Shown piece by piece: positions 1-64,000 of a stretch of 64,000 nt of DNA. The translations under genes were made by a program, and so were the position numbers. Every line of letters begins with the position of its first letter. Positions within the stretch are counted from its first letter, which is position 1. The DNA is from Selenomonas sp. TAMA-11512 (GTDB lineage: Bacteria > Bacillota > Negativicutes > Selenomonadales > Selenomonadaceae), in contig NZ_AP029018.1 of NCBI RefSeq assembly GCF_037076525.1, positions 744,001-808,000 of the forward strand, given 5' to 3'. The notes under the pieces were generated by a model. That model searched no databases and was not told where the DNA came from. It saw nothing but the letters and a program-made list of their open reading frames with translations.

Positions 1-191
1 TTGTGCTGGAGAACCAGGTCATACCGCCGAACACGCTCGTCGTCGGCTCTCCCGCCAAGGCGAAGAAGGAGATTGACCGCATCGAGACGATCCATGCGCA
101 GGCGATCAAGTACAAGTGCGAGTGGGCGATCGGCTACGGCGTCAAGCCGGATATCGAGGGCGAGATCTATCATGGAGAGAAGATCATCTGA
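1..191 (+). CDS. gamma-carbonic anhydrase family protein, C-terminal end (partial)
   Basis: The last 62 codons of a gene that begins before the window. The reading frame starts at base 3 and stops at TGA 189-191. The visible segment has the pattern N-Q-V-I-P-P-N-T-L-V-V-G-S-P-A-K, which is the end of the left-handed beta-helix in hexapeptide-repeat proteins of the YrdA/PaaY/gamma-carbonic anhydrase group. It is followed by a helical tail of about 40 residues, as in that family. The zinc-binding histidines would lie upstream and are not visible, so enzymatic activity cannot be judged. A sugar or amino-acid acetyltransferase of the same fold is the alternative. There is no terminator before the tRNA promoter that follows 17 bases later. 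Confidence 0.7.
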   Translation, partial: VLENQVIPPNTLVVGSPAKAKKEIDRIETIHAQAIKYKCEWAIGYGVKPDIEGEIYHGEKII

Positions 192-208
192 TTTTTTTTC
201 AAAAGGTA

Positions 209-237
209 TTGACAGACGGACATCGATGGGTTATACT
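209..237 (+). promoter_or_regulatory. sigma-A-type promoter for tRNA-Arg
   Basis: TTGACA at 209-214 and TATACT at 232-237 with a 17-bp spacer. It stands 34 bases before the tRNA 5' end, as expected for a strong stable-RNA promoter. Confidence 0.85.
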
Positions 238-271
238 AACATTCGTTGGTTGCGAGAGCAGTCAGCTATGT

Positions 272-349
272 GACTCAGTAGCTCAGTTGGATTAGAGTAT
301 TTGACTACGAATCAAAGGGTCGGGGGTTCGAGTCCCTCCTGGGTCACCA
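272..349 (+). tRNA. tRNA-Arg (anticodon ACG), CCA encoded
   Basis: The cloverleaf folds completely. The acceptor stem pairs 272-278 with 339-345, with one G-T wobble. The D arm uses GCTC/GAGT. The anticodon stem TTTGA/TCAAA closes the loop CTACGAA with anticodon ACG (read as ICG). The T arm GGGGG/CCCTC carries TTCGAGT. Discriminator A346 is followed by genomically encoded CCA at 347-349. It is a single-gene unit with its own promoter and terminator. Confidence 0.96.
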
Positions 350-361
350 TATCGATTATAC

Positions 362-393
362 GGCAACTGCTATGCAGTTGCCTTTTTCTTTTT
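362..393 (+). terminator. rho-independent terminator after tRNA-Arg
   Basis: Perfect 9-bp stem GGCAACTGC/GCAGTTGCC (362-370 and 374-382) with a 3-nt loop, followed by a T-rich run at 383-393. It ends the tRNA transcript just before uvrC. Confidence 0.9.
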
Positions 394-443
394 CGAGGCT
401 CGTGTGTCCGCGGGAAATGCACCGGAAGAAAGGGGGGAGGGAT

Positions 444-2270
444 ATGACGGAAATCGTAGAGGAGAAGCTGAAGCTCCTCCCGGACAATCCGGGCGTCTAC
501 ATCATGAAAGACGCCGCGGGGAAGATCATCTATGTCGGCAAGGCGGTCGTGCTCAAGAACCGCGTGCGGCAATACTTCCAGTCGAGCCGCAGTCACTCGC
601 CGAAGGTGCGCGCCATGGTCGCCAAGATTGCCGACTTCGAGACGATCCTGACGCACAGCGAGGTCGAGGCGCTCATCCTCGAGTGCAATCTCATCAAGAA
701 GCATCGGCCGCGCTACAACATCAGCCTCAAGGACGACAAGAGCTATCCCTATGTCAAGGTCACGCTTGCCGAGGACTACCCGCGCGTCTTCATCACGCGC
801 CGCATCGTGAAAGACGGCTCGCGCTACTTCGGGCCCTTTACCTCCGCGGGCGCCGTCCATGAGAGCCTGCGTCTCCTGCGCCGGCTCTTTCCGCTGCGCA
901 CGTGCAAGAATATGAACGTCGAGCGTCCCTGCCTCGAGTATCACATCAAGCGCTGTCTGGCGCCCTGTACGCAGCCCGTCGATGTCGCCGAGTACCGGGC
1001 GATGATCGACGAGGTCTGCCTCTTCCTTGAGGGCCGCACGGAGCTCGTCGAGAAGGAATTGACAAAGCGTATGGAGCAGGCGGCGGAGGATTTTGCCTTT
1101 GAGCTGGCGGCGCGTCTCAGAGATCAGATTGCCGCCGTAAGAAAGGTCGCCGAGAAGCAGAACATCGTCACGGGCAGCGGTGATCAGGATGCCATAGGGA
1201 TGGCGCGCGCGGGCAACGGCGTTGTCATGCAGGTCTTCATGATACGCGCCGGCAAGATGGTCGGACGCGAGCACTTCCTCATGACGGGAAGCGAAGAAGA
1301 GACCGACGAAGCATTGCTCACAGCATTCCTGAAGCAATACTACTTTCGGGCGTCGTTCATTCCGCGTGAGGTGCTCCTCCCGGAGCCGATCACGGAGCTC
1401 ACGCTCATCGAGGAATGGCTCTCCGAGCAGAAGAAAAGCCGCGTGAGCCTCCTCATCCCGCAGCGGGGAACAAAGAGGGATGTCGTATCCATGGCGATGG
1501 ACAACGCGAAGAAAACGCTTGCCGACGAGACGGAGCGGCTCCGTGCGAGCGATGAGCAGTCGATGGGCGCGGTACGAGAGCTGGGCGAGCGTCTTGGGCT
1601 CAAGAAGGAGCCGTATCGCATGGAGTGCTTCGATATCTCGCACAACCAAGGGTCGGAGACCGTCGCTTCTATGGTTGTCTTCGAGGGAGGCGTGCCGAAG
1701 AAATCGGACTATCGACGCTTCAAGATACGGAGCGCGGAGGGGAAGCCCGATGACTTCCTATCGATGCGCGAGGTTACGACACGCCGCTACACGAAGCTGA
1801 CGGAGGACGAGTTGCCCGATCTCATCATCATTGACGGCGGCAAGGGACAGCTATCCTCCGCGTTGGAAATCATTCGCGGGGCGGGTCACAAAGATGTGGC
1901 TGTCATCGGCCTTGCCAAGCAGTTCGAGCTCGTTTTCGTCGAGGGGAGTTCAGAGCCCGTGGAGCTGGCGCGGCACAGCCAGGCTCTGTATCTCCTGCAG
2001 CGCATTCGCGATGAGGCGCATCGCTTTGCCATTACATACCATCGCAAGCTGCGCGGCAAGCGAAATCTGACCTCGGTGCTCGATCACATCGAAGGCATCG
2101 GACCGAAGCGGCGCAAGGCGCTGTGGACGCACTTCGGAACGATGGATAAGATCAAGGAGGCGACCGTGGAGGAACTTGCCGCTGTCGAGGGTATGAATAC
2201 GCGGAGCGCCGAGGCCGTATACAACTACTTCGCGGCGCAGGAGAGACTGCTGCGGGGCGAGAGTCTCTAA
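444..2270 (+). CDS. uvrC: excinuclease ABC subunit C
   Basis: UvrC makes the dual incisions around a lesion bound by UvrAB in nucleotide excision repair. The 608-aa length is normal for the family. The GIY-YIG nuclease domain occupies about residues 12-90 (GVY at 17-19, YVG at 30-32). A conserved cysteine segment (C-L-E-Y-H-I-K-R-C-L-A-P-C) follows near 165, and a UVR motif near 205-240 contacts UvrB. The C-terminal RNase-H-like nuclease carries C-F-D-I-S-H-N-Q-G, and a tandem helix-hairpin-helix (G-I-G-P-K-R-R-K-A-L) closes the protein. I chose ATG 444 because a G-rich Shine-Dalgarno (GGGGGGAGGG) lies directly upstream and the protein then begins at the usual UvrC N-terminus. An upstream in-frame ATG at 372 falls inside the tRNA terminator. 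No separate promoter is evident. Confidence 0.97.
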   Translation: MTEIVEEKLKLLPDNPGVYIMKDAAGKIIYVGKAVVLKNRVRQYFQSSRSHSPKVRAMVAKIADFETILTHSEVEALILECNLIKKHRPRYNISLKDDKSYPYVKVTLAEDYPRVFITRRIVKDGSRYFGPFTSAGAVHESLRLLRRLFPLRTCKNMNVERPCLEYHIKRCLAPCTQPVDVAEYRAMIDEVCLFLEGRTELVEKELTKRMEQAAEDFAFELAARLRDQIAAVRKVAEKQNIVTGSGDQDAIGMARAGNGVVMQVFMIRAGKMVGREHFLMTGSEEETDEALLTAFLKQYYFRASFIPREVLLPEPITELTLIEEWLSEQKKSRVSLLIPQRGTKRDVVSMAMDNAKKTLADETERLRASDEQSMGAVRELGERLGLKKEPYRMECFDISHNQGSETVASMVVFEGGVPKKSDYRRFKIRSAEGKPDDFLSMREVTTRRYTKLTEDELPDLIIIDGGKGQLSSALEIIRGAGHKDVAVIGLAKQFELVFVEGSSEPVELARHSQALYLLQRIRDEAHRFAITYHRKLRGKRNLTSVLDHIEGIGPKRRKALWTHFGTMDKIKEATVEELAAVEGMNTRSAEAVYNYFAAQERLLRGESL

Positions 2271-2276
2271 GAGAGA

Positions 2277-2322
2277 AGATGCGCCAAGATGACGGTGTTG
2301 AATGCATCCGTGCTTCTTTAAG
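2277..2322 (+). repeat. solo end of a dispersed inverted-repeat element
   Basis: The stretch 2281-2322 (CGCCAAGATG ... GTGCTTC ... TAAG) closely resembles the reverse complement of the left end of the 166-bp element at 58514-58679. Only one end is recognisable here, between uvrC and the PHP gene. Confidence 0.5.
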
Positions 2323-2360
2323 GCACTGCGGCGATGAGATATAGATAGAAAGAGGTCACT

Positions 2361-3248
2361 ATGAAAGACGGCATACGTCACAGAATCGATTTGCACAGCC
2401 ATTCGACGGCATCGGACGGCACGTTTTCCCCTGCCGAGCTGGCGGCGGAAGCAAGACGGCAGGGGCTCTATGCCTTTGCGCTTACGGATCACGACTCCGT
2501 TTACGGACTGGAGGAGGCGCGCGCGGCGGCAGAGGAGCAGGGCGTGGGATTCATTCCGGGCATGGAGATGTCCGTCTCCTATCTCGAGGGCCAGATACAC
2601 GTCGTCGCTCTCGGATTCGATGCGGATCATCCGGCGTTTCAAAAGCTGTATAAAAGGATTCGTCAGACGAAGGAAGAGGGCATGGATCAGGTGCTCGAGG
2701 CGATCGCGCGGCGCGGACTTCGAATCCGCCGCGAGGAGCTCGTGCCGTACTCCATGTTTGATATCATTGACCGCTATGCCATCATGCGATATCTCAAGGC
2801 GCAGGGAACACACGGAAGCATCAGCGACATCTGGCATCGCTACATCGACCCGGCGCTCGTCGAGGCGGGTGTCCATAAGAATGTCACACCCGAGGAAGCT
2901 CTGCCCGCCATCCAAGAGGCCGGAGGAATGACGAGCCTCGCGCACTTCCACAAGAAAATCGGCCTGCAGGGACACAGCCGCGAGGCGCAGGAGAAGGCTG
3001 TCGCGGATCTCGTCGACATGGGGCTTACGGGGATGGAGCAGTTCTACCCCGACTACACGATCGCCGACCAGGCGTTTGCCGGCTACCTCATCCACAAGTA
3101 CGCGCTCACGCCGACGGCCGGTTCGGACTTCCACGGCGCTAACCGTCCGGGCGTGGAGCTCGGCCACGGAGAAGATGAAAATTTCTGTGCGGATAAAGAT
3201 ATGCTCGAGGCCATTCTGACACGTATTGAGAACTTTTATATTGTGTAA
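2361..3248 (+). CDS. PHP-domain phosphoesterase (RNase AM / nucleoside 3',5'-bisphosphate phosphatase-like)
   Basis: A 295-aa polymerase-and-histidinol-phosphatase (PHP) metal-dependent hydrolase of the YciV/TrpH group. Members hydrolyse 3',5'-nucleotides such as pAp, or trim RNA 5' ends. Metal-binding motifs are visible in order: D-L-H-S-H-S near residues 10-15, T-D-H-D-S near 42-46, G-M-E-M near 68, an H-F-H-K segment near 193, and G-S-D-F-H near 255-260. An AAAGAGGT Shine-Dalgarno precedes ATG 2361. The gene follows uvrC after about 90 bases that hold a repeat fragment, and may be co-transcribed with it. The substrate cannot be told from sequence alone. Confidence 0.85.
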   Translation: MKDGIRHRIDLHSHSTASDGTFSPAELAAEARRQGLYAFALTDHDSVYGLEEARAAAEEQGVGFIPGMEMSVSYLEGQIHVVALGFDADHPAFQKLYKRIRQTKEEGMDQVLEAIARRGLRIRREELVPYSMFDIIDRYAIMRYLKAQGTHGSISDIWHRYIDPALVEAGVHKNVTPEEALPAIQEAGGMTSLAHFHKKIGLQGHSREAQEKAVADLVDMGLTGMEQFYPDYTIADQAFAGYLIHKYALTPTAGSDFHGANRPGVELGHGEDENFCADKDMLEAILTRIENFYIV

Positions 3249-3340
3249 AACAGTGTTTTCTTTTCCTTTTTTCTATGATAGAATGGATGCAGTTTTAGGA
3301 GTGATATACGCATTCTTAGCGCATAGAAAGGAGATTTGAC

Positions 3341-3499
3341 ATGAAGACATGGACTTGTATCGTCTGCGGCTGGGTGTATGACGAGGCGCAGGGCGATCCC
3401 GACTACGATCTCGCGCCGGGCGTTCCGTTCGCCGACCTTCCGGAGGATTTCGTCTGTCCTCTCTGCGGCGTCGGCAAGGATCAGTTTGAAGAGAGCTGA
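3341..3499 (+). CDS. rubredoxin
   Basis: A 52-aa one-iron electron carrier of the anaerobic cytoplasm. The two iron-binding knuckles are C6-x2-C9-G and C39-P-L-C42-G, with the usual W-x-Y-D and G-D-P-D-Y segments between them. The length matches classical rubredoxins. AAAGGAG stands 7 bases before ATG 3341. It is followed by its own terminator and so is probably monocistronic. Rubredoxins here commonly feed oxygen- or peroxide-reducing enzymes, but no partner gene is adjacent. Confidence 0.95.
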
Positions 3500-3527
3500 C
3501 GTTAAGGATTTTGAATCGTGAGATAGG

Positions 3528-3567
3528 AACAGGGCTTTCGCGCATTATGCTTGGAAGTCCTGTTTTT
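3528..3567 (+). terminator. probable terminator after rubredoxin
   Basis: AACAGGGCTTTC (3528-3539) pairs, with G-T wobbles, with GGAAGTCCTGTT (3553-3564), and a short T run follows. Confidence 0.6.
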
Positions 3568-3715
3568 GTGCGTGCGAGTGGTGCGGGCGGAGCGGCGAAG
3601 ATCGCACGATCTTCGCGGGATGTCGGCGCATCTCCCGGCCTTGGACGCCTGCGTGCGAAAGTTCATAAAGCCTTGTCGGAAGCCTGCGAGCTGTGCAAAT
3701 TATTATAAAATTCCA
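3568..3715. other. intergenic stretch before mdh, no gene recognised
   Basis: Short overlapping reading frames here have no plausible ribosome-binding sites and no recognisable sequence. The only structure is a perfect 22-bp palindrome at 3595-3616 (half-site GCGAAGATCG), not followed by a T run, so possibly an operator or RNA hairpin. Confidence 0.4.
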
Positions 3716-3744
3716 TTGATTTATAGCAAAGACTTTGTTATAAT
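3716..3744 (+). promoter_or_regulatory. sigma-A-type promoter for mdh
   Basis: TTGATT at 3716-3721, 17-bp spacer, TATAAT at 3739-3744. The mdh start codon lies 78 bases downstream. Confidence 0.75.
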
Positions 3745-3821
3745 TATCACGTAAAAGCTTTGGATAACCCAAGGCAGAAGTGCAAGCCGTGTGCTTGCTG
3801 GAATCTAAGGAGGTCATATTC

Positions 3822-4796
3822 ATGAAAGTTGCAGTTCTAGGCGCAGCAGGCGGTATCGGTCAGCCGCTATCCATGATTTTGAAGAACAGCCTGCCGGCAG
3901 GTTCGGAGCTCAGTCTCTATGACGTTGCTCCGTTTACCCCCGGTGTTGCGAAAGATCTCAGCCACATCCCGACGGATGTTGCGGTGGAAGGCTTTACGGG
4001 CGCTCCGGATGATGACAGTGTCGTTCAGACGGCTGTCAAGGACGCGGATGTCGTTGTGATTCCGGCAGGTGTTGCACGTAAGCCGGGCATGACCCGTCAG
4101 GATCTCTTTAATATCAATGCAGGCATTGTCGCCAACCTCGTCAAGAACATCGCGATTGCAGCTCCGAAGGCTTGCATCTGCATCATTTCGAACCCGGTCA
4201 ACTCGACGGTTCCCATCGCTGCAGAGGTCTTGAAGGCAAAGGGTGTCTATGACAAGCATCGCCTCTTCGGTGTCTCCGTCCTCGATGTCATCCGCTCGGA
4301 GACATTCCTCGGCGAGGAGCTTGGTCTCTCGAAGGCATCGGTACAGGTTCCCGTCATCGGCGGACATTCCGGCAACACGATTCTCCCGCTTCTCTCGCAG
4401 GTTATCGGCCATGAGCAGATTCCGCAGAACCGCATTGAGGAAATCACGAAGCGCATCCAGAATGCCGGTACGGAAGTCGTTGAGGCTAAGGCAGGCGCAG
4501 GTTCCGCTACGCTCTCGATGGCAACGGCGGGCGCTCGCTTTGCGCTCAAGGTCGTCGCGGGTCTCTGCGGTGCGGAAGGCGTCAATGAGTATGCCTATGT
4601 CGACGGCGGCGACAAGAATGCGCCGTTCTTCGCGCAGCGTGTACGCTTCGGCAAGGAAGGCTGGGACAAGGCGTATGATTACGGTACGCTGAACGCCTAT
4701 GAGCAGGGCATCCTCGATTCCATGAAGGAAGAGCTCAACGGCAATATCAAGGCCGGCGTTGAGTTTGCGGAAGGCTGGATCAAGGACAAGATCTAA
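3822..4796 (+). CDS. mdh: malate dehydrogenase (NAD-dependent)
   Basis: A 324-aa cytoplasmic enzyme interconverting malate and oxaloacetate with NAD. In propionate- and succinate-forming anaerobes it runs toward malate, in the reductive branch to fumarate. The N-terminal dinucleotide-binding loop [10 protein letters not shown] is that of the E. coli/mitochondrial-type MDH, and [10 protein letters not shown] (substrate arginines) and the catalytic G-G-H-S-G are present. I chose ATG 3822 because AAGGAGG at 3807-3813 is ideally spaced and the protein then starts [10 protein letters not shown]. It has its own promoter and terminator. Confidence 0.95.
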
Positions 4797-4820
4797 ATCA
4801 CATAATTATATATGTGCGGC

Positions 4821-4870
4821 AAAACGGGCTGTGACGATATGCGGGAGCATGTTGTCACAGCCCCGTTTTT
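4821..4870 (+). terminator. terminator after mdh
   Basis: AAAACGGG-CTGTGAC (4821-4835) pairs with GTCACAGCCCCGTTTT (4854-4869) with one bulged base, ending in a T run. Confidence 0.85.
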
Positions 4871-4893
4871 ATTGGTGACAGAGAGATATCATC

Positions 4894-4922
4894 TTGACAA
4901 TGGGCACATATTGGGCTAAAAT
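4894..4922 (+). promoter_or_regulatory. promoter of the dinJ-yafQ-like pair
   Basis: TTGACA at 4894-4899, 17-bp spacer, TAAAAT at 4917-4922, 24 bases before the antitoxin start. DinJ-type antitoxins usually repress this kind of promoter; no clear operator palindrome was found by eye. Confidence 0.8.
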
Positions 4923-4946
4923 CCGAAGTAAAGGAGGCTGGTCGAG

Positions 4947-5255
4947 ATGGCTGTTGTCAGTACGAATATCAAGATTGATGAGGAGCTGAAGAAGGACGCG
5001 CAGGAGCTTTTCGCAGATCTCGGGATGAACCTTACAACGGCGGTGAACGTGTTTCTCCGTCAAGCGATTCGTTTCCGGGGGATCCCTTTCCGTATCAGAG
5101 CGGACGAAATTCCGAATGAGGAAACAAGGGAGGCGATTGCAGAGGCACGGCGGCTGAAGCAAGACCCGAACAAGAAAGTCTATCACTCCTTCGATGAAAT
5201 TATTGCCGAACTCGACGCGGAAGAGGCGGAGGAAGCGGATGCGAAAGCCGTATAA
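4947..5255 (+). CDS. RelB/DinJ-family antitoxin
   Basis: A 102-aa antitoxin. The N-terminal part (about residues 1-50: V-S-T-N-I-K-I-D-E-E-L-K ... L-G-M-N-L-T-T-A-V-N-V-F-L-R-Q) is the ribbon-helix-helix DNA-binding fold of the DinJ branch of RelB. The acidic C-terminal part would wrap the cognate RelE/YafQ-type RNase and block it. An AAAGGAGG Shine-Dalgarno precedes ATG 4947. The stop overlaps the toxin start by 17 bases, the usual translational coupling of these modules. The antitoxin looks intact although its toxin partner is frameshifted. Confidence 0.9.
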   Translation: MAVVSTNIKIDEELKKDAQELFADLGMNLTTAVNVFLRQAIRFRGIPFRIRADEIPNEETREAIAEARRLKQDPNKKVYHSFDEIIAELDAEEAEEADAKAV

Positions 5256-5528
5256 CATTGTCCAAACAGCAAAATTCAAGAGAGACTTAAAACGCATTCG
5301 CTGTCGGGGCTACGACCTTGCTTCTCTAGGGAAGGTCGTCGATCTTATAGCCGCAGGGGGGAGATCTTGCCTTCGTGCTGTCGAGACCACGCCCTGCAAG
5401 GCGAATACAAGGGATGTCGAGCGTGTCATATCGCACCTGACTGGCTGTTGATTTACGAGCTGACCGAAACGGAATTGATTCTTTACCTGACGCGGACGGG
5501 GACGCACAGCGACCTGTTTGATATCTGA
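5239..5528 (+). pseudogene. YafQ/RelE-family toxin, frameshifted in a G run
   Basis: The frame opened by ATG 5239 encodes the N-terminal half of a YafQ-type mRNA interferase (M-R-K-P-Y-N-I-V-Q-T-A-K-F-K-R-D-L-K-R). At the six-G run 5356-5361 the homology moves to another frame. That frame reads C-R-D-H-A-L-Q-G-E-Y-K-G-C-R-A-C-H-I-A-P-D-W and ends with Y-L-T-R-T-G-T-H-S-D-L-F, the family's conserved C-terminus, at TGA 5526-5528. A one-base deletion (or two-base insertion) in the G run explains it. As read, the product would end at 5451 with an unrelated tail and lack the catalytic C-terminal histidine region. A sequencing error at the homopolymer is possible. Confidence 0.85.
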
Positions 5529-5536
5529 CATAGAAA

Positions 5537-5572
5537 GAAAGCACGCATGAGTGTATCATGGGTGCTTTTCTT
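5537..5572 (+). terminator. terminator after the toxin-antitoxin pair
   Basis: GAAAGCAC/GTGCTTTTC outer stem and CATGA/TCATG inner stem (5537-5570) with terminal T residues. Confidence 0.7.
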
Positions 5573-5646
5573 ATGCCTTGAAAGACGTATTCAACTGATA
5601 TGCCGACAAATATTTTCGTCATGTCCGCTTTTTGCGCGAGTGAATT

Positions 5647-8600
5647 TTACCCGTTCGTGACAAATCGCGCGTGACTGCCTGTGGACGTGCTCTTTGTGAC
5701 CTCAAGCCGAACGCTGATCATGTGCTTCAGCTCTTCGACATGGGAGATGATGCCGACGAGGCGGCCCGTGTCTCGGAGCTCCAAGAGGGTCTTGATCGCG
5801 ATATCGAGGCGATCGGCGTCGAGGGAGCCGAAGCCCTCATCGATGAAGAGCATCTCGAGCGGCCGGCTCCGGGCATAGTAGACGATAGTGTCGGAGAGAC
5901 CGAGAGAGAGGGAGAGGGCTACGATGAAGGACTCCCCGCCGGACAGCGAGGCGAGGCTGCGGCTGCCGCCCGTGTCCTCATCAAATATGGTGAAGTCGAG
6001 TCCGCTGTGGCTGTCAATATCGTCCATGTTTGGCGGGTCGAGCAGATACTGCCCCTGGCTGATTTTAATGAGACGGTGATTGGCGGCTTCGATGACATCG
6101 CTTAGAAGAAGGCGCAGCACGTAGGTTTCCAAATCCATGCGCGTCCTTCTCTGACCGCCGTCCGCGCGGCCGTTAGCCACTTCGGCAAGCCGCGCGAGGA
6201 CGCCGTATTCGCTGTCGAGCGCTTTTTCGTCGGCAAGGATGTTTTCGATCTCTTTTTGCAGCTTCCGCTTGTCCTGTATTTCCTTTGCCTTCAGCGTATG
6301 CTCGGCGGATGCTTTATTCCATGCTTCGAGGGAGAATTCCGCCGCGGCTTTCAGCTTTTCCAAATCAGGTGCTTCGATGTCCTTCACGGCGGCTTCCGCC
6401 GCGGACAGCGCGCCTTGTGCGGCGGCATGGGATCGGTCGACCTCCTGCAGACGATTCTCCAAGGCATCGCGTCCCGACTCCGTCGCATATTCGCCGGTCA
6501 AGGCGTTTGCCCAAGCTTCGACGGAGGCAAACGAGGCCTGCTTCAGCCGCTGCCGGAAGGAGGCTTCGAGCTCCGCAAGCTCCGTGTGAAAAATTTTCAG
6601 ACTGCGCTCCAAAGTCTCTCCGGAGGTCTTGACGCGCAGGAAGTCCTCCTTGACGCGTTCAAAGGCGGTTCTTGCACGCTCCTTATCCGTCGTGATGGAG
6701 GCAATCTCCGCTTCGACGCGGACGCGTTTGGCTTCCAGTGCTTCGGGCGTCACATTTGCCGGGAGCAGCTTTTGAATCTCGACTAAGGCGCCTTGGCTCG
6801 CCTGCGCCTCCTGAATGCGTGCGTCACAGAGGGCTTTCTTTTCCTTAGCGGTCAGCTCCGCCGCGTCGATCGCCTTGGACAGAGCCTCATATCTTTCCTT
6901 GTACGCGGGCGCGTTCTCTTTTGCCTTTCGCGCCTCACGGATGGCGGAGGAGAGCTCCTCTTTTGTTCTGTCAAGCTTTGGGAGAGCGCTCCATTCGGCG
7001 CGCAGCTCATCGCGTTTACCGCTCTTATTCCGGATGTCGTTTTGAAGCTGCACATAGGCGGCGTCCAGCTTCTGCCGCAAGGTCTCCGCCTTCTGCGCGG
7101 CGGCGCGCACCGCCTTCACCTCGTCCTCGGTAGGGATGGCGGCATTGGAGAGCTGCGGGGCGGGATGATGTGTGGAGCCGCAGACGGGGCAGGGGCTTCC
7201 TTTTTTCAGTCGGCGGGCAAGCTCATGTGCCTGCCCGAGGATGCGGGCATCGGCTTTCGCCTCGGCTTCCTTGGCGAGTGTCGCGGCTCTTTCCGCGGCA
7301 TTGTCCAGCTTGATTTTCTCTTTTTCGGACTTGTCCTCCAGTGTCTTGATCTCCGATGCAAGCTCCTTGCCTTCCCGCAATATGCGCTCTCCTTTTTGAA
7401 GGTCGCTTTGGGCGTGCTCCAGCCCGTCGAGCCGGCTTGCCAGTTCGACAGCCTTTCGCCAGCTGCGGTTCACGTCTTCCCGCTCCGCCTTGAGAGAAGG
7501 GACGGCTTGCTCAGCGGCATCGGCGTCGGCTTTCGCCGCGGCGGCAAGCGCCTGCTTTTCAGCCAAGGCCTTCTCCGCCTGTCGATAGTTGTCCAGATGC
7601 TTGCTCTGCTCCGCGAGAACGCGCCGCTCTTCGTGCAGCTTTTCAAGCTGCGGGTCCCTGCCCGTGGCGGCCTCATACGCTTGCTGCGTCTCCTTTTGAC
7701 GCTCTGCCAGCTCCTCCAGCTTTCGGCCGGTCCGCTCGATCTCCTGCGCCGTGTCGTCGGACTTCTTTCGGGCGGCGTCGAGGTGCGTCTTTGTCTCCTG
7801 CAGGGCGGCGGCTTTCTTCGCGGCGGCGAGCAGGCTTCGCGCTTCGGCCTGACGGTCTCTTTCTTCCGTCGCCGCCTTCAGCTGTGCTTTCGCCTGTTCA
7901 TATTGCTGCAGCTTTCGCTCCGCATCCAGTCCCTGCTCATAGGCTGTTTGCCTTGCCGCGCTCTCTTCTTTGAGCGGGGCGATCGTGTCTTGGAGGACTT
8001 TTTCCTCCTCTTCCAGCGCACGGATGGACTGCAGGAAGGATTCAAAGTCTTCCGCGCCCGTCTGCTCAAGGAGCAGCTTGCGCCTGTCGATGAGCCGCTG
8101 CTGCCTGTCGGCTCCCTTCGCCGCCTTTTCCTGCAGCTTCTCGGCAAGCCGCTGAAAGCGCTGCGTCTGGAATATCTTGGAGAACAGCTCGCGCCGGTCC
8201 TTCGGCTCGGCAAGCAGGAAGTCGCGGAACGCGCCCTGCGGCAGGAGGACGACTTGACGGAATTCGACGGCGCCCAAGCCGATCAGAGCTATGACCGACT
8301 GCGTGACAGTGCGCTGATTGCGCCCGTCGATCAGCGTCTCTTTTCCGCCGACATATCTGTATAGAGCCGCGCTGTGAGTCGGCGTCGGATTGATGCTGCC
8401 GTCCCGCTTCTGCTTCTGCGTAATGGTTCTGTGGACGCGGTAGTGCTCATCTCTGAGAGCGAAGTGAAAGTCGACCTCGGTCAGATCCTCCGGCGCCGCC
8501 TCGGTGTTGCGCATGATGAGGTTGGAGCGTCCGCCCATCGTACCCTCGCCGCCGTAGAGCGCGTAGACGATGGCATCCAGAATGCTCGTCTTGCCCGCGC

Positions 8601-8712
8601 CCGTGTTGCCGTGGATGAGGAAGAAGTTTTCGTCGCCGATGGACGCGAAGTCCAAGTAAGTTTCGCTCTTGTAGGAGGCGAACGCCTTCATGCGAAGCGT
8701 CAGTGGTCTCAT
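5647..8712 (-). CDS. sbcC: exonuclease SbcC (Rad50-like ATPase)
   Basis: The 1021-aa ATPase subunit of the SbcCD (Mre11-Rad50-type) nuclease, which opens hairpins and processes blocked DNA ends. The Walker A loop G-N-T-G-A-G-K-T is at residues 35-42. Two long Glu/Lys/Ala-rich coiled-coil arms flank a zinc hook C-P-V-C-G near residue 505. Near the C-terminus the ABC signature L-S-G-G-E-S-F and Walker B L-F-I-D-E-G-F-G-S-L-D complete the split ATPase head. The size is normal for Firmicutes SbcC. ATG 8712 lies two bases after the sbcD stop, so the two genes are translationally linked. Confidence 0.96.
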   Translation of the reverse strand: MRPLTLRMKAFASYKSETYLDFASIGDENFFLIHGNTGAGKTSILDAIVYALYGGEGTMGGRSNLIMRNTEAAPEDLTEVDFHFALRDEHYRVHRTITQKQKRDGSINPTPTHSAALYRYVGGKETLIDGRNQRTVTQSVIALIGLGAVEFRQVVLLPQGAFRDFLLAEPKDRRELFSKIFQTQRFQRLAEKLQEKAAKGADRQQRLIDRRKLLLEQTGAEDFESFLQSIRALEEEEKVLQDTIAPLKEESAARQTAYEQGLDAERKLQQYEQAKAQLKAATEERDRQAEARSLLAAAKKAAALQETKTHLDAARKKSDDTAQEIERTGRKLEELAERQKETQQAYEAATGRDPQLEKLHEERRVLAEQSKHLDNYRQAEKALAEKQALAAAAKADADAAEQAVPSLKAEREDVNRSWRKAVELASRLDGLEHAQSDLQKGERILREGKELASEIKTLEDKSEKEKIKLDNAAERAATLAKEAEAKADARILGQAHELARRLKKGSPCPVCGSTHHPAPQLSNAAIPTEDEVKAVRAAAQKAETLRQKLDAAYVQLQNDIRNKSGKRDELRAEWSALPKLDRTKEELSSAIREARKAKENAPAYKERYEALSKAIDAAELTAKEKKALCDARIQEAQASQGALVEIQKLLPANVTPEALEAKRVRVEAEIASITTDKERARTAFERVKEDFLRVKTSGETLERSLKIFHTELAELEASFRQRLKQASFASVEAWANALTGEYATESGRDALENRLQEVDRSHAAAQGALSAAEAAVKDIEAPDLEKLKAAAEFSLEAWNKASAEHTLKAKEIQDKRKLQKEIENILADEKALDSEYGVLARLAEVANGRADGGQRRTRMDLETYVLRLLLSDVIEAANHRLIKISQGQYLLDPPNMDDIDSHSGLDFTIFDEDTGGSRSLASLSGGESFIVALSLSLGLSDTIVYYARSRPLEMLFIDEGFGSLDADRLDIAIKTLLELRDTGRLVGIISHVEELKHMISVRLEVTKSTSTGSHARFVTNG

Positions 8713-8714
8713 GC

Positions 8715-9887
8715 TCAGGCCTCTCTTTCTTCGCGGGCAATCTCTTCCAGCGCGCTCGCAAGAATCTCCTTGGCCTTATCGGACAGAGGCTCCTGCGTCA
8801 TACCTTTGAAGAAGTCGCTGAAAATCTCCTCGTCGCTTCGCTGGAGCGATTCGCGCCCCGCGGGGACGCTCGGCTCCTCCGCGTCCGCCCTGCGCTCAGA
8901 CGAAAGCCGCCGGATGGGCAGGAGATTCGGGAAGTGCTCCGCCAGTCTCGTGTGCGCGTTCAGGACGGGATGTTCATCTTCGAGCTCAAAGGAGATGAAG
9001 TCATTGCTCTTGGGCAGGCTGAGCAGGTGTTCAAAGAGACCGCGTTCGACGCGCACGTCGCGCGGAGCGGTCAAGGGGATCGCGCTCGTCGTGACCTTGC
9101 CGTCGGCATCCAGATCGACGACAGTGACGCTCTTTTCCTGCGCGGCTTCGTTGGCGGAATACTTCATGAGGGAGCCGCTGTAGCGGATCTTCGGTTCGCC
9201 GGCGGCCTGCGCACCGTGCAAGTGCCCCAGGCACGTGTAGCTCCAGGGGAGAAAGTTCGTATAGGAGACATTGTCGCTGCCGCCTACGCTCGTAGAAAGC
9301 GCCTTTTCCGAACCGGAGGCGGAGGCGCCCGCGACAAACGCGTGCGCGAGTAAGACGGAACGGGTATTCTTCGGGATGCGCTCCGCGGCCGCGCCGGCAA
9401 GAACCTCCATGGCGGCGTTGAAGTCACGCCCCGTCTCGGCGTCCATGGCGTGATTGATATCCGCCGGGTCATGATAGGGGAGAAGAGTGACGGCGACCTT
9501 GCCATAGGTGTCGTCGAGCAGGACGGGCGACAGGATGGAATCGATGGACGCCTTTGTGACGGCGCCGCGGACGAAGAGACCGCTCGCCTCCAGGAGCGCG
9601 CTGCCGAAGCCGACACGCGTGCCGTTGTCATGATTCCCCGCGATGCAGCAGATGCGGACGCCTTTCTCACAGACGAGCTTTGTGATGATCTCGTCAAAGA
9701 GGGCGACCGCTTCCGGCGGCGGCGCGGCGCGGTCGTAGATGTCACCCGCGATCATGACGCATTCAATCCCTTCATCGTCGATGATGTGAAGGAACTGATC
9801 GAGCAATATGCGCGACTGATCATCCGTCAGGCGATGTCCGTAGAATATCTTGCCCAGATGCCAGTCGGCTGTGTGTAAAAATCGCAT
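8715..9887 (-). CDS. sbcD: exonuclease SbcD (Mre11-like nuclease)
   Basis: The 390-aa metallophosphoesterase partner of SbcC, with 3'-5' exonuclease and hairpin endonuclease activity. Motifs are in order: H-T-A-D-W-H-L-G-K at residues 5-13, G-D-I-Y-D-R near 49, G-N-H-D-N-G near 83, L-P-Y-H-D-P, and G-H-L-H-G near 220. The C-terminal third is the capping domain that docks onto SbcC. I chose ATG 9887, preceded by AAAGGAGA and starting M-R-F-L-H-T-A-D-W-H. A longer in-frame extension reaches into the inverted-repeat element upstream and is not real coding sequence. Confidence 0.95.
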   Translation of the reverse strand: MRFLHTADWHLGKIFYGHRLTDDQSRILLDQFLHIIDDEGIECVMIAGDIYDRAAPPPEAVALFDEIITKLVCEKGVRICCIAGNHDNGTRVGFGSALLEASGLFVRGAVTKASIDSILSPVLLDDTYGKVAVTLLPYHDPADINHAMDAETGRDFNAAMEVLAGAAAERIPKNTRSVLLAHAFVAGASASGSEKALSTSVGGSDNVSYTNFLPWSYTCLGHLHGAQAAGEPKIRYSGSLMKYSANEAAQEKSVTVVDLDADGKVTTSAIPLTAPRDVRVERGLFEHLLSLPKSNDFISFELEDEHPVLNAHTRLAEHFPNLLPIRRLSSERRADAEEPSVPAGRESLQRSDEEIFSDFFKGMTQEPLSDKAKEILASALEEIAREEREA

Positions 9888-9922
9888 GCCGTGTGTCTCC
9901 TTTACGCGTGGGGCTGATGATA

Positions 9923-10090
9923 TATAGGAAACACTGATAAATGCAGCACAGCCATCTTGGCGTATCTTTTCCGCCCTCTCTTTGTCGGCAAATCCTCCAC
10001 AGAGCACCACTCTGCGTTCGGTTTGCCTCCTTGATAGGACGCAAAATCTACACCGATCTGACAGACTTCATTTTATCAGTGTTTCCTATA
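9923..10090. repeat. 168-bp element with perfect 19-bp terminal inverted repeats (long copy A)
   Basis: The left end 9923-9941 (TATAGGAAACACTGATAAA) is the exact reverse complement of the right end 10072-10090. The interior is non-coding and about 90 per cent identical by eye to the copy at 58514-58679. If the outermost TA pairs are target duplications, the element resembles a small non-autonomous transposon (MITE) of the IS630/Tc1 type. It occupies most of the gap between the divergent sbcD and HAD genes. Confidence 0.85.
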
Positions 10091-10176
10091 ATTCGTGCCG
10101 TCAGGCGTGAAATCCTGTTTTTCTGAGGAATCACGCATACAATGAAGTCTGTCGGACGACCAAATGAGAACGAGTA

Positions 10177-10205
10177 TTGCGGCGGACGGGGCAGTATGCT
10201 ATACT
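10177..10205 (+). promoter_or_regulatory. promoter of the HAD/PHP gene pair, with palindrome over the -10
   Basis: TTGCGG at 10177-10182, 17-bp spacer, TATACT at 10200-10205. The palindrome GCAGTAT-GCT-ATACTGC (10191-10207) covers the -10 box and may be an operator. Confidence 0.7.
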
Positions 10206-10264
10206 GCAAGGGGCGGAAGGCTCCGAATTTTTTGAAACAGATACATGCAAGGAAAGGCGGCACG

Positions 10265-11071
10265 ATGGCGAAAATCAAATATATCTTCAGCGATCTGGAC
10301 GGGACACTCCTCGATGCGGAAGGGCAGCTCCCCGCGGATTTAGGCGATCTGCTCGCCGATCTCGATGAGAGAGGCGTGAAGTTCATCCCGTCGAGCGGCC
10401 GGCAGTACGCCGCGCTTCGCTGCCAGTTCGCGGAGTGGGCGGATCATCTGACCTTCTTGGCGGAAAACGGCTCTCTCGTCATGTCGAACAACGCGGAAGT
10501 CTTCGCACGGACCATGCCTCGCGAGACGGCAGACGAGATTCTTACATATGCGGATCGGAATCCTTTGGCGCATTCCGTTTACTGCGGCAAGCGGATGGCC
10601 TATGTCAAGAGCCGTGATGAGGTGTTCTTTGCCGAGATGCGGAAGTATTTTACGCAGTTTGAGATCGTTGATGATTTCCGTGAGGCGACGGACGAGTGCC
10701 TCAAGATATCCGTCTGCGAGCCATTGCACGCGAACGCGGAGAAGAATATCTATCCGGATTTTGAGCGATTCGCGAAGGGCCTGCAGGTCATTGTGGCGTC
10801 TGACTATTGGCTTGACGTCATGGTGCCGGGCAGCAACAAGGGCGCTGCCGTCCGCACACTGCAGGAAAAGTGGGGCATCCGGCCGGAGGAATGCCTTGCC
10901 TTTGGCGATTATCTGAACGATGTGGAGATGTTCGAGGCAGTCGGCACGAGCTACGCGATGGAGAACGCGCATCCGCTCCTCAAGGAGCACGCGACGGACA
11001 TTGCACCGCTCCACACGGAAAACGGCGTCATTGAAACCATCCGCGAGCTGATGAAAGAGGGCAGAATCTGA
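10265..11071 (+). CDS. Cof-type HAD-superfamily hydrolase
   Basis: A 268-aa class IIB haloacid-dehalogenase phosphatase (Cof/YbjI-like), acting on small phosphorylated metabolites such as sugar phosphates. Motif I is D10-L-D12-G-T, with Asp10 as the expected nucleophile. Motif II is S-S-G-R near residue 44. The lysine of motif III lies in G-S-N-K-G near 200, and motif IV is F-G-D-Y-L-N-D near 220. The start ATG 10265 has AGGAAAGG upstream. The stop overlaps the next start by one base (TGATG), so the two genes form an operon. The substrate is not predictable. Confidence 0.9.
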   Translation: MAKIKYIFSDLDGTLLDAEGQLPADLGDLLADLDERGVKFIPSSGRQYAALRCQFAEWADHLTFLAENGSLVMSNNAEVFARTMPRETADEILTYADRNPLAHSVYCGKRMAYVKSRDEVFFAEMRKYFTQFEIVDDFREATDECLKISVCEPLHANAEKNIYPDFERFAKGLQVIVASDYWLDVMVPGSNKGAAVRTLQEKWGIRPEECLAFGDYLNDVEMFEAVGTSYAMENAHPLLKEHATDIAPLHTENGVIETIRELMKEGRI

Positions 11072-11919
11072 TGAAGTTGGACTATCACCAGCACTTGGAA
11101 TACGGCAGCTACGAGCTGGATTACGCGCAGGGATTTTTGGAGACGGCAAAGGAGCGCGGTCTCGTCGAGATCGGCTTCTCGGAGCATACGCACACATTTG
11201 TGGAGTTTGAGCACTTCTACTACGACGACCTGATCCTGGACGATTCCTTCATAGGGAGCTTTCAGCAGAAGTGGCTCAAAAAGAACAAGTTCAAGTATAC
11301 CGTGGACGATTACTTCGCGTTCATGGAGGCGTGCCGAGAGCACTTCCCCGTCAAGACGGGCATCGAAGTGTGCAACTTTCAGGATCAGCAGGCGGTGGGC
11401 GAGCTCCTCGGCAAGTACGACTTTGACTACATCATCGGCTCCGTGCACTTCCTGCGCGGCTGGGCGTATGACTCGTCGGAGATCAAGGCGGAGTGGGACA
11501 GACGCGACCTGCGGGGCATCTACGAGCAGTACACCGAAGAGGCGGAGGCGCTCTGCGCGGCGGGGCACTACGACATGCTGGGGCATCCGTTCAACATACG
11601 ACTCTATCAATACTTTCCCGACTTTGACGTGACGCCGTACCTGCAACGTGTCGTTGAGGCGATGCGGAGGGCGGACATGGTCGTCGATGTCAATACGGGG
11701 ACACTCTACCGCTATCCCGTCAAGGAGATTTCGCCCTACGGCGACTTCATGCGGCTGGCGCACGAGGCGGGGCTGCCGGTCACGATCAATTCCGATGCGC
11801 ACAGACCGACGGATTCCGGCGCATATCACGATATGGCTGTGGAGTACGTTCGTGATTTCGGCTATACGGAGACCGTCCGGTTCACGAAGCGGAAGAGAGA
11901 GATCGTGCCGCTGTCCTGA
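11071..11919 (+). CDS. PHP-family histidinol-phosphatase-like hydrolase
   Basis: A 282-aa PHP-domain enzyme most like HisJ/HisK-type histidinol-phosphate phosphatases. Metal ligands are visible as D-Y-H-Q-H near residues 4-8, F-S-E-H-T-H near 35-40, G-I-E-V near 96, G-S-V-H-F near 123, G-H-P-F-N near 170, and N-S-D-A-H near 238. No other histidine genes are nearby and the upstream partner is a HAD phosphatase, so a role in histidine synthesis is only a family-level guess. It is translationally coupled to the HAD gene by a one-base overlap. Confidence 0.82.
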   Translation: MKLDYHQHLEYGSYELDYAQGFLETAKERGLVEIGFSEHTHTFVEFEHFYYDDLILDDSFIGSFQQKWLKKNKFKYTVDDYFAFMEACREHFPVKTGIEVCNFQDQQAVGELLGKYDFDYIIGSVHFLRGWAYDSSEIKAEWDRRDLRGIYEQYTEEAEALCAAGHYDMLGHPFNIRLYQYFPDFDVTPYLQRVVEAMRRADMVVDVNTGTLYRYPVKEISPYGDFMRLAHEAGLPVTINSDAHRPTDSGAYHDMAVEYVRDFGYTETVRFTKRKREIVPLS

Positions 11920-11928
11920 TAAAAAGTC

Positions 11929-11957
11929 TTGCCAAACAGAACCGTTTGCGCTATACT
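11929..11957 (+). promoter_or_regulatory. promoter of ssrA
   Basis: TTGCCA at 11929-11934, 17-bp spacer, TATACT at 11952-11957, 34 bases before the mature tmRNA 5' end. Confidence 0.8.
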
Positions 11958-11990
11958 GTTTCCACGCAGAACATTGCTTTTGCACCCTTC

Positions 11991-12342
11991 GGGGACGTAA
12001 AGGTTTCGACGGGGGCAGATGGGGCATGAGAAGCGAGCCGGGGGGTCATCATCCCGTCAGTAAGGTGAAAACTTTTATTAAACATAAAAGCAAACGAAGA
12101 TTACGCTTTCGCCGCTTAAGGCGACCGCTTTCCGGCCGGCTCCCACTCGGACGGAAAAGCGGCAAAATGTGGGATACTGCACGCTCGATGCTTGAGAGGG
12201 CGTTCGGGAACTCTTTTCAGGCTCGGATGACGACAGCCCGTCTGCAGGCAGTCCGATTCCTAAAAACAAATGCAGACTGCGCTCGGAGAAACTGATGCAA
12301 CAATGCTTTCGGACAGGAGTTCGATTCTCCTCGTCTCCACCA
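11991..12342 (+). ncRNA. ssrA: transfer-messenger RNA (tmRNA)
   Basis: A 352-nt tmRNA that rescues stalled ribosomes and tags the incomplete protein for degradation. The 5' end GGGGACG (11991-11997) pairs with CGTCTCC (12332-12338), giving the tRNA-Ala-like acceptor. The discriminator A and encoded CCA end at 12342, and the T arm with TTCGATT is present. The tag frame begins at the resume codon GCA (12090) and reads A-N-E-D-Y-A-F-A-A before TAA at 12117-12119. The hydrophobic A-F-A-A end suits ClpXP-type recognition. GC-rich pairings between the tag and the 3' half correspond to the pseudoknot region. Confidence 0.97.
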
Positions 12343-12349
12343 GAGACAG

Positions 12350-12390
12350 TACAGACACTTTTGCCGCGGCAGAGGTGTCTGTTTTTTGTT
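12350..12390 (+). terminator. terminator of ssrA
   Basis: Stem ACAGACAC/GTGTCTGT with a 14- to 16-nt loop (12351-12382), followed by a T run at 12382-12387. Confidence 0.9.
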
Positions 12391-12424
12391 TCCCATGTTG
12401 ACATCGTATTGTATAATGGATTAA

Positions 12425-12468
12425 ATAAGGATGCGTCAAGACGGTGGGAATGCATGCATCCGTGCTTT
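12425..12468 (+). repeat. short derivative of the dispersed inverted-repeat element
   Basis: GCGTCAAGACGGTG ... GCATCCGTGCTTT resembles the end sequence of the long elements at 9923-10090 and 58514-58679. It lies in the 5' leader of yicC. Confidence 0.4.
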
Positions 12469-12516
12469 CATAAATACGGCGGATACGATGGAGAAAACAG
12501 CGGACGAGGTGATGAG

Positions 12517-13398
12517 ATGCGAAGCATGACAGGGTTCGGCAGCGCCGTCCATGAAGACGAGGACTGCCGTCTGCAGATCGAGATAAAAGCCGTCAATCAT
12601 CGTTTTTTGGACGTGACATTCTACATGCCTCGAAGCCTCGCCCCTTATGAGCAGGCGATGCGGCAACGTCTCAAGGAGCGCGTTGCCCGCGGCAAGGTCG
12701 AGGTGTATATCTCCTTCATCGACCGCCGCGAAAAAGAGAGCGAAGTGCGCGTGGATGCGGGGCTCGCCGGGAGCTACAAAAGAGCCCTGACGAAGCTTGC
12801 CGAAGAGCTCCACGTGCCGCTGAACATCGACGCCAAGCTCCTCGCCGACTATCCGGATGTACTCAAGGTCGAAGAGATCAACGAGGATTTTCCCGCCCTC
12901 AAGGAGCTCCTGCCGGATACGCTCTCCCGTGCCGTCGATGCCTTTATCGCCATGCGGGAGACGGAGGGCGAGCATATCGCGCGGGATTTTGCCGAGCGGC
13001 TTGCCGCGCTTCGGCGCTGCCGCGAAGAGCTCGTCGCGCTGGCGCCGCGGATTGTCGAGAATTACAGGACACGTCTCGAAGAGACGCTTGAAGAAGTGCT
13101 TTCCGCGCACGAGACGGAGCTGGACGCGGCCCGCCTCGTGCAGGAGGTCGCGATCTATGCCGAGCGCGTTGACTACCATGAAGAAGTCGTCCGCCTCGAG
13201 AGCCACTTCGCGCAGTTTGAGCAGCTCATGACAGCCGATGCTGCCGTCGGGCGTAAGCTCGACTTCCTCATGCAGGAGATGAACCGCGAAGTCAATACCG
13301 TGGGCTCCAAGGCGAGTCATGCCGACGCGGCGCACATCGTCGTCGACATGAAGGGCGAAGTCGAGAAGCTCCGCGAGCAGGTACAGAATATAGAGTAG
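12517..13398 (+). CDS. YicC-family endoribonuclease
   Basis: A 293-aa YicC/YloC-family protein. E. coli YicC is reported to be an endoribonuclease that promotes small-RNA decay. The N-terminal M-R-S-M-T-G-F-G is the family hallmark and fixes the start at ATG 12517. The N-terminal YicC_N domain covers roughly residues 1-155. The C-terminal DUF1732 domain follows, ending with the typical E-M-N-R-E-V-N-T-V-G-S-K-A and V-D-M-K-G-E-V-E-K-L-R-E-Q-V-Q-N motifs. It is the first gene of the conserved Firmicutes cluster yicC-remA-gmk-rpoZ-coaBC, with remA starting 9 bases later. Confidence 0.93.
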   Translation: MRSMTGFGSAVHEDEDCRLQIEIKAVNHRFLDVTFYMPRSLAPYEQAMRQRLKERVARGKVEVYISFIDRREKESEVRVDAGLAGSYKRALTKLAEELHVPLNIDAKLLADYPDVLKVEEINEDFPALKELLPDTLSRAVDAFIAMRETEGEHIARDFAERLAALRRCREELVALAPRIVENYRTRLEETLEEVLSAHETELDAARLVQEVAIYAERVDYHEEVVRLESHFAQFEQLMTADAAVGRKLDFLMQEMNREVNTVGSKASHADAAHIVVDMKGEVEKLREQVQNIE

Positions 13399-13407
13399 AG
13401 GAGAGCC

Positions 13408-13692
13408 ATGGACATCAAGCTTTTGAATATAGGCTTCGGAAATGTTGTCTCCGCGCAGCGCGTCATCGCCATCGTAGGGCCCGAATCCGCCCCCATCAAG
13501 CGCCTTGTCCAAGAGGCGCGCGATCAGGGCAGACTCATCGACGCGACCTACGGCAGGCGCACACGAGCCGTCATCATTGCCGACAGCGACCACGTCGTCC
13601 TGTCCGCCGTCATGCCCGAGACCGTCGCGAGCCGCATCACCGATGAGGGCGCGGCAAAAGGGGAGAAGCGTACAAAGAAGGAAGATACGTGA
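13408..13692 (+). CDS. remA: RemA-family DNA-binding regulator (DUF370)
   Basis: A 94-aa protein matching RemA, the Bacillus ring-forming DNA-binding activator of biofilm-matrix and osmoprotection genes. The conserved N-terminus [10 protein letters not shown] and the internal [12 protein letters not shown] segment are clear. The final residues ([11 protein letters not shown]) form a charged tail. GAGGAGAG stands before ATG 13408. Its position between yicC and gmk is the conserved Firmicutes arrangement. Whether it controls matrix genes in this organism is unknown. Confidence 0.92.
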
Positions 13693-14288
13693 TGAAGGAA
13701 GGATTGTTAATTCTCGTCTCCGGACCGTCCGGTGCGGGCAAGGGAACGATATGCAGGAAGCTGCTCGATGAGCTGCCGTCGCTTTCCTACTCCATCTCGG
13801 CGACGACAAGGCAGATGCGTCCGGGGGAGAAAGACGGCGTCAACTACTATTTCAAGACCGTCGAGGAATTCGAGACGATGATCCGGCGGGACGGACTTCT
13901 CGAGTGGGCGAAGGTCTATGATAATTATTACGGGACGCCCATAGAGCCGATCAGGAAAGTCCTTGCGGAAGGCAGGGATATCCTCCTCGAAATCGATACG
14001 CAGGGCGCGCTCTCCGTCATGGAGCGTTTCCCGGAGGGCGTCTACATCTTCATCCTGCCGCCCTCCATGCAGGAGCTGGAACGCCGCATCCGCGGGCGAG
14101 GCACGGAGGCGGAAGACATCCTCCAAAAGCGCCTCCATGCCGCTAGGAAAGAGATCGATGACGGCAAAAAGTACAAGTACGTCATCATCAATCGCGAAGT
14201 CGATGATGCCGTTGCCGAGATCAAAGCCGTTCTGACGGCGGAAAAGCGTCTCATCAAGCGAAACGCGGCCCTCTTTGAAAGAATATAG
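13692..14288 (+). CDS. gmk: guanylate kinase
   Basis: A 198-aa essential nucleotide-salvage enzyme phosphorylating GMP to GDP with ATP. The P-loop G-P-S-G-A-G-K-G lies near residues 10-17, and the GMP-binding segment S-A-T-T-R-Q-M-R-P-G-E and G-V-N-Y-Y-F follow near 35-55. ATG 13692 overlaps the remA stop by one base (TGATG). A GTG one codon earlier is a possible alternative start with the same Shine-Dalgarno AAGGAAG. The length is normal for bacterial Gmk. Confidence 0.96.
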   Translation: MKEGLLILVSGPSGAGKGTICRKLLDELPSLSYSISATTRQMRPGEKDGVNYYFKTVEEFETMIRRDGLLEWAKVYDNYYGTPIEPIRKVLAEGRDILLEIDTQGALSVMERFPEGVYIFILPPSMQELERRIRGRGTEAEDILQKRLHAARKEIDDGKKYKYVIINREVDDAVAEIKAVLTAEKRLIKRNAALFERI

Positions 14289-14319
14289 AATTTGCACACA
14301 GGAAAGGTCGAATGCACTC

Positions 14320-14532
14320 ATGGATATGGTCAACCCCTCAATCAACACCCTGCTCACAAAGGTAGACAGCCGATATACGCTCGTCGTCCTCGCCGCGAAG
14401 CGCGCGCGTGAGATCCTCGACGGCGCCGAGCCGAAGGTCAGGGAAATATCTACAAAGGATGTCACAAACGCCCTGGAAGAAATTGCCGAGGGCAATATCC
14501 GCTTTGAGCGGAAAGCGACGGGGATTAAGTAA
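14320..14532 (+). CDS. rpoZ: RNA polymerase omega subunit
   Basis: A 70-aa omega subunit that stabilises the RNA polymerase beta' subunit. It begins M-D-M-V-N-P-S-I-N-T-L-L and contains the family's S-R-Y-T-L-V-V-L-A-A-K-R-A-R-E segment and the later K-D-V-T-N-A-L-E-E-I motif. ATG 14320 is preceded by AGGAAAGG with slightly long spacing (12 bases). An in-frame start further upstream would overlap gmk and add unrelated residues. A short inverted-repeat element begins directly after its stop codon. Confidence 0.93.
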   Translation: MDMVNPSINTLLTKVDSRYTLVVLAAKRAREILDGAEPKVREISTKDVTNALEEIAEGNIRFERKATGIK

Positions 14533-14590
14533 GGGAATCTCTGATGAAATCCGTGCCGAGATGGCCGGGCTGAATGCATCAGTGATTCCC
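14533..14590. repeat. 58-bp short inverted-repeat element abutting rpoZ
   Basis: GGGAATCTCTGATG at 14533 and CATCAGTGATTCCC ending at 14590 are imperfect inverted repeats. The interior (GCCGAGATGGCCGGGCTG) resembles the end of the long elements. It looks like a minimal derivative with two ends and almost no centre. Confidence 0.65.
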
Positions 14591-14695
14591 GAGGCTTCCT
14601 CTCCGTCATATACAGACTTCCGTCGCGAAGCCGTCTCAGCGCAGCCGACAGAGAGCGAAGCGTAGCGGTGATCAACCCGGATAGGAGGAATACGC

Positions 14696-15919
14696 ATGCT
14701 GCATGGAAAAAAAGTCGTCTTGGGCGTCACGGGAGGCATTGCCGCCTACAAGGCGGTCGAGCTTGCCGGCCGCCTTAAAAAGCAGGGCGCGGAAGTGCAC
14801 GTCATTCTGACAGAAGGGGCGAAGAACTTCGTCACCGAGCTGACCTTCCGCGAGATCACGGGGCAGCCCGTCACATCGACCATGTGGGGCGAAGTGGCGA
14901 ATTTTCAGGTAGAGCATATCGCTTTGGCGCGGCTTGCCGATTTTGTCATCGTCGCGCCGGCGACGGCGAACTTCATCGCGAAGGCGGCGCACGGCATGGC
15001 GGACGATATGCTGACGACGACGCTTCTGGCGACAAGAGCGCCCGTCTACTTCGCTCCGGCGATGAATACGGCGATGTATGAGAACCCCATCACGCAGGAG
15101 AACATCGAACGCCTCATCCAACAGGGCTGGCGCATGATTGAGCCCGAGACGGGCATGCTTGCCTGCGGGACAATCGGCGCGGGACGCCTCCCCGAGCCTG
15201 AGGATATTGTGCAGGCGCTTATCGAAACAGAGGGCGTGCAGGAGACCTTGGCGGGCAAGCGATTCCTTGTGACCGCCGGCGGCACCCTTGAAGCCGTCGA
15301 TCCCGTGCGCTTTCTCGGCAACCGTTCCAGCGGCAAGATGGGCTACGCCATCGCTGAGGAAGCGGCGCGAAGAGGGGCGTTCGTCACGCTCGTGTTCGGC
15401 GCGACCGTTGCTCTGCCCGCTCCCGACAGCCCCCTCGTTACGACCGTCCGCGTCGAGTCCGCGCAGGACATGCGCGAGGCGGTCCTCAAGGCGAGTGAGG
15501 GCGCCGACGTCATCATCAAGGCGGCTGCCGTCGCCGACTATCGCGTGAAGGAGATCGCCGCCGACAAGATAAAGAAAAACGACGAAGTGCTGACACTCGA
15601 GCTCGTCAAGAATCCGGATATCTTAAAAGAACTCGGCGAGAAGAAGAGAGCAGGGCAGATTCTCGTGGGCTTTGCCGCCGAGACGCAAAATTTGCTCGAC
15701 TACGCGAGTGATAAGCTGCGGAAAAAGAACCTTGATCTGCTCGTCGCCAACGACGTCAGCCGGAAAGATGCGGGCTTTGCGAGCGACTACAACGAAGTGA
15801 AGCTCCTGTATGCCGACGGGCGCATCGAAGACATCTCTCTGCAGCCAAAATCAAAAATCGCCCGGATCCTGCTGGATCGTATAGAGGATCTGTGTGCCGC
15901 CGCGCCGGTTCCCTTTTGA
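14696..15919 (+). CDS. coaBC: bifunctional phosphopantothenoylcysteine decarboxylase / phosphopantothenate-cysteine ligase
   Basis: A 407-aa fusion catalysing two successive steps of coenzyme A synthesis. The N-terminal FMN flavoprotein domain CoaC (about residues 1-185) shows G-V-T-G-G-I-A-A-Y-K, the substrate-binding P-A-M-N-T-A-M-Y-E-N-P and the catalytic cysteine segment M-L-A-C-G. The C-terminal CoaB ligase domain (from about 190) shows G-G-T-L-E, R-F-L-G-N-R-S-S-G-K-M-G and the K-I-K-K-N-D motif. TAGGAGGAA precedes ATG 14696. It ends the yicC-coaBC cluster and is convergent with the HD-GYP gene. Confidence 0.96.
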   Translation: MLHGKKVVLGVTGGIAAYKAVELAGRLKKQGAEVHVILTEGAKNFVTELTFREITGQPVTSTMWGEVANFQVEHIALARLADFVIVAPATANFIAKAAHGMADDMLTTTLLATRAPVYFAPAMNTAMYENPITQENIERLIQQGWRMIEPETGMLACGTIGAGRLPEPEDIVQALIETEGVQETLAGKRFLVTAGGTLEAVDPVRFLGNRSSGKMGYAIAEEAARRGAFVTLVFGATVALPAPDSPLVTTVRVESAQDMREAVLKASEGADVIIKAAAVADYRVKEIAADKIKKNDEVLTLELVKNPDILKELGEKKRAGQILVGFAAETQNLLDYASDKLRKKNLDLLVANDVSRKDAGFASDYNEVKLLYADGRIEDISLQPKSKIARILLDRIEDLCAAAPVPF

Positions 15920-16001
15920 GAGACAGCGAAAGCGGGCGTTCCGTGCAATAGAACGCGTGCGGAGTCAGCGCGGACCGCGATTCGACAAATCATACGCAGG
16001 C

Positions 16002-16035
16002 AATAAAAAAAGAGCCGAAAGGCTCTTTTTTTATT
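16002..16035. terminator. bidirectional terminator between coaBC and the HD-GYP gene
   Basis: AATAAAAAAAGAGCC (16002-16016), GAAA loop, GGCTCTTTTTTTATT (16021-16035): a perfect 15-bp stem with T runs on both strands between convergent genes. Confidence 0.95.
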
Positions 16036-16042
16036 GGGCAGA

Positions 16043-17113
16043 TTATTTCGGATTGTACTCCACAATCTTGATGTTCTTGTGATCATTAAGGTCGATGAGA
16101 TCATCCTGCGTGATGCGGATGAGCGGATAGGCGGCAAAATCACCCGGATACGAGATGAGCGTACCCTGCAGACCATTCGACAGCGTGACCGTCGAGCCGA
16201 GGAATACCGCTTTGATATTCGTGAGGAACGGGATGCAGACAGCCGGGTCCAGCTTGCTGAACATATCCTCCGTGATCCTGGCAATCGCCGAGAACGGCGT
16301 CTCCTTGACATAGCCCTCACGCTCCGTCGTGATGTTGTCATAGATATCGGCGACGGCGATGATGCGCGCGTACTCATGGATATCCTTGCCCGTAAAGCCG
16401 AACGGGAAGCCCGAGCCGTCCATCCGCTCATGATGCTGCAGCGCCGTGAGTTTGATGCCGTCCGCAAGATCCTTATTCGAAGCTAAGAGATCGTGCCCGT
16501 CCGTCGTGTGCCGCATATAGGCGTCGAGATCCTCGCCCTTCAACGTCGCGATATTCTTCTCGAGGAGACGCTTCGTGAACTTCGACTTGCCGATGTCGTG
16601 CATGAAGCCCGCCATGACGACTTCCTGCGTCTTCTGCTTGTCAAAGCGAAGCCATTTCGCTATGACGCCTGCGAGAATGGAGACGCGAAGCGAGTGATTG
16701 TAGACATCGTTCGCGAGGTGATTGAGCTCGTAGAGATAGTCGATCGCGCCGCTCTGCTTTGCCATGGGGGCGATGTCCGACTGAATCATGTGCTCCGTCT
16801 TCTTCACCGTCTCCGCGGGAATCTCTCCATCCTTGGCGACCGTGTCAAAGATGTCCTGCGCTGTGTGCACGACTTCCGAATACTGCGCGACAAACGCGTG
16901 GCTGCGTGTCAGCGGCTCGCCGACGAGCGGTGTGGCATTGAGCTCATAGTCGTCCTTGATGTAGACGGCAGGGACATTCAAAAAGCCGAGACGCGTGATG
17001 TGCGGCTTGGTCAGGACCGTGTTCTCTGAAAGAACGACAATCATATTGTCATTGACAATGGTGCGGGCAAGTGTCATTCCGGGATGCAGATCTTCTATCG
17101 ATACGGCTTTCAA
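16043..17113 (-). CDS. HD-GYP-domain cyclic-di-GMP phosphodiesterase-like protein
   Basis: A 356-aa protein with an HD-GYP domain at about residues 125-300. His140 lies in Y-N-H-S-L-R-V, the HD pair is 172-173 in H-D-I-G-K-S-K, H202 and the H-H-E-R at 227-230 follow, and the GYP-equivalent motif is D-G-S-G-F-P (232-237) with Phe for Tyr. The family hydrolyses cyclic di-GMP or related dinucleotides. The N-terminal 110 residues are the small DUF3391-like domain often found before HD-GYP, and the last 60 residues resemble no named domain. It starts with TTG 17113 behind AAGGAGG spaced 8 bases. It is soluble with no sensor domain. The nearby flgE genes and degenerate GGDEF gene suggest a motility or c-di-GMP context, which is inference. 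Confidence 0.88.
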   Translation of the reverse strand: MKAVSIEDLHPGMTLARTIVNDNMIVVLSENTVLTKPHITRLGFLNVPAVYIKDDYELNATPLVGEPLTRSHAFVAQYSEVVHTAQDIFDTVAKDGEIPAETVKKTEHMIQSDIAPMAKQSGAIDYLYELNHLANDVYNHSLRVSILAGVIAKWLRFDKQKTQEVVMAGFMHDIGKSKFTKRLLEKNIATLKGEDLDAYMRHTTDGHDLLASNKDLADGIKLTALQHHERMDGSGFPFGFTGKDIHEYARIIAVADIYDNITTEREGYVKETPFSAIARITEDMFSKLDPAVCIPFLTNIKAVFLGSTVTLSNGLQGTLISYPGDFAAYPLIRITQDDLIDLNDHKNIKIVEYNPK

Positions 17114-17304
17114 AGGGTACGCCTCCTTATAGAACAGTAGACATAAAGCTGCCTATTCTCTCTTTTTCCTTTTGGTAGTATTTCTCTATGAAAGCCGAAA
17201 AATCCTTTAATATGAAATGAAAAAAATAAAGTAAGCCGCCGTGCGCTTTCGCTCCGCTCGGCACAAGGCGTCCGCCACAGTCTCGCGTGCATTTTGCCGC
17301 GGGA

Positions 17305-17496
17305 CTACTTGCGCACCTCCGAATGCGCCAAGCCGAAATCCAGGAGCATCCCGATGAGCTCGTTTCGCGTGCGGCCCGTCTCCTCCGCGAGATCGGAAAT
17401 CGCGTCGAGCGTCTCCTCCTTTATGCGTATGGAGAACACCTTATAGCCGTCCGCGCCGCGCGGCCGCTTCGGCTTGATGATGAGTTTCTCTGCCAT
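17305..17496 (-). CDS. small ribbon-helix-helix DNA-binding protein
   Basis: A 63-aa protein. After a basic N-terminus (K-L-I-I-K-P-K-R-P-R-G) it has a beta strand Y-K-V-F-S-I-R-I, then E-T-L-D-A-I-S-D-L-A-E-E-T-G and R-T-R-N-E-L-I-G-M-L-L-D-F, the CopG/Arc/MetJ ribbon-helix-helix layout. It probably binds DNA as a dimer. I chose ATG 17496 over upstream GTG/ATG codons because AAAGGGG lies before it. There is no toxin gene next to it, so it is more likely a stand-alone regulator than an antitoxin. Its putative promoter contains a G12 tract (see 17562-17590), suggesting variable expression. Confidence 0.75.
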   Translation of the reverse strand: MAEKLIIKPKRPRGADGYKVFSIRIKEETLDAISDLAEETGRTRNELIGMLLDFGLAHSEVRK

Positions 17497-17561
17497 GAAA
17501 TAAGCCCCTTTGCATACCTCATCCAAATCGGAGGACGAGGCAAATGATATCTATGTCCTCC

Positions 17562-17590
17562 ATCATAACACATCCCCCCCCCCCCACAAG
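17562..17590 (-). promoter_or_regulatory. putative promoter with a G12 homopolymer in the -35/-10 spacer
   Basis: Read on the minus strand: TTGTGG (-35, plus-strand 17584-17589), a 16-bp spacer made of ten G and ATGTGT, and TATGAT (-10, plus-strand 17562-17567). The full C/G run is 12 bases (17574-17585). It lies about 65 bases upstream of the ribbon-helix-helix start codon. Confidence 0.55.
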
Positions 17591-17636
17591 ACATGTCAGA
17601 AGATTTTTATAAAACACATACATAGTATAAACATGA

Positions 17637-17665
17637 TTGTTTTATGTTATAAAATATGTTATAGT
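17637..17665 (+). promoter_or_regulatory. promoter of the first flgE gene
   Basis: TTGTTT at 17637-17642, 17-bp spacer, TATAGT at 17660-17665. A start near 17671 would place the 5' end exactly at the first leader hairpin. The same TATAGTA-x-CT-x-GAGGGAAG arrangement recurs before the second flgE (TATAGT 20039-20044). It does not look like a sigma-28 flagellar promoter. Confidence 0.65.
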
Positions 17666-17670
17666 ATCTT

Positions 17671-17797
17671 GAGGGAAGCGTCTCGTTTTGCGAGACCTTC
17701 GGACTATAGCGTATGGAGGCGTCAGCATCGGACCTTCGGGAGATGTGTGCTGACAGACTGACTGACGTCAGCCGCGACCGCCTCCCAAAGAAAGGAA
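17671..17797 (+). ncRNA. structured 5' leader of flgE (copy 1)
   Basis: The predicted fold has four helices. A 5' hairpin pairs GAAG-x-GTCTCG (17675-17685) with CGAGAC-CTTC (17691-17700). Then a three-way junction is closed by GGAGGC/GCCTCC (17715-17720 with 17780-17785). Arm 2 pairs GCATC/GATGT around a 12-nt loop GGACCTTCGGGA (17730-17741). Arm 3 pairs GCTGAC/GTCAGC around the loop AGACTGACTGAC (17755-17766). The flgE Shine-Dalgarno AAAGGAAG (17790-17797) follows the junction directly. The second flgE has the same layout with changed stems and conserved loops. No known riboswitch class is recognised. Confidence 0.72.
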
Positions 17798-17809
17798 GCA
17801 TGATAACCT

Positions 17810-19873
17810 ATGATGCGTTCACTTTTCTCCGGGGTATCCGGACTGAAGAGCCATCAGACTCGTATGGACTCCATTGGCAACAACATTGCCAACGTCAATA
17901 CGACGGGCTACAAGTCAACTCGTGTCACATTCGCCGATACGCTCTATCAGACAAGCGCCGGAGCCTCCGCGCCAAAAGATAGAATTGGCGGCACGAATCC
18001 GAAGCAGATCGGTCTCGGTGTAGGCGTATCAGCAATCGATACGATCTTCACGGACTCTTCCGCACAGTCGACAGGCAAGAATACGGATCTTGCATTAAAC
18101 GGCAACGGTCTGTTCGTCGTAAAACGCGGTGACGAAACGTACTATACGCGCGACGGTAATTTCTCCTTTGATGCGGAGGGCAATTATGTCCTCTCCGGCT
18201 CCGGTCTTTATGTTCAGGGATGGATGGCGGATGCAGCCGGAAAGATAGCGCCAAGTCCAAGTACGGAGAAGATTACCATTAAGGCAGGAAAAGGCATGGA
18301 TGCCGATCCCACGAAGATGGTAAACTATACGAATAATTTACGCGGAGATTCGCCCATCTATAAAGTTTTGAACATGGCGGTCAAATACGTAGACGGAACT
18401 TCGGAAACAACGACAAATTACGCTCCGACGGAAAAGGGAACGATTTCCTTGACGACGAACAAGAACTTTTATGTCACATTAGATGATACGGCCACCTACA
18501 ACTTCCAGACAGGTCAGCCGATCACGGGCAAGACGCTTTGGACATCAAAAGTCGATACCGTAACGGCGACGGGGCCGGCAGCAAATGATGGAAGTGTTGA
18601 TCTGACTCTTGCGGTTGATCCTACTGACCCGACAGGACCGCGTACGGTTACGGGTCTTCATGTCCCATTAACGGTAGAAAGCGGAACGTATCGCTATGGG
18701 GACAAGTTCTCGTTCTCCCAAACGATTGAAGACGTAGATGCTACAGGTGCCGGCCCCGGGATGGTCAAATTGAAGCTTACGGATAATAATAAGCCGACAA
18801 AGACAGGCATTACACAGGTCACTGTACCAATGCCGACAACGTTTTCCTATAAGGTCGGCGATACATTCACCGGGCATCTGAAGATCAACAAGATCGATAA
18901 TATTAAAGACAAGGCTGTCGTCAAAGCGAAGAACGGGCAGTCTGCTACAGGAGAACACTTCCCGGGACTGTCAGTAGCCAGTGCCACGACAGCGGCCGTA
19001 TGCGAAGGTGTTGTATCGGATGGAAACGTAGAGGTTGTCCATCGAAAGAGCGGTTACGCCTTTAACGGGAAAGAGGTTGAATCGGTTAATCTTCAGACGG
19101 AGGATGGACAATCCTTGACAGGTATGGTCGGTAAATCATATCTGCAAAATGATCTCTTCTCTCCCCCGATTGCAACGGTCTTTACCGTATATGATACACA
19201 AGGGCGTCCACATAAGGTTACGGTAAACTTCACAAGAGTTCCCGCAAAGGATAATACATGGGAGCTTTCTATCGGCAGAGGCGCAGCTTCTGACACGATG
19301 ACGGGAGAGGACTTCTCCGAGACAAACGTAGCCCTTTCATCGACAGAACTGGTCTTTGATGAAAACGGCCGTTACAAGAGCGGTGAAGGCTCGCTTACGA
19401 TGACCTTCACCAGTCCGAACGGTGCACAGGACTCGCGTGTAATCTCCTTAAATCTCGCCGCGCTTACCCAATATGCGGGGGGTACAACCATAAAAGGTGA
19501 TGCGGACGGCTATGCGGCAGGCTCCCTTGCATCCGTACAGATCGACTCTTCCGGTGTTATCACAGGTGTGTATACCAATAGCGTTATGCGCACGGAAGCA
19601 CAGGTCGCTGTTGCGCAATTCAATAATGCGGCAGGTCTGCAAAGGTCGGGCAACAACCTCTATCAGATTTCAAACAACTCCGGTTCAGCCGCAATCGGGA
19701 CATCTACCGATTTGGGATGCAAAATCACACCGGGTGCGCTCGAAATGTCGAATGTCGATATCGCTAATGAGTTCTCGGATATGATTATCACCCAGCGCGG
19801 ATTCCAGTCGAATTCGAAGATCATCACCGTCGGCGATGAGATGCTCGAGACCGTCATCAACATGAAGAGATAA
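17810..19873 (+). CDS. flgE: flagellar hook protein FlgE (paralogue 1)
   Basis: A 687-aa secreted hook subunit; polymers of FlgE form the universal joint between basal body and filament. The N-terminal signature M-R-S-L-F-S-G-V-S-G-L-K-S-H-Q and N-N-I-A-N-V-N-T-T-G-Y-K (flagellar rod/hook N-domain, residues 1-40) and the C-terminal F-Q-S-N-S-K-I-I-T-V-G-D-E-M-L-E-T-V form the D0 coiled coil. The middle (about 150-560) is the exposed, variable D1-D3 region and is longer than in enteric FlgE (about 400 aa). There is no cleavable signal; export is by the flagellar type III system. It is preceded by a structured leader and followed by a terminator, so it is monocistronic. A second flgE follows. 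Confidence 0.93.
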   Translation: MMRSLFSGVSGLKSHQTRMDSIGNNIANVNTTGYKSTRVTFADTLYQTSAGASAPKDRIGGTNPKQIGLGVGVSAIDTIFTDSSAQSTGKNTDLALNGNGLFVVKRGDETYYTRDGNFSFDAEGNYVLSGSGLYVQGWMADAAGKIAPSPSTEKITIKAGKGMDADPTKMVNYTNNLRGDSPIYKVLNMAVKYVDGTSETTTNYAPTEKGTISLTTNKNFYVTLDDTATYNFQTGQPITGKTLWTSKVDTVTATGPAANDGSVDLTLAVDPTDPTGPRTVTGLHVPLTVESGTYRYGDKFSFSQTIEDVDATGAGPGMVKLKLTDNNKPTKTGITQVTVPMPTTFSYKVGDTFTGHLKINKIDNIKDKAVVKAKNGQSATGEHFPGLSVASATTAAVCEGVVSDGNVEVVHRKSGYAFNGKEVESVNLQTEDGQSLTGMVGKSYLQNDLFSPPIATVFTVYDTQGRPHKVTVNFTRVPAKDNTWELSIGRGAASDTMTGEDFSETNVALSSTELVFDENGRYKSGEGSLTMTFTSPNGAQDSRVISLNLAALTQYAGGTTIKGDADGYAAGSLASVQIDSSGVITGVYTNSVMRTEAQVAVAQFNNAAGLQRSGNNLYQISNNSGSAAIGTSTDLGCKITPGALEMSNVDIANEFSDMIITQRGFQSNSKIITVGDEMLETVINMKR

Positions 19874-19892
19874 TTTCACAGTACGATTTCTT

Positions 19893-19924
19893 AACTCCCT
19901 TACCTCGCGGCAGGGGAGTTTTGC
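19893..19924 (+). terminator. terminator after flgE paralogue 1
   Basis: AACTCCC-TTACC / GGCAG-GGGAGTT stem around TCGC (19893-19920) plus T residues. The sequence from the flgE stop through this hairpin is nearly identical to that after the second flgE. Confidence 0.85.
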
Positions 19925-20049
19925 TTTGCATTTTTACAACAGGGAATCACGTTCTATATAGTGCACACATAGATATAATGAATTATTGTTCTGTAAAATA
20001 ACATATTTTCTAACATATCAATCTCCATTTCTTCGCTGTATAGTAACTG

Positions 20050-20172
20050 GAGGGAAGTCTTTTCTTTTTTGAGACTTCGGTTCTATACGAGTTTGGGCAG
20101 TATGCGTCGGACCCTTGGGAGACGCGGGAGAGCAGACTGACAGACGCTCTCCGGCCCGGAAAGAAAAGGAGA
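20050..20172 (+). ncRNA. structured 5' leader of flgE (copy 2)
   Basis: Same architecture as 17671-17797. The 5' hairpin is GAAGTCT/AGACTTC (20054-20060 with 20072-20078). The junction is closed by GGGC/GCCC (20095-20098 with 20154-20157). Arm 2 is GCGTC/GACGC around GGACCCTTGGGA (20109-20120). Arm 3 is GGAGAGC/GCTCTCC around AGACTGACAGAC (20134-20145). Compared with copy 1 the stems differ in sequence but keep pairing, while the two 12-nt loops differ at only a few positions. The AAAAGGAG Shine-Dalgarno follows at 20165-20172. Confidence 0.72.
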
Positions 20173-20183
20173 TTGATTTTACT

Positions 20184-22202
20184 ATGATGCGTTCACTCTA
20201 TTCCGCTGTCTCGGGGCTTAAGTCGCACCAGACGAAGATGGATGCCGTCGGACACAACATCGCCAACGTCAACACCTACGGCTACAAGACGCAGCGCGTG
20301 ACGTTCGCCGATACGCTCTATCAGACGAGCTCGGGAGCCGCCGCGCCGAGGGACAATCGAGGCGGCGTCAACGCCAAGCAGATCGGTCTGGGCGTCGGCG
20401 TGTCGGCGGTCGACACGATCTTCACGGACTCCTCGAAGCAGGCGACGGGCAAGAACACGGACGTCGCGCTTTCGGGCAACGGACTTTTCGTCGTGAAGGA
20501 CAATTCGGGCACGTACTACACGCGTGACGGCTCGTTCGCCTTTGACGCGGACGGCAACTACGTCACGAGCGGGGGGCAGTTTGTCCAGGGCTGGATGGCG
20601 GATGACAAAGGAAAGCTGTCGACGACGGGGACGGCGGGGAAAATCACCGTGCAGTCGGGCAAATCCATGGAGCCGACGGCAACCTCGACGGGGACGTATA
20701 CGAATAATGTCAACTCCAACCCGCAGGGCGGACCGGTCAGTTCTATTATGGTTTCATACACGGACGGCACGTCGGAGAGCGTGACGAATTATGCACCGGT
20801 AAAGGAGGAGATCGTTCTTCACACAGCAGGGGGGGTCAGTGTTCCTGTTACAACCGGTACGCATACGGTAGGTAGCCCTGTTGGTACTGTTTCGGTTGGA
20901 ACGATTCAATCCGTAACCGCCGCAAATGCCGGAGAAGTAGAGCTTAAAGTATCAAAGGCAACATCTGGCTATATCGATATGGTTCCGCCATCATTAACTA
21001 TGGCCAATGAAACGGGTACTTTCACCTATCCGGGAAATTTTGAAGTTACAAAGCAAATTGTAACTGTCACGACTGATGCTGTAGCGAAAACGGTAACACT
21101 GACATTTGCTGCCGGTACCGACGGCATAACGAGTGTGACGATACCGAAACCGCCTTCCGGAACGTATGCGGCAGGTGATGACTTTAAGATCAGTGTGCCG
21201 CTTGATTCTGTCAAGGCGAAGACAGGTGCTAAGGTCTCGGTTCGGAATGGAACAGATGCACCTGTGGAATACACGGTAGGAACTACACCAGGAACAGTCG
21301 CAGAAGCGGAAGTAGGAAAGCCGGCGATGTATGATGGATCCAGTGACAACATCACATCGATCGAGCGTCGGCCTGCGCGTACACCCATGTTTAACGGCAA
21401 GGTGCCGTCGACGGTCACGGTCTCGCTGACGGACGGCACCACCTATTCGGCAAATATCAACCAGTCCTATAAGACAGGAACCAACTACTATCCGCCGATA
21501 TCGACGACCATCACCGTCTATGACACTCTTGGGAATGCGCATTCCGTGCCGATTCTCGTCGGCATGAAGGAGAAGGATTCCACGAACGGCAACAAGTGGG
21601 TGGCGTCGCTTGCGACGAATGTCCTTGATAACGGCGACACGACGCTTGCCATGCAAGATGTGGAGATTCAATTCGACTTGTTCGGTAAGGTGAATGCGGC
21701 GAAAACACAGCCGGGACAGCTTACGCTGACCTACAAGAACGGCGCGGATTCGAGTAAGGGTACGCAGATCGTCAGCGTCGACTTCTCATCTCTGACCCAG
21801 TATGCCGGCGGCAATACGATCAAGAGCGACACAAACGGCAATGCGGCCGGAACGCTGCAGTCCCTGTCGATCGACTCCGCGGGTGTCATCAGCGGTACGT
21901 ATTCGAACGGCATTATCAAGAACGAAGCGCAGATCGCCGTCGCGCAGTTCAACAACGCGGCCGGTTTGACGCGCGTGGGCGGCAATTACTATCAGGTGTC
22001 AAACAACTCCGGCGAGGCGAATGTCCGCTCGGCGACAGACCTCGGCGTTACGTTCAGCCCGGGACAGCTTGAGATGTCGGGCACCGATATCGCCAATGAG
22101 TTTACGGAGATGATCACAACGCAGCGTGGATTCCAGTCGAACTCGAAGATCATCACCGTCGACGATGAGATGCTCGAGACCGTCATCAACATGAAGAGAT
22201 AA
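20184..22202 (+). CDS. flgE: flagellar hook protein FlgE (paralogue 2)
   Basis: A 672-aa second hook protein. Its N-terminal 130 residues and the last 60 are close to paralogue 1 (same N-I-A-N-V-N and S-K-I-I-T-V-D-D-E-M-L-E motifs), while the centre is different. Bases about 20820-21350 are more A/T-rich and use other codons than the flanks, as if a surface-domain segment had been exchanged. ATG 20184 is chosen because AAAAGGAG precedes it and the protein then starts M-M-R-S-L-Y-S-A-V-S-G like its paralogue. It has its own leader and terminator. Whether both hooks are made at once, or alternatively, is not visible from sequence. Confidence 0.93.
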   Translation: MMRSLYSAVSGLKSHQTKMDAVGHNIANVNTYGYKTQRVTFADTLYQTSSGAAAPRDNRGGVNAKQIGLGVGVSAVDTIFTDSSKQATGKNTDVALSGNGLFVVKDNSGTYYTRDGSFAFDADGNYVTSGGQFVQGWMADDKGKLSTTGTAGKITVQSGKSMEPTATSTGTYTNNVNSNPQGGPVSSIMVSYTDGTSESVTNYAPVKEEIVLHTAGGVSVPVTTGTHTVGSPVGTVSVGTIQSVTAANAGEVELKVSKATSGYIDMVPPSLTMANETGTFTYPGNFEVTKQIVTVTTDAVAKTVTLTFAAGTDGITSVTIPKPPSGTYAAGDDFKISVPLDSVKAKTGAKVSVRNGTDAPVEYTVGTTPGTVAEAEVGKPAMYDGSSDNITSIERRPARTPMFNGKVPSTVTVSLTDGTTYSANINQSYKTGTNYYPPISTTITVYDTLGNAHSVPILVGMKEKDSTNGNKWVASLATNVLDNGDTTLAMQDVEIQFDLFGKVNAAKTQPGQLTLTYKNGADSSKGTQIVSVDFSSLTQYAGGNTIKSDTNGNAAGTLQSLSIDSAGVISGTYSNGIIKNEAQIAVAQFNNAAGLTRVGGNYYQVSNNSGEANVRSATDLGVTFSPGQLEMSGTDIANEFTEMITTQRGFQSNSKIITVDDEMLETVINMKR

Positions 22203-22221
22203 TTTCACAGCACAATTCCTT

Positions 22222-22256
22222 AACTCCCTTGCCTCGCGGCAGGGGAGTTTTCTTCC
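22222..22256 (+). terminator. terminator after flgE paralogue 2
   Basis: AACTCCCTTGCC / GGCAGGGGAGTT around TCGC (22222-22249), followed by TTTTCTTCC. Confidence 0.88.
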
Positions 22257-22402
22257 TATAAATAATTCGAAAAATTCTAAAATGAAGTTGTTTTTAGCAG
22301 GATTTTTCACAGGGAAAATCGAAAATATAAGCAAGCAAAAGTAGGATTACTCATGAAACGGACGGTGCAGGGCGCGAAGAAAGGCGTGCACTCGAGGAGG
22401 CG

Positions 22403-22843
22403 ATGTGTCGGATGCGGGAGCGTGGACGTTTTTTAGTGCCGGTCGACGGATCGGAGGCGTCACTTCGTGCCGTGCAGATGGCAGCGAGCCTCGCTCGGGC
22501 GACGGGCGGGACAATCGATCTTCTCCATGTCTCTTACTTTGATGAGGGTACGGAGGCGGATCCGGATGTGCCGACGTGGCTCCCCGAGATCCTGATGCCG
22601 GCGAAGGTATCGTCGGAAGATGTCTTCCGGCGCGCGGAGCGGGAGCTCGACGGGATTGTCTTTAGGAAGCACAGACGGACGGGAACGCCTGCGGAGACGA
22701 TCATCTCCTTTGCCAAGGAGGCAAAGGACTCGGTCATCGTCATGGGGGGACGCGGTCTTTCCCCTGTGCGGGGGTTTCTTCTCGGCAGTGTCAGTCAATC
22801 GGTGATGGAGTCCTTTGAAGGGACTGTCCTCATCGTGAAGTAA
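22403..22843 (+). CDS. universal stress protein (UspA family), first of two
   Basis: A 146-aa cytoplasmic Usp-fold protein with the N-terminal strand F-L-V-P-V-D-G-S-E and the C-terminal nucleotide-binding motif G-G-R-G-L-S-P-V-R-G-F-L-L-G-S-V-S-Q, matching the G-2x-G-9x-G-(S/T) pattern of ATP-binding Usps. These proteins support survival under starvation or stress by unclear means. GAGGAGG lies only 2 bases before ATG 22403 but 11 before ATG 22412, so the shorter 143-aa form may be the real product. The next gene is a second Usp, 37 bases downstream, most likely in the same transcript. Confidence 0.9.
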   Translation: MCRMRERGRFLVPVDGSEASLRAVQMAASLARATGGTIDLLHVSYFDEGTEADPDVPTWLPEILMPAKVSSEDVFRRAERELDGIVFRKHRRTGTPAETIISFAKEAKDSVIVMGGRGLSPVRGFLLGSVSQSVMESFEGTVLIVK

Positions 22844-22880
22844 TCAAGATACGATAGGTGTGTAGAAGGAGGGGTTATCC

Positions 22881-23297
22881 ATGATCAAGAATATTTTGGT
22901 GCCGGTCGACGGATCGGAAGGATCGGATCGTGCGATTACGCAGGCAATTGCCCTTGCCGGCGCGTGCGGCGCAAAGCTGAATTTTCTCTATGTGGCAAAC
23001 ATCAACCAGCTCGCCATCAATGCCTGCCTGTCGGATGCCATCCTCGAGGCCGTGACGAAGGCGGGAAATGTCATACTCGATCGCGCGATGCAGATGGTAC
23101 CTACGGGCATCGAGAAGGAAGCTACCTCGGATACGGGATCGCCGGCGGTTGTGATCCTGGATTACGCGGAGAGTACGGCTACGGATCTCATTGTCATGGG
23201 CAGCCGCGGGCTGGGTATCGTCAAGGGTGTACTTCTCGGCAGTGTCAGTCAGTACATCGTAGAGCAGGCAAAGTGCCCTGTGCTCGTCGTGAAATGA
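22881..23297 (+). CDS. universal stress protein (UspA family), second of two
   Basis: A 138-aa Usp-fold protein beginning M-I-K-N-I-L-V-P-V-D-G-S-E-G-S-D and ending with the nucleotide-binding G-S-R-G-L-G-I-V-K-G-V-L-L-G-S-V-S-Q and C-P-V-L-V-V-K, the canonical Usp C-terminus. AGAAGGAGG precedes ATG 22881. It is a diverged tandem duplicate of the preceding gene; the pair could form heterodimers. A strong terminator follows. Confidence 0.93.
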   Translation: MIKNILVPVDGSEGSDRAITQAIALAGACGAKLNFLYVANINQLAINACLSDAILEAVTKAGNVILDRAMQMVPTGIEKEATSDTGSPAVVILDYAESTATDLIVMGSRGLGIVKGVLLGSVSQYIVEQAKCPVLVVK

Positions 23298-23307
23298 GTT
23301 TTGCAGG

Positions 23308-23348
23308 TAGGCTCTGCGGATTTTATAGTCGGCAGAGCCTATTTTATT
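23308..23348 (+). terminator. terminator after the usp pair
   Basis: TAGGCTCTGC (23308-23317) pairs with GCAGAGCCTA (23332-23341), followed by TTTTATT. Confidence 0.85.
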
Positions 23349-23382
23349 GTGAATTTCTAATGAACAATGCGACTTTGGGCGG

Positions 23383-23411
23383 TTGATTCGTGGGCACTTT
23401 AATAGTATAAT
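23383..23411 (+). promoter_or_regulatory. promoter of the degenerate GGDEF gene
   Basis: TTGATT at 23383-23388, 17-bp spacer, TATAAT at 23406-23411. Confidence 0.7.
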
Positions 23412-23476
23412 ACGGATATTGTACCGCCTAAAGTACTATGTAATGGATTTGATTAACAAATGGAAGTGATACCAGG

Positions 23477-24496
23477 ATGAAAAGCTCGGATATGAGAGAA
23501 GGAGCGCTCCCGCATTTGAAGGCGAAACCGAGGGAAAGACGTTTCGCCGTGATGGAATCGGTTCGACCGGGAGGCGTGAAGAATCGCCGCAGTCTGCAGC
23601 GGGAGGCTCTTTTCCGATTTTTCCTGCAGCACGTTGATCCGTACGCGTTCTACTACGACAGGGAACGGGATGAGACGGTTGTCTATCGAACATCTGAGGA
23701 GGATGAGGTCGAAGAGGTTGTAGAGAAGGGCTTCTTTGGACATATCGGACTGGAAAAGCACAAACTGAACGCGGCGGCAGCGAAGGATCCGATAGCGGGC
23801 GCGTTCTACGAGGCAATCGCAGAGCCGCAGGCGGCGACGTTTTTCTTTGAGCAGTCGGTGGCTGACGGCGAGGAGGACTCCTGGCGCGTTGACTACATGT
23901 CGGTCGCGGAAGATGACGGGCGCGTAGCCGGTATCTGCGGTATGGTGAGCGCGGCGTTTCCCGCGGATGCGGATGAAGACGCCGAGGAGGTCACATACAG
24001 CCAGAATCCGCAGACGAAGCTGTATGAGTCGGACGCGTTCTCGAGTCTCGCGGTGCAGCGTCTTTCGGAACTGCGCACAAGTGAAAAGGGCGTTCTCTTT
24101 GTCGTGAGCATCGATGCGTTCCGGGAGATCATCGAGGAACTGGGACAGGCGGCGTATGACAGCTATCTTTCCATGATTTCGCAGGTGCTTCACGCGGATG
24201 TCCGCGTGATGGACATTCTGGGGCGTCTTGATGATCAGAGTGTGGGCATTTTCATCACCGGGTGCATATCAATTGATATTGTTGAAAAGCGCGCACAGCA
24301 CATACTGGATCTCTTTCTGCGCGTGCAGCCCAAGGATTTTCATCCGATCACGTTCAGCATGGGGATCGCGATCCGCGGGGCGTCGGGTACGGCGAATCAT
24401 TTGAGCTTTGAGAAGATGGAAGCACAGGCGAAGGAAGCGATGATGTCGGCCCGCAATTTCGGTCCGAACCGATATCGCATGTATGATGATCTGTAA
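23477..24496 (+). CDS. degenerate GGDEF-domain protein
   Basis: A 339-aa soluble protein. The C-terminal half (about residues 195-335) has the diguanylate-cyclase fold: L-F-V-V-S-I-D-A-F-R-E-I-I-E-E-L-G corresponds to the usual magnesium-binding strand, and V-M-D-I-L-G-R-L-D-D-Q-S-V-G-I-F occupies the place of G-R-x-G-G-D-E-F. The GG(D/E)EF signature itself is absent, so cyclase activity is unlikely. A role as a c-di-GMP or GTP sensor, or a protein-interaction module, is inference. The N-terminal 190 residues may be a PAS-like sensor but carry no clear motif. It has its own promoter and a strong shared terminator. The upstream HD-GYP gene is in the same general neighbourhood. Confidence 0.7.
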   Translation: MKSSDMREGALPHLKAKPRERRFAVMESVRPGGVKNRRSLQREALFRFFLQHVDPYAFYYDRERDETVVYRTSEEDEVEEVVEKGFFGHIGLEKHKLNAAAAKDPIAGAFYEAIAEPQAATFFFEQSVADGEEDSWRVDYMSVAEDDGRVAGICGMVSAAFPADADEDAEEVTYSQNPQTKLYESDAFSSLAVQRLSELRTSEKGVLFVVSIDAFREIIEELGQAAYDSYLSMISQVLHADVRVMDILGRLDDQSVGIFITGCISIDIVEKRAQHILDLFLRVQPKDFHPITFSMGIAIRGASGTANHLSFEKMEAQAKEAMMSARNFGPNRYRMYDDL

Positions 24497-24501
24497 TAAG
24501 T

Positions 24502-24547
24502 GACATAGGAAAAGACAGCGCCGCGCGGCGCTGTCTTTTCCTATGTC
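24502..24547. terminator. bidirectional terminator, perfect 46-bp palindrome
   Basis: Bases 24502-24547 are a perfect palindrome. The core AAAAGACAGCGCC/GGCGCTGTCTTTT supplies U-tracts on both strands, between the convergent GGDEF-like and nrdG genes. Confidence 0.9.
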
Positions 24548-24602
24548 TTTGGGAAGCAGAAATGTATTGCGTTGTCGCATATTTATGTGTAATGCGCGTC
24601 GA

Positions 24603-25106
24603 TTATGACTCTTTCCACAGGGTGATGCGGCCGGTCTCCCGCGTGGCGTTCATGTCGATGAGACGCTGGTTTCGGCTTCCGCGAAACGCGAGGGAGATGT
24701 CGCGCCAGCTCTCGATAAAGCGTCCGTCGACGAGCACGTCGACGTAGGAGAGGAGTCGGTCTGTGTCGGCGTCATGGCGTGCCTGCAGCTCTTCGAGTGT
24801 GTAGCCTGTGTAGCACCAAATATCGAGCGATGAGAGCTCTTTGATCTTCGCCGCGAGATCGGTGAGAGGACGGGGCTGCAGGAAGGGATCTCCGCCGGAG
24901 AAGGTGACGCCCGCGAGAAGCGGATTGTCCAGGACTTCGGCGAGGAGGTCGTCGGTATCGGCATCCTTGCCGCCCGCGGGATCATGTGTCTGGGGATTAT
25001 GACAGCCGGGGCACCCGTGTGGACAGCCCTGTGTGAAGATGGCGTATCGATAGCCGGGGCCGTCGACGATGGAGTCGTCAACGGTGCCGGAAATTCGTAT
25101 ATGCAT
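24603..25106 (-). CDS. nrdG: anaerobic ribonucleotide reductase activating protein
   Basis: A 167-aa radical-SAM enzyme that installs the glycyl radical on the class III ribonucleotide reductase. The 4Fe-4S motif is C-P-H-G-C-P-G-C-H (CxxxCxxC) near residues 28-35, followed by S-G-G-D-P-F-L-Q near 70. I chose ATG 25106 (M-H-I-R-I-S-G-T-V) because GGAG stands 9 bases upstream; an ATG five codons earlier has no comparable site. It is the last gene of nrdD - small glycyl-radical protein - nrdG on the minus strand. Confidence 0.95.
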   Translation of the reverse strand: MHIRISGTVDDSIVDGPGYRYAIFTQGCPHGCPGCHNPQTHDPAGGKDADTDDLLAEVLDNPLLAGVTFSGGDPFLQPRPLTDLAAKIKELSSLDIWCYTGYTLEELQARHDADTDRLLSYVDVLVDGRFIESWRDISLAFRGSRNQRLIDMNATRETGRITLWKES

Positions 25107-25204
25107 AGATGATGTCTCCATTAGATAAAAGGAACGGCCGCACGTTGTTATGCAGCCGTCCTTTTGTATATGTTGTCGGGGGAGAGAAGAACCGGCCCGA
25201 CAGA

Positions 25205-25489
25205 TCAGTTGAGGCCGTGCTTGACGCGGTCTTTTTCCTCGGCGGCTTTGGCGTTGTTCCAGCGGTCGGTCGTGCCGACGAGGTAGCCGGTGATGCGGCG
25301 GATGCGCTCGAACTTCTGCGGACGGAGCTGATAGTCGAGTGCGACTTTGCCGCCGTCGGCCGCGGAGATGGTGAGGGAGGAGAGTTTTTCATCCGTTGTG
25401 GAATGAATGTAGTCGATGTAATGGCTGATTTCCTCGGAGGAAATGTCGGGGATGCCGTTTACTTCTACTTCAATGCCTGCTACTTTCAT
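25205..25489 (-). CDS. small protein carrying the NrdD-type glycyl-radical motif
   Basis: A 94-aa protein between nrdD and nrdG. Its C-terminal 35 residues (F-E-R-I-R-R-I-T-G-Y-L-V-G-T-T-D-R-W-N then A-E-E-K-D-R-V-K-H) match the glycyl-radical C-terminus normally found at the end of class III ribonucleotide reductase itself; E. coli NrdD ends R-R-V-C-G-Y-L-G and later V-K-R-R-V-K-H. The expected radical glycine is in R-I-T-G-Y-L. The N-terminal 55 residues (M-K-V-A-G-I-E-V-E-V-N-G) are not recognised. AAGGA stands 8 bases before ATG 25489. The neighbouring 764-aa NrdD stops before this motif, so the reductase may be split and this protein may supply the radical, by analogy with the spare domain GrcA/YfiD of pyruvate formate-lyase. 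That function is inference. Confidence 0.75.
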   Translation of the reverse strand: MKVAGIEVEVNGIPDISSEEISHYIDYIHSTTDEKLSSLTISAADGGKVALDYQLRPQKFERIRRITGYLVGTTDRWNNAKAAEEKDRVKHGLN

Positions 25490-25549
25490 GTAATCATCCT
25501 TCTTTCTTTGCCGGTCTGCGCCGGTAAACAAAAACAGTAAATGTAATTC

Positions 25550-25599
25550 TTCTATGGAAAGCCCCGATGCGGAAGCCTTGCGGCGCCCGCTATAGAAGA
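25550..25599 (-). other. nested hairpin in the spacer between nrdD and the small glycyl-radical gene
   Basis: On the minus strand CTTCTAT and ATAGAAG close a structure (25599-25593 with 25556-25550). It contains GCGG/CCGC and an inner GCC-GCAA-GGC tetraloop hairpin. There is no T run, so it is more likely an RNA-stability or processing element than a terminator. Confidence 0.4.
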
Positions 25600-25625
25600 G
25601 GGGCGGGAATGGCGGATCGGTCAGC

Positions 25626-27920
25626 TTATCGATCGGTTGCCGAGCAGCCCGCATGACGCAGCCTCTCGATGACGATCCGTCTGTGATGCTCAGTCTCGGT
25701 GCGTCCGCAGCGCGGGCAGACATCGTTGATGATTCCATTGTACCCGCAAACGGGGTCACGATCAACGGGGTGGTTGACGGAGCCGTAGCCGATGCCGTTG
25801 TCATGCATGCAGCGGATGATCGCCTCAAACGCCTTGAGGTTGTGTGTGGGATCGCCGTCCATCTCCACGTAGCTGATGTGCCCGGCGTTGCAGAGGTTGT
25901 GGTAGGGACCCTCGAGCCGGATTTTCTTCGCGGCCTTGATGGGGTGATAGACGGGGACGTGGAAGCTGTTCGTGTAGTAATCACGATCTGTCACTCCCTT
26001 GATGACGCCGTAGCGCTTCCTGTCGATGTGGACAAAGCGGCCGGAGAGGCCCTCTGCCGGCGTCGCGATCAGGCTGAAGTTGAGCTTCGTGCGCTTTGAT
26101 TCTTCATCCATGCGGCGGCGCATGTGACCGACGATCTCGAGTCCGAGCTTCTGCGCCTCTTCCGTTTCTCCGTGATGCTTGCCGATGAGTGCCTTGAGTG
26201 CCTCGGCAAGTCCGATGAATCCCATCGTGAGGGTGCCGTGCTTCAAGACTTCGGCGATGGAGTCGTCGGGGCCGAGTCCCTCGGAGTCAATCCAGACGCC
26301 CTGTCCCATGAGGAAGGGGTAGTTGCGTCCCTTCTTGGAGCTCTGTATCTTGAAGCGATGGAGAAGCTGACGGATGACGAGCTCCGTGATGCTGTCAAGC
26401 TCCTCGTAGAATTTCTCGATATCGCCCTTTGCCTCAATGGCGAGGCGGGGGAGGTTGATGCTCGTAAAGGAGAGGTTGCCTCTGCCGCAGGTGACTTCGC
26501 GCTCCGGATCGTGCACGTTGCCCATGACGCGGGTGCGGCAGCCCATGTAGCTGACTTCGGTATTGTAGTCGCCTTCCTTGTAGTATTGGAGGTTGAAGGG
26601 GGCATCGAGGAAGGAGAAGTTCGGGAAGAGGCGCTTTGCCGAGGTCTTGATGGCAAGCTGGAACAGGTCGTAATTGGGATCGCCGGGATTGTAGGTGATG
26701 CCCTCTTTTACCTTGAAGATCTGGACGGGGAAAATGGGGGTCTCTCCATTGCCGAGGCCCGCATCGGTAGCCAGCAGCAGGTTTTTGATGACCATGCGAG
26801 CTTCGGGCGAGGTATCCGTGCCGTAGTTGACGGAGCTGAACGGAACCTGCGCGCCGGCGCGGGAGTTCATCGTGTTGAGGTTGTGAACGAATGCCTCCAT
26901 TGCCTGAAACGTCGCCTTGTCGGTCGCGTCAAGCGCAGCCTCGAATGCATGGTCATGAGCGCGGGCGGCGAGCTCGGGGGAGATTTCCTCATAGCCCGCG
27001 CTCTCCTGATGGACGGGCAGGAATTTGACGAGATCTTCTTTAAAGGCATCGCCTGTGGCCATCGTGAGGTTGCGCTTGATGCACTTGCGGATTTCCTTGG
27101 CGAGGAGCTGCGCGTCCTTGAGCGCCATGCCCGGGTTGATGGAGAAGAAGTTGGCCAGCTCGCTGAAGTACATCTTGCGGAATGTCTTTCGGACGCCCGG
27201 CGCCATGGAGTAGTCGAAGTTCGGCACGGATTGTCCGCCGTGCATTTCGTTCTGGTTCGCCTGGATGGCGATGCAGGCGAGAGCCGCGTAGGAGCGGATA
27301 TCGTTCGGCTCGCGGAGGTAGCCGTGTCCGGTCGAAAAGCCGTTCTTAAACAGGTGCAGCAGATCGATCTGGCAGCATGTCTCGGTGAGCATGTAGAAAT
27401 CTTTGTCATGGATGTGGATGTCGCCGTCGATGTGCGCAGCGGCAATATCCTTGGGGAGGATGTGATGGTCGATAAAGTACTTGGAGCCTTCGGAGCCGTA
27501 TTTGAGCATGGTTCCCATGGCGGTGTCGGCGTCGATGTTCGCGTTCTCCCGCTTCAGGTCGGCGTCTTTGGCGTTCTTGAAGGTGAGCTCATTGTAGATA
27601 TCCATGAGGTCGCCTTCCGCCTCGCGAATCTTCGCGTGCTCGGCGCGATAGAGGATGTACGCCTTGGCTGTCGAGGCGGCATTCTGCTCGATGAGGACTT
27701 TTTCGACGGCGTCCTGAATGTATTCGACGGTCGGCGTCTTCTGATCGGCACATCGGCGAATGACGGCGTTCGTGAGCTCTTTGAGCTTTGCCGTCGTAAA
27801 GGTGGGGTCGATGGTCTCGAGATTCGCTTTACGGATGGCGTCTGTGATTTTTTGCGCGTTAAATGCGACAATATCGCCGTTTCGCTTTTGAATGTGCGTT
27901 ATAGTGGGGATGGTTTTCAT
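25626..27920 (-). CDS. nrdD: anaerobic (class III) ribonucleoside-triphosphate reductase, lacking the C-terminal glycyl-radical motif
   Basis: A 764-aa catalytic subunit reducing ribonucleotides to deoxyribonucleotides without oxygen. An ATP-cone allosteric domain fills about residues 5-100 (I-T-H-I-Q-K-R-N-G-D-I-V-A-F). The barrel includes M-L-T-E-T-C-C-Q-I-D-L-L-H-L-F-K-N-G-F, G-G-Q-S-V-P-N-F-D-Y and P-I-F-P-V-Q-I-F-K. Near the end, V-C-G-Y-N-G and C-P-R-C-G-R mark the zinc site, but the first of the four usual cysteines is Asp (V-D-R-D-P-V-C-G-Y). The protein then ends I-E-R-L-R-H-A-G-C-S-A-T-D-R and has no R-x-x-G-Y-L radical site. A gene encoding exactly that motif follows 136 bases downstream. 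Candidate NrdR and DnaA sites lie upstream. Confidence 0.93.
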   Translation of the reverse strand: MKTIPTITHIQKRNGDIVAFNAQKITDAIRKANLETIDPTFTTAKLKELTNAVIRRCADQKTPTVEYIQDAVEKVLIEQNAASTAKAYILYRAEHAKIREAEGDLMDIYNELTFKNAKDADLKRENANIDADTAMGTMLKYGSEGSKYFIDHHILPKDIAAAHIDGDIHIHDKDFYMLTETCCQIDLLHLFKNGFSTGHGYLREPNDIRSYAALACIAIQANQNEMHGGQSVPNFDYSMAPGVRKTFRKMYFSELANFFSINPGMALKDAQLLAKEIRKCIKRNLTMATGDAFKEDLVKFLPVHQESAGYEEISPELAARAHDHAFEAALDATDKATFQAMEAFVHNLNTMNSRAGAQVPFSSVNYGTDTSPEARMVIKNLLLATDAGLGNGETPIFPVQIFKVKEGITYNPGDPNYDLFQLAIKTSAKRLFPNFSFLDAPFNLQYYKEGDYNTEVSYMGCRTRVMGNVHDPEREVTCGRGNLSFTSINLPRLAIEAKGDIEKFYEELDSITELVIRQLLHRFKIQSSKKGRNYPFLMGQGVWIDSEGLGPDDSIAEVLKHGTLTMGFIGLAEALKALIGKHHGETEEAQKLGLEIVGHMRRRMDEESKRTKLNFSLIATPAEGLSGRFVHIDRKRYGVIKGVTDRDYYTNSFHVPVYHPIKAAKKIRLEGPYHNLCNAGHISYVEMDGDPTHNLKAFEAIIRCMHDNGIGYGSVNHPVDRDPVCGYNGIINDVCPRCGRTETEHHRRIVIERLRHAGCSATDR

Positions 27921-27996
27921 ACGATCATCCTTTTCCTTTAAATTTCAGGCAGCCGGTTCGGCAATATCATGCAGCTGCGTCAGTAAGACTGAGTAT

Positions 27997-28042
27997 ACAA
28001 GATATAGTCTGTGATGTCAATATGAATAACTATATCTTGTTG
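27997..28042 (-). promoter_or_regulatory. candidate pair of NrdR boxes upstream of nrdD
   Basis: ACAAGATATAGTCTGT (27997-28012) and TAACTATATCTTGTTG (28027-28042) each resemble the 16-bp NrdR consensus (ACACwATATATwGTGT), and their cores CAAGATATAGT/ACTATATCTTG are inverted copies. Centres are 30 bp apart, about three helical turns, as NrdR pairs usually are. They sit 77-122 bases upstream of the nrdD start. Confidence 0.55.
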
Positions 28043-28053
28043 CTTGTGCAAAA

Positions 28054-28127
28054 TTATCCACAGAAATAAGCAAGCCTTATCCACAGCTGAAGACCAGTGC
28101 GGATAAGGCTTTTAGAAGTTATGCACA
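28054..28127. promoter_or_regulatory. cluster of DnaA boxes upstream of nrdD
   Basis: Two perfect TTATCCACA boxes (28054-28062, 28077-28085) and TTATGCACA (28119-28127) fit TTATNCACA on the plus strand. A near-match TTATCCGCA lies on the minus strand at 28098-28106. All are within 74 bp of the nrdD control region. Confidence 0.6.
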
Positions 28128-28164
28128 AATGTGCACAGATTTTTAAAAAAGTTATGAACCGTCT

Positions 28165-28188
28165 CCGACCACAATATATTGTGGTCGG
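28165..28188. promoter_or_regulatory. 24-bp perfect palindrome downstream of mscS
   Basis: Half-site CCGACCACAATA with a central AT step, no spacer. It is flanked by A/T-rich direct repeats (GAAAAAAATTCT at about 28191 and 28213) but not followed by a T run on the minus strand. It could be an operator for the nrdD unit or a weak terminator of mscS. Confidence 0.45.
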
Positions 28189-28221
28189 GTGAAAAAAATT
28201 CTCTAAGACTTGAAAAAAATT

Positions 28222-29265
28222 CTAAGGTTTCAGGATTGTGCGAATCGGGTAGGGAATATCGATGCCTTCCTCGCGGAACCGCGCCGAGAGATTCTTGATG
28301 AAGGTGTGGCGGACGAGGGATTGGTTGGGTACATTGGGGGTGTACAGGGAAGCGGTGAAGTCGATGCTGGACTCACCGAAGGCGGTAAAGCGGACAGCCG
28401 GCTCGACGACAATTGCCTTGTCGATGCTGAGCATGGCATCGCGCGCGACTTCAAGCGCAACTCGTTCTACCTGCGCGAGATCGCTGTTGTAGCTGACGCC
28501 GACAGAAACGGGAATCATGACGCCATGCTGCAGGAGGTCATAGTTGGTCAGGGTGTCGGCGGAAATCTTTTGGTTCGGGACGACGATGGCGTTGCCCGTG
28601 AGGGTACGGAGCGTCGTATAGCGCCAGGCGATGTCGGTGATGTTTCCCTCTTCGCCCGAGGAGAGCTTGATAAAGTCACCGATGCGAAGCTTCTTGGACA
28701 GGATGAGGTGGAGGCCGGCGAAGATATTCGCAAGGGTCTCCTGCAGACCGAGGGCGACTGCCATGCCGCCGACGCCGAGAGCGGTGAGAATGGGAGCAAT
28801 GGAGATGCCGTAGTATTGCAGGATGACGAGAATGCCCATCGCGTGGATGATGATATTGATGAGATTGGACAGGAGAGATGTCCGAGGCAGGGAGGGATCC
28901 CGTTCCATGTGGATTTCGATGAAGCCTATGAGGGTGCGCGCGATGACGCGTGTGACGGTCGTGATGATGACGGCGAAGAGAAGGTAGGAGAGCAGCTTGA
29001 CAATGGTCGGGGAGAGCTCGGTCATGTCGATTGCCCAGTAGATGCCGACGCCGAGGCACCAGGAGATGGGGACTCCTCGCAGGGCGCGAATGAACACGTA
29101 CTGTACACTGCCTTCATCGATATCGAGATGCTTATCAATGCGGCGGTTGATGAGCTTGTTGAGGGCAATGCCGACAATGAGCGCAGAGATGATAACAAGG
29201 GCGGGAACGGTCAGTCGCTCGATGAGGGCTTCCCAGTGCAGGGTAAAGTGAATGAAATCAGTCAT
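28222..29265 (-). CDS. mscS: small-conductance mechanosensitive channel MscS family protein
   Basis: A 347-aa inner-membrane channel that opens under hypo-osmotic membrane tension. Four to five hydrophobic segments lie in the first 180 residues, more than the three of E. coli MscS. The pore-lining helix is the Gly/Ala-rich T-A-L-G-V-G-G-M-A-V-A-L-G-L-Q-E-T-L-A-N, followed by F-A-G-L-H-L-I-L and the beta domain beginning I-G-D-F-I-K-L. The C-terminal cytoplasmic cage follows. I chose ATG 29265 because AAAGGAG precedes it; an upstream in-frame ATG lies in a repeat fragment. It may share a transcript with nrdD only if the palindrome at 28165 does not terminate. Confidence 0.92.
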   Translation of the reverse strand: MTDFIHFTLHWEALIERLTVPALVIISALIVGIALNKLINRRIDKHLDIDEGSVQYVFIRALRGVPISWCLGVGIYWAIDMTELSPTIVKLLSYLLFAVIITTVTRVIARTLIGFIEIHMERDPSLPRTSLLSNLINIIIHAMGILVILQYYGISIAPILTALGVGGMAVALGLQETLANIFAGLHLILSKKLRIGDFIKLSSGEEGNITDIAWRYTTLRTLTGNAIVVPNQKISADTLTNYDLLQHGVMIPVSVGVSYNSDLAQVERVALEVARDAMLSIDKAIVVEPAVRFTAFGESSIDFTASLYTPNVPNQSLVRHTFIKNLSARFREEGIDIPYPIRTILKP

Positions 29266-29285
29266 AGTGTGCTCCTTTACATATT

Positions 29286-29327
29286 GTGCCAAAGATGGCT
29301 GCGCTGAAGGCATCAGTGCTTCTTTTT
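29286..29327 (+). repeat. solo end of the dispersed inverted-repeat element
   Basis: TGCCAAAGATGGCTGCGCTG ... CATCAGTGCTTCTTTTT matches the reverse-complemented end of the long copies. It is located just upstream of mscS. Confidence 0.5.
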
Positions 29328-29453
29328 AACATACGTTGAGTTTAACATAAACACAAACGGCAGGCAACCATGGAGCGAGGGGATCTGTATTTTATCGGCT
29401 GTGCACTTGACGGACACGCTTTATATAAAAGGAATGTACACTTCATACGGACA

Positions 29454-29482
29454 TTGCGCTCAATGAGACAACATGATATATT
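29454..29482 (+). promoter_or_regulatory. possible promoter of the lipase gene
   Basis: TTGCGC at 29454-29459, 17-bp spacer, TATATT at 29477-29482. The rest of the 330-bp gap (29266-29596) is A/T-rich with a repeat fragment at its left end and no further gene. Confidence 0.4.
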
Positions 29483-29596
29483 ATATGCTAATGATATCAT
29501 AATAATGAAGTAATGATAGGATAAGAATGCTGTAGTATATAAGGAAGTATGTTTATCATTTTGTTAAACATTGATCTTGGAAGGGGAGTGACGGCA

Positions 29597-30880
29597 ATGC
29601 GGGAGCACGGACGAATAAGAGCGGCGCTTCTATGTGTCTGCGTTGTTGTCGTTCTGTGTCTGACGCCTGTGCGCGCCATGGCAAAGCCGCTCACAGGGGA
29701 ATCGCTCTATTTTCTCACGGCGGCGATGTCGGCGGCATCCTACAGCGGAGAGTGGCAGGAGATTCTGCGGGAAAAGCTGAAGAGAGCCGGTTGGGACATA
29801 GCGTCTTTCGCGACCCGTACGGAGAAAACCTACGGACGAACGTTCCTCTATTCGAAGGAGACGACGAATGGAGAGAGGATCTATCTGCTCGCCTTTCCCG
29901 GAACGGAATGCCGCGAGGATGTGCGTGTGGACTTGCGATTTGCCCGTGTTCCCTTTGGAGGCGACACGCCCGCCGAGTCTGCGGTGCAGGCAGGCAGCGG
30001 AGATGACGGAGACAATGTGCCGCGCGTGCATAAGGGATTCAACGACTATGTACAGGCGGCGCTGTTCACGAATCCTCTGACGGAAGGGGAGCATGCGGGG
30101 ATTACACTCGGTGAGGCGATTGCCGAACAGTTGAAAAAAGATCCCGAGGGGCATCTGTACGTAACCGGACACAGTCTGGGCGGCGCAGCGGCGGTGCTGG
30201 CAGCGGCCAGACTGGCCGATATGGGTGTGCATCCCGATCAGCTCACGGTGGTGACGTTCGGAACTCCCGCTGTAGGCGACAAGGCATTTGCTGAGGCGTA
30301 CGTGGATCGGTTCCGATTGGAGAGGATCGAGATGCGGGGAGATATCATGAAAGCGCTGCTGCAGTCGCCGCTCGGCTACCATCGCTTCGGACATAAGGTC
30401 GAGTGGAAAGAAAGCAAGGGAAATGAGCGGTTTCGACATGATATGGTCCTGTATCTGGACGCAGCAATCAGGCGGTATTATGACAGCGAGCACGAGCAGG
30501 ATATACCGGCGCTGCTCATGAGAGAGGAAAAACGGAGAGAAAGGATATATTTGGCTCCGATAAAACCGGAGCTGGATGAGAACATCTCCGAGGATGAAAT
30601 CTATATGCAAAAGCTCCTGCGAGATTACATAGAGACCGAATACGATGTGATTGACCTGCCGGAGACGGATTCGGCCGCGAAGCTGACGCTGCCGACGCTT
30701 TATATAGGCGTCACGGCGGAGCGGATAAGAAACGAGCGCCACAGCTTCCGTCTGACTGTGGAGCGCATGTTTCTTGCCGGAGACGGCTCTATGATATCGG
30801 TATCGAGCAGATCGGACGCGTCTGCCGACCTGACGCCTATGGAAACGGTGCTCTATCTGCTCGGTCAGGCGGAGCGCTGA
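29597..30880 (+). CDS. secreted class 3 lipase-like serine hydrolase
   Basis: A 427-aa alpha/beta hydrolase of the fungal-type lipase (Lipase_3) family. A signal peptide (R-x-R, then L-L-C-V-C-V-V-V-V-L-C-L, cleavage probably after A-M-A near residue 29) directs it to the periplasm or surface. The nucleophile elbow is T-G-H-S-L-G-G with Ser193. The acid is probably in G-T-P-A-V-G-D near 225 and the histidine in F-R-H-D-M near 280. The C-terminal 130 residues are not recognised. I chose ATG 29597, preceded by GGAAGGGGAG and giving a proper signal peptide; an earlier ATG at 29549 adds unrelated residues. The substrate (lipid or other ester) is unknown. Confidence 0.85.
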   Translation: MREHGRIRAALLCVCVVVVLCLTPVRAMAKPLTGESLYFLTAAMSAASYSGEWQEILREKLKRAGWDIASFATRTEKTYGRTFLYSKETTNGERIYLLAFPGTECREDVRVDLRFARVPFGGDTPAESAVQAGSGDDGDNVPRVHKGFNDYVQAALFTNPLTEGEHAGITLGEAIAEQLKKDPEGHLYVTGHSLGGAAAVLAAARLADMGVHPDQLTVVTFGTPAVGDKAFAEAYVDRFRLERIEMRGDIMKALLQSPLGYHRFGHKVEWKESKGNERFRHDMVLYLDAAIRRYYDSEHEQDIPALLMREEKRRERIYLAPIKPELDENISEDEIYMQKLLRDYIETEYDVIDLPETDSAAKLTLPTLYIGVTAERIRNERHSFRLTVERMFLAGDGSMISVSSRSDASADLTPMETVLYLLGQAER

Positions 30881-31092
30881 GGGGGCGGGAAGAATCGCAA
30901 GCGCTTGACGTCTCGTGTCGCATCAAAAAACGGCTTGACATCAAAGACGAAGAACGGTACGGATGCTTTTGTCCTTGACACATTGTAAAGCGATGCGCAA
31001 ATGGAACGGTGCATGATTTCTTCTATAAACTGAGACTTTCTATTCATAATATAAAAATGGGCGTTCATGCGAATGATATGTGAAAAAATATA

Positions 31093-31179
31093 TTGTGTTT
31101 TTTTTCACAATCTGCTATAGTAGCGTCATAAGTGAAAAAGTTCACGTTTCTTCATGATAGAAAAAGTGATTTTTTTCAC
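31093..31179 (+). promoter_or_regulatory. promoter of ndh with three Rex-like operators
   Basis: Site 1 TTGTGTTTTTTTTCACAA (31093-31110), site 2 GTGAAAAAGTTCAC (31132-31145) and site 3 GTGATTTTTTTCAC (31166-31179) fit TTGTGAAxxxxTTCACAA, the redox repressor Rex consensus; site 2 matches its inner 14 bases fully. Site 1 overlaps the -35 of a promoter TTGTGT - 17 bp - TATAGT (31116-31121). CRP/FNR-type proteins bind a similar pattern, so the regulator is not certain. The rest of the gap 30881-31241 shows nothing else. Confidence 0.65.
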
Positions 31180-31241
31180 TAAAACCTAAGAGTTTTCCAG
31201 GTATTGCAAATGAAGTTTTCAAGGTGTAGGGGGAGCTTATC

Positions 31242-32525
31242 ATGGCAGAAAAGACGAAGGTTGTTATTGTTGGTGCGGGGTTTGGCGGTGTCAAGCTGGC
31301 AAAGGATCTCGCGAAGAATGACAATGTGCATATAACGATCGTGGATCGCTGCAATCACCATCTCTTCCAGCCGCTTTTATATCAGGTATCTTCGGCGCTT
31401 CTCGACGCGGAGGAAATCGCCTATCCGATTCGCGCCATCTTCCGCAATAACAAGAATGTGGATTTCTACATGGCAGCGGCAAGGGGAATCGATAAGGAAC
31501 GCAAGGTGCTGCTTACATCGTATGCGGATATTCCATACGACTATATCGTATTTGCCGTCGGCTGCACGACGAACTTTTTCGGCAATGAAAATGTGGAGAA
31601 GCATTCATATCCGATGAAGACGCTGCAGGAAGCGATCCATCTCCGCAACCATATCATCCATCAGTTCGAGCGCGCTGTCCGTGAGACGGATCCGGAGATC
31701 CGCAAGAAGCTGCTCTCCTTTGTCATTGTCGGCGGCGGTCCTACGGGCGTCGAGGAAGCCGGTGCGCTGACGGAGCTCTTTGATGTCATGAAGAAGGAGT
31801 ACAGGACGATTGACTTCGACAAGGAGGTCAGCGTATATCTGCTCGAGGCGACCGACAAGGTGCTGCCCATGCTCTCGCAGAAGCTCATCGATGAGACGGT
31901 GCGCGTCCTCCGCAAGAAGGGCGTTGATGTCCGCTTCGGCGCGATGGTTACGGATGCGAGCGAGGACGGCGTCACACTGAAGGACGGAACGGTCATCGAA
32001 ACGCGCACGCTCATCTGGGCGTCGGGTGTCAAGGCGCAGCCGTTCCTCGCGGATCTCGGGTTTGAGGTTGATCGCGGCGGCCGTATTGTCGTCAATGAGA
32101 AGCTGCAGGTCAAGGGCGAGCGCGATATCTTCGCCATCGGCGACTGCGCCAGCTTTATGCACGGCGATATGGAGCGTCCTCTCCCGACGGTTGCTCCGGT
32201 CGCTACGCAGGGGGCTCTTGTCGCGTCGGAGAATATCCAAAAGCTCATGAAGGGGCAGGATGACAGCCTCAAGACGCTTCGGTACAAGGATCTCGGTACG
32301 ATGGCTACGATCGGCCGCGGCGATGCCGTGCTCAACAACCCGTTCGACATGAGCGGCATATTCGCATGGATTGCCTGGATGGCTGTCCATCTCATCCGTC
32401 TCGCCGGCCCGTACACAAATGTCACGGTCGTCTTGAAGTGGATTTGGAACTTCTTCAACGGCACGCGTGTCGGCCGCATCATCACGAATCAGAGGGGTCT
32501 GAGCAAAGATCTGTATCAGGGTTGA
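31242..32525 (+). CDS. ndh: type II NADH dehydrogenase (NDH-2)
   Basis: A 427-aa single-subunit, non-proton-pumping NADH:quinone oxidoreductase, FAD-dependent and membrane-attached. The FAD-binding Rossmann motif G-A-G-F-G-G is at residues 11-16. The NAD-binding motif V-G-G-G-P-T-G-V-E is near 163-171, and the second FAD contact is F-A-I-G-D-C-A near 300. The C-terminus (I-F-A-W-I-A-W-M-A-V-H-L-I-R and V-L-K-W-I-W-N-F-F) is amphipathic and hydrophobic, as in NDH-2 membrane anchors. Rex-like operators upstream fit control by the NADH/NAD ratio. It probably delivers electrons to the menaquinone pool. Confidence 0.92.
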   Translation: MAEKTKVVIVGAGFGGVKLAKDLAKNDNVHITIVDRCNHHLFQPLLYQVSSALLDAEEIAYPIRAIFRNNKNVDFYMAAARGIDKERKVLLTSYADIPYDYIVFAVGCTTNFFGNENVEKHSYPMKTLQEAIHLRNHIIHQFERAVRETDPEIRKKLLSFVIVGGGPTGVEEAGALTELFDVMKKEYRTIDFDKEVSVYLLEATDKVLPMLSQKLIDETVRVLRKKGVDVRFGAMVTDASEDGVTLKDGTVIETRTLIWASGVKAQPFLADLGFEVDRGGRIVVNEKLQVKGERDIFAIGDCASFMHGDMERPLPTVAPVATQGALVASENIQKLMKGQDDSLKTLRYKDLGTMATIGRGDAVLNNPFDMSGIFAWIAWMAVHLIRLAGPYTNVTVVLKWIWNFFNGTRVGRIITNQRGLSKDLYQG

Positions 32526-32579
32526 GCCTGCTGCCCGGTCATGCTATAATAAACGGCGTCACACATTGTGTGACGCCGT
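32522..32579 (+). promoter_or_regulatory. promoter of the SGNH gene with a hairpin at the transcription start
   Basis: TTGAGC 32522-32527 (overlapping the ndh stop), 17-bp spacer, TATAAT 32545-32550. Immediately after it ACGGCGTCACACA / TGTGTGACGCCGT form a 13-bp stem (32553-32579), followed by CTGTTATTTTT. The hairpin could also terminate ndh. Confidence 0.6.
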
Positions 32580-32604
32580 CTGTTATTTTTGTCAGGAGTC
32601 TGTC

Positions 32605-33966
32605 ATGGGATATAAAAACACGGCTGTGGGGCTGACGATTCTTTTCAGCTGCATGGCAAATACAATGGCTGCGGCATCGCCCGCGAGGACCTCCGATGCC
32701 CCGGCGGAACTGGAGGCGATCACGTCGAAGCCCGATATGCAGGCGTCCAGGCTCGCACTGCGTCCGAAGGAGAATGTCTATATGCGGGACGGAAGCATCC
32801 GAAAGCTTCGCTATACATGGCGGGAAGTGCCGAATGCCGTCCGCTATCGCTTTGTCGTGACGGAGGGCGACGCGGCGGGCGCCCCTGTCGCGTATCGATC
32901 GGATTACGTCTTCAACAACGGGCTGGAGCTGCCCGTGAAATCGGAGGCGTGGCTCGACGGTCACTTCTTCTATAAGGTATGCGCGCTGAACTTTCACGGC
33001 AGTCCCATCAGTGACTATACGAGACCGCGGCCGCTGCTCTCGGGCTCGGGGAACGATATGGTGCCGCATATCACCTCGGAATATGAGAAGATGGACTATC
33101 CGCCGCTCTATCCCGCATATTCGTGGATCCCTGTCCACGGCGCTTCAGAGTACGAAGTCGTGGTGCGGGAGCGGAGAGCATCGGGACATGACGGCATCGT
33201 GCACTTTCTCTACACGAAGGATCTGACGGCGTACGACAGCGCGGGCTATACGACGCCCGGCACATACTACTGGCAGGTTCGCGCGCTCAATCATGCGCGG
33301 GAGCCGATCAGCGAGTGGTCGGAGCCTTGCCGCTTCACGGTGACGGGAACTGCGGCGGTCGCGGCGCTGGGGGATTCCATCACGCACGGAGGCGGAGCCG
33401 TGACGTACGGGCCGGATCGTGTGCTCTACGACTGGGAGAGCTATACGGATTTCCCGGTAAAAAATCTCGGCTATTCGGGGGATACGGTGGAGGCGATGCT
33501 CGGACGCTTTGACCGGGATGTGCTGCCCTTTGCCCCGAAAATCCTCGTCATCATGGGCGGTGTTAACAACTGCCGGCAGGGGCACGGCAGTGCGCAGATC
33601 ATCGCGGGGCTCGCGGCGATACGCGATAAGTGCGCAGCGAACAATATCTATCCGGTGTTTCTGACAATGACGTCGCTGCATCCGCAGAAGATGAAGGAGG
33701 TCGGCGCCGCAGCACCGCCGCCGGCGGGATGGATGGAGACGATGCGTCTCGTCAACGCGTGGATTATGTCGCAGCCGTATGCCGTTGATGTTACGACGGT
33801 CCTCTCGGACGGAGAGGGGCGGCTTGAGGATATCTACACGGCGGACGGACTGCATCCGGATGTCGTGGGCAAGCGGTACATCGGGCAGGAGGTCAGCCGG
33901 TACCTGCGGACGACGTTCCCGAGCATCGTGACGCCGCTTGTAAGACCCGCAAGGGTGCGGCAGTAA
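32605..33966 (+). CDS. secreted SGNH/GDSL hydrolase
   Basis: A 453-aa exported esterase-type hydrolase. An N-terminal signal peptide ends near A-A-A-S-P (about residue 25). Two fibronectin-III/Ig-like segments (about 45-245) follow, each with T-W-R-E-V-P-N-A-V-R-Y-R-F or Y-S-W-I-P-V-H-G-A-S-E-Y-E repeats. The C-terminal SGNH domain has block I G-D-S-I-T-H-G (Ser258), block II N-L-G-Y-S-G-D, block III G-G-V-N-N and block V D-G-L-H-P-D near 422, giving the Ser/Gly/Asn/His set. I chose ATG 32605 behind CAGGAG. Deacetylation of cell-surface glycans is a reasonable family-level guess. Confidence 0.88.
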   Translation: MGYKNTAVGLTILFSCMANTMAAASPARTSDAPAELEAITSKPDMQASRLALRPKENVYMRDGSIRKLRYTWREVPNAVRYRFVVTEGDAAGAPVAYRSDYVFNNGLELPVKSEAWLDGHFFYKVCALNFHGSPISDYTRPRPLLSGSGNDMVPHITSEYEKMDYPPLYPAYSWIPVHGASEYEVVVRERRASGHDGIVHFLYTKDLTAYDSAGYTTPGTYYWQVRALNHAREPISEWSEPCRFTVTGTAAVAALGDSITHGGGAVTYGPDRVLYDWESYTDFPVKNLGYSGDTVEAMLGRFDRDVLPFAPKILVIMGGVNNCRQGHGSAQIIAGLAAIRDKCAANNIYPVFLTMTSLHPQKMKEVGAAAPPPAGWMETMRLVNAWIMSQPYAVDVTTVLSDGEGRLEDIYTADGLHPDVVGKRYIGQEVSRYLRTTFPSIVTPLVRPARVRQ

Positions 33967-33977
33967 AGATATAAGTG

Positions 33978-34013
33978 AAGAGGAGGAGGCTTCCGGCAGG
34001 ATGCCTCCTCTTT
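33978..34013. terminator. terminator between the convergent SGNH and yigZ genes
   Basis: AAGAGGAGG...GC / GCATGCC...CCTCCTCTTT stem followed by TT; it reaches the yigZ stop codon. Confidence 0.65.
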
Positions 34014-34650
34014 ACGTTATCGGCAGCTCCAAGACGGTCGTATCGCCGTCTTCGAATATCGCACGGGCGGCTGTGAGGTCGGTGATGTCTGCCTTCACCC
34101 GCTCGAGCGCTGCCGGCTCCGCAAGGAGCCGGAGCGTGACGCCGTCCGCGTACTCTGTCTCTTCGCGCTTGAGGGAAGTCTCTCGGACGTAGTTTTCCAC
34201 GGATGCGAGAAGGTCGTAGGGGAGAGCTACGGCGAGGCGCGTATACGGCCTGCGCTCGACGATGGGGGTCGCTTCGAGTCCGAGAATGGCGCTGTGTCCA
34301 TAGGCGCGGATGAGTCCTCCCGCGCCGAGCTTGATGCCGCCGAAGTAGCGCGTGACGACGACGACGGTATTCGTCAATCCCTTTTTCTTGATGGACTCCA
34401 GGATGGGATTGCCCGCCGTGCCGCCCGGCTCTCCGTCGTCGTTGGACTTTTGCCGTTCGCCGTGCTCGCCCAGCACGTAGGCGGAAGGATTGTGACGCGC
34501 GTCGTAGTGCTTTTTCTTGATGCGCATAATGAATTCCTGTGCCTCGCTCTCTTCATTGACGCGCTTCGTGTAGGCGAGAAAGCGCGATTTTTGGATGATG
34601 TACTCGGCGAAGCCTTCGGCATCTTGCCGTATCGTTTGCATGTGTTTCAC
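34012..34650 (-). CDS. YigZ/IMPACT-family protein
   Basis: A 212-aa member of the conserved UPF0029 family (E. coli YigZ, yeast Yih1/IMPACT). The N-terminal domain includes K-S-R-F-L-A-Y and the family hallmark D-D-G-E-P-G-G-T-A-G-N-P-I-L near residues 70-83, then V-V-V-V-T-R-Y-F-G-G-I-K-L-G-A-G-G-L. The C-terminal DUF1949 domain, an EF-G-like fold, follows. The molecular function is not established; some members are annotated as proline dipeptidases without firm support. GTG 34650 has GAGG 7 bases upstream; ATG 34641 is the alternative. Confidence 0.9.
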   Translation of the reverse strand: MKHMQTIRQDAEGFAEYIIQKSRFLAYTKRVNEESEAQEFIMRIKKKHYDARHNPSAYVLGEHGERQKSNDDGEPGGTAGNPILESIKKKGLTNTVVVVTRYFGGIKLGAGGLIRAYGHSAILGLEATPIVERRPYTRLAVALPYDLLASVENYVRETSLKREETEYADGVTLRLLAEPAALERVKADITDLTAARAIFEDGDTTVLELPIT

Positions 34651-34665
34651 ACGGATACCTCATTT

Positions 34666-34842
34666 TATGGAAGTACGGATCAATGTATCCGGCATTTTAT
34701 CAGCGCGCCCTTAACGCATTTTTCACCGGCTCCGCATCGACGAGTCCTCCGCGCAGCCGCGCTGTGCATAGGGTTTTAGTCTTTGATCGGGCAAAAATCC
34801 GACGCCGAACGGGAGAACTTCATTTTATCAGTGCGTTCCTAT
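34666..34842. repeat. diverged long copy (C) of the dispersed inverted-repeat element
   Basis: The right half (TCCTCCGCGCAGC, TTTGATCGGGCAAAAATCCG, then GAACTTCATTTTATCAGTG and TTCCTA) aligns with copies at 9923-10090 and 58514-58679. The left end (TATGGAAGTACGGATCAATG) is degraded. It lies between yigZ and the permease. Confidence 0.65.
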
Positions 34843-34962
34843 ATTTTCAACTATTTTCAACTTTAATAAAATAATGGTTTTCAAATGGAGAAAAGTGTAG
34901 TAGTATGAAGGTCATGCAAGTATTTTGCAATTGAACAAGCGAAAGGTTGTGTTATTAAGGCC

Positions 34963-36336
34963 ATGAAAGAAAACTCCATGACGAGAGGTCTCAAGAACAG
35001 ACATCTCCAGATGATCTCCCTCGGCGGCGTCATCGGCAGTGGGTACTTTCTCGGGACGGGGTATGTCCTCGAAAAAGCCGGCCCTGCTGCAATCCTCGCC
35101 TATCTCTTAGGCGGGGCAATCGTTCTGGCTGTCATGCTTTGTCTGGCGGAGCTTGCTGTGGCTCGCCCGGTGGTGGGCTCTTTTGTCGCGTATGCGAAGG
35201 AGTATATATCACCGACGTGGGCGTGCGGTGTGGGCTGGGCATACTGGATGACGTGGGTCTCCTATGTGCCTTCGGAGATGATCGCGGCCGGCATCATCAT
35301 GAATCATTTTATTCCTGCGGTCAGCCAACTGTGGTGGGCGGTCTTTTTCGGTCTGTTCGTGACGATTCTGAATATCTTTCGCGTGGATAAGTTCGGCGAG
35401 AGCGAGTTTTGGCTCTCGACAATCAAGGTTTTGGCCTTAGTAGCGTTTTCCGGTGTGGCGCTCTTTATCGCTCTCGGGCTATATGGAGGCGAGGGCTTTA
35501 TCGGAGCGAAAATCCTCTTGGGCTCAGGCGGTTTCGTGCCGAACGGCTGGTGGGCGACGATGCTCACGATGGTCATCATCCTGGTCAACTTTCAGGGGAC
35601 GGAGATCATCGGCATGGCTGCCGGCGAGTGTGACAAGCCGGAGAAGAGCATCCCCATCGCTGTACGCAATGTGACGTGGCGCATCATTGCTCTCTATATC
35701 ATTCCGATTCTGCTGCTGATTTCGATTCTGCCCTGGGATCAGGCGAGTCTGCAGGAGAGTGTATTCGCGGCGGCGCTCGCGGCGTACGGGCTCGACACGC
35801 TGGCGGCGGCGCTTGCCTTGGTCGTGCTGACGGCGGCGGTCTCGTGCTCGAACTCGGGTCTGTACAGCTGCTCGCGCGCACTCTATACGATGGCGAAGAT
35901 GGATATGGCGCCCTCGTCCTTCGGTCAGCTCTCGGCAAAGGGCGTACCCAGGAATGCGGTCGTCGTATCGATCTGCACCTGCTGGATCGTCATCCTGCTC
36001 TACTCCTTCAATCCGGATTCAGCGCTTTACACGTATCTCCTTGCGGTCTCCGGCTTCACGGGGGCAATCGCGTGGATTTCCATCTGCTGGAGTCAGTATC
36101 GCTCGCGCAGGGAGCTCATTCGGACAGGCTCGGAGGGGACGCTCAAGTACAGGACGCCGCTCTTTCCCTATGTGACGCTCTTCGGCATCTGGGTGCAGGT
36201 CATTTGTCTCGTCGTGCTCGCGTTTACGCCGGATCTTCGCGAGGCTTTCTATGTCGGGCTGCCGATGCTCGTTCTGCCGATGCTTTGGTATCGGCTGCGC
36301 GAGAGGCACCGTGCCAGGCTGAGCGCGAAGGTGTGA
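34963..36336 (+). CDS. APC-superfamily amino-acid permease
   Basis: A 457-aa inner-membrane transporter with about 12 hydrophobic segments. The first helix carries M-I-S-L-G-G-V-I-G-S-G-Y-F-L-G-T-G, the family's substrate-binding signature (G-G-x-I-G-x-G in AAT-type permeases). The loop after helix 6 has N-F-Q-G-T-E-I-I-G-M-A-A-G-E, also AAT-type. It most resembles GabP/AnsP/LysP-like proton symporters; which amino acid it carries cannot be said. The start at ATG 34963 has only a short AAGG two bases upstream; ATG 34978 (M-T-R-G-L-K-N-R) is possible. It stands alone, convergent with the next gene. Confidence 0.92.
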   Translation: MKENSMTRGLKNRHLQMISLGGVIGSGYFLGTGYVLEKAGPAAILAYLLGGAIVLAVMLCLAELAVARPVVGSFVAYAKEYISPTWACGVGWAYWMTWVSYVPSEMIAAGIIMNHFIPAVSQLWWAVFFGLFVTILNIFRVDKFGESEFWLSTIKVLALVAFSGVALFIALGLYGGEGFIGAKILLGSGGFVPNGWWATMLTMVIILVNFQGTEIIGMAAGECDKPEKSIPIAVRNVTWRIIALYIIPILLLISILPWDQASLQESVFAAALAAYGLDTLAAALALVVLTAAVSCSNSGLYSCSRALYTMAKMDMAPSSFGQLSAKGVPRNAVVVSICTCWIVILLYSFNPDSALYTYLLAVSGFTGAIAWISICWSQYRSRRELIRTGSEGTLKYRTPLFPYVTLFGIWVQVICLVVLAFTPDLREAFYVGLPMLVLPMLWYRLRERHRARLSAKV

Positions 36337-36340
36337 GCGG

Positions 36341-37021
36341 TTATGTTTCGCCCTCGGCGGGATGCGTCGGCTTGCTCTCATCTTCGGGGATGGTGAGGCG
36401 GGTGCGCAGCTGGTCGACTTCACTTGCCGTGAATAGGCCGACGGGTGATTCTTTAATCATGATTTCCTGCAGCATCCGACTCTGTTCGCTCTGCACATCG
36501 GTGTGGAGCTGTGCGGGGTCGGCTGCATTTTTTGTATGTAAAATGGCGAGGTACTGCGCGTGCGCATACTGCAGTGTCTTTTCGCGGAGATCAGTGACGA
36601 GATCATAGTTCGTCGTTTCGAGGGCGAGCGGCGGGATGTTGTCGCGGATGCTGTTTTCCGCGGCCAGCGCGTCCTGCTCAAGCGCGGTGAGGCGCAAGTG
36701 AACGGTCTGGATGCTGATGGCGTTCGCCTTGAAGCTCTCCAGGATGTTGTGGTACGCCTGCCAGTTGCGGTCAAGCTGATCGATGTTCTGCTGGTGCCGC
36801 TCGTACCACGGGACAAAGATTTGCTGCTGTTCGCCGATGAAGAGCTTCTGCTCCTCTGTCATTGGGGACGGCGCCGGCTCGCGGAAGCTGTATGCCGCGA
36901 TGCAGGAAGCGAGAAAGATTGAAATCGAGAAGAACGCGTATACCTTTCGGTTTTTGATAAAGGCGTAGAGTATGATGAGCAGCAATGCCACGAGAATGGG
37001 CATCAGCAGGTTGTATGTCAT
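36341..37021 (-). CDS. hypothetical membrane-anchored protein
   Basis: A 226-aa protein not recognised. Two hydrophobic segments (about residues 5-22 and 28-46) form an N-terminal anchor separated by K-N-R-K. Residues 55-200 are predicted helical and polar, rich in Glu, Gln and Ala (E-E-Q-K-L-F-I-G-E-Q-Q-Q-I-F, L-E-Q-D-A-L-A-A-E-N-S), and may form a coiled coil. The tail is Pro/Glu-rich. AAGGAG precedes ATG 37021. It lies back-to-back with the ABC transporter gene and its stop is 4 bases from the permease stop. Confidence 0.7.
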   Translation of the reverse strand: MTYNLLMPILVALLLIILYAFIKNRKVYAFFSISIFLASCIAAYSFREPAPSPMTEEQKLFIGEQQQIFVPWYERHQQNIDQLDRNWQAYHNILESFKANAISIQTVHLRLTALEQDALAAENSIRDNIPPLALETTNYDLVTDLREKTLQYAHAQYLAILHTKNAADPAQLHTDVQSEQSRMLQEIMIKESPVGLFTASEVDQLRTRLTIPEDESKPTHPAEGET

Positions 37022-37106
37022 GCGGAGGCTCCTTTCAAAGCGGGGAATCTCCTACCATCTTATCATAGATGCGCGATGACGGCAAAGGATAAAGGAGAAA
37101 CGATTT

Positions 37107-38831
37107 GTGGAGCATATACCGGTAGAAAATCGATCCATTCGACGGGATTTTTGGAGGCTGTTCAAGGGCTATTGGCAAAGTGAGGAAAAGTGGAAGGGGC
37201 GAGGGCTCTTTGTGGTCGTTGTCGCGTTGAACTTTCTTGCCGTCTATCTGCTCGTCCTCATCAATGACTGGTACAATGAGTTTTACAACGCGCTGCAGGC
37301 GTATGAGTATTCTCTGTTTTGGCCGCTTGTCGGAAAGTTCGCGCTGCTGGCGTTCATCTACATCGGCATTGCCGTGTACGCGATTTATCTGCGGCAGATG
37401 CTGCAGATCCGATGGCGCACATGGCTGACGAAGAACTTCCTCGACCGCTGGCTCAAAGGGCGGGCTTACTATCGCCTGCAGCTCTCGGGAGACGGGATCA
37501 CGGACAACCCGGATCAGCGTATATCAGAAGATGTCGCGCAGTTCGTGGAGCTGTCGCTCACGCTGATTGTCGGGTTCTTGAAGCAGTTGACGACGCTTGC
37601 CGCCTTTGCCGTTGTGCTTTGGAATCTCTCGGGTGTTCTGACGGTTCCCCTTGGAAGTCACGAGTTCCAAATCTACGGATATATGCTCTGGTTCTCGCTC
37701 CTGTATTCGGTGCTCGGTACTTGGGGCGCGCATCAGGTGGGCAAGAAGCTCATCGGACTGAACTTCGAGCAGCAGCGCTGCGAGGCGGATTTTCGTTTCT
37801 CGATGATGCGTGTCCGTGAGCACAGCGAAAGCGTCGCCTTCTATGGCGGCGAGGCGGCTGAAAATGTCAATTTCAAGGAGCGTTTTTTTCGGGTTATCAA
37901 AAATTTCCGGGATCTCATGCAGCAGACGAAGCTCCTCAATTTCTATACGAACGGCTACGGTCAGCTGGCGGTCATCGTGCCGCTCATCTTGGCCGCGCCG
38001 CGCTACTTCAGTCATGAGATGGCGCTTGGCGGCTTGATGCAGACGATTTCCGCGTTTGGTCGCGTGCAGGACGCGCTCAGCTACTTCGTCGACGCCTATG
38101 CCTCGATTGCCCGGTTCGCTTCGGTTATCCGCCGACTTGGCGGTTTTCTCGGGGACATTGAGCAGGTGGAGGCGGAGAAGTCCGCTATTGCGGTGAGAGA
38201 TTCTTCTGAAAACTGTGTGGAGGCGCGGACACTGTCTCTCGATTTGCCGAACGGGAGAGAGCTCTTGCGAGATTGCAGCTTTTCACTTTCGCGCGGGGAG
38301 TCGCTCCTTGTCACGGGCGCCTCCGGCACCGGCAAATCAACGCTGCTCCGTGCGGTTTCGGGCCTTTGGATATGGGGCGATGGAGAGCTCGCCCTTCCGG
38401 AAGGAGAGCGGGTACTCTTCCTGCCGCAGCGTCCGTATCTGCCGCTCGGCACGCTGCGGCACGCCATCAGCTACCCGATGGAGGATATGCAGGATGATGC
38501 AAAGCTCAGGGAGGTCCTATCGCTCGTCGGTATGGAGGCCCTGGCGGAAAAGCTGGATGTGGAGGATGACTGGAGCCGTATCCTGTCGCTTGGCGAGCAG
38601 CAGCGGCTTGCCTTTGCGCGGGTGCTGCTCGTACGGCCGCAGTGGGCGTTTCTCGATGAAGCGACCTCTGCGCTGGACGAATCGCGCGAGGGGGAGCTGT
38701 ACCGACTCTTGAAGCGGGAATTCCCGCAGATGGGGCTCGTCAGCGTAGGCCATCGGAGCACGCTTTACGCGCTGCACAATCGAGAACTTGCACTCGATGG
38801 GCAAGGCGGGTATAATATAAAGGATCTTTGA
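37107..38831 (+). CDS. SbmA/BacA-YddA-type ABC transporter, fused membrane and ATPase domains
   Basis: A 574-aa half-transporter. The first about 340 residues form the ABC_membrane_2 / SbmA_BacA domain (F-W-R-L-F-K-G-Y-W-Q-S-E-E-K-W, then N-D-W-Y-N-E-F-Y-N-A-L-Q, typical of SbmA and YddA) with about six membrane helices and D-N-P-D-Q-R-I-S-E-D as in ABCD proteins. The C-terminal ATPase has Walker A G-A-S-G-T-G-K-S-T, signature L-S-L-G-E-Q-Q-R-L-A-F-A-R, Walker B W-A-F-L-D-E-A-T-S-A-L-D, and a switch His in S-V-G-H-R. SbmA relatives take up peptides or vitamin-like compounds; the substrate here is unknown. The start is GTG 37107 behind AAAGGAG. Confidence 0.9.
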   Translation: MEHIPVENRSIRRDFWRLFKGYWQSEEKWKGRGLFVVVVALNFLAVYLLVLINDWYNEFYNALQAYEYSLFWPLVGKFALLAFIYIGIAVYAIYLRQMLQIRWRTWLTKNFLDRWLKGRAYYRLQLSGDGITDNPDQRISEDVAQFVELSLTLIVGFLKQLTTLAAFAVVLWNLSGVLTVPLGSHEFQIYGYMLWFSLLYSVLGTWGAHQVGKKLIGLNFEQQRCEADFRFSMMRVREHSESVAFYGGEAAENVNFKERFFRVIKNFRDLMQQTKLLNFYTNGYGQLAVIVPLILAAPRYFSHEMALGGLMQTISAFGRVQDALSYFVDAYASIARFASVIRRLGGFLGDIEQVEAEKSAIAVRDSSENCVEARTLSLDLPNGRELLRDCSFSLSRGESLLVTGASGTGKSTLLRAVSGLWIWGDGELALPEGERVLFLPQRPYLPLGTLRHAISYPMEDMQDDAKLREVLSLVGMEALAEKLDVEDDWSRILSLGEQQRLAFARVLLVRPQWAFLDEATSALDESREGELYRLLKREFPQMGLVSVGHRSTLYALHNRELALDGQGGYNIKDL

Positions 38832-38871
38832 CAGGATTCTGCACCGTATGATGCGGAAAAGCAGATTTAAC

Positions 38872-38940
38872 AGGAATCGCTAATGCGTTCGGTATCAATC
38901 GAACAATCTATATCTGTCCGTGATTCCTTAAGCCGAATAC
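38872..38940. repeat. possible short inverted-repeat element
   Basis: AGGAATCGCTAATG at the left and CCGTGATTCCTTA at the right are weak inverted repeats resembling the short element at 14533-14590. The central 40 bases are unrelated. Confidence 0.35.
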
Positions 38941-38964
38941 AGGGACCAGGAAAAGAGTGTTTTT

Positions 38965-39534
38965 TTGAATCGCAGAGACTTTTTAAAAATGACCATCGGC
39001 GGAGCGGCGGCAGTATTTCTGCCGGAACTGCTTGCGCCTAGTGAAGCGGAGGCTTCCGCGCTGCGCATCATCGATCCGGGGCTGCGCTTTTTGGCGATGG
39101 ATCGCCGCACATCCACGAACAGCATCATCATCCATCATGTGGGTGGCACTGACGGTGAGGTGTCTGCCGCGACCATTCATCAATGGCACCTGGATCGCGG
39201 CTGGTCGGGCATTGGGTATCACTTCGTGGTGCACAAAAACGGCATGATTGAGCGCGGCCGTCCGCAGGAAATGGTGGGGGCGCATTGCTGGCATCACAAC
39301 AATGCATCCATCGGCGTCAATCTCGTGGGAAATTTCGATATGGCAGAGCCGACTGTGGAGCAGCTGGATTCGGCGGCGCTTTTGATGTCGCAGCTCAGTC
39401 GGTACTATCACATTCAGCCCAATGCCATACAGGGACATCGCGACTTCAATTCGACGCTCTGCCCGGGGGCGAACCTCTACGCGAAACTGCCGGCGCTTCG
39501 GATGAAAGTCGCACAGCTGGCGCATATAAAATAA
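38965..39534 (+). CDS. Tat-exported N-acetylmuramoyl-L-alanine amidase (PGRP/Amidase_2 fold)
   Basis: A 189-aa zinc amidase that cuts the bond between muramic acid and the peptide stem of peptidoglycan. It starts with an unusual TTG (38965) behind AGGAAAAGAG. The leader N-R-R-D-F-L-K followed by a hydrophobic run and A-E-A is a twin-arginine signal peptide with cleavage near residue 30. Zinc ligands are the first His of I-I-I-H-H-V, and the His and Cys of G-H-R-D-F-N-S-T-L-C-P-G; A-H-C-W-H-H-N lies between. The tat genes are in this window at 59.9-61.4 kb. Export of amidases by Tat is known from E. coli AmiA and AmiC. Confidence 0.88.
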   Translation: MNRRDFLKMTIGGAAAVFLPELLAPSEAEASALRIIDPGLRFLAMDRRTSTNSIIIHHVGGTDGEVSAATIHQWHLDRGWSGIGYHFVVHKNGMIERGRPQEMVGAHCWHHNNASIGVNLVGNFDMAEPTVEQLDSAALLMSQLSRYYHIQPNAIQGHRDFNSTLCPGANLYAKLPALRMKVAQLAHIK

Positions 39535-39548
39535 AAGGAGAGAGGCGC

Positions 39549-39911
39549 ATGCGAAAGAGTTTTCGATCCTCTTATCTTCGAGGAGAAGAGCAGGAAACAG
39601 ATCAAGACCTTGCGTTTCCGGACGAACGGGAAACAGCCCGGAAGAAAGTGCTGGATGCCGTGCGTGAAAAGAGGTACGGGAAAGAGAAGATCGGCGCACG
39701 CGCGGGCATGATCCTGGCGCCGCTCACGATGGGATATGCCATCTATGCGCACGATGTGCCCGCCTTTTTTCTCGGCGCCGCGCTCATTCTGGTCATCGGA
39801 CAGCCGTTTGCCAGGAAATATCTCGGAAAGCACGGAGATTTCATAGCGAAGATCCTATATACGTTTGCCGTTACCCTTTTTCTCGGCGCCATTCTCCTGA
39901 TCTTCATCTGA
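39549..39911 (+). CDS. small membrane protein of unknown function
   Basis: A 120-aa protein not recognised. The first 55 residues are highly charged (S-Y-L-R-G-E-E-Q-E-T-D-Q-D and A-V-R-E-K-R-Y-G-K-E-K). Then three hydrophobic segments follow (about 55-68, 70-85, 100-120), the last ending at the C-terminus. AAAGGAGAGAGG precedes ATG 39549, 14 bases after the amidase stop, so it is probably co-transcribed with the amidase. A terminator follows. Confidence 0.75.
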   Translation: MRKSFRSSYLRGEEQETDQDLAFPDERETARKKVLDAVREKRYGKEKIGARAGMILAPLTMGYAIYAHDVPAFFLGAALILVIGQPFARKYLGKHGDFIAKILYTFAVTLFLGAILLIFI

Positions 39912-39916
39912 TAGAA

Positions 39917-39950
39917 TAAGAGACGATTGCGTGCGCAGTCGCCTCTATTT
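39917..39950 (+). terminator. terminator after the amidase operon
   Basis: AGAGACGATTGCGT / GCGCAGTCGCCTCT stem with G-T wobbles, followed by ATTTTTT. Confidence 0.8.
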
Positions 39951-40308
39951 TTTAAATCATTATGAAGTTAGACCTAAACAATATAAAATTTAACTGAAAT
40001 AATGAAAAGTTATATATAAATTTTACGGACGGCAGGAAAATCCGTATGCCTGTTGAATAGTATCTATTGAAATAGTATATGGATGAATCGTATACAAACT
40101 GCAGCGCCCGTTATTTTGTCAAGAGCGGCGCTGCGCAGAAGCTTGCCCGCGGGAGATGGGAGGTGCCGTCCGGGATATCGAGTGTGTGAACGATAGCTAA
40201 AAGATGCCTGAGCAGGGTGGGCGTCGTTGGTTATATTGCAGAAATTATATACGATATGGGGTCATTGCTCAGAACGGAGATTGAGCAGATGGTTCGGGGG
40301 GGATTATT
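39951..40308 (+). other. long leader region upstream of glgC
   Basis: About 350 bases with no gene. A weak promoter TTGAAT (40053-40058), 17 bp, TATATG (40076-40081) would leave a leader of about 220 nt. The leader is G-rich and contains several short inverted repeats (for example GGGCGTCGTTGG near 40220) but no recognised riboswitch or terminator. Short reading frames inside lack ribosome-binding sites. Confidence 0.35.
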
Positions 40309-41463
40309 ATGAGAAAAACAGAGTATTTAGCCATGATTCTGGCAGGCGGGCAGGGCAGCCGCCTCGGTGCTTTGACGAAGAAGATTGCGAAACCTGCAGT
40401 GCCCTTTGGCGGCAAGTATAGAATCATCGATTTTCCGCTCTCCAACTGTGCGAATTCGGGAATCGATAAGGTCGGCGTGCTGACGCAGTATCGTCCGCTT
40501 GAGCTGCATAATTACCTCGGCACGGGCGGCGCATGGGATCTCGACAAGAAGGACGGCGGTGTCTTTATCCTGCCTCCGTACGCGCGTGAAAAAGGCGCGG
40601 ATTGGTATCAGGGGACGGCGGACGCCATCTATCAGAACCTGAACTTCATTGATACGGTAAACCCGGAGTATGTCCTCATACTCTCCGGCGACCACATCTA
40701 TACGATGGATTACTCATGGATGCTTGAGTCGCACAAGGGGCACAAGGCCGACGCGACGATCGGCGTCATCGGCGTGCCTTGGGAGGAGGCTTCCCGTTTC
40801 GGTATCATGAATGCGGACAAGGACGGCCGCATTACCGAGTTTGAGGAGAAACCGGCGGAGCCCAAGAGCAATCTCGCCTCCATGGGCATTTATATCTTCA
40901 ACCGCAAGTTCCTTGCCCGCTATCTGGAGGATGACGCGAAGGACACGACGTCCAGCCATGACTTCGGAAAGGACGTCATTCCGAAGATGCTTGCCGATAA
41001 AGCGCGCCTCTTCACATATGCGTTTGACGGATATTGGAAGGATGTCGGAACGATTGAGAGCCTGTGGCAGGCGAATATGGATCTCCTGCAGGATGAGCCT
41101 CCGTTCTCCCTCGAGGGAAATTGGCGCATATACTCTTCGAATCCGTCGCTTCCGCCGCATTATGTCGGCAAAGAGGCCAGTATACATCGTTCCATGATCT
41201 CGGAAGGGTCGATGGTCTTCGGCGAAGTTCAGAATTCCGTTATTTTCCAAGGCGTTAAGATCGGCAAGGGAGCAAAGGTGACAAACTCGGTCATCATGCC
41301 GTTTGCCACGATTGAAGAAGGCGCCGTCGTCGATCATGCCATCCTCGCGCAGAACTGCGTCGTCAGTACGGGAATGCGGGTTGAGGGCGAGGAAGGCGCT
41401 ATTGTCGTTGTTCCTGAAGGAGAAACGGTAGAGGACGCTTCGACCTCGAAGCAGGTCGGTTAA
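40309..41463 (+). CDS. glgC: glucose-1-phosphate adenylyltransferase, catalytic subunit
   Basis: A 384-aa enzyme making ADP-glucose from glucose-1-phosphate and ATP, the committed step of bacterial glycogen synthesis. The nucleotidyltransferase loop is [11 protein letters not shown] near residues 9-20. [15 protein letters not shown] follows, then S-G-D-H-I-Y near 125 and the glucose-1-phosphate site F-E-E-K-P near 182. The C-terminal left-handed beta-helix carries hexapeptide repeats. It is the first gene of glgC-glgD-glgP-glgB-glgA. With GlgD it should form the Firmicutes-type GlgC/GlgD heterotetramer, in which GlgC holds the catalytic site. Confidence 0.97.
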
Positions 41464-41497
41464 GGCGCCGGGAGATAGGAACGGAGAGTGACTGTTT

Positions 41498-42604
41498 GTG
41501 AATACGGTTATGGGTCTCATCAACCTACAGGATGATAATCGCAAAATACGCGAGATGACAGAGAACAGACCTGTCGGATCGATTCCGTTTGCCGGACGAT
41601 ATCGCGTTATTGACTTCACGCTGTCGTCTATGGTCAATTCCGGCATCGGCCACGTCGGTATCATGCTGCCGATGAAGTCTCGCTCCATCATGGATCACTT
41701 GCGGTCCGGCAAGGATTGGGACTTGGCTCGCCGCCATGAAGGCCTGTTTTACCTGCCGCCGGCAAAGGACGACCGCGATACGCGCGAGGGCGACCTCAAG
41801 AATTTCTATCACAACATTGACTTTGTAGAGCACAGTGCGCAGAAGTATGTGCTGCTGGCTCGCGCGAACAACATCTACAACATCGATTTCAACAAGGTGC
41901 TGCGCTTTCACCAGAATACAAATGCGGACATCACGCTGGTATACAGCATCGCGCAGGAGGAAGAGCGGGAGAACAGTGTCGTCATAGAGACGGCGGAGAA
42001 CGGTCTCGTTCAGGATATCTCCATCAAGCCGGTTGTCTATCAGGGGGCGAAGGTGTCTCTCGGCATTTGCCTGATGGAGAAGAGGCTCTTCGTCAATATC
42101 GTCAAATCCGCTTACGAGCACGGCGGTACGGATTTCGTCCTCGACGGGATCATACGTCGGGCCGATCACTATACGATGTACGCTTGTATGCATGAAGGCT
42201 ATACGGCTTGTATCGCTTCGATGGCTTCCTATTACAGGACGAGCATGGAGGTGCTGCAGCCTGCCGTATGGGAAGAGCTTTTCATGCAGAACGGCTTCAT
42301 TTACACGAAGACGAAGGATGGCGTCCCCGTCCAGTATAAGGAGGACGCAAACGTTACCAATTCGCTCGTGGCAAACGGATGTGTTGTGCATGGCGAGGTG
42401 GAGAACAGCATTCTTTTCCGCGGCGTGACCGTCGGAAAAGGGGTGAAGATTCGCAATTCCATCTTGATGGAAAAATGTGATCTGAAGAATAACGCCTTGG
42501 TGGAGAACGTGATATGTGACAAGAATGTCACGATTACGTCGGATAAGTGGCTTAAGGGTGCGCCTAATTATCCGCTGGTTGTCAACAAAGATGCTGTGAT
42601 TTAA
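41498..42604 (+). CDS. glgD: glucose-1-phosphate adenylyltransferase subunit GlgD
   Basis: A 368-aa GlgC paralogue that modulates GlgC. The N-terminal part keeps the overall fold (R-P-V-G-S-I-P-F-A-G-R-Y-R-V-I-D-F-T-L-S) but the ATP loop G-G-x-G-x-R-L is replaced by L-I-N-L-Q-D-D-N, and the catalytic G-D-H is A-R-A-N-N, so it is not catalytic. The hexapeptide C-terminus is retained. It starts with GTG 41498 after GGAGAG, 34 bases behind glgC. A hairpin with T run follows, which may lower transcription into glgP. Confidence 0.95.
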   Translation: MNTVMGLINLQDDNRKIREMTENRPVGSIPFAGRYRVIDFTLSSMVNSGIGHVGIMLPMKSRSIMDHLRSGKDWDLARRHEGLFYLPPAKDDRDTREGDLKNFYHNIDFVEHSAQKYVLLARANNIYNIDFNKVLRFHQNTNADITLVYSIAQEEERENSVVIETAENGLVQDISIKPVVYQGAKVSLGICLMEKRLFVNIVKSAYEHGGTDFVLDGIIRRADHYTMYACMHEGYTACIASMASYYRTSMEVLQPAVWEELFMQNGFIYTKTKDGVPVQYKEDANVTNSLVANGCVVHGEVENSILFRGVTVGKGVKIRNSILMEKCDLKNNALVENVICDKNVTITSDKWLKGAPNYPLVVNKDAVI

Positions 42605-42613
42605 AAGGAAGGG

Positions 42614-42656
42614 AAAAGCCGCTGACCGGAGGATGTTTCTGTAAGCGGCTTTTTCC
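42614..42656 (+). terminator. hairpin between glgD and glgP (partial terminator)
   Basis: AAAAGCCGCT (42614-42623) pairs with AGCGGCTTTT (42644-42653), followed by TCC. It lies inside the glg cluster and may attenuate rather than stop transcription. Confidence 0.7.
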
Positions 42657-42717
42657 TGTTTATGTACGCGGCCGTTGTAAAGCAGTCTATATCAAGCGCC
42701 TGAACGGAGGATTGATC

Positions 42718-45162
42718 ATGGGTAAGAAGAAGAAAGAGCTTGGTTTAGCGAAAGAGGGAATGAAGCAGCGTTTCCTGCAGACAGCGCAGATCATGTGGGG
42801 CAGAGAACTGAAGGACCTCACGTCGCATGAGATCTATGAGTCGATTGCGGCTCTTGTCAAGCAGCATATCACGGAGAACTGGATTAAGACGAACAAGTCG
42901 TATATGAAACGGCAGGATAAGCAGGTCTACTATTTCTCCATCGAGTTCCTCTTGGGGCGTCTGATGAAGTCCAACATCGTCAATCTCGGCGAGATGGATC
43001 TCTTCAAGGATGCTCTGGAAGAGCTGGGGATCGATCTTGACAGCTTCTTCCAGGAGGAGCCGGACGCGGGTATCGGCAACGGAGGGCTCGGCCGGCTTGC
43101 CGCCTGCTTCATTGACTCGATGGCGTCCCTGGGGCTTCCGGGTCACGGCTGTTCGATTCGCTATCAGTATGGTCTCTTTGAGCAGAAGATCGTCGACGGA
43201 AATCAGGTCGAGATCCCCGATAACTGGCTCGGCAACGGCTTCGCGTGGGAGTACCGCAAGTCGGATAAGGCCATCAATGTCCGCTTCAACGGCAATGCCT
43301 ACATGAAGGAGCTCGAGGACGGTTCTCTGGAGGCGGTTCATGAGGACTACATGACGGTCATGGCTGTGCCGTATGACGTGCCGATCGTGGGGTATAAGAA
43401 CCATACGGTCAATACGCTTCGACTCTGGAACGCGGAGGTCAACCGCGACTTCTCGGACTATGCGACACTTACTTACGAGCAGCTGCAGGAGAAGAAAAAC
43501 TACCGTAACTTCGTTGAAAGCATCACGCAGTATCTCTATCCGGACGACAGCTCCTATGAGGGACGCCGCATGCGTCTCATTCAGGAATACTTCTTCGTCT
43601 CCGCCGGCGTGCAGTCCATTGTGCGGCACGCCAAGCTGTCGGGCATGGATCTTCACAGGCTGGACGAGAAGGTCGCCATCCATATCAACGATACGCATCC
43701 GGCCGTAGCGGTCGCGGAGCTCATGCGCCTCCTCATGGACGAAGAGGGCTTTGAGTGGGAAGAGGCATGGGAGATTACGCGCAAAACGATGGCGTATACG
43801 AACCACACGATTATGCCGGAAGCGCTGGAGAAGTGGCCGATCGATATATTCAAGCAGCTTCTGCCGCGCATCTACATGATCATTGAGGAGATCAACCGCC
43901 GTCATCTTGACGAGGTTCGCATGCGGTATCCGAACGATGAGCAGATGGTACATGAGCTGTCCATTATTGAGGACGGCCAGGTGCATATGGCTCGTCTTTC
44001 CATCGTGGGAAGCCACAGTGTCAACGGTGTGGCAGCAATTCACACGGATATTCTCAAGAAGGATACACTCAAGTATTTTTACCGGTACTATCCGAATAAA
44101 TTCAACAACAAGACGAACGGCATCACGCATCGCCGCTGGCTCATCGTGTCGAATCCGGAGCTCTCCGATCTCATTGACGAGACGATCGGGGAGGGCTGGC
44201 AGAAAGCGCCAAGCCAACTCACGCAGCTCAACAGCTATGTGAAAGATGCGTCTTTCCTAAGTCAGCTCGATAAGATCAAGCGCCTCAGAAAGAAGGACCT
44301 TGCCAATTTCATCCGGGAGAAGCAGGATATCAAGATCGATCCGGACACGATTTTTGATATTCAGGTCAAGCGCATACATTCCTATAAGCGTCAGATCATG
44401 AACATCCTGCAGGTCATGTATCTCTACACGATGATGAAGGAGGATAAGGCATTTACGATTCCTCCGACGACGCGCTTCTTCGGCGGCAAGGCGGCACCCG
44501 GCTATTATATCGCGAAGGAGACGATCCGTCTCATCAACGCGGTGGCGAAGAAGATCAACAATGACAAGGATGTAGCCGATCGTCTCAAGGTCGTATTCAT
44601 CGAGAACTTCGGCGTCTCCATCGGAGAGCTTGTCTATCCGGCAGCGGATATTTCCGAGCAGATTTCGACGGCTTCGAAGGAGGCCTCAGGTACAGGCAAT
44701 ATGAAGTTCATGATGAACGGCGCGCTTACGCTCGGGACACTCGACGGAGCCAATGTCGAGATTCGCGAGGCCGTCGGGCAGCAACATTGTGAAATCTTCG
44801 GCCTGCGCGCCGAGGAGGTCATGAATTACTATCAGACAGGTGCGTACCGCGCATGGGATGAGTTCAATATGAATCCGGCTGTGCGCATGGTCATGACACA
44901 GCTCGTTGATGACACATACGGCGGTGATTTCCACTCGTTGTATGACTATCTGATTCACGGCAACGATGAGTTTTTCGTCTTGAAGGACTTCTCGGCATAT
45001 GATGCCGCGCATCGCCATATGAACAAGAAGTACAGGGACAGAAATGCGTGGCTGACGTCGTCGGCGATCAATATCGCCAATTCAGGTGTGTTCTCATCCG
45101 ACCGTACAATCATGGAGTACGCGGATGATATTTGGGGTGTCAAAGAAGTATTAATTCCTTGA
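42718..45162 (+). CDS. glgP: glycogen phosphorylase
   Basis: An 814-aa pyridoxal-phosphate enzyme releasing glucose-1-phosphate from glycogen ends. Y-Y-F-S-I-E-F-L-L-G-R and G-N-G-G-L-G-R-L-A-A-C-F near residues 60-120 are classical. H-I-N-D-T-H-P is near 325. The PLP lysine is in E-A-S-G-T-G-N-M-K-F near 665. I chose ATG 42718 because GGAGG stands 7 bases upstream; a TTG two codons earlier is possible. Its place between synthesis genes means synthesis and breakdown enzymes are made from the same locus. Confidence 0.96.
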   Translation: MGKKKKELGLAKEGMKQRFLQTAQIMWGRELKDLTSHEIYESIAALVKQHITENWIKTNKSYMKRQDKQVYYFSIEFLLGRLMKSNIVNLGEMDLFKDALEELGIDLDSFFQEEPDAGIGNGGLGRLAACFIDSMASLGLPGHGCSIRYQYGLFEQKIVDGNQVEIPDNWLGNGFAWEYRKSDKAINVRFNGNAYMKELEDGSLEAVHEDYMTVMAVPYDVPIVGYKNHTVNTLRLWNAEVNRDFSDYATLTYEQLQEKKNYRNFVESITQYLYPDDSSYEGRRMRLIQEYFFVSAGVQSIVRHAKLSGMDLHRLDEKVAIHINDTHPAVAVAELMRLLMDEEGFEWEEAWEITRKTMAYTNHTIMPEALEKWPIDIFKQLLPRIYMIIEEINRRHLDEVRMRYPNDEQMVHELSIIEDGQVHMARLSIVGSHSVNGVAAIHTDILKKDTLKYFYRYYPNKFNNKTNGITHRRWLIVSNPELSDLIDETIGEGWQKAPSQLTQLNSYVKDASFLSQLDKIKRLRKKDLANFIREKQDIKIDPDTIFDIQVKRIHSYKRQIMNILQVMYLYTMMKEDKAFTIPPTTRFFGGKAAPGYYIAKETIRLINAVAKKINNDKDVADRLKVVFIENFGVSIGELVYPAADISEQISTASKEASGTGNMKFMMNGALTLGTLDGANVEIREAVGQQHCEIFGLRAEEVMNYYQTGAYRAWDEFNMNPAVRMVMTQLVDDTYGGDFHSLYDYLIHGNDEFFVLKDFSAYDAAHRHMNKKYRDRNAWLTSSAINIANSGVFSSDRTIMEYADDIWGVKEVLIP

Positions 45163-45187
45163 TGAAAACGATTGGGGGGGAGTATTC

Positions 45188-47290
45188 GTGGTAGTATCAG
45201 ATTTGAGCGAGTTCGATTTATTCCTGTTTCACCAAGGTACCAACTTTCATGCCTACGAAATGTTGGGTGCTCACTTTATTGAGCAGGACGGTAAAAAGGG
45301 AGTGCGCTTTGCCGTATGGGCACCGCATGCGAAGTCTGTCAGTGTTGTAGGCGATTTCAATAATTGGGATACGCGAGATCATATGATGCGGCGCATCGGT
45401 GACGGCGAGATTTGGTCGGTATTCATTCCCGGCATCAAGGAAGGGGATGTGTACAAGTATGCCATCGAGCCGCAGTGGGGCGGGCCGCACATCATGAAGG
45501 CGGATCCCTACGGGTTCTACGCGGAGAAAAAGCCGCTGACGGCATCGCGTGTCTACCCTCTGGGGCAGTATGAGTGGCATGACCAGAAGTGGCAGGAGGA
45601 GAAAAAGGGGAAACCCTCCTACGGCCGTCCCATGCTGACGTATGAGGTGCATCTTGGATCCTGGCGCCGCTCGATGGAGGGAGAATACCTTTCGTATCGT
45701 GACCTTGCCGACCAGCTCATCAGCTATGTCAAAAAGATGCACTATACGCACATCGAGGTCATGCCGCTCTGCGAGCATCCGTTTGACGGTTCGTGGGGCT
45801 ATCAGGCGACAGGGTACTATGCCGTGACAAGCCGATTCGGCACGCCGGATGATTTTTGTTACCTTGTGGACAGGGCGCATGAGGCGGGCATCGCCGTCAT
45901 CATGGACTGGGTGCCGGGGCACTTCTGCAAAGACGAGCAGGGACTCCGTCACTTTGACGGCATGACGCTCTATGAGTCTGACAATGAGCAGCTTGCCGAG
46001 AACTGGGAATGGGGCACGACGAACTTTGACTACGGCCGTACCGAAGTGCAGAGCTTCCTGATCTCCAACGCGATGTTCTGGCTCAATGAGTATCACATTG
46101 ACGGGCTTCGAATTGACGCTGTGGCGAATATGCTCTACCTGAATTACGGACGTAAGGAGGGGGAGTGGTCGCCGAACAAGTACGGCGATACGGGGAACCT
46201 CGAGGCGATGGACTTCATTAAGAAGCTCAACGAGGCGATCTTCAAGTTCCATCCGGAGGCCCTGATGATCGCCGAGGAGTCGACGTCGTGGCCGCTCATC
46301 TCCAAGCCGGTCTACATGGGCGGGATGGGCTTCAACTACAAGTGGAATATGGGCTGGATGAACGACATGCTGGAATATGTCAGCCTGGATCCGATCTATC
46401 GCAAGTGGAACCAGGACAAGGTGACGTTCTCCTTTATGTACGCCTTTAGTGAAAACTTCGTTCTGCCTCTGTCGCATGACGAGGTCGTCCATGGGAAGTG
46501 CTCGCTGATCAGCAAGATGCCCGGCGATTACTGGCAGAAATTTGCAGGGCTCAGAGGATTTTACGGCTATTGGATGGCACATCCGGGCAAAAAGCTTCTC
46601 TTTATGGGCAGTGAGTTCGGTCAGTTCATCGAGTGGAACTTTGACGACAGTCTGGATTGGCACCTGGTGGAGGAGTACCCGATGCACACGAAGATGCAGC
46701 GGTACTCGCAGGCGCTCAATCGCTTTTATCAGGAAAACCGTCCATTCTGGGAGGTTGACTTCGACTGGAGCGGGTTTGAATGGATTTCACCGGACGATAA
46801 CGAGAACTCCATCGTCACGTTCCTGCGAAAGGCGGAGGACAGCAACGACTTCATCATCGCTGTCTGCAATTTCACGCCGGAGGTGCGTCATGACTATCGC
46901 ATCGGCGTCCCGAAGAAGGGGAGCTATGTCGAGGTCTTCAACAGTGACTGCGAAGAGTTCGGCGGCTCCGGCGTCGTGAATACGGGGATATTCTCCTCGG
47001 AGGAGGTGCCGTGGCACGGCCGCGAGCAGTCGATTCGCATCACGGTGCCGCCTCTGGCAACCGCCTATTTCCGTCTGCAGGATACGCTTGGCTATGTTAC
47101 GCGCATTCTGCCGGAGGAAGATGAGCCGCTTGTGGAAGCAAAGTCCAAGCCGGGCAGAGCTTCTTCCCTTGAAAAGCCGGCAGCCACACTTCGTCTGTCC
47201 GCACGGACAACTTCAACAGGGAAGGATAAGGCGCAAAGCCGCAAGAGAGTGTCCCTGCACAACGAGCAATACCATGCAGCAGCCCGGTAA
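45188..47290 (+). CDS. glgB: 1,4-alpha-glucan branching enzyme
   Basis: A 700-aa GH13 enzyme introducing alpha-1,6 branches into glycogen. The N-terminal carbohydrate-binding module 48 covers about 20-125 (V-R-F-A-V-W-A-P-H-A, F-N-N-W-D). The catalytic barrel has G-S-W-G-Y-Q-A-T-G-Y near 200, D-G-L-R-I-D-A-V (nucleophile Asp), A-E-E-S-T near 360 and L-S-H-D-E-V near 425. The last about 70 residues are a basic, low-complexity tail (R-K-R-V-S-L-H) not typical of the family. It starts with GTG 45188 behind a G-rich Shine-Dalgarno, 25 bases after glgP. Confidence 0.96.
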   Translation: MVVSDLSEFDLFLFHQGTNFHAYEMLGAHFIEQDGKKGVRFAVWAPHAKSVSVVGDFNNWDTRDHMMRRIGDGEIWSVFIPGIKEGDVYKYAIEPQWGGPHIMKADPYGFYAEKKPLTASRVYPLGQYEWHDQKWQEEKKGKPSYGRPMLTYEVHLGSWRRSMEGEYLSYRDLADQLISYVKKMHYTHIEVMPLCEHPFDGSWGYQATGYYAVTSRFGTPDDFCYLVDRAHEAGIAVIMDWVPGHFCKDEQGLRHFDGMTLYESDNEQLAENWEWGTTNFDYGRTEVQSFLISNAMFWLNEYHIDGLRIDAVANMLYLNYGRKEGEWSPNKYGDTGNLEAMDFIKKLNEAIFKFHPEALMIAEESTSWPLISKPVYMGGMGFNYKWNMGWMNDMLEYVSLDPIYRKWNQDKVTFSFMYAFSENFVLPLSHDEVVHGKCSLISKMPGDYWQKFAGLRGFYGYWMAHPGKKLLFMGSEFGQFIEWNFDDSLDWHLVEEYPMHTKMQRYSQALNRFYQENRPFWEVDFDWSGFEWISPDDNENSIVTFLRKAEDSNDFIIAVCNFTPEVRHDYRIGVPKKGSYVEVFNSDCEEFGGSGVVNTGIFSSEEVPWHGREQSIRITVPPLATAYFRLQDTLGYVTRILPEEDEPLVEAKSKPGRASSLEKPAATLRLSARTTSTGKDKAQSRKRVSLHNEQYHAAAR

Positions 47291-47390
47291 TTTCCGATAC
47301 GTGAGAGATTTTCTTACGAGGCACATCCGCCCAGTGTTGTGATTGTCTGTTGGACGGACGAGCCTCCTCAATATACAAGGAGGTTTATCT

Positions 47391-48827
47391 ATGAAAGTTC
47401 TATATGTAGCAGCGGAAGCAGTTCCATTCGCCAAGACGGGAGGGCTTGCGGATGTCGCGGGCTCCCTGCCGAAGGCCCTGCGAAAAGACGGCGTGGACGT
47501 GCGTGTCATCATGCCGAAGTATGGCAAGATCGCGCAGGAATACATTGACCGGATGGAGCATGTCTACGACGGTACAATCCATGTGGCATGGCGTGAGAAA
47601 TACATCGGACTCGACCGGCTTGAGCTGGACGGAGTGACATATTACTTCATTGACAATACGGAATACTTCTACCGTGAGGGATTCTACGGCTATGATGACG
47701 ATGCGGAGAGATTTTCCTTCTTCTGCCGCGGTGTCCTGAACCTCTTGGACGCCATGGACTTCTGGCCGAATGTCATCCATTCCAACGACTGGCACGCGGG
47801 GCTTGTCAGTGTGTTCCTGAAGCTCGAGCATCAGGGCGATGAGCGCTACGAGCGGATTCGTACGATGTATACGATTCACAATCTCAAGTATCAGGGCGTG
47901 TTTCCCAAGGAAGCGATGGCGGATTCCATCGGTCTCGACTGGAAGTACTTTACAAACGGAGATCTTGAGTTCTATGATGCGGTCAACTTCATGAAGGGCG
48001 GCATTATCTATTCCGACTATGTGACGACGGTCAGCCGCACATACGCGGAGGAGATACAGAACGAATACTTCGGTGAAATGCTGGACGGGCTTCTCCGCTC
48101 GCGCAAGGACGACCTTTTCGGCATCGTCAACGGCATTGACTACGATGTCTACAATCCCGCGACGGACAAGGATATCTTCTACAATTACGACATCAATTCT
48201 CTGGGAAAGAAGATTGACAACAAGACGGAACTGCAGAAGCAGCTCGGTCTGCCGGAGAATCGCAATGTCCCCATGATTGCCATTGTATCGCGTCTCGTTC
48301 CGCCGAAGGGGATTGACCTCATCGTCCGCGTGATGGATGAGCTCCTGCAGCACGAAGACATCCAGCTCGTCGTCCTCGGTACGGGCGACCGCATCTATGA
48401 AGACTGGTTTAAGGGACTGCAGTGGCGCTTCCCGAAGAAGGTCTCGGTCAACATTCAATTTTCCAATGCGCTTGCGCAGAAAATCTACGCGGCTTCAACG
48501 CTCTTTTTGATGCCGTCCAACTACGAGCCCTGCGGTATCGGTCAGCTCATCGCGATGCGCTACGGCGCAATCCCTGTTGTTCGCGAGACGGGCGGACTGA
48601 AGGACACCGTAATTCCATACAGCAGCGAGACGGGTGAAGGGACGGGCTTCTCCTTCTATGACTACAACGCGCATGAAATGATGTATGCATTGAAGCGCGC
48701 TCTCCGCAGCTGCACGGCGTTGGAGACTTGGACGAAGCTCGCGCGGAATGCGATGGCACAGGACTTCTCTTGGAAGCAGTCTGCTAAGGAGTATGAAGAT
48801 CTCTACGAACGGCTTGTTCAGAAATAA
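47391..48827 (+). CDS. glgA: glycogen synthase (ADP-glucose type)
   Basis: A 478-aa GT5 glycosyltransferase extending glycogen with ADP-glucose. K-V-L-Y-V-A-A-E-A-V-P-F-A-K-T-G-G-L-A-D-V at the N-terminus contains the ADP-glucose-binding K-T-G-G-L. The second Rossmann domain has S-R-L-V-P-P-K-G near 300 and P-S-N-Y-E-P-C-G-I-G-Q near 380. ATG 47391 is preceded by AAGGAGG with good spacing. The 100-base gap from glgB includes no separate promoter. A strong terminator follows, closing the glgCDPBA transcript. Confidence 0.97.
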   Translation: MKVLYVAAEAVPFAKTGGLADVAGSLPKALRKDGVDVRVIMPKYGKIAQEYIDRMEHVYDGTIHVAWREKYIGLDRLELDGVTYYFIDNTEYFYREGFYGYDDDAERFSFFCRGVLNLLDAMDFWPNVIHSNDWHAGLVSVFLKLEHQGDERYERIRTMYTIHNLKYQGVFPKEAMADSIGLDWKYFTNGDLEFYDAVNFMKGGIIYSDYVTTVSRTYAEEIQNEYFGEMLDGLLRSRKDDLFGIVNGIDYDVYNPATDKDIFYNYDINSLGKKIDNKTELQKQLGLPENRNVPMIAIVSRLVPPKGIDLIVRVMDELLQHEDIQLVVLGTGDRIYEDWFKGLQWRFPKKVSVNIQFSNALAQKIYAASTLFLMPSNYEPCGIGQLIAMRYGAIPVVRETGGLKDTVIPYSSETGEGTGFSFYDYNAHEMMYALKRALRSCTALETWTKLARNAMAQDFSWKQSAKEYEDLYERLVQK

Positions 48828-48859
48828 ACGGCTGCGGAGAGACTCTTCTTGGAGGAAGA

Positions 48860-48893
48860 AAGGCCTGTCCCTATAAAGACAGGTCTTTTTTCT
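48860..48893 (+). terminator. terminator after glgA
   Basis: AAGGCCTGTC (48860-48869) pairs with GACAGGTCTT (48878-48887), followed by a T run. Confidence 0.9.
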
Positions 48894-49063
48894 CTTAATG
48901 TAAGTATGTAAATCATCGAAAAAACAGATGTGGAGTCTGTCCGACAGACTCCCGATATATTTTGTGTGTATGCTGACTACCTTTCATTCATGCGAGGCAG
49001 AAAAGAATGGAATCTTTTCAGAGAAAGACGATGAGATGACAGCGTGCAACGGGAGGCGAAACA

Positions 49064-52000
49064 ATGTCAAGAAGAGAAGCTGAGCACAATTCACAGGACG
49101 TGTTTTTCCGTTCGCCTGTGGGCGCAGCGGAAGCGGGATCAACGGTGCAGCTTGGCATACGCATGAAGGATTGTGAGCCGCAAACGAAAGTGATTTTGCG
49201 TCTGTGGCAGGAATCGGCCGGTGAAAAGCTGATAGAGCTGGCCAATGTGTCAACGAAGAATGAAAAGGATTGCTTTTACCGGACATCGATTGAAATGCCG
49301 AAGAAAGGCGGTCTTCTTTGGTATTATTTCATTATTACATCACCTGATGAAGAAACATGGTATTATGGAAACAACATGGAGCATTTGGGAGGTCTAGGAG
49401 GGGCGTATGACGGGGTGCCGCCATCCTTCCAGATCACCGTTTACAATAAAGGAGCAAAGACGCCGGACTGGATGAAGACGGCGGTCATGTATCAGATTTT
49501 CCCGGATCGATTCTATCGGAAGGGCAACGGGCTCATCGAAAAGAAGGGCGCCGTCATACATGCTTCGTGGGAAGATCAGCCCTGCTACTATAAGGATGTC
49601 GACACGAAGGAGATCGTGCACTACGATTTCTTCGGAGGCAATTTAAAGGGAATCGAGGAAAAGCTGCCCTATCTGCAGGAGCTGGGCATTTCGCTCATTT
49701 ACCTCAACCCTGTCTTTGAGTCGCCCAGCAATCATCACTACGACACGGGAGACTATCATAAGATCGATCCGCTTTTGGGGACAAACGAAGATTTTGAGCA
49801 TCTCATCGAGAAGGCAAGGGAGCACGGGATCCGTCTCATCATCGACGGCGTGTTCAGTCATACGGGATCGGACAGCATCTACTTCAATCGCGACGACAAT
49901 TATGAAAGTCTGGGCGCGTTCCAGTCTCCGCTGTCGCCTTACTATGAGTGGTACAACTTCCACAAGTATCCCTACGAGTATGACAGCTGGTGGGGATTCT
50001 CGACGCTGCCGAATGTCAACGAGACAACGCCGTCCTATATGGACTTCATCATCCGCGATGAGAACAGCGTGCTGCGCCATTGGATGAAGGCGGGCATCAG
50101 CGGATGGCGTCTGGATGTCATCGATGAACTGCCGGAAAAATTTACGCAGACCTTCTACCAGGAGATGAAAAAGATCGATCCGGACGCCGTCCTCGTCGGT
50201 GAAGTCTGGGAGGATGCCTCCAACAAGATCGCCTATGGCGTGCCGCGCGAATATCTCTGCGGGCAGGAGATCGACTCGGCGATGAACTATCCCTTCCGAA
50301 AGGCCGTACTGGACTTTCTGCTGAACTGGGTGGATGGCCGTCAGACGATGCGCATCTTGGAGAGTCTCCGAGAAAATTATCCGAAGGAAAATTTCTACGT
50401 CATGATGAATCTCATCGACAGTCATGATGTGGAGCGCGCGATTACGCTTCTTGGCGAGGCGCCTTTCTATGACGGAATGCCGGCGATTCATCAGTCGCGT
50501 TTCAAGCTGGACGCGGAGCACTATACGCTTGGCTGTCTGCGGCTGCAGCTGGCATCGATGTGGCAGATGACGTATCCGGGCACGCCGTGCGTTTACTACG
50601 GCGATGAGATCGGTATGCAGGGATTCCGCGATCCGTACAATCGTGCGCCGTATGCGTGGTCGAATCCGGATGAGGATCTGCTCGCATGGTACCGGAAGCT
50701 CATCCGCCTGCGCAACGAGCACCCGGCCCTGCAGACGGGGGATTTTCTGCCTCTCTACAGCGAGGGACACGTGCTTTCCTATGCGCGGACGATACAGGCG
50801 GGCGTCGACGCGTTCGGCAGGCAGCAGAAGAATGAATCGTTTGTCGTTGTACTGAATCGCAGCCGTGATCAGGCGGCGAACATCTCGATCGAGGTGGGTG
50901 ATTTTGCGGACGGTGCCTTTGAGAATGCGCTTGACCCGGAGGAGCGGATTGACGTCCTGCGCGGGAAGATAGCGCTCAAGGTACCGCCTCTCTCCGGACG
51001 CATTTATCGCCTCGTGCCGAAGGTGCGCCGCTATGAGAGAAAGGCGGGCATTCTCCTGCATCCGACGTCCCTGCCGTCTCCGTACGGCATCGGCGATCTC
51101 GGCGGCTCCGCATATTCCTTCGTCGACTTCCTGCAGGAGGCGGGGCAGAAGGTATGGCAGATCCTCCCGCTCAATCCGGTGGGATTCGGCTACTCCCCGT
51201 ATCAGTCGCCGTCGGCGTTTGCCGGAAACCCGATGCTCATCTCGCTCGATCAGCTCGTCGATACGGGGCTTCTTTTAAGGCGGGATGTCAAGCAGCCGAA
51301 TGATACGTCGACGGCATTCATTGACTACGAACGTGTTTGGAGCTTCAAACGAAAGCAGCTGAGGAAGGCGTTTGAAGCCTTTAAGAAGCAGGGGTTCTCT
51401 GCGGAATATAAGGCATTTACGGCAAAGGAGGATTACTGGCTCGAGGATTACGCCCTCTTTGAGGCCATCAAGGAGGATTCCTCCGACCGCGCGTGGTATG
51501 AGTGGGAAGACGGATTGAAGCGGCGGCAGCCGGAAGAGCTCCGAAAGATCAGGGAGCGTCTGGCGGATGAGGCGGACTTCCACAAATTCTTACAGTACCA
51601 CTTCCACAGGCAATGGCGTCGCCTCAAGGAGTATGCCAAGGAGCGCGGCATCAAGATCATGGGAGATATGCCCATCTTCGTTTCTCATGACAGCGTCGAT
51701 GTATGGACGCATCAGCATCTCTTCAAGCTCAATCCGGACGGCACGGCAAAGACGGTGGCGGGTGTGCCGCCGGACTACTTCAGCGCTACGGGTCAGCTAT
51801 GGGGCAATCCGCAGTACGACTGGACAGCGATGAAGAAGGACGGGTACGCCTGGTGGAAGAGCCGCTTCAAGAAGCTTGCCGAGCAGGTGGATATCATCCG
51901 CATCGACCACTTCCGCGGATTTGAATCGTATTGGGAGGTTGACGCGAAGGCAAAGACCGCCGTCAACGGATCGTGGGTCAAGGGCCCGGGCAAGCCGTTC

Positions 52001-52513
52001 TTTGACGAGATGAAAGCGGCGCTTGGGAATCTTGAGATTGTCGCGGAAGACTTGGGCGTCATCACGGATGCCGTTGAGAAGCTGCGCGATGACTGCGGCT
52101 TCCCGGGGATGAAGGTGCTGCACTTCTCGCTTTTCCTCAATGACAAGAAGCGGATCGGCTTCCGCGCACCGGAGAACAGCGTCATCTATACGGGAACGCA
52201 CGATAACAACACGACGGTCGGCTGGTTCCTCGAAGATCTCGACCTTGAGACACAGGCGGCAGTGGCGGAGCTCCTGGGCGTGAACAAGGAGAAGCCGAAG
52301 GATGTGGCGCATGCTCTCATCGAGTTTGCCTATGCTTCGGAGTCGCGTCTTGCCATCATTCCGATGCAGGATGTCCGCAAGATGTCGAGTCGTTCGCGCA
52401 TGAACCTGCCGGGCACGGTGGGCGTCAACTGGCGCTGGTGCCTTAAGGACGAGTCGCACAGGGAGGAAGACGCGAAGTTCCTGCGGGAGCTGGCAGAGAA
52501 ATATGAGAGGTGA
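49064..52513 (+). CDS. fusion of a GH13 alpha-amylase-family glycosidase and a GH77 4-alpha-glucanotransferase
   Basis: A 1149-aa two-enzyme protein. After an N-terminal Ig-like starch-binding segment (about 10-120), a GH13 barrel (about 135-560) shows I-Y-L-N-P-V-F near 223, D-G-V-F-S-H near 265, G-W-R-L-D-V-I-D-E (nucleophile Asp), V-G-E-V-W-E-D (acid Glu) and I-D-S-H-D; it fits neopullulanase/maltodextrinase-like enzymes. From about residue 660 a complete MalQ (amylomaltase) domain begins with G-I-L-L-H-P-T-S-L-P-S-P-Y-G-I-G-D-L-G and contains R-I-D-H-F-R-G-F, V-A-E-D-L-G and T-G-T-H-D-N-N-T. There is no signal peptide, so it acts in the cytoplasm, trimming and rearranging maltodextrins from glycogen. 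ATG 49064 lies behind a weak GGGAGG. It is downstream of the glgA terminator. Confidence 0.93.
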   Translation: MSRREAEHNSQDVFFRSPVGAAEAGSTVQLGIRMKDCEPQTKVILRLWQESAGEKLIELANVSTKNEKDCFYRTSIEMPKKGGLLWYYFIITSPDEETWYYGNNMEHLGGLGGAYDGVPPSFQITVYNKGAKTPDWMKTAVMYQIFPDRFYRKGNGLIEKKGAVIHASWEDQPCYYKDVDTKEIVHYDFFGGNLKGIEEKLPYLQELGISLIYLNPVFESPSNHHYDTGDYHKIDPLLGTNEDFEHLIEKAREHGIRLIIDGVFSHTGSDSIYFNRDDNYESLGAFQSPLSPYYEWYNFHKYPYEYDSWWGFSTLPNVNETTPSYMDFIIRDENSVLRHWMKAGISGWRLDVIDELPEKFTQTFYQEMKKIDPDAVLVGEVWEDASNKIAYGVPREYLCGQEIDSAMNYPFRKAVLDFLLNWVDGRQTMRILESLRENYPKENFYVMMNLIDSHDVERAITLLGEAPFYDGMPAIHQSRFKLDAEHYTLGCLRLQLASMWQMTYPGTPCVYYGDEIGMQGFRDPYNRAPYAWSNPDEDLLAWYRKLIRLRNEHPALQTGDFLPLYSEGHVLSYARTIQAGVDAFGRQQKNESFVVVLNRSRDQAANISIEVGDFADGAFENALDPEERIDVLRGKIALKVPPLSGRIYRLVPKVRRYERKAGILLHPTSLPSPYGIGDLGGSAYSFVDFLQEAGQKVWQILPLNPVGFGYSPYQSPSAFAGNPMLISLDQLVDTGLLLRRDVKQPNDTSTAFIDYERVWSFKRKQLRKAFEAFKKQGFSAEYKAFTAKEDYWLEDYALFEAIKEDSSDRAWYEWEDGLKRRQPEELRKIRERLADEADFHKFLQYHFHRQWRRLKEYAKERGIKIMGDMPIFVSHDSVDVWTHQHLFKLNPDGTAKTVAGVPPDYFSATGQLWGNPQYDWTAMKKDGYAWWKSRFKKLAEQVDIIRIDHFRGFESYWEVDAKAKTAVNGSWVKGPGKPFFDEMKAALGNLEIVAEDLGVITDAVEKLRDDCGFPGMKVLHFSLFLNDKKRIGFRAPENSVIYTGTHDNNTTVGWFLEDLDLETQAAVAELLGVNKEKPKDVAHALIEFAYASESRLAIIPMQDVRKMSSRSRMNLPGTVGVNWRWCLKDESHREEDAKFLRELAEKYER

Positions 52514-52521
52514 TCAAGGAT

Positions 52522-53220
52522 ATGGCAGAGGGAAGTCTTGTCTACACAACGAAGAAGAAGTGCCCTGTCTGCGATGGAGAGGTTCGCGTTCATAAGCTGC
52601 GCTCGAAGATACCGATGGAGAAGACGGACGTCGATATGTGCGTGCACTATGCCGGCGTCAATGCCTACGCGTACCGCATCTGGATCTGTGAGCACTGCGG
52701 GTATGCGGAGGATGAGGCGCACTTTACGAACGGCATATCGGAGCGCGCCAAGGAGAAGATCCGGGCGTTTCTGAACGGCCGCAAGATCGGTCTGCAGTTT
52801 CATGAGGAGCGCACCTTGGACGACGGCATCGCGGCGCTGAAGCTTGCGATCTACTACGCGAAGCTCACCGGAGAGGAGACGCAGGCGCACCTTGCCGGAC
52901 TCAATGTGAATCTCGCGTGGATCTTCCGTGAAAAGGGTGACTCGGAGAATGAAGCGGCGTTTTTGCGTGCCGCCGCAGAGCTCTATGAAAAGTCCCTGAT
53001 GACGGAGAACTGGCCGCAGGGATCGATGACGGATACGACCTGCTCCTACATGATTTCCGCGATTTACTATGAGCTGCAGGAGTATGATCATGCGGCGAAG
53101 TTCCTGAGTCCCATCATACAGGACAAGAGCCTGGAGACGAAGGAACCGCAGATATATAAAAAGGCAAAGGAGCTATGGACGGATTTGCGCGATGCGATGA
53201 AGGCGAAGGAAAAGGCATAA
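52522..53220 (+). CDS. DUF2225 family protein with paired CxxC motifs
   Basis: A 232-aa protein. C-P-V-C near residue 15 and C-E-H-C-G near 55 suggest a zinc ribbon in the N-terminal domain. The C-terminal about 140 residues are helical with TPR-like spacing (A-A-L-K-L-A-I-Y-Y-A-K and A-A-E-L-Y-E-K-S-L), ending K-A-K-E-K-A. This matches the uncharacterised DUF2225 family of Firmicutes. ATG 52522 is preceded by GAGGTGAT overlapping the stop of the glucanotransferase gene, so the two are translationally linked. The function is unknown. Confidence 0.8.
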   Translation: MAEGSLVYTTKKKCPVCDGEVRVHKLRSKIPMEKTDVDMCVHYAGVNAYAYRIWICEHCGYAEDEAHFTNGISERAKEKIRAFLNGRKIGLQFHEERTLDDGIAALKLAIYYAKLTGEETQAHLAGLNVNLAWIFREKGDSENEAAFLRAAAELYEKSLMTENWPQGSMTDTTCSYMISAIYYELQEYDHAAKFLSPIIQDKSLETKEPQIYKKAKELWTDLRDAMKAKEKA

Positions 53221-53242
53221 CGCCTGCGTTATAAAGGGAGAT

Positions 53243-54922
53243 GTGAATTTGCGTAAACTGGCAGCGTTATTTATGATTTGTGCTGCGGCAGCTGTGCTTG
53301 TCGGAGCTTTGGGTACGGGCGACGCGGCGGCGAAGGCAAAGGAGAAAAAGGTCGAGCCGCCGGCGAAGACCATTCTATTCATACCGCACGATAATCGGCC
53401 GATTTCCGACAAGCAGACGGCGGCTGTCGTCCGCGAGCTCGGGTACGAAGTCATTGTGCCCCCTGACGACATGTTGGGCAGCCGCACGGATATCGGCCAC
53501 CCGGATGCTCTGTGGGAGTGGGTGGAAGCGAACATCGGACGGGCAAAGGCGGCGGTCATCGCCTCCGACTCCATGCTCTACGGCAGTCTCGTCGGCTCCC
53601 GCAAGCACGAGGAGACACAGGAAGATATCCTGCGCCGTGTCGCGCGATTCCGGGAGCTCAAGCAGAAGAATCTCGGGACGCCGCTCTATGTCTTCGGCTC
53701 CATCATGCGCACGCCTCGCTCCGGCGAGGCTTCGGGCACGGAAGAGCCGGCCTACTACAGGAACTACGGCGCCGATATCTTCCGCTATACGGCGCTCAAG
53801 GACAAGCAGGAGATGGAGGGGCTCAATCGACGCGAGCAGAAGGAGTACAAGTTCCTGGAGGAGCTCATTCCGCAAAAGTCCCTGGACGACTGGATGAGCC
53901 GCCGCAGCAAGAACTTTGTCGCCAATAAGGCGCTGATCGATCTCACCAGAAAGGATGTGCTTTCGTACTTCCTCCTGGGGCGTGATGACAATGCTCCGTA
54001 TTCGCAGACGCATCTGGAAAGCCGCAAGCTGCAGGAGTACAGCGCGGGTCTCGGTGCATCAAAGTACCAGTCGATGGCAGGTATCGATGAAAGCGCCATG
54101 CTCCTGTTGACGCGTGCCGTCAACAACATGGAGCACGACGTCCCGTTTATCCATGTCAAGTACAATGTCGGCAGCGGGCCGAAGACGATCCCCGCATACT
54201 CGGATGAGACCGTCGACGCCTCTGTGCGCGCGGCGATTGCGGCTGCCGGGGCAATGCTTGTCAATGCGCCGGAAAAGGCGGACTTCCTGCTCGCGGTCAA
54301 TACGAATCCGAACGGCAAGACGTATGAGGCAAATACGCCGATGAACGACGGCAAGAAGCGCGACGGAACGGACAGCTTCCTGCGCATCGTCGAGGGCTTC
54401 CTGGCGGAAGGACGTCCTGTGGGCATTGCGGATATTGCCTATGCGAACGGCTCGGATAACGCCATGATGGACGAGCTCAAAAAGAGGGGGCTGCTCTTCA
54501 AGCTGCGCGCATACTCCGGATGGAATACGCCGACGAACAGCACCGGCTTCGTCATCGGCGAAGGCATCCTCGCGAACCGAATGAATGATGATTCGAGAGA
54601 CCGTCTGCTGCTTGCGCGCTATCTCGATGACTGGGCATACCAGGCGAACATCCGCACAAGCATCGCTCGTCAGCTCGGCTGGCTGCGCGGCTCTGGGGCC
54701 TACTCGAACATCGACGACAAGATGCTCGGCATTGTCTATCGCGCGGAGCGCCTGATGCGCGAGTTCGCGGATGAAAACCTGCCGCCGTTTTCCTCGCTTC
54801 ACAGAATCGAAGTGCGCTTCCCGTGGAATCGCATGTTTGAAGCGGATATCATCCTTGGCGACAGCGACCGTCACTATGACCTCCTCGATACGGACAAGAG
54901 ATTTTTCATCAAAAAGAAATAA
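53243..54922 (+). CDS. exported DUF4127 family protein
   Basis: A 559-aa protein with an N-terminal signal peptide (K-L-A-A-L-F-M-I-C-A-A-A-A-V-L-V, cleavage near A-A-A-K). The family start is P-H-D-N-R-P-I-S-D-K-Q, followed by P-P-D-D-M-L-G near 75 and A-S-D-S-M-L-Y-G-S-L-V-G near 110. D-E-S-A-M near 290 and a G-S-D-N-A-M-M segment near 410 are further conserved points. DUF4127 proteins have no established function that I know of. The start is GTG 53243 or, better spaced from AAAGGGAG, TTG 53249. It follows DUF2225 after 22 bases and is likely co-transcribed. Confidence 0.82.
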   Translation: MNLRKLAALFMICAAAAVLVGALGTGDAAAKAKEKKVEPPAKTILFIPHDNRPISDKQTAAVVRELGYEVIVPPDDMLGSRTDIGHPDALWEWVEANIGRAKAAVIASDSMLYGSLVGSRKHEETQEDILRRVARFRELKQKNLGTPLYVFGSIMRTPRSGEASGTEEPAYYRNYGADIFRYTALKDKQEMEGLNRREQKEYKFLEELIPQKSLDDWMSRRSKNFVANKALIDLTRKDVLSYFLLGRDDNAPYSQTHLESRKLQEYSAGLGASKYQSMAGIDESAMLLLTRAVNNMEHDVPFIHVKYNVGSGPKTIPAYSDETVDASVRAAIAAAGAMLVNAPEKADFLLAVNTNPNGKTYEANTPMNDGKKRDGTDSFLRIVEGFLAEGRPVGIADIAYANGSDNAMMDELKKRGLLFKLRAYSGWNTPTNSTGFVIGEGILANRMNDDSRDRLLLARYLDDWAYQANIRTSIARQLGWLRGSGAYSNIDDKMLGIVYRAERLMREFADENLPPFSSLHRIEVRFPWNRMFEADIILGDSDRHYDLLDTDKRFFIKKK

Positions 54923-54928
54923 GGAAAA

Positions 54929-54964
54929 GGAGCGGTCTTTGCGGCGAATCGCAAAGACCGCTCC
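54929..54964. terminator. 15-bp stem hairpin after the DUF4127 gene
   Basis: GGAGCGGTCTTTGCG pairs perfectly with CGCAAAGACCGCTCC around a 6-nt loop. On the plus strand no T run follows, but on the minus strand it is followed by TTTTCC, so it may protect an mRNA end or stop antisense transcription. Confidence 0.55.
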
Positions 54965-54999
54965 CCGTCAAGAGAACAAAAAAAATATAAGATTTTTAT

Positions 55000-55030
55000 G
55001 GTCGGCAGAGTCATCTGTCGGCCAGTTTTT
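55000..55030 (+). terminator. rho-independent terminator
   Basis: GGTCGGCAGA (55000-55009), GTCA loop, TCTGTCGGCC (55014-55023), then AGTTTTT. Confidence 0.85.
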
Positions 55031-55143
55031 ATGCAGCGATAGCAAGGATATGGTTCTCTTAGGTTTCGGTGTACTCGCACTCGATTGCTGTGTAACAGGT
55101 ATCAATCATTCGGATTAAGTTGCTTTTTCGTAATGGTTCAGGA

Positions 55144-55184
55144 TTGATTTTTTGCACCTAAAAGTATATAATTTTGGGTGCAAA
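55144..55184 (+). promoter_or_regulatory. promoter and operator of the abi pair
   Basis: TTGATT 55144-55149, 17-bp spacer, TATAAT 55167-55172. The inverted repeats TTTGCACC (55151-55158) and GGTGCAAA (55177-55184) flank the -10, ideal for repression by the AbiEi-type antitoxin, which in known systems autoregulates through inverted repeats. Confidence 0.75.
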
Positions 55185-55196
55185 GAGGTGATTTAT

Positions 55197-55802
55197 ATGA
55201 ATTATATAACAAGCCAAATAAAAAACATTATGTCGGAAAACCAAGGAAAAATATTTTCTATTAATGATTTCTATAATCTTGGAACAAAGAACACAATTAA
55301 GTCTGTCTTATATAGATTAAGTGAAGAAAATCAGATTACAAGGCTTATGGACGGACTGTATATAAAACCGAAATACAGCGAGATTTTAAAAGAGTATTCT
55401 TATCCTGATGCTAATGAGGTTGCTGAAAAGCTTGCGGATAAATTTTCTTGGACAATAGCTCCTGCAGGAGATACAGCCCTTAACTATACAGGTTTATCCA
55501 CTCAAGTTCCCAATGAATATATCTATATTTCAGATGGTGCATATAGAGAGTATTTGTATAGAGATAAAAAGCTGATCTTTAAACACACAACAAATAGAAA
55601 CATAACAGCTTATTCCAGAGAATTGTCTATTCTCATACAGGCAATTAAGGCGTTGGGCAAAGACGGTATTAGTGAAGAAGATATTGGAAAACTGGCTATA
55701 TTTGCTAAAGGTATTAAGGAAGATTTGAAGCAAGATACTTTAAAACTGCCTTTTTGGATAAGGGAAGTTTTAGGAAAGATACAGGAGATCAACCATGAGT
55801 AA
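55197..55802 (+). CDS. AbiEi-like antitoxin / transcriptional regulator (DUF6088 type)
   Basis: A 201-aa protein with an N-terminal winged-helix domain (about 5-60: I-F-S-I-N-D-F-Y-N-L-G-T-K-N-T-I-K-S-V-L), then I-T-R-L-M-D-G-L-Y-I-K-P, typical of AbiEi/DUF6088 antitoxins. The C-terminal part includes D-T-A-L-N-Y-T-G-L-S-T-Q-V-P, the conserved G-L-x-T-Q region. GAGGTGATTT precedes ATG 55197; an upstream in-frame ATG lies in the operator. The stop overlaps the toxin start by 8 bases. Codon use is clearly A/T-rich compared with the window, so the pair is probably acquired. It looks intact, but its toxin is destroyed. Confidence 0.88.
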   Translation: MNYITSQIKNIMSENQGKIFSINDFYNLGTKNTIKSVLYRLSEENQITRLMDGLYIKPKYSEILKEYSYPDANEVAEKLADKFSWTIAPAGDTALNYTGLSTQVPNEYIYISDGAYREYLYRDKKLIFKHTTNRNITAYSRELSILIQAIKALGKDGISEEDIGKLAIFAKGIKEDLKQDTLKLPFWIREVLGKIQEINHE

Positions 55803-55990
55803 ATTACTGGAAATATCGAATGAAGAATTAGAGCTTGTTATACAGAACACGGCGGATAAACTCAATATGTCGAAGGCGATTGTAGAAAAAGATTTGTGGG
55901 TTTGTATGATTTTAAAGTATCTGTTTAATCAATTTAAACACAGGGATGCTATTGTCTTTAAAGGTGGAACAAGCCTATCTAAAGTTTATA

Positions 55991-57574
55991 ACTCAAACTT
56001 CGCACATCAAAAACATACGTCAGGGTTTGAAAACTCTAGCTCTACAGGTGAAAAAACATGCCGACTATGCACATTTTCGCAGGTTTTGTGACAACAGCAT
56101 CGGCAGTTCCGCAAGAAAGCCTTGCAACAACTCTTGTACCTCCCCCTCATCCAGAAGCATCCGCTCTTGCACGCGTGCGGCAAACAGCGATACAAGAAGC
56201 CGCACCGCTTCCGCATAGCACAGGTCAGAAAGCTCGTCAATCGACAGATAGAATAACTCTCCGATGCTTCGATCGTCTTTGCATTCACGCTGTTCCACCG
56301 CCAGAAACATGTACCTTGTGAATACAATGGAAACATGTGCGGTCATCGCATCATACGAGAGGGAGCGGCAATCCTTCTCCAAGCGAAGATAACTCTTACA
56401 TACCTTGAAGAACACCTCGATATCCCAACGTTTTCCATAGATGCGGATCACTTCCTCCTCCATAAGGTGCATATCCGTTGTTACCAGAACGAGCCAGTCC
56501 TTGCGATTGTTACGGTTTCGAACAAAGACAAGGCGGACGGGAATGGATTCGTTTCCCTTGCGGGCGGTTGCTTCGACCGACAGCAGATACTTCGAGCGAC
56601 CACGATGTTTCCGATGCTTCCTGTAGATCGCCTGCACATCCTGCATCACACCTTCATGGAGGTAGTGAACCTTTTCCGTTTTCTTCGCCATCGCGACGAC
56701 CTCATACCCAAGTTTGTGAATGCGCAGGAGTGATGCCGGAGAGCAGAACCATGTGTCGAAGAGAACATGACGTGCAGGAATTGCCGCAGCCTTCGCTTCT
56801 GCGAGAAGGTGGAGCATGACCTCGGTTGCCTTCCTTTGTGCAAGTTTACGTCCTTTGCCGCCGCTCGTGCGTGCATCCACCTTCTCGGAAGAGGCACACA
56901 GACGGTTCTTCCGGTTCTCGGTCGACATAAGCGTGTGGCTGACGGGCAGGAGTGTATTGCCATCCGACCAGCAGAGTGTGAACATACGGAATCCGTAGGA
57001 GTATTCCTTTTTGGCATGGTCGTAAAGACGCGCCAGGAGTTCGACTTTCTTGGAGCGGGCGCGGTGATAGATGGAGTCGTCGAGGATGAGGACGTTGACC
57101 CGATCCGTGCTTGTGAGAGGGGCAATGGTGGAGCGAATGATGGTTGCTGCGAGCAGCGTAGTGAATCTTCGCCAATGGATATGGCAGGAGTTCATGAAGC
57201 GGTAGAAGGTATCCTTGGCAAAAAGGGCCGTATTGGGCTGGAGATGAATCTGCATGAAGAAAGAGCGCCGGGCAAAGGCGGAAGAGAACGCAGCGAGGAA
57301 GATGTCGAGGACGGGGACGCCGCGGAATTTGTAGGCGTTCGCAGAGCGCAGGATGCGGCTGACGTGGTAACGTCTGAGGAAATATTGCATTTTGTCGGAA
57401 AGCTGATTTTCAGAATGGTTGGTTTGTGTTATACTGTGCATGGCATGAGCCTCCATTGGATGTTTTTCTTGGTAGTTAAATTATACCAAATGGATGTCGC
57501 TCATGCTATTTTATTTGCTAAGAAGATAGCTATTTCAAGGGTTATGGCAGATTATTTATCTGCGAAGTTTGAGT
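55991..57574. mobile_element. complete IS4-family insertion sequence, 1584 bp
   Basis: 14-bp perfect terminal inverted repeats: ACTCAAACTTCGCA at 55991-56004 and TGCGAAGTTTGAGT at 57561-57574. A 5-bp target duplication TTATA flanks it (55986-55990 and 57575-57579). It carries one transposase gene on the minus strand. Its base composition is GC-richer than the abi host gene. Confidence 0.93.
56065..57441 (-). CDS. IS4-family transposase
   Basis: A 458-aa DDE transposase. The catalytic residues are Asp121/122 in L-I-L-D-D-S, Asp229 in L-F-D-T-W-F and Glu342 in Y-G-K-R-W-D-I-E; the last lies in the Y-x2-R-x3-E-x6-K signature of IS4. The N-terminal region has H-V-S-R-I-L-R-S-A-N-A-Y-K-F-R-G-V-P. 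I chose ATG 57441 because GGAGG stands 8 bases upstream; an ATG five codons earlier contains that site. There is no frameshift or internal stop, so it may be active. Confidence 0.92.
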   Translation of the reverse strand: MHSITQTNHSENQLSDKMQYFLRRYHVSRILRSANAYKFRGVPVLDIFLAAFSSAFARRSFFMQIHLQPNTALFAKDTFYRFMNSCHIHWRRFTTLLAATIIRSTIAPLTSTDRVNVLILDDSIYHRARSKKVELLARLYDHAKKEYSYGFRMFTLCWSDGNTLLPVSHTLMSTENRKNRLCASSEKVDARTSGGKGRKLAQRKATEVMLHLLAEAKAAAIPARHVLFDTWFCSPASLLRIHKLGYEVVAMAKKTEKVHYLHEGVMQDVQAIYRKHRKHRGRSKYLLSVEATARKGNESIPVRLVFVRNRNNRKDWLVLVTTDMHLMEEEVIRIYGKRWDIEVFFKVCKSYLRLEKDCRSLSYDAMTAHVSIVFTRYMFLAVEQRECKDDRSIGELFYLSIDELSDLCYAEAVRLLVSLFAARVQERMLLDEGEVQELLQGFLAELPMLLSQNLRKCA

Positions 57575-58513
57575 TTATAAGTTGATTGAAAGATTTTCAG
57601 AAGATATAGACCTTGCATTGGATTGGAGAGTTTTAGGCTATGGTAAAACAGAACCTTATGAGGACAGAAGCAATACCAAGCAGCTAAAATTCAACGATAA
57701 ATTAAATGAAGATACAAAGGGTTTATTCGTGATGAGTTTCTGCCCGTTCTGCAGAATGATTTTAAAAAGATACTAAAAAATAAAGCATACAGTTTTTATA
57801 TTGATGCGTTTGACGGACAGACAATATGTTTTGACTATCCTAAAAATCATAAAGACAGTTCGATTTTACAAGTGATAAGACTAGAAATTGGAAGCTTGGC
57901 AGAACCGATTCCTGCAAGTAATCAAAAAATAAAGACGCATATTGAAGAAGTCTACCCTGAAGTATTTGATGAAAATATAGAGGTTGTGGCAGTAGACGCC
58001 TTGAGAACCTTTTATGAAAAAATAAGTATACTTCATAGAGAATCAAATCGAGTGAACGGTAATTATCCGACAAGATACTCAAGGCACTTTTATGATGTTT
58101 ATAAAATGATACTTACGGATATTAGAGAAAAAAGCTTTGAAAATATTGAGTTGTTAAAAGCGGTTATTGACTTTAAAAAAAAATTCTATGCAAGTAACTG
58201 GGCAAAATATGATGACATCATAAATGGTAATTTGAAGTTGATACCATCAAAGAAAGGGTTAGAAATCTTTTCAAAAGACTACGATAGTATGAAGAATATG
58301 TTGTTTGGAGAAAAGGTACCGTTTGATAAAATAATCGATTCGCTTAAAGAATATGAGAAAGAGATAAATGATGCTATAAAAAATAAGTGAGTTTATTTTT
58401 GGAGATAGACGGCAGAGAAAATCTATCGTCTTTTTCATGCAATAAAAAAGGATAAAAATGCGAATAAATGATGGCCATAACATTTTGGAGCTTGTAAAAC
58501 AAGGTGTTTTACT

Positions 58514-58679
58514 TAGGGAAGCACTGATAAATGCAGCACAGCCATCTTGGCGTATCTTTTCCGTCCTTTCTGCGTCGGCAAATCCTCCACAGAGCACCAC
58601 TCTGCGTCCGGTTTGCCTCCTTGATAGTACGAAAAATCTGCACCAATCTGACAGACTTCATTTTATCAGCGCTTCCTTA
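58514..58679. repeat. 166-bp inverted-repeat element (long copy B)
   Basis: Left end TAGGGAAGCACTGATAAA and right end TTTATCAGCGCTTCCTTA are inverted repeats with one mismatch and one indel. The interior matches copy A (9923-10090) with about a dozen differences. It sits at the 3' edge of the A/T-rich abi locus. A short reading frame through it is not a gene. Confidence 0.85.
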
Positions 58680-58744
58680 GTGAAACGGAATATCCAAACA
58701 TATACTCATCTCAAAAAATTAAATGGAAATTGACATAAAACACA

Positions 58745-58773
58745 ATGACAAAATGTCTAAAGTATAGTAGAAT
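58745..58773 (+). promoter_or_regulatory. possible promoter of the polyprenyl synthase - tat cluster
   Basis: ATGACA at 58745-58750, 17-bp spacer, TAGAAT at 58768-58773. It is weak but is the best candidate in the gap 58680-58847. Confidence 0.3.
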
Positions 58774-58847
58774 TATCTAATGTATGTCAACGGATTCGTT
58801 TTCTTCGGGAATCGATACAGATAGATTGTGAGTGTGTAGGTGATGGG

Positions 58848-59819
58848 ATGTTCCTAAATACGATGGTTCGTTTGATTCAAAAGGATTTAGAGATGCTTGA
58901 AGAGGAGCTTTTACGCGCGGTCGTCTCACCTGTAGATCGTATCACGGAGATTGGCACGCATCTCGTCAAAGCCGGCGGGAAGCGTCTTCGTCCCGCACTT
59001 TATCTCTTGGCGGCGCGATCGGGCAGGGAGTTTTCCATGGAGCGCGCAATGCCGCTGGCGGTCGCGATAGAGCTTATTCACATGGCGTCGCTTGTCCATG
59101 ACGATGTGCTGGATCACGCGGATCTCCGACGCGGCAAGGAGACGGCGAATGCCCGCTGGGGCAATCAGCAGGCAATCCTGTCGGGAGACTATCTCTTTGC
59201 CAGGGCGTTCTCGCTCGTGGCAGGCGCCGGCTATGGGGACCGGATATCGATGATCCTGTCGAACCTCATCATGGATCTTTCCGTAGGCGAGATCATTCAG
59301 AACATGGAGCTCTACAAGGTCGAGACGATCGAGGCATACGATGAACGCATTGCCAAGAAGACGGCGAACTTCCTCGCAGATTGCTGTGAGATGGGCGGTA
59401 TCGTTGCCGGCCATGACGAGGAAACGCTGTGCGGGCTGCGCACCTATGGAAAGAAGATCGGCATGGCGTTCCAGCTGACCGATGATCTCCTCGATGTTCT
59501 GGGGGACGCGAAGGATATCGGCAAACCCGCGGGACATGATATCGCGGAGGGCATCATCACGCTGCCGTTCCTTCGAGCGCTTGAGACAAGTGCGGAGCGG
59601 GACGAGCTCCGAGCCGTTATTACAAATCCGAACTTATCGGCGGAGGATGTCGAGCGGGCGCTTGCCATTGTCCGAGCCGGTGACGGTGCGGACTATACGA
59701 GAAAGCGCGTCCATGCGCTCCTCGAGGAGGCAAAAGCCGCGCTGCCGAAGGCGCTGCCCAAGGATATCGTCAAGACGTATTGTGAAGCGGCGGACCATAT
59801 AGCGAAGAGAAACAAATAA
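58848..59819 (+). CDS. polyprenyl (heptaprenyl-type) diphosphate synthase, catalytic chain
   Basis: A 323-aa trans-isoprenyl diphosphate synthase making the long side chain of menaquinone. Region I: K-R-L-R-P-A-L near residues 45-51 and the first Asp-rich motif D-D-V-L-D near 84-88. The second is D-D-L-L-D near 211-215, followed by K-P-A-G-H-D. It resembles HepT/component II; component I is not nearby, so it may act alone. It stands upstream of tat genes and of ubiD/ubiA, which suits quinone synthesis. ATG 58848 has only a weak GGTGATGG; ATG 58863 is the alternative. Confidence 0.9.
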   Translation: MFLNTMVRLIQKDLEMLEEELLRAVVSPVDRITEIGTHLVKAGGKRLRPALYLLAARSGREFSMERAMPLAVAIELIHMASLVHDDVLDHADLRRGKETANARWGNQQAILSGDYLFARAFSLVAGAGYGDRISMILSNLIMDLSVGEIIQNMELYKVETIEAYDERIAKKTANFLADCCEMGGIVAGHDEETLCGLRTYGKKIGMAFQLTDDLLDVLGDAKDIGKPAGHDIAEGIITLPFLRALETSAERDELRAVITNPNLSAEDVERALAIVRAGDGADYTRKRVHALLEEAKAALPKALPKDIVKTYCEAADHIAKRNK

Positions 59820-59873
59820 CGCCGTTCAGAGAGACTCTCGTTGGAGAACGGCAGAAAAGCAGGAGGAAGAAAT

Positions 59874-60125
59874 ATGTTTGGAATCGGTGTACCCGAGTTA
59901 TTGATCATTTTGATCATCGGTCTTATTGTCTTCGGTCCGGGTAAGCTGCCCGAGATCGGCAAGGCGGTCGGCAAGAGTCTGGGTGAGTTCAAGCGAGCTA
60001 CGAATACCGTGGTCAATGACGTCAAGACGAGTGTCAATGAGACGCCTGTTCAGCAGGCGACAGTTCAGCCTCCGGAAAATGCCTCCGCACCCGCGGCTGA
60101 GGCGAAGGACGAGACAAAGGCATAA
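59874..60125 (+). CDS. tatA: twin-arginine translocase subunit TatA (first copy)
   Basis: An 83-aa TatA/E protein forming the channel for folded Tat substrates. A short transmembrane helix ([14 protein letters not shown]) is followed by [11 protein letters not shown], the hinge of the family, then an amphipathic helix and a polar Ala/Glu-rich tail. ATG 59874 is preceded by AGGAGG and gives the canonical M-F-G-I-G start. It is followed by a hairpin before the second tatA. Confidence 0.95.
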
Positions 60126-60132
60126 AAGCGAT

Positions 60133-60170
60133 GAAAGCTCCCTCCACGACAGGCTGCGGAGGGAGCTTTT
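60133..60170 (+). terminator. hairpin between the two tatA genes
   Basis: AAAGCTCCCTCC / GGAGGGAGCTTTT stem with about 12-nt loop; possible terminator or attenuator within the tat cluster. Confidence 0.75.
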
Positions 60171-60254
60171 ATAGAGTGACAGAGGCTCTCCCGGATACTT
60201 GCGCGCGAAGCGGACGGACGACGGATAGGGAGAATTCCGATAGGAGGAAGAAAT

Positions 60255-60467
60255 ATGTTTGGACTTGGCGTACCTGAATTACTGATCATTTTGGTGATCG
60301 GTCTTATATTCTTCGGCCCGGGGAAGCTGCCCGAGATCGGCAAAGCGCTCGGCAAGAGCATCAAGGAGTTTAAAGCCGCGGGCAAGGAAGAAAAAGAGAT
60401 GAAGAATGTCACGGCGATGAAGACGGACGATGCCATCGACGCTCCGGCAAAGCGGGATGAAAAATAG
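60255..60467 (+). CDS. tatA: twin-arginine translocase subunit TatA (second copy)
   Basis: A 70-aa TatA/E protein, nearly identical to the first in its first 45 residues ([29 protein letters not shown]) with a different charged tail. AGGAGGAAG precedes ATG 60255. The stop is 2 bases before tatC, so it is in one operon. A division of labour between the copies, one TatA-like and one TatB-like, cannot be assigned by sequence. Confidence 0.95.
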
Positions 60468-60469
60468 GT

Positions 60470-61387
60470 ATGAGTGAGGAACAGAAACGAGAAGTGACGG
60501 AGCAGCCGCCGGCGCATGATTCCATGCCGAATCCGGATGCCGCGTTGACGGAGACGCCGACGGAGGAAAATGCCGGCGAGGAGGATCAGGCGGCGCAAAG
60601 GGCAGCCGCGGACATCCCCGCGGCGGAGGAGGATGCACAGGCCTCTGCCGCAGCAGCGGCTGCGGCAGAGGCGGCACGCATCCGCGAAGGGGAAGCCCAA
60701 GGCAGCATGTCGGTGCTGCAGCATCTCGAAGAGCTGCGCAAGCGCCTCATCCGCTCTCTGATAGCCGTCGGCCTGTGCAGCGCCGTCGCCTATTATTTCA
60801 TCGAGGACATTGTGCATGTCCTCACGATGCCGGCGGGGAAGCTTTACTATATGCAGCCCGCGGAGGCTTTTTTCACCTACATCAAGGTGGCTGTCTTCGC
60901 CGGCTTTCTGCTCGCGCTGCCCATCGTCTTTTACCAGCTGTGGCGATTTTTCCTGCCGGCGCTGACTGTCCGTGAGCGCAAGGTCATCGTGCTTGTCGTG
61001 CCTGCCTCGGTTCTGCTCTTCTTTGCCGGGATCGCCTTCGCTTTTTTCCTTGTGCTGCCGCTGGCGATCAAGTTCTTTATGGGATACACGACGGATGATC
61101 TGCAGGCGCTTTTCTCGATCAAGCAGTATTTTGATTTCATCGTCGGCTTTCTGCTGCCCTTCGGCTTCGTGTTCGAGCTGCCGCTCATTGTCCTCATATT
61201 GGCAAAGATGGGATTTGTCAGCTCGGCGTTCCTGGGCAAACAGCAGAGGATGATCATCTTCCTGTCGGTTGTCATCGGCGCGATCGTGACGCCGCCGGAC
61301 GTGTTTTCGCAGGTGATGATCGCGGTGCCGATTGTGCTCCTGTATGAGTCCAGTTATTTGCTTGTAAAGTATGTGTTGAGAAAGTAA
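60470..61387 (+). CDS. tatC: twin-arginine translocase subunit TatC, with long acidic N-terminal extension
   Basis: A 305-aa polytopic membrane protein that recognises twin-arginine signal peptides. From about residue 80 it is a standard TatC (L-Q-H-L-E-E-L-R-K-R-L-I-R-S, six membrane helices, F-Y-Q-L-W-R-F-F-L-P-A-L near 165, T-P-P-D-V-F near 282). The first about 75 residues are an Ala/Glu-rich, low-complexity acidic stretch (A-A-A-A-A-A-A-E-A-A) unlike usual TatC, which begins near M-S-x-x-x-H-L-x-E-L-R. The start at ATG 60470, 2 bases after tatA, is the only one with translational coupling; a later start near residue 79 (M-S-V-L-Q-H-L) lacks a clear Shine-Dalgarno. Confidence 0.93.
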   Translation: MSEEQKREVTEQPPAHDSMPNPDAALTETPTEENAGEEDQAAQRAAADIPAAEEDAQASAAAAAAAEAARIREGEAQGSMSVLQHLEELRKRLIRSLIAVGLCSAVAYYFIEDIVHVLTMPAGKLYYMQPAEAFFTYIKVAVFAGFLLALPIVFYQLWRFFLPALTVRERKVIVLVVPASVLLFFAGIAFAFFLVLPLAIKFFMGYTTDDLQALFSIKQYFDFIVGFLLPFGFVFELPLIVLILAKMGFVSSAFLGKQQRMIIFLSVVIGAIVTPPDVFSQVMIAVPIVLLYESSYLLVKYVLRK

Positions 61388-61472
61388 GAGATGCCCCATG
61401 ACTCTCCCCGAGCCTCTTGTCGGATGCGGAAGGGAGAGCCTTGCGCGGGGCGATTCAGGAGGACGTTGACAT

Positions 61473-62930
61473 ATGGCATTTAAGGATTTACGGGAATTTA
61501 TAGAGCTTTTGGAGAGCAGGGGGCTCTTGCGGCGCATTCAAGCCGAGGTCGATCCGGAGCTGGAGATTACGGAGATCACGGATCGCGTCTCGAAAATGGA
61601 GGGCGAGAAGAACGTCGCGCTTCTCTTCGAGAATGTCAAGGGGAGCTCGATGCCTGTCCTTATGAACGCGTTCGGGTCTATGGAGCGCATGTGCATGGCG
61701 CTCGGCGTTGAAAGTCTGGACGATATCGCGGATGATCTGCGCGCGTTCATGAAGCTGCCGAAGATATCCCTGCAGAACAAGATGGATATCGTCACGATCA
61801 TCCCGAAGCTCAGAAAGGCGGTCAACTTTCCGAAATACGTCAAGAACGCGCCCTGCCAGGAGGTCGTCATGGACGAGCCGGATCTCGATCAGATTCCCAT
61901 CCTGAAGTGCTGGCCGCAGGACGGCGGCCCCTTTGTGACGCTGCCGCTCATCTTTACGAAAAACCCGGAGACGGGCAAGCGCAATGTCGGCATGTACCGC
62001 CTGCAGAAGTACGACAAGAAAACGACGGGCATGCACTGGCACATCCACAAGAACGGCGCGGAGAACTATCGGGGCGCGGCGGCAAAGGGAATGCAGCGCA
62101 TAGAGGCGGCGGTCGCCATCGGCACGGACCCTGTCCTGACGTACGCGGCGACGGCGCCGCTGCCGCGCGATATAGACGAGATGGTCTTCGCCGGCTTCCT
62201 TCGCAAGAAGTCGGTCGAGCTCACGAAGTGCAGGACGGTCGATCTCGAGGTGCCGGCGACGGCGGAAATCATCCTCGAGGGCTATGTCGAAATCGGCGAG
62301 CTGCGCCGCGAGGGTCCTTTCGGCGACCATACGGGCTACTATTCGCTGGCGGATGACTACCCGGTCTTCCACATCACCTGCATCACACATCGCAAGAACC
62401 CCATCTACCCGGCGACGGTCGTCGGCAAGCCACCGATGGAGGACTGCTTCCTCGCAAAGGCGACAGAGCGCATCTTCCTGCCGCTTCTCCAGCAGGTCGT
62501 GCCGGAGATCATCGACATCAACATGCCGCTCGAGGGGGTATTCCATGACTGCGTCATCGTCTCGATTCACAAGACGTACCCGATGCAGGCGCGCAAGGTC
62601 ATGCACGCCATTTGGGGCATGGGGCAGATGATGTTCTGCAAGCTCATCATTGTCGTCGATTTGCATGTCAACGTGCAGGACATGAAGGAGGTCATGTGGC
62701 GCGTCTACAACAACATCGACGCCAAGTATGACTTTGAGATGGTCACGGGGCCGCTGGACGCGCTCGATCACTCCTCGCCGATGGCGAAGTGGGGGACGAA
62801 GCTCGGCATCGACGCGACAAAGACGTGGCCGGAGGAAGGGCACGCGCGCGAATGGCCGGATGAGATCGTCATGAGTGACGAGATCAAGGCAAAGGTGGAC
62901 GCGAAATGGGAGGCATTAGGCCTTGGCTAA
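61473..62930 (+). CDS. UbiD-family decarboxylase, probably for menaquinone synthesis
   Basis: A 485-aa prenylated-FMN decarboxylase. The C-terminal half shows R-E-G-P-F-G-D-H-T-G-Y-Y near residue 270 (cofactor site), and H-R-K-N-P-I-Y-P-A-T-V-V-G-K-P-P-M-E-D and L-P-L-E-G-V-F-H-D-type segments. It resembles UbiD/MqnL-like enzymes that decarboxylate naphthoate or hydroxybenzoate intermediates. The downstream UbiA-like prenyltransferase overlaps its end by 8 bases, and a polyprenyl synthase lies upstream, so a quinone pathway is likely. Whether the futalosine route is used cannot be seen here. A GGAGG precedes ATG 61473. Confidence 0.9.
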   Translation: MAFKDLREFIELLESRGLLRRIQAEVDPELEITEITDRVSKMEGEKNVALLFENVKGSSMPVLMNAFGSMERMCMALGVESLDDIADDLRAFMKLPKISLQNKMDIVTIIPKLRKAVNFPKYVKNAPCQEVVMDEPDLDQIPILKCWPQDGGPFVTLPLIFTKNPETGKRNVGMYRLQKYDKKTTGMHWHIHKNGAENYRGAAAKGMQRIEAAVAIGTDPVLTYAATAPLPRDIDEMVFAGFLRKKSVELTKCRTVDLEVPATAEIILEGYVEIGELRREGPFGDHTGYYSLADDYPVFHITCITHRKNPIYPATVVGKPPMEDCFLAKATERIFLPLLQQVVPEIIDINMPLEGVFHDCVIVSIHKTYPMQARKVMHAIWGMGQMMFCKLIIVVDLHVNVQDMKEVMWRVYNNIDAKYDFEMVTGPLDALDHSSPMAKWGTKLGIDATKTWPEEGHAREWPDEIVMSDEIKAKVDAKWEALGLG

Positions 62931-63777
62931 ACTCTCCGCACACGTCAATAACGTCGCCCTGCATCACACGATATTCTCGCTGCCCTTTGCCTACATGAGC
63001 GCGTATCTCGCCTTCAAGACGCACGGCATGGCCGTCGATCTTTGGATATTCGTATGGATTACGCTTGCCATTACGGGCGCAAGGAGCGCGGCGCTCGCCC
63101 TCGATAATCTCGCCGATCTCAAGTACGACAGTCAGCAGGAGCGCCTCTCCTATCGCGCGATGGTCAAGGGGGAGGTGACGCCGCGGGAAGCGAAGATCTC
63201 GATCGTCATCTTCCTCGCGGTTTTCATCCTTGCCGTGCTGCAGCTGCCCCGCATCTGTCTCTATCTGCTGCCCGCGGCGGCGCTGCCGTTCCTCATCTAT
63301 CCCTACACGAAGCGGTTTACATGGCTCTGTCATTTTGTGCTGGGGATTGCGATCGCCATGGCTCCGGCGGGGGCGTGGGTCGCGGTGACGGAAGAGGTCG
63401 TCGCCATGCCGATGCTCATGCTGTGCTTCGCGGTGGCGCTTTGGATCGCCGCCTTTGACGCCGTCTACGGCTCGCAAGATGAGTCGTTCGATATAAGTCA
63501 GGGGCTTCATTCGATGGCGACGCGGTTCGGCGCGCACGGGGCGCTCATCATCTGTCGCTGGCTCCACGCGATCAGCGTCATCTGCTTTCTTGCGCTGGGG
63601 TCGATGCTGGGGCTGAACGCGCTCTACTTCGTCGGCGTCTGTGTGGCGGCGGTCACGCTCTTCTACCAGCACCGCATCGTCCGTGCCGACGACTACAGCC
63701 GGGTGACGCAGCGATACTTCATGCGCAACGGCATCGTTTCGATTGCCATGCTGCTTTTTACCGTATTCAGTATATAA
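62923..63777 (+). CDS. UbiA-family prenyltransferase
   Basis: A 284-aa membrane enzyme attaching the polyprenyl chain to an aromatic acid. About eight hydrophobic segments. The first Asp-rich motif is A-L-D-N-L-A-D-L-K-Y-D near residues 60-70, where the common N-R-x-x-D reads D-N-L-A-D. The second is D-A-V-Y-G-S-Q-D-E-S-F-D near 182-193. It starts with TTG 62923, overlapping the end of ubiD by 8 bases; the Shine-Dalgarno GGGAGG lies inside ubiD. It fits UbiA/MqnP-type enzymes. Confidence 0.9.
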   Translation: MAKLSAHVNNVALHHTIFSLPFAYMSAYLAFKTHGMAVDLWIFVWITLAITGARSAALALDNLADLKYDSQQERLSYRAMVKGEVTPREAKISIVIFLAVFILAVLQLPRICLYLLPAAALPFLIYPYTKRFTWLCHFVLGIAIAMAPAGAWVAVTEEVVAMPMLMLCFAVALWIAAFDAVYGSQDESFDISQGLHSMATRFGAHGALIICRWLHAISVICFLALGSMLGLNALYFVGVCVAAVTLFYQHRIVRADDYSRVTQRYFMRNGIVSIAMLLFTVFSI

Positions 63778-63795
63778 AAATAAGGGGAGAATTCT

Positions 63796-64000
63796 ATGAC
63801 AGCCCGCTTGCTGGAAGGAAAGGTCTTTGCCGCGAAAATCAAGGAAGAGGCAAAAAGAGAGGCAGAGGAATTCGCCGAAGCGTATGGCAGAATGCCGGGA
63901 CTCGCCGTCATCATCGTCGGTGAAGATCCGGCATCGCAGGTCTATGTCCGCAATAAGGAAAAGGCGTGCGAGGAGCTGGGCTTTATCTCAAAGCAAATAC
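63796..64000 (+). CDS. folD: methylenetetrahydrofolate dehydrogenase / cyclohydrolase FolD, N-terminal part (cut by window end)
   Basis: The first 68 residues of FolD, the bifunctional enzyme of one-carbon metabolism. The family start R-L-L-E-G-K-V-F-A-A-K-I-K and the substrate-binding V-G-E-D-P-A-S-Q-V-Y-V-R-N-K-E-K-A-C with the catalytic Lys (K after N) are clear. AAGGGGAG precedes ATG 63796. It continues beyond the window. Confidence 0.95.
   Translation, partial: MTARLLEGKVFAAKIKEEAKREAEEFAEAYGRMPGLAVIIVGEDPASQVYVRNKEKACEELGFISKQI

Follow-up and report, generated by a model that had tools for sequence, protein, structure and literature searches.

Structured leaders that refold to hide or free the Shine-Dalgarno (SD) sequence are known from ribosomal-protein-type leaders and anti-SD riboswitches, and the factor that reads such a leader may be a protein of the same operon. 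Two RNA motifs, flg-Rhizobiales and Termite-flg, sit in the leaders of flagellar genes. Both the dosage and the timing of hook and rod protein synthesis have to be right, and we know of no account of how many Firmicutes control hook and rod synthesis post-transcriptionally. The two flagellar motifs are listed as RF01736 and RF01729, respectively, in PMC2864571. For Bacillus subtilis, PMC6529632 describes the hag leader with CsrA and FliW, through which a flagellar axial protein is controlled post-transcriptionally.

A covarying three-way junction upstream of flgE

The window, a 64,000-nucleotide stretch of the Selenomonas sp. TAMA-11512 genome, contains two copies of the hook gene flgE, each preceded by a leader (17671-17797 for copy 1 and 20050-20172 for copy 2). 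The original prediction placed both leaders at the same distance from a TATAGT box. This spacing was confirmed, with GAGGGAAG beginning 5 nt past TATAGT in each leader, and both leaders end beside the SD, as had been described. The features of the two copies are as follows.

17660..17665, + strand: TATAGT, -10-like box of flgE copy 1, by consensus only; promoter role predicted
17674..17701 (ends approximate), + strand: 5' GAAG hairpin of leader 1, seemingly restricted to the window copies
17715..17721, + strand: P1 5' strand of leader 1, GGAGGCG, from helix search, positions checked
17725..17746, + strand: P2 of leader 1, GCATC - GGA - CC - TTCG - GG - A - GATGT, from R1 match and covariation
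17749..17772, + strand: P3 of leader 1, GCTGAC - A - GACTGACTGA - C - GTCAGC, from R1 match and covariation
17779..17785, + strand: P1 3' strand of leader 1, CGCCTCC, from helix search, positions checked
17792..17798, + strand: SD-like AAGGAAG of flgE copy 1, by sequence
17810..19873, + strand: flgE copy 1, open reading frame of 687 aa; N-terminal 104 aa score 162 bits against the NCBIfam FlgE model
20039..20044, + strand: TATAGT, -10-like box of flgE copy 2, by consensus only
20053..20079 (ends approximate), + strand: 5' GAAG hairpin of leader 2, absent from the minimum-energy fold
20095..20098, + strand: P1 5' strand of leader 2, GGGC, by sequence; helix of only 4 bp
20104..20125, + strand: P2 of leader 2, GCGTC - GGA - CC - CTTG - GG - A - GACGC, from R1 match
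20128..20151, + strand: P3 of leader 2, GAGAGC - A - GACTGACAGA - C - GCTCTC, from R1 match
20154..20157, + strand: P1 3' strand of leader 2, GCCC, by sequence
20166..20171, + strand: SD-like AAGGAG of flgE copy 2, by sequence
20184..22202, + strand: flgE copy 2, start ATG at 20184 (the listed open reading frame opens upstream, at 20115); N-terminus scores 155 bits against the NCBIfam FlgE model

Single-sequence folding of the leaders was unremarkable (z of -1.36 for leader 1 and -0.84 for leader 2); the support for an RNA structure is comparative. The element is a three-way junction of an outer stem, P1, and two arms, P2 and P3. P2 is composed of a stem, a GGA/R internal loop and a short tip, and P3 of a stem capped by a GAMUGACNGA-type loop, best read as tandem G.A pairs with an NYGAYN hexaloop. 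The internal loop of P2 and the loop of P3 are conserved while the stems vary. As originally noted, the stems of the two window copies differ yet pair: P1 as GGAGGCG/CGCCTCC and GGGC/GCCC, P2 as GCATC/GATGT and GCGTC/GACGC, and P3 as GCTGAC/GTCAGC and GAGAGC/GCTCTC. For P1 of leader 2, the helix search favored another helix over GGGC/GCCC. The arm described as a GGACC..GGGA loop is present, although rather than one loop it more plausibly comprises a GGA/A internal loop, then a CC-GG pair capped by a UUCG or CUUG tetraloop. The 5' GAAG hairpin looks local to the window leaders, as it was not seen by eye in eight relatives, and it is missing from the minimum-energy fold of leader 2.

A covariance model, R1, was constructed from 39 sequences and matches the leaders at 17725-17772 (45.1 bits) and 20104-20151 (50.4 bits). 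RNAalifold, applied to a MAFFT alignment of the 39 sequences with no structure supplied, recovered P2 and P3, with double changes in 11 of 11 pairs. Searching 83 sources (535 kb) with R1 yielded 49 matches, every one upstream of flgE; most of these loci had been fetched via FlgE, which makes the flgE neighbor a product of construction, but not the absence of other matches. Among 77 further R1 matches, 92.5% of cells pair, compared with 75.4% when shuffled and at most 61.1% when slid, a count that leans towards the model because these sequences were aligned to it, and in which 3 of the 77 are identical to training rows. For P1, true 5' and 3' partners scored 19.1 versus 15.5 for swapped partners in Selenomonadaceae flgE (n=66; sd 0.36) and 14.2 versus 12.4 in flgE elsewhere (n=81; sd 0.24), and were no better than swapped partners in flgG (n=20). 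The covariation across 39, 49 and 77 sequences rules out chance or simple duplication, and upholds the earlier view that an RNA structure has been selected.

CsrA had been suggested as a regulator on account of the GGA motifs in the element, and element-free Selenomonadaceae flgE copies bear a GAC-ANGGA-GUC hairpin resembling a CsrA site, which presents GGA in a hairpin loop. However, the conserved GGA of the element precedes CC and forms one strand of the internal loop that separates P2a from P2b, and pairing within P2b is maintained (94.8% of cells in 49 sequences and 98.6% in 77). Further, in two genomes (G124 and G125; loci L133 and L135) the CsrA-like hairpin appears by eye as a separate upstream hairpin beside the element. 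A CsrA target is thus a highly improbable reading of the junction, and the suggestion found no backing here.

Distribution and genomic setting of the element

Rfam 15 detected only tmRNA and tRNA in the whole window. E-value scans of 17550-20250 and of 11 and 20 other loci produced no gathering-score match at the element, and neither the c-di-GMP-I nor the c-di-GMP-II riboswitch model was among the matches to E 10 in 17550-20250, in agreement with the original impression that the leaders resemble neither. No cmscan match of the flg-Rhizobiales or Termite-flg models to the leaders was obtained. At one locus (L021), the element is overlapped by one sub-threshold snoRNA row, at 22.5 bits against a gathering score of 75. 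No such flgE or flgG leader RNA was found in the literature covered, which included word finds in PMC8632094, PMC8040213, PMC11109978 and PMC2864571 and left supplements, preprints and most subscription papers outside its scope. On comparative sequence evidence, the two leaders are members of an undescribed, predicted cis-acting RNA class located in front of flgE (hook) and flgG (distal rod).

As the original prediction had anticipated, homologs precede flagellar genes in related genomes, with R1 matches in 79 of 189 genomes of Selenomonadaceae. Matches were also found in 200 of 299 sampled Bacillota genomes and in some Actinomycetota. This spread across Bacillota, the placement before flgG and the association with the TIGR02530 gene described below go beyond what had been predicted. 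Of 77 genome-search matches that were opened, 45 lie before flgE and 29 before flgG, one lies at a distance before flgB and two run off a contig end. flgE is the next gene in 67 of 72 Selenomonadaceae loci, including L092, L097 and L113. Weak R1 matches without flagellar genes (L132, 26.9 bits; L189, 26.3; L184, 20.8) were taken as chance. Three others of this kind score 15-18 bits (L090, L091 and L185), of which L090 alone was inspected, and weak matches in the actinomycetes G525, G528 and G546 (E 0.002-0.009) are known by score only. In Aquicultor relatives, flgB-side matches fall inside a conserved small open reading frame and could instead reflect coding similarity.

In the usual flagellar operon, the element stands between the TIGR02530 gene and flgE. 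In four genomes (L089, L115, L122 and L134), it has been kept in the operon though flgE has moved out of it, and a purely flgE-directed role does not explain this retention. Both its usual site and its persistence after the departure of flgE are consistent with a processing or stability element, in which a cleavage mark or 5'-end protection of the hook cistron would yield axial protein in excess of the operon neighbors. However, flgE and flgG genes located elsewhere also retain the element, among them the window copies, whose leaders begin at a nearby promoter-like box, and the GGAGGUC form of the SD described below is specific to flgE. We therefore consider a processing role improbable. FlgE and FlgG are export substrates of the rod/hook class, and the element could accordingly guide both mRNAs to the export gate, as a type III export or localization signal. 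This is very unlikely, since no opened match lies directly before any other rod gene and the link to the SD argues for translation.

SD complementarity and the TIGR02530 gene

In the following counts, flgE and flgG were labeled by rough patterns, which in one case assigned several flgE genes to flgG, and these labels differ from the reference-based labels of the context counts above. Outside Selenomonadaceae, the SD of flgE is GGAGGUC, the complement of GACCUC in P2, in 44 of 85 copies. GGAGGT is followed by C in 48 of 61 flgE genes but in 6 of 96 non-flgE genes at these loci, and an exact 6-nt complement of GACCNN precedes the start in 39 of 150 flgE rows, compared with 15.6 when swapped (maximum 25 of 500). 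A mutually exclusive pairing that hides the SD is possible in 45 of 85 flgE rows outside Selenomonadaceae, and the median energy difference between the two folds is 1.7 kcal/mol across 45 leaders that have a 5-6 nt complement. Such a pairing was found in 0 of 70 Selenomonadaceae flgE rows, window copies included; GGAGGUC was found in none of these 70 rows and in 1 of 26 flgG rows, and the exact 6-nt complement in 0 of 26 flgG rows. Anti-SD pairing as a universal rule is ruled out by its absence in Selenomonadaceae and near absence in flgG.

TIGR02530 is encoded by the gene that directly precedes flgE in the typical flagellar operon. Of the 253 Bacillota genomes that have FlgE-type proteins, 211 carry it. 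Among these genomes, the element was detected in 199 of the 211 with TIGR02530 versus 1 of the 42 without it (G495), and 199 of the 200 element-bearing genomes carry TIGR02530. Of the 12 genomes with TIGR02530 but no R1 match, nine were searched with filters off, and all nine gave a match on the flgE strand (17.7-26.5 bits). Under the same settings, ten fetched TIGR02530-free leaders gave none, although two had opposite-strand scores of 8.8 and 10.9 bits. In Selenomonadaceae, TIGR02530 occurs in 79 of 79 element-bearing genomes, and it was found in 0 of 14 control genomes, which included Bacillus subtilis. In actinomycetes, 4 of 14 genomes with TIGR02530 have no R1 match, and G506 has a strong match in a flgG leader yet no TIGR02530. 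Across 80 named FlgE loci, some of them cut by contig ends, TIGR02530 accompanies the element in 43 of the 45 loci that carry it and is present in 4 of the 35 that lack it. The alternative partner FlbD, which was rejected, is present in 34 and 15 of these, respectively.

Phylogeny-corrected co-occurrence on the FlgE tree was not significant (4 pairs on supported branches, median p 0.5); independent comparisons are too few, and this tree thus lends no support to the co-occurrence, which may derive from shared ancestry. The TIGR02530 gene and the element are physically linked at flgE. No paper was found in a literature search by the name TIGR02530.

The predicted model of TIGR02530 tentatively resembles RelE/ParE proteins. 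By title, 16 of the 19 best VIA-align rows are toxins or toxin-antitoxin proteins, mostly RelE, ParE, HigB and YafQ, with a best row of Z 6.0 (rmsd 2.9, 67 aligned); a Z under 8 can reflect a common arrangement. Kinases also appear in this list, at Z 5.5 and below. Foldseek gave no fold match for the model at E<=0.001, and no sequence match to solved structures was found. A DUF4258 match at E<=0.01 was present in 3 of 31 TIGR02530 members.

Collectively, these data suggest that the leader probably sets the amount of hook and rod protein made. Our preferred reading, whose merits we judge evenly balanced, is that the leader controls translation of hook and rod genes, with TIGR02530 as its most probable reader. 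P1, P2 and P3 form the junction just upstream of the SD, and a trans-acting factor would read the GGA/R internal loop of P2 and the hairpin loop of P3 and thereby decide ribosome access. Exchange of pairing may be the mechanism in roughly half of non-Selenomonadaceae flgE copies, with GACCUC either closing P2 or pairing with the GGAGGUC of the SD. The window copies and almost all flgG copies have no SD complement, and there the bound junction may act by its position beside the SD. The likeliest factor would be the TIGR02530 protein, encoded just upstream of flgE; if so, one small protein would set hook and rod synthesis, perhaps tied to the stage of assembly, a dependence on assembly state having also been among the original suggestions.

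A small-molecule riboswitch, in which the SD is exposed or masked once the junction binds a ligand such as c-di-GMP or some other signal linked to the motile state, would also account for a three-way junction with two conserved loop regions, variable surroundings and an anti-SD alternative of near-equal energy. HD-GYP and GGDEF-like genes, called from open reading frames in the original prediction, lie near the window copies. However, a switch responding to a second messenger should also occur in front of other genes, and the opened matches are nearly confined to rod and hook genes; the element goes with one protein gene, TIGR02530; and no Rfam riboswitch family was matched. We regard a riboswitch as unlikely, and no result ties the element to c-di-GMP, the ligand first suspected, beyond those nearby genes.

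Returning to TIGR02530 as the reader, a more far-reaching scenario is possible, although we lean against it. A RelE-fold protein may have turned from a toxin-like RNA binder into a regulator of flagellar assembly, which would read the junction before hook and distal-rod genes, switch their ribosome binding sites and match axial-protein synthesis to the state of the export apparatus. In much of Bacillota this would parallel CsrA/FliW for flagellin, and CsrA-like hairpins would replace the system in those Selenomonadaceae that lost it.

Comparison with described systems

With its presence in two thirds of the Bacillota genomes sampled, before flgE and often also flgG, this RNA class offers a direct handle on the dosage and timing of hook and rod proteins, and TIGR02530 gains a testable function. 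The flg-Rhizobiales and Termite-flg motifs are alike in being RNA motifs named for flagellar genes, but their own listed taxa, in the portion of PMC2864571 considered, are only Rhizobiales and termite hind gut. RelE/ParE-superfamily toxins appear to share with the predicted TIGR02530 model a helix-helix-three-strand arrangement (best Z 6.0), whereas TIGR02530 differs in its flagellar-operon setting, low-confidence N-terminal tail and nearly invariant C-terminal TNIDSA. Ribosomal-protein-type leaders and anti-SD riboswitches differ from the element in sequence, fold, genes and candidate reader. The hag/CsrA/FliW system of B. subtilis, as far as the source considered describes it, is alike in logic, but involves a different RNA, a different protein, and flagellin rather than hook.

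The flgE leaders and their fold

The window carries two flgE genes in tandem:

17810-19873: flgE copy 1, an open reading frame (ORF) whose N-terminus scores 162 bits against the NCBIfam FlgE model
20184-22202: flgE copy 2, an ORF whose N-terminus scores 155 bits against the same model

Both copies are preceded by a TATAGT box, a 5-nt gap and the start of the leader, with the Shine-Dalgarno sequence (SD) at the leader's other end. The stem pairing originally predicted for both leaders is present in the sequence. The proposed fold was retained in part: the outer stem P1 and the arms P2 and P3 of the three-way junction form the conserved core, whereas the 5' GAAG hairpin appeared by eye to be local to the two window copies. 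Single-sequence folding of these two leaders was unremarkable (z -1.36 and -0.84), and the case for the element therefore rests on comparison.

P2 consists of a stem of about 5 bp, a GGA opposite R, and a short P2b stem with a tip, which is UUCG, CUUG or UACG in the two window copies and loci L003 and L004; we take these tips to be tetraloops. In the set of 77 further hits, the second P2b pair was C-G in 56 of 72 cells and U-A in 16 of 72, with the U-A form occurring in flgG leaders. P3 has a 6-7-bp stem; its loop, of the GAMUGACNGA type, is most plausibly an NYGAYN hexaloop closed by tandem G.A pairs. P1 was supported for flgE copies and not for flgG copies; by eye, the P1 of some stand-alone copies has a distinct sequence, such as AUGCAGGU/ACCUGCAU in L137.

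A palindrome-like stretch (CATGTTATAAAACATG or similar) lies beside the TATA box, upstream of the element, at window positions 17643-17665 and in L136, L137 and L138; it is common to stand-alone flgE copies and may be a shared operator. Upstream of flgE copy 1, twelve consecutive C residues (17574-17585) form a possible slippage site. In the Lachnospiraceae loci L058 and L066, short hairpin-like repeats of the GAAGAACCTGCGGTTCTTC type separate the element from the SD.

Covariation and distribution of the element

A loose pattern search detected the motif in two more genomes of the window's family, before flgE in both, and among the FlgE loci of named genomes it preceded flgE in Negativicutes, Clostridia, Bacilli and Aquicultor. 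A covariance model of the P2/P3 core, R1, was built from 39 sequences (51 positions, 14 pairs) and matched 49 places in 83 sources (535 kb), every one upstream of flgE. In an alignment of these matches (48 distinct) that was made with R1 and hence leans to it, 90.6% of cells paired; shuffling lowered this to 70.2% and sliding to 50.9% or less. Changes on both sides were seen in 12 of 14 pairs. RNAalifold, run on a MAFFT alignment without our structure being supplied, predicted P2 and P3 with double changes in 11 of 11 pairs. Among 77 other matches, three of them identical to training rows, pairing reached 92.5% of cells (75.4% shuffled, at most 61.1% slid), with 12 of 14 pairs changed on both sides. 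The pairing counts and RNAalifold bear out the original prediction of a selected RNA structure with covarying stems.

Element matches were found in 79 of 189 genomes of the window's family, taken as Selenomonadaceae on the basis that one member's match place is the same as that of Selenomonas ruminantium WCT3 (G150; G201/L010). In the usual operon, the gene directly preceding flgE belongs to the protein family TIGR02530 (107.7 bits; cut-off 83.2). At 72 family loci, some of them copies from the window itself or the same place counted more than once, flgE was next in 67, the element lay between TIGR02530 and flbD with flgE missing in 4, and no flagellar gene was present in 1. Matches at E<=1 were detected in 17 of the 18 genomes behind the named loci, several of the 18 having second matches before flgG or a second flgE, and in a sample from the phylum of G191, identified as Bacillota because it coincides with the sample drawn by the Bacillus genome G189, 200 of 299 genomes had the element. 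We inspected 77 matches from the named-locus and Bacillota genomes, comprising the best-scoring loci and hand-picked lower-ranking ones rather than a random draw: 45 preceded flgE, 29 preceded flgG, one was found 562 nt ahead of flgB, a match of the rod type, and two ran off the contig. In a sample of the Actinomycetota, the phylum of Aquicultor genome G193, 14 of 149 genomes had a match (11 at E<=1e-4); those inspected precede flgE and flgG, and a further match fell within a small ORF ahead of flgB. We regard the structure of the element and its association with rod and hook genes as beyond doubt.

In relatives of Aquicultor (L183, L292, L294, L295, L299, L301 and L302), R1 matched about 0.5-0.6 kb before flgB, several times inside a small ORF (AGLETEAKE..PTEVFRSN type); these may be either coding matches or true elements.

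The window's genome has a third match (34.7 bits; G000:C1:670437-670486), after the TIGR02530 gene and before flbD-fliL. This main flagellar operon (L089, C1:668937-671986, outside the window) is without flgE, the element-bearing flgE copies being in the window. An element was likewise left between TIGR02530 and flbD, with flgE missing, in G015 (L122), G124 (L115) and G125 (L134), and by eye the stems still pair in all four genomes. These stranded copies could be either recent relics or elements with a second role, on flbD or TIGR02530 itself.

A GAC-ANGGA-GUC hairpin (e.g. GACAGGGAACGTC) was seen in element-free flgE leaders (L007, L011, L013, L019, L024, L042, L271 and L278) and, in L133 and L135, next to the element itself; from its sequence it looks like a putative CsrA site.

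Complementarity to the Shine-Dalgarno sequence

The base after GGAGGT was C at 48 of 61 flgE starts versus 6 of 96 other genes in the same loci, where G was usual (74 of 96). Outside Selenomonadaceae, 44 of 85 flgE rows carry GGAGGUC, which is complementary to GACCUC of P2; none of the 70 Selenomonadaceae flgE rows does, and among flgG rows it occurs in 1 of 26. The window flgE copies lack SD complementarity with P2. By eye, a complement interrupted by a single bulge, GGAAAG-Y-GUC, precedes the start in five leaders that contain GGACCUUUCC. When compared with partners swapped among species, a procedure that ignores ancestry, exact 6-nt complements were enriched in flgE rows (39 of 150 versus 15.6; maximum 25 in 500) and mean duplex energy outside Selenomonadaceae was lower (-9.26 versus -8.85, sd 0.09; 0/300), while the energy effect for flgG was weak (-4.07 versus -3.75; 15/300). 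No exact 6-nt complement occurred in 26 flgG rows. Folding of the 45 leaders that have a complement of 5-6 nt placed the SD-paired structure at a median of 1.7 kcal/mol (range 0-9.7) over the most stable one; that most stable fold included P2 in 32 of the 45.

Because of this link to the SD and its position, the element likely controls translation. For leaders with an anti-SD arm we lean to activation, a direction that we infer because a factor holding P2 and P3 in place would leave the SD accessible.

TIGR02530 as candidate reader

Among the 299 Bacillota genomes, 253 had FlgE-type proteins (NF004241 at E<=1e-20, a threshold at which FlgG may count; only 2 passed the curated cut-off), 211 had TIGR02530 and 200 the element. 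Element and TIGR02530 occurred together in 199, and the element was found in 1 of 42 genomes with FlgE-type proteins and no TIGR02530 (Fisher p 3e-35 for co-occurrence, ancestry not corrected for). With filters off, 9 of the 12 TIGR02530 genomes without an R1 match were searched, and all nine gave weak matches (17.7-26.5 bits) in the right place and on the right strand; ten leaders from genomes without TIGR02530 yielded two matches, of 8.8 and 10.9 bits, neither of them on the flgE strand. TIGR02530 was present in 82 of 189 genomes of the window's family, including all 79 with the element, and in 10 of 11 actinomycetes with strong element matches; 4 of 14 actinomycete TIGR02530 genomes had no R1 match. 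The flgG-side copies were unlinked to TIGR02530 in the stretches read, and nearly all their genomes have it. FlbD, taken as a control from among the neighbouring genes, tracked the element less well than TIGR02530. Common descent is a possible cause of the co-occurrence, since the FlgE tree gave only four supported independent pairs and the test on them was not significant. Our best single guess is that TIGR02530 is the reader of the element.

Second TIGR02530 genes were seen in genera g6 and g22; those of L014-L016 precede flgE copies without the element.

AlphaFold2 (31 sequences) modelled TIGR02530 with a pLDDT of 81 (block means 94-96 over residues 51-110) and a predicted helix-helix-strand-strand-strand-helix order. 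Foldseek returned no match to TIGR02530 at E<=0.001. In VIA-align, 16 of the best 19 rows were titled toxin or toxin-antitoxin (RelE, ParE, HigB, YafQ and others), with a best Z of 6.0, below the level advised for trust. Three of the 31 members matched DUF4258 (E<=0.01), and invariant residues include H53, R57, R61 and K83.

The element had no Rfam match, and we found no mention of this leader RNA class in the literature searched. Leader RNAs are already known; what is new, as far as we searched, is this particular class, together with the set of genes it precedes and its likely reader.
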